From assembly GCA_002841685.1 (NCBI GenBank), contig PHAM01000077.1:1-6874 (forward strand): a DNA stretch of 6,874 nucleotides, read 5' to 3'. Source of the stretch: Elusimicrobia bacterium HGW-Elusimicrobia-2 (GTDB taxonomy: Bacteria; CG03). Below are positions 1 to 6,874 of this stretch, one piece after another. A program made the translations under genes and the position numbers. The notes below the pieces were generated by a model. It was not told where the DNA came from and made no database searches. It worked only from the letters and a program-made list of their open reading frames with translations. Positions within the stretch are counted from its first letter, which is position 1; the number at the start of each line of letters is the position of its first letter.

Positions 1-78
1 AATCCTTATCTTCTTTTCATATTCTTCCCCAAAACAAATCAACCTGATAAACCTATATTTCTTCCCAGGGGGGTCACG

Positions 79-144
79 ATGTCCCTTCCTATTCCCATGA
101 AACCGGAGATTTTTTGTTTACATTGGAACCTTTTTTTGGTTTAA
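79..144 (+). CDS. Candidate short leader ORF upstream of mgtE (21 aa)
   Basis: An ATG at 79 follows a purine-rich AGGGGGG stretch (67-73) at 5 nt, a better ribosome-binding site than mgtE itself has. The frame runs 21 codons to a TAA at 142-144, leaving 7 nt before the mgtE ATG. The peptide begins MSLPIPMKPE, with prolines at 4, 6 and 9 followed by Glu, and ends in a hydrophobic stretch. Proline-containing leader ORFs are known upstream of other Mg2+ transporter genes (mgtL before mgtA in Salmonella), but I know of no such leader established for mgtE. The same frame is open to the left window edge, so it could also be the tail of an upstream frame or chance. It could supply ribosomes to mgtE by coupling. 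This is a weak call based on position and composition only. Confidence 0.2.
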   Translation: MSLPIPMKPEIFCLHWNLFLV

Positions 145-145
145 T
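117..145 (+). promoter_or_regulatory. Possible sigma70-type promoter for mgtE
   Basis: TTTACA (117-122) and TTTAAT (140-145) each match the sigma70 consensus at five of six positions and are separated by 17 bp. The predicted transcription start falls at about 151-153, essentially on the mgtE ATG at 152, so a transcript from here would be leaderless. The region is T-rich, so a chance match is possible. I see no M-box riboswitch, though only 151 bases of upstream sequence are present. Confidence 0.35.
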
Positions 146-151
146 GCCCTC

Positions 152-1495
152 ATGCTGAAAGAACTCTTAAAACCCGAAATACAGGAAATGATCGCAGAGA
201 AAGCCTGGCATTCCCTCAAGGAAATTCTTCTTGAATGGCCGGAGGCCGATATCGCCGATCTTCTTAAAAATCTTGAGGACAAGGAAGCCATCGTTCTTTT
301 TATGCTTCTTCCGAAACAACTGAAGGCCGAGACCTTTGCCGAACTGGATCCCGAGAAACAGACGGTCTTCCTGAAAAGGATAGGCGATGAGGTGATAAGG
401 GATATTGTCCTGGAATTATCCCCCGATGACAGAACTGAGCTCTTTGAGGAGCTTCCGGGGCGAATCACAAAAAAACTGATAAATTTCCTGCCGCCGGAAG
501 AGAGAAAAGAGACGCTGAAACTCCTTGGTTATCCCGAAGAGAGCGTCGGCCGGCTTATGACGCCGGACTATGTCGCCATCCGTCCGGAATGGACGGTGCG
601 GGAATCGCTGGATCACATACGGGAATTCGGCCATGACGCGGAAACCGTCAACAGGGTATATGTGATCGACGAGCACTGGCATCTTCTGGACGATATATCT
701 CTAAGGAAGCTGATACTCGCGGATCTCTCCAATGAGGTATCATCCTTGATGGACAGGAACTTTATAGCGGTTTCACCCTTTGATGATCAAGAGGTCGCTG
801 TGAGAAAGATCAAGAAATACGATCTTTACGCGATTCCCGTCGTGGATTCCGAAAATGTCCTTTTAGGAATAGTGACGGTTGATGACGTCATAGATGTTTT
901 TGAGGAGGAGGTCACGGAAGACGTGCACAAGGCCGGCGGTATCGTACCTCTTACGATGAGTTATACTGCCGCATCCCCGCTTGTTCTGTATAAGAAGAGG
1001 ATTGTCTGGCTATTCCTGTTGCTGGTTACCGGCTTTTTGTCTTCTGCTGTTATTACCCGTTTTGAGGGAATACTTGTGAAAGTTGTTGCTCTTGCCGCCT
1101 TCATACCTGTTCTGATTGATACGGGTGGCAATATCGGCAATCAGGCCTCGGTTCTCATCGTTCGTGCTCTGGCTCTTGGAGAGCTCACCACAGGCAAATG
1201 GTTTAACATCATAAAAAAAGAACTGGCCATAGGTATTTTGCTGGGCTTGACGCTGGGCCTTGTCATGGGTTTGTGGGGATACCTCTGGAAGGGCGATCAC
1301 AGATTTGGCCTTGTTGTGGGAATTTCCATTATTTTAATTGCTGTGTGGGCGAATTTGGTGGGGAGTCTTCTACCTATCATTCTCACTAAACTGAAAAAAG
1401 ATCCGGCGATTATCTGTGCTTCTCTTCTGACAACGCTCATAGACATAACGGGGTTGCTGATTTATTTTTCAATAGCCGGTCTGCTGTTGTTTTAA
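152..1495 (+). CDS. mgtE: Magnesium transporter/channel MgtE
   Basis: This is a 447-residue MgtE protein, matching the family's usual length of about 450. It is an inner-membrane Mg2+ channel gated by cytoplasmic Mg2+. The order is standard: an acidic helical N domain (about 1-130), a tandem CBS pair (about 131-257, starting SVGRLMTPDYVAI and ending VTVDDVIDVFEEEV), a plug-helix region, then five membrane segments (about 283-447). The family signature GGNIGNQASVLIVRALALGE spans 325-344. Asp431 in TTLIDITG matches the pore Asp432 of Thermus MgtE by context and numbering. In the last helix the SGP commonly seen before the TT pair reads CAS (422-424). ATG 152 is the first start codon after an in-frame stop at 98-100. 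It has no clear Shine-Dalgarno, so it may be leaderless or coupled to the 79-144 ORF. No terminator is evident downstream. It is likely transcribed separately from the efflux operon. Confidence 0.95.
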   Translation: MLKELLKPEIQEMIAEKAWHSLKEILLEWPEADIADLLKNLEDKEAIVLFMLLPKQLKAETFAELDPEKQTVFLKRIGDEVIRDIVLELSPDDRTELFEELPGRITKKLINFLPPEERKETLKLLGYPEESVGRLMTPDYVAIRPEWTVRESLDHIREFGHDAETVNRVYVIDEHWHLLDDISLRKLILADLSNEVSSLMDRNFIAVSPFDDQEVAVRKIKKYDLYAIPVVDSENVLLGIVTVDDVIDVFEEEVTEDVHKAGGIVPLTMSYTAASPLVLYKKRIVWLFLLLVTGFLSSAVITRFEGILVKVVALAAFIPVLIDTGGNIGNQASVLIVRALALGELTTGKWFNIIKKELAIGILLGLTLGLVMGLWGYLWKGDHRFGLVVGISIILIAVWANLVGSLLPIILTKLKKDPAIICASLLTTLIDITGLLIYFSIAGLLLF

Positions 1496-1531
1496 TCTTT
1501 GTATCAGCAAGAACACTAAACAAATCGGATC

Positions 1532-1559
1532 GTTAGTGCGTGTGTGTTAGTGCGTGTGT
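1532..1559. repeat. Exact 14-bp tandem repeat, two copies, abutting the -35 box
   Basis: GTTAGTGCGTGTGT occurs at 1532-1545 and again without a gap at 1546-1559. The second copy's last base is the first base of the TTGACA -35 element. The 14-bp period is not a whole helical turn. A CACTAA at 1514-1519 can pair with either TTAGTG, but no T-run follows, so this is not a terminator. It may be an activator site or simple slippage; function is unknown. Confidence 0.8.
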
Positions 1560-1587
1560 TGACAAAAAGTTTCATTTGTTTTACAAT
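1559..1587 (+). promoter_or_regulatory. Sigma70-type promoter of the efflux operon
   Basis: TTGACA (1559-1564, six of six consensus) and TACAAT (1582-1587, five of six) are separated by exactly 17 bp. The expected transcription start is about 1594, inside the palindrome that follows. This is the strongest promoter-like site in the window, and it would drive the regulator and the three pump genes, which lie downstream with no gap large enough for another obvious promoter. Confidence 0.8.
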
Positions 1588-1589
1588 TT

Positions 1590-1609
1590 ATGACTGACCG
1601 GTCAGTCAT
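1590..1609. promoter_or_regulatory. Putative TetR-family operator (perfect 20-bp palindrome)
   Basis: The half-site ATGACTGACC is followed directly by its exact reverse complement, giving a gapless 20-bp palindrome; the flanking bases (T at both 1589 and 1610) no longer pair. ACTGACCGGTCAGT-type palindromes are familiar upstream of TetR/AcrR-type regulator genes. It starts 2 bp after the -10 box and covers the predicted transcription start, so a bound dimer would block RNA polymerase. The most likely ligand is the regulator encoded directly downstream, giving autorepression of the whole operon. Confidence 0.8.
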
Positions 1610-1628
1610 TCGATTAGCGCTGTCCGGC

Positions 1629-1633
1629 GGAGG
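1629..1633 (+). promoter_or_regulatory. Ribosome-binding site fixing the regulator's start
   Basis: GGAGG within a longer purine run (1629-1640) lies 7 nt before the ATG at 1641. The only in-frame ATG upstream, at 1590, is the first base of the operator, has no Shine-Dalgarno and sits at or before the predicted transcription start, so it cannot be translated from this promoter. Confidence 0.8.
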
Positions 1634-1640
1634 GGGGAGA

Positions 1641-2219
1641 ATGCCGAAAAGCGGGATAATAATAGAGGCCTTGAAAAAAGTCATAATTGAAAAAGGCGTC
1701 AAAAACATCACATCCGAGGCCATCGCGAAAAAAGCGGGAATGGCCAAGGGCACGCTCTACCTTTATTTCAAAACGAAAGAGGATATGATCAGCACCCTCG
1801 TTGAAAGTTTTCTGAAAGAGGGCGAGGAACTTGTCGGCTCATCCCTGCGGACAAAAGGCGGTGCCATCGCGAAACTGAGGGCCTTTGTAGAGGCCGATTT
1901 GAGTTTTTACGAGAAAAACCACAAGATTTTCAGGACGCTCGGGATGGAAAATTCCGCCATGGGAAATCTTCTCAGCAAAGCGAAGAAAAAGATGATCTTA
2001 AAGCGTTATTTTAAAATAGTGGAAGCGATAGGCAGGACGGTCAAAGAGGGCATAGCCGAAAATAAAATAGAGAAGATGCCGCCGATAGAAGGCGCCGTGC
2101 TGCTCATGCAGATAATACACGCTTACGCGGGGATGAGGATACACGAAATTTCAAAGTGCTCTATCGCCGGCAACACCGACAAGGTGCTTAAAATATTTTT
2201 GAATGGAGTGGGCGTATGA
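1641..2219 (+). CDS. TetR/AcrR-family transcriptional repressor
   Basis: This 192-residue protein has the length and layout of TetR-family repressors, which bind palindromic DNA as dimers and release it on ligand binding. The N-terminal DNA-binding domain (about 3-50) carries the family helix-turn-helix at 24-43, SEAIAKKAGMAKGTLYLYF, followed by KTKEDM. The helical C-terminal part (about 55-192) is the ligand/dimer domain; it is too variable to predict a ligand. A 209-residue reading from ATG 1590 is rejected because that codon is in the operator. The stop overlaps the ATG of the outer-membrane factor gene (ATGA, 2216-2219). As first gene of a pump operon it most likely controls its own and the pump's expression. 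The family call is firm; the regulatory target is inferred from the operator and gene order. Confidence 0.92.
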   Translation: MPKSGIIIEALKKVIIEKGVKNITSEAIAKKAGMAKGTLYLYFKTKEDMISTLVESFLKEGEELVGSSLRTKGGAIAKLRAFVEADLSFYEKNHKIFRTLGMENSAMGNLLSKAKKKMILKRYFKIVEAIGRTVKEGIAENKIEKMPPIEGAVLLMQIIHAYAGMRIHEISKCSIAGNTDKVLKIFLNGVGV

Positions 2220-3541
2220 AGAAATGCTGCATTCCGGCATTTGTCTTTTGTTTAGCCGTTGCCTGCAATACCGCCTTGGCGGATACGATAAACGCCGGTG
2301 CGGGTAAGGCTGAGCAGGGACTTACTCTTGAAAACTGTCTTGATATAGCTTCGCGCGAGAGCGATATGATAAAGATAGCTTCGGAAGAGGTCATCGCGGC
2401 CTTGGGCCTGAAGCGGCAGGCGAGGGGGGCTTTTATGCCGGATATAAAGCTTTACGGCGCATACAGCAAGATACCCGAGGTGCCGTCCATCCTGGGTTTT
2501 GAAATGGGCAGCGAGGATAATTATTCGGGCAAAGTGACGCTGACTCAGCCGCTTTTCACCTGGGGCAGGATCTTACAGGGCTACAGGCAGGCCCGTTACG
2601 GGGAAGATATCGCGGAAGAAAGTTACCGTCAGGCGCGGAATGAACTGTACTCCAATGTTAAGACGGCTTTTTATTCGGTTCTGCTGGCAAGGCATTTGAA
2701 GAATATCGCCGCCGAAACTCTTTCCGTCATGGAAAGGCATTACGAGGTGACGCGGGCGCTTTACAACGCGGGCAAAGTATCCGGCCTTGATGTTTCCCGT
2801 GTCAAGGTGCAGACGGTAAACAGCCGGACCAACCTGATAAAAGCCGAGAATGAGCTGAACCTTGCCAGAAAAGCCCTCGTCTACATCATCAATGAACCGT
2901 CAATCGCGGATAGGGATATCAGCGGCGAGCTTTCCGCCTCTCCCGACAGCGGACGGCCACTCGATGAATATATTGAAACGGCTTTCAGATCCAGGCCGGA
3001 ACTTTTGAGCGCCGCAACCCGGACAAAAATGGGTGAGAGCCTTGTGAAGCTCGCCCGCGCCGAACACCGGCCGAGCCTCGCTCTCATAGGAAACTATGAA
3101 TACACGAAACCCTACAATTTCGTCGATGAGTGGGACAGCGCATGGAATGTTTCCTGCGCCCTCACCTTTCCTCTTTTCAGCGGTTTCTCGAGTTTCGGCC
3201 AGGTCAAAGCCGCCAAATCCCGCTTTAATCAGATGGCGATGGGCGAGAGCCTTTTGAGGAGCAGCGTCAAGCTGGAAGTTGAGCGGGCCTTTCTGAACAG
3301 GCAGAACGCTTCGGAGAGGATACGGGTTCAGGAAGAGAATGTGAAGGCGGCGAAAGAGAATCTCGCTATTATAGAGAAACGCTACGGCCGCGGCCTTGTT
3401 TCAGATCTGGAACTGAGGGACACCCAGCTTGCTTTCACGCAGGCGCAGGTGCAGTATTACACAGCCCTCTTTGACTGGAACATAGCCGACGCGGAACTAA
3501 AAAAAGCCACGGGGCAGTATGGAGATGAAAATGAAAAATAA
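2216..3541 (+). CDS. TolC-family outer-membrane efflux protein
   Basis: At 441 residues this is a typical outer-membrane factor, forming the trimeric channel that carries substrate out of tripartite pumps. A signal peptide covers about 1-22, with basic MKK, a hydrophobic core and an ALA cleavage site before Asp23. A cysteine at 17 (VAC) is a poor lipobox, so signal peptidase I cleavage is more likely. Two repeated OEP halves follow: the first begins LTLENCLDIA (36-45) and includes QPLFTWGR (111-118); the second includes ALTFPLFSGFSSFGQVKAAK (315-334) and ends in the helical GLVSDLELRDTQLAFTQAQ (393-411). These LF(T/S)xG strand segments and long Gln/Ala-rich helices are characteristic. GGAG at 2205-2208 lies 7 nt before the ATG. 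The start overlaps the regulator by 4 nt and the end overlaps the adaptor gene. The coiled coil is not visibly lengthened to compensate for the short adaptor. Substrate is unknown. Confidence 0.93.
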   Translation: MKKCCIPAFVFCLAVACNTALADTINAGAGKAEQGLTLENCLDIASRESDMIKIASEEVIAALGLKRQARGAFMPDIKLYGAYSKIPEVPSILGFEMGSEDNYSGKVTLTQPLFTWGRILQGYRQARYGEDIAEESYRQARNELYSNVKTAFYSVLLARHLKNIAAETLSVMERHYEVTRALYNAGKVSGLDVSRVKVQTVNSRTNLIKAENELNLARKALVYIINEPSIADRDISGELSASPDSGRPLDEYIETAFRSRPELLSAATRTKMGESLVKLARAEHRPSLALIGNYEYTKPYNFVDEWDSAWNVSCALTFPLFSGFSSFGQVKAAKSRFNQMAMGESLLRSSVKLEVERAFLNRQNASERIRVQEENVKAAKENLAIIEKRYGRGLVSDLELRDTQLAFTQAQVQYYTALFDWNIADAELKKATGQYGDENEK

Positions 3542-4412
3542 AATTCTTATGGCTTTGTCAGGTATTATGATCTTGTCACTGATATCCTGCGGCGCAGACA
3601 AGGGGAAGGCCGCCGGCAAGGAGCAGTCCACACGCGTGAAACTGGTCGTTGCGGTCACGGGCGGCATAGAAGAGACTTTATCCCTCACGGGTGATATACA
3701 CGGCGAGAAAGAAGTGAAAGTTTTCGCGAAGGTCACCGGCAAACTCATTGACAAGAAGAAGAAGGAAGGCGACCGTCTGCGCTCAGGGGAAGTGATAGCT
3801 CTGATTGACAGGGATGAAACAGCCCTTGATTTCAGCCGCGCGGAGGTTGTCTCCCCCATAAAAGGAATACTGACAATGTTCTATCCCGATCTGGGCGACG
3901 CTGTTTTTCCGTCCCCCGGCGAACCCATTGCGGTTGTCGCCGACATGGACAGGGTCAAAATAATTGTTTATCTGAACCCCGTCGACGCTGTCAGGGTGCG
4001 GGAGGGACAGAAGGTGAGGGCATACACGGATGCTTATGAAGGCCGCCGCTTTGAAGGCGCGATAAGTCTCGTAGCTCCGGCGGCGAATCCGGCCACGAGA
4101 AAGATCAAAGCCGAAGTGACAATACCCAACAGCGACCATCTTTTGAAGCCTGGCACGTTCGCGAGGGTGGAGATAGTGATAGGCCGCCGCGGGGGTATTT
4201 TAACGCTGCCCAAAAAGGCGGTGCGTTCAGTCGAGGAAAAACAATTTGTGAGCATCGTTAAGGATGACCGGGCGGAATCACGGGAAGTGCTCACGGGCAT
4301 CGCGGATGAGAATTTGATTGAGATCCGCGAGGGACTGGCGGAGGGCGAATCCGTGATACTTGAAGGGAATTACGGTCTTTCCGACGGCACGAAAGTGATC
4401 GTGGTAGAATAA
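3531..4412 (+). CDS. RND efflux periplasmic adaptor (HlyD/AcrA type), hairpin-less lipoprotein
   Basis: I prefer ATG 3531 (293 aa) because GGAG at 3521-3524 lies 6 nt upstream; in-frame ATGs at 3519 and 3525 are possible. The N terminus is a lipoprotein signal with lipobox LISC, placing the lipidated Cys at 20. Next come the lipoyl first half (about 62-93, AKVTGKLIDKKKKEGDRLRS), the second half (about 104-138, VVSPIKGILTMF), a beta-barrel (about 142-218, including LKPGTFARVEI) and a membrane-proximal domain (about 221-293). The two lipoyl halves are joined by only about ten residues (94-103, RDETALDFSR), where RND adaptors normally carry a long two-helix hairpin that meets TolC. Borrelia BesA is a known adaptor lacking this hairpin. 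The reading frame is intact across the junction. The gene overlaps the TolC gene by 11 nt and ends 1 nt before the permease, so it is surely part of the same pump. Confidence 0.9.
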   Translation: MKNKILMALSGIMILSLISCGADKGKAAGKEQSTRVKLVVAVTGGIEETLSLTGDIHGEKEVKVFAKVTGKLIDKKKKEGDRLRSGEVIALIDRDETALDFSRAEVVSPIKGILTMFYPDLGDAVFPSPGEPIAVVADMDRVKIIVYLNPVDAVRVREGQKVRAYTDAYEGRRFEGAISLVAPAANPATRKIKAEVTIPNSDHLLKPGTFARVEIVIGRRGGILTLPKKAVRSVEEKQFVSIVKDDRAESREVLTGIADENLIEIREGLAEGESVILEGNYGLSDGTKVIVVE

Positions 4413-4413
4413 T

Positions 4414-6822
4414 ATGACCATACCTGAATTTTCCGTAAAAAGACGCGTGACCATAACGATGCTCATGCTGATAATAGTTTTGGGCGGTGTTGTGTCTTTT
4501 TTCAGCCTCGGCCTGGATCTGATGCCGGACATGGAATTCCCCATGATCAGCGTCGTGACAAGATATGAAGGCGTGGCGCCGGAAGATATAGAGAATCTGC
4601 TGACAAAGCCCATAGAAGAGGCCTGCGGCTCGCTCAAGGGGATGAAGAATATATATTCAACCTCACTCGAGGGTTCTTCGGTGGTGAGGATAGAGTTTGA
4701 GTGGGGCACCAATCTTGATTTCGCGGCTCAGGACGCGCGGGAAAGCATAGACATGATGAGGATGATGATCCCCAGCGACGCCGACAGCTCAGCGGTGCTG
4801 AAATTTGATATGTCGCAGATGCCTGTTGTTTTCTTCGGAATTATCGGACTCAAAGACACGATGGAGCTGAGGGAATATATAAAAGACAGTGTGGTGCCGA
4901 AACTGGAGAGGCTTGACGGAGTGGCAAGCGCCATGGTCTTCGGCGGCCGCGATCGCGAGATCAATGTGCTCATAAACAGGTTCAAACTCAACGCTTACGG
5001 GATTTCCATGGATGAGATCGCATCGGCCCTGTCCGCGGATAATATTAATGTTTCAGCGGGACAGGTGACGGAAAAATATACGGAATATTTTGTGAGGACT
5101 CTAGGCGAATATAAAAAGATATCCGATCTGGAAAATACCATTATAAGGAAGACAGGCGATGTGCCGATCTACCTTAAAGACATAGCCGAAGTCAGGGATT
5201 CATATAAAGAGCAGCGCGACATAACCAGGCTTAACGGTAAAGAGGCTGTTCTGATGATGATATCCAAGCAATCCGGCGCCAACACCGTGCTGACCGTCGA
5301 CCGCGTTAAAAAGACGCTGGATGAGATGAAAGAGACAATGCCGGCAGACATAGAATTCTTCCCCGTGATGGACCAGGCGCACATAATAAAGAAAATACTG
5401 AAAAACACGCTGTTAAACGCTTTGGTGGGCGGTGTGCTGGCCGTTTTTTTCCTTTACGCCTTTCTCAGGAACTGGCGCCCCACATTCGGGATATTTCTGG
5501 CCATACCCATCTCCATAATAACGACTTTTATCGGACTTTATCTCATGGGTTACACATTCAATATTTTTACGCTCGCCGGTTTCGCTCTTGTGGTGGGAAT
5601 GCTCGTTGATAACGCTGTGGTCGTCATCGAGAATATATTCAGGAAGCTTGAGGCTGGAGAAGAAAGGCCGCGGGCCGCCGCGCAGGGCGCCACGGAGGTT
5701 GGGATGGCCATCACCACATCAACCCTGACGACGATAGCGGTTTTCCTGCCGATGGTGCTTTCAAAGGGCTTCGCAGGCCAGATATCAAGGCCGCTTGCGA
5801 TGACGGTCTGCGCCGGGCTTTTATCGTCTCTTCTGGTCGCGCTGACTATCGTGCCGATGGTGGCCTCTGTTCTTTTCAAAAAAAGAAAAAAGATAGCACC
5901 CGCCGAACTGGAAAAAAGAAAATTCGAAAAATTCAAACAGCGCTATATCGCTCTGCTGGCTCTCGCCCTGAAGAGAAAAAAACTCGTCATATTTTCATCC
6001 CTCGGAGTTTTTTTTCTGAGCCTTTTCGGACTCATGATAACCGGCCTGGAATTCATGCCGCAGTCCGATACGCCCATAGTGATGATGATGACCTCTTTTC
6101 CTGTCGGCACAGACCTTGATGAGACCAGCAGGGTCGTTGAGCAGATCAGTGAAGATTTTATGAATGTGCCGGAAAAAATGTATGTGCTGACGATGATAGG
6201 CCGCAGTTCTTACGGAGACACCGACGCGGCCATGGGAACAATGCCCGCGGATGTCAATGAGGGGATGATAATGTCGCGCATGGTGGATCTTGAAAAGAGG
6301 AAGAGGACGGTATTCGAAATATCAGATGAGCTGAGAGAAAAGTTTCCCCCCGTTGAGGGTGTGACATATAAATTTTCGGACATGGGGAGTCAGATGTCGG
6401 GGAGTATGTCTCAGACCCCCGTTGAGCTCAAACTCTTCGGCCGGGATCTGGATGAGATGGAAAGATACGCTAAAGGAATTGCCGAGAGGATCAAGGATGT
6501 GCCGGGTTTGAGAGATGTGACCATTTCACTTAAAGAAGGCAAGCCTGAGATACAGGTGCTTGTTGACCGTGACAGAGCGGCTCATTTCGGCATGAGAGTC
6601 TCTCAGATAGGAAAGACGGTGCAAAACGCGCTTTTGGGAAAGGTCGCCACTAAATACAGGGCATACGGTGAAGAGACCGATGTGAGGATAAGATTCAGCG
6701 AAGAAGACCGCGATAGTCCGGCAGACATAGCGAAGATCACTCTGCCTGCCCCGGCCGGGCAAACCATATATTTGAAAATGACTATGTCGTTAGTGCAGAA
6801 AACGGCATTTCCTCCTTTTTAA
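4414..6822 (+). CDS. RND-family efflux permease, C-terminally truncated
   Basis: This is the first 802 residues of an inner-membrane proton-driven RND pump; full-length relatives run about 1000-1050. TM1 is at about 13-33, the first porter loop at 34-330, TM2-TM6 at about 331-487, TM7 at about 523-543, and the second porter loop from 544. TM4 has GMLVDNAVVVIEN (395-407), with Asp399-Asn400 where AcrB has Asp407-Asp408. The first loop contains IYLKDIAEV (252-260); the duplicated second loop reaches the matching IYLK (785-788) and then loses similarity, ending in MTMSLVQKTAFPPF and a stop. The end of the second loop and TM8-TM12, including the TM10 lysine of the proton relay, are absent, so this form should not pump. 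Causes could be an insertion, a rearrangement or an assembly join. The start lies 1 nt after the adaptor stop, with only a weak ribosome site, suggesting coupling. It is an HAE-type multidrug pump by overall look; substrate unknown. Confidence 0.9.
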   Translation: MTIPEFSVKRRVTITMLMLIIVLGGVVSFFSLGLDLMPDMEFPMISVVTRYEGVAPEDIENLLTKPIEEACGSLKGMKNIYSTSLEGSSVVRIEFEWGTNLDFAAQDARESIDMMRMMIPSDADSSAVLKFDMSQMPVVFFGIIGLKDTMELREYIKDSVVPKLERLDGVASAMVFGGRDREINVLINRFKLNAYGISMDEIASALSADNINVSAGQVTEKYTEYFVRTLGEYKKISDLENTIIRKTGDVPIYLKDIAEVRDSYKEQRDITRLNGKEAVLMMISKQSGANTVLTVDRVKKTLDEMKETMPADIEFFPVMDQAHIIKKILKNTLLNALVGGVLAVFFLYAFLRNWRPTFGIFLAIPISIITTFIGLYLMGYTFNIFTLAGFALVVGMLVDNAVVVIENIFRKLEAGEERPRAAAQGATEVGMAITTSTLTTIAVFLPMVLSKGFAGQISRPLAMTVCAGLLSSLLVALTIVPMVASVLFKKRKKIAPAELEKRKFEKFKQRYIALLALALKRKKLVIFSSLGVFFLSLFGLMITGLEFMPQSDTPIVMMMTSFPVGTDLDETSRVVEQISEDFMNVPEKMYVLTMIGRSSYGDTDAAMGTMPADVNEGMIMSRMVDLEKRKRTVFEISDELREKFPPVEGVTYKFSDMGSQMSGSMSQTPVELKLFGRDLDEMERYAKGIAERIKDVPGLRDVTISLKEGKPEIQVLVDRDRAAHFGMRVSQIGKTVQNALLGKVATKYRAYGEETDVRIRFSEEDRDSPADIAKITLPAPAGQTIYLKMTMSLVQKTAFPPF

Positions 6823-6874
6823 GGCAAGCTAAAAGCAATCGGTCAAACAATTCGTGATAATGTCTTCGCCGGTT
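6778..6874. other. Unassigned right-end segment after the RND break
   Basis: From about 6778 no frame continues the RND protein. Two short open stretches exist. On the plus strand, the frame at 6771-6857 reads FENDYVVSAENG and stops at 6855-6857; it faintly resembles the start of a response-regulator receiver domain. On the minus strand, a frame entering from the window edge runs 6874 to a TAG at 6782-6784 (30 residues, ending KKEEMPFSALTT) and could be the tail of a convergent gene. Neither can be identified. Confidence 0.4.

Follow-up and report, generated by a model that had tools for sequence, protein, structure and literature searches.

The periplasmic adaptor encoded by the RND efflux operon in the window (the whole 6,874-nucleotide stretch of DNA that we analysed) has no alpha-helical hairpin; instead, its two lipoyl halves are joined by a linker of 12 residues. 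Judged by sequence comparison, it is a member of an already known, thinly described kind of adaptor, that of BesA, and this kind is far wider than has been recorded. What is new here is the prevalence of these adaptors, the fixed length of their 12-residue loop, the ordinary character of their partner proteins and their scattered distribution among permease lineages. The adaptor hairpin is central to current models of these pumps, and BesA has been regarded as an oddity at variance with tip-to-tip assembly.

The window corresponds in full to one contig (G000:C29) of a 1.78 Mb genome that is 96% complete and assembled in 94 contigs; the nearest named relative that we found is Elusimicrobia bacterium CG03_land_8_20_14_0_80_50_18. 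Genes for a TetR-family regulator, a TolC-family outer-membrane factor (OMF), the adaptor and an RND permease lie on the same strand and are overlapping or tightly spaced (Table 1): the stop of the TetR gene overlaps the start of the OMF gene, the start of the adaptor gene overlaps the OMF gene, and the permease gene begins 2 bases past the adaptor stop. Weak matches of the regulator include the MtrR and AcrR models, the best PDB match of the OMF is OprM (E=1.1e-15), and the adaptor, with a score of 149.9 bits, exceeds the cut-off of 94.9 set for the RND_mfp model TIGR01730. The best explanation of the window is a TetR-OMF-adaptor-permease operon for a putative tripartite RND (HAE-1-like) efflux pump. 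The only other TolC-family gene in the source genome (L181, G000:C84:5480-6778) has no adjoining adaptor or RND gene; its neighbors read as argininosuccinate lyase-like and patatin-like genes.

Table 1. Features of the window, with positions counted from its first nucleotide
Feature	Position	Strand	Basis or remark
MgtE transporter gene	152-1495		5' of TetR gene
TetR-family regulator, 209 aa, first gene of the cluster	1590..2219	+	Pfam TetR_N E=1.6e-13
TolC-family outer-membrane factor (OMF), 441 aa	2216..3541	+	Pfam OEP E=1.4e-62, two repeats
OMF entrance ring, E399 and D402	3410..3421	+	Alignment to TolC and OprM; equivalent to TolC D371, D374
RND periplasmic adaptor without alpha-helical hairpin, 297 aa	3519..4412	+	TIGR01730; full-length match to BesA 4kks
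Signal peptide, lipobox LISC, predicted lipidated Cys24	3519..3590	+	Read from translation
First lipoyl half, about residues 66-97, ends ALID	3714..3809	+	Alignments; boundaries approximate
12-residue linker RDETALDFSRAE at the hairpin position	3810..3845	+	R98-E109; alignments
Second lipoyl half, from VVSPIKG, about residues 110-141	3846..3941	+	Alignments; boundaries approximate
RND permease, codons 1-787	4414..6776	+	ACR_tran E=1.5e-181; gene broken here
Insertion element, left end, inside permease gene	6776..6874	+	Terminal inverted repeat 6776-6800

The adaptor gene is one intact frame, and its product retains both lipoyl halves together with the barrel and membrane-proximal domains. The last residue of ALID is D97 (codon 3807-3809), and the first residue of VVSPIKG is V110 (codon at 3846). 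The stretch of about 60 or more residues that marks the hairpin of AcrA/MexA-type adaptors at this point is absent. AcrA/MexA/MdtA-type adaptors (TIGR01730) resemble the window protein in their lipoyl, barrel and membrane-proximal domains and in sharing an operon with an RND permease, but where the window adaptor has its short linker they possess a hairpin, about 60-75 residues long, for packing on TolC/OprM. Features of the BesA arrangement, by comparison, are present: a short loop joins the lipoyl halves, the other domains are complete, and the gene stands in an OMF-adaptor-permease operon, the permease gene being interrupted farther downstream. A sequence-only reading of the window had described an RND adaptor without a hairpin in a single intact frame, and this description stands. 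Its linker of about ten residues is, however, one of twelve, and the interval that it gave, 3807-3842, covers D97-A108 and lies one codon off. An adaptor-only structure prediction, for which the alignment consisted of the window sequence and one orthologue, was poor (mean pLDDT 41) and was set aside. A search of viral contigs for further relatives of the adaptor found none.

The closest parallel of solved structure is BesA, from the BesABC pump of Borrelia burgdorferi (PDB 4KKS/4KKT/4KKU; PMC3807786, PMC2279261), which likewise lacks a hairpin and is encoded in OMF-adaptor-permease order. A search with the window adaptor alone gave BesA (4kks) as the best solved match, over residues 32 to 296 and without an insertion at the linker. 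A profile built from 41 relatives gave a single full-length match to BesA (E=2.1e-59), ungapped at the linker, whereas it matched AcrA, MexA, MacA and other hairpin adaptors in separate pieces or in the second half only. BesA is the sole solved structure that aligns with the window adaptor in one full-length stretch. By our count the BesA linker, PSRPGSVYLKSP, has 12 residues like that of the window; the structure paper counts the loop as nine residues (PMC3807786). The predicted lipidated Cys24 is comparable to Cys26 of BesA (PMC3807786). The two proteins differ in being distant in sequence and in falling, on weakly supported branches, in different parts of the adaptor tree. Genetic experiments on besCAB have shown functional tripartite efflux without a hairpin (PMC3807786).

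Because the adaptor lies on a short contig of a fragmented assembly (94 contigs), and this contig ends in a broken gene, it had to be considered whether a hairpin-bearing adaptor had been altered by a local deletion, a frameshift or a collapse of the assembly. Orthologues from other genomes, at 95, 78, 53, 49 and 35% identity, agree with the window adaptor in length and in their 12-residue linker, and all five are found in OMF-adaptor-RND operons of the same gene order. These are the close homologues of equal length and equal context that the sequence-only reading had recommended looking for; homologues with some 60 extra residues exactly at the linker, which it had named as the evidence that would overturn it, are not among the five. 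The adaptor is also under purifying selection, with dN/dS of 0.14 and 0.18 against two orthologues, and its linker length is constant across 57 relatives. The retention of the 12 residues in all five orthologues refutes deletion or assembly collapse, to which we give practically no credence.

Indeed, in each of the 57 hairpin-less adaptors that we examined, including BesA and one from a Legionella fallonii plasmid, the linker is exactly 12 residues long. Its consensus is R[DE]xx[GA]x[KED][FY]xx[AS]x, with R at position 1 in 48 of the 57 and D/E at position 2 in 43; position 5 is G/A in 56 and position 8 is F/Y in 54. Hairpin adaptors in the same alignment carry anything from 28 to 211 residues between their lipoyl halves, with peaks at 64, 78, 92 and 130; heptad insertions and deletions within the hairpin were already known (PMC4446572). 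The constancy of the linker across very distant sequences suggests that it is a constrained element and not a leftover.

Adaptors of this kind are common. Of the 16 genomes from the window's phylum, 13 contain a strong match. A profile search of 386 genomes, which included 370 from other phyla, separated two groups clearly: full-length matches at E<=1e-70 occurred in 31 of the 370, and matches weaker than this were mostly hairpin adaptors, aligned over the second half only. We aligned the loci of these 31 genomes and of four others with weaker full-length matches (G358, G256, G213 and G370), and all have 12 linker residues, so that at least 35 of the 370 outside genomes encode a hairpin-less adaptor; one further genome (G102) has 10 residues at this point. 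In two other phyla that were examined whole, such an adaptor is present in 8 of 10 and 4 of 6 genomes. The assignment to BesA as a described exception was therefore right as to type but not as to rarity: a hairpin-less design, familiar chiefly from the agent of Lyme disease, occurs far more often than textbooks suggest. The BesA paper contains remarks on Treponema, Spirochaeta and Legionella (PMC3807786), and among the open-licence papers that we searched there was no survey of hairpin-less adaptors beyond BesA. One locus (L188, G350:C78) holds a tandem pair of hairpin-less adaptor-permease units with one OMF gene only.

The Legionella fallonii adaptor, encoded on plasmid II (WP_157010450.1), resembles that of the window in its 12-residue linker and in the TolC-adaptor-RND gene order, but it stands in a copper-resistance gene setting, and its permease and adaptor belong to another lineage. 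Absence of the hairpin may therefore have arisen more than once. The plasmid is conjugative, and the operon (L199, plasmid II 15449-26375) is placed between genes for a copper P-type ATPase and a multicopper oxidase. The same lineage includes an adaptor with a 10-residue linker (L179).

If the hairpin is missing, one of the partner proteins might be expected to be longer. The sequence-only reading had judged the TolC partner to be of ordinary length, with no obvious compensation, and this was borne out: all six helical and link segments measured in the window OMF lie within a few residues of TolC and OprM. Across loci, the medians of the OMF segments, measured between fixed anchors, are equal within a residue for the two adaptor classes and are near those of TolC and OprM. 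In the permease, the docking segments DN and DC measure 63 residues whichever class of adaptor the locus encodes. The porter PC segment has class medians about 4 residues apart (158 versus 154, p=4e-4), at a place away from the docking tips. Longer OMF helices or permease docking domains are thus ruled out as compensation, and neither partner has been visibly lengthened to bridge the missing hairpin. The classes do differ in gene order. Of the 57 hairpin-less loci, 50 have an OMF gene immediately upstream of the adaptor gene, compared with 29 of the 61 hairpin loci (Fisher p=4e-6, a count from which kinship has not been removed), and shared ancestry may be part of the reason for this association.

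A different kind of compensation has been put forward for BesC, which has D363/K366 in place of the aspartate ring (PMC2279261); the missing hairpin has been attributed to its altered entrance, lost gates and truncated C-terminus (PMC2279261, PMC4446572, PMC4338810). Extended to the present pump, this would mean that loss of the hairpin was enabled by an OMF already loosened through loss of its acidic ring and gates and truncation of its C-terminus. The window OMF does resemble BesC in extending only 8 residues past the last helix motif. Its entrance ring, however, is not disrupted in the way that a narrow BesABC definition implies, since E399 and D402 are both acidic where BesC has Asp/Lys. 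Nor do the classes differ: an acid is found at the TolC 374-equivalent in 37 of 50 OMF partners of hairpin-less adaptors and in 18 of 29 partners of hairpin adaptors (p=0.31), and the OMF C-terminal tails are equally short in both (p=0.99). Because the acidic ring is kept in the window OMF and in most others, the BesC-based explanation is not general, and we consider it highly improbable for this pump. This does not contradict the BesC data; the altered ring is a trait of BesC, not of the adaptor family.

In tripartite pumps the barrel and membrane-proximal domains of the adaptor bind the permease, and the lipoyl domains form a ring that faces the OMF. On balance we favor an ancient BesA-type adaptor whose lipoyl loops meet the OMF tips and hold the OMF closer to the permease. 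The lipidated adaptor would use its barrel and membrane-proximal domains to encircle the permease; the lipoyl ring and the 12-residue loops on it would touch the OMF tips directly; and opening of the OMF would be driven by contacts with the lipoyl loops and the permease, not by coiled-coil packing. Direct contact of this sort would bring OMF and permease nearer by about one hairpin length. So short a contact would also favor a matched OMF, which agrees with the co-encoded OMF gene. The same lipoyl-OMF contact was proposed by the authors of the BesA structure (PMC3807786); we found no solved structure of a complete hairpin-less pump.

Two other arrangements were weighed against this one. The adaptor might only regulate or stabilize the permease without touching the OMF, leaving OMF and permease to meet tip to tip by themselves, or delivery to end in the periplasm. 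Tip contact of these two proteins alone has been suggested for BesABC (PMC2279261), and the normal length of the permease docking domains would suit it. We nevertheless regard it as unlikely, because the fixed length and motif of the linker suggest contact with something, and because a dedicated OMF gene adjoins the adaptor in most loci. Alternatively, a hairpin could be supplied in trans, either by rings mixed with a second, hairpin-bearing adaptor or by another coiled-coil partner. Two-adaptor pumps such as TriABC do exist (PMC4446572), and the BesA authors left an unknown factor possible (PMC3807786). In the 96%-complete source genome, however, we found one RND permease and one RND adaptor, and therefore no hairpin adaptor to borrow; no adaptor adjoins the second OMF of this genome, nor was one noted in the intact orthologue's operon (L137). 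A hairpin in trans is accordingly a poor candidate. Direct docking by the lipoyl loops thus remains our preferred reading. Since hairpin-less adaptors are common and are paired with ordinary OMFs and permeases, it becomes testable in many systems whether a pump can seal and open its channel when the hairpin is missing.

The history of the class was approached through trees, all of them unrooted, from which no direction of change can be read. Forcing the permeases with hairpin-less partners into one clade cost 1227 log-likelihood units (34 rows, p about 2e-23), and in the full tree of 106 permeases no fewer than 11 changes of adaptor type are required by the branches with strong support. For the adaptors themselves, in a tree made without the linker columns, a single hairpin-less clade is 27 units worse, a difference too small to reject it (p=0.079), although the sequences were chosen for their similarity to the window adaptor, which may make hairpin-less adaptors cluster. 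The starred branches of a larger adaptor tree force at least two changes, and the OMF trees at least three. Read most simply, the trees suggest a small number of old hairpin-less adaptor lineages that have been swapped between lineages of permeases; losses or gains of the hairpin on several occasions would also be compatible with them. We suggest only tentatively, at somewhat less than even confidence, that hairpin-less adaptors are one ancient and widespread class, that the 12-residue loop is an OMF-docking element, and that their genes have been exchanged with those of hairpin adaptors serving the same kinds of permease. If both exchange and docking loop are real, the coiled-coil hairpin would be an optional module of tripartite pumps. 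The neighboring permeases L081 and L143, whose adaptors have 12 and 78 residues at the hairpin position, offer a natural experiment on what the hairpin contributes.

The window permease gene is itself interrupted near 6776, which the sequence-only reading had missed. Similarity to the intact permease orthologue stops at window position 6777, and the remainder of the gene lies on contig C7 of the same genome (G000:C7:10190-10894), which also ends at the break; the other end of the element is at G000:C7:10876-10975 (L180). The same 25 bp occur in inverted orientation at both contig ends, flanked by a duplicated TATTTGAA(A), implying that an insertion element splits the gene after codon 787; the middle of the element is absent from the genome bin. 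Permease orthologues in two other genomes (G004 and G002) are uninterrupted. The part of the gene 5' of the insertion has a dN/dS of 0.06-0.07, which is still low, so the insertion looks recent. With its permease gene split, this copy of the pump is probably inactive now, or the insertion is polymorphic in the population. It has no bearing on the anatomy of the adaptor.

Finally, the survey brought up other adaptors with unusual inserts between the lipoyl halves. Three MacA-like adaptors in the family of the window genome (L182, L183 and L184) have only about 28-30 residues there, a strongly shortened hairpin, and adjoin apparent MacB-type ABC transporter genes. Two RND adaptors of family f26 (L163 and L178) carry a 29-residue insert of unusual sequence at the hairpin position, identical in length across two genera.
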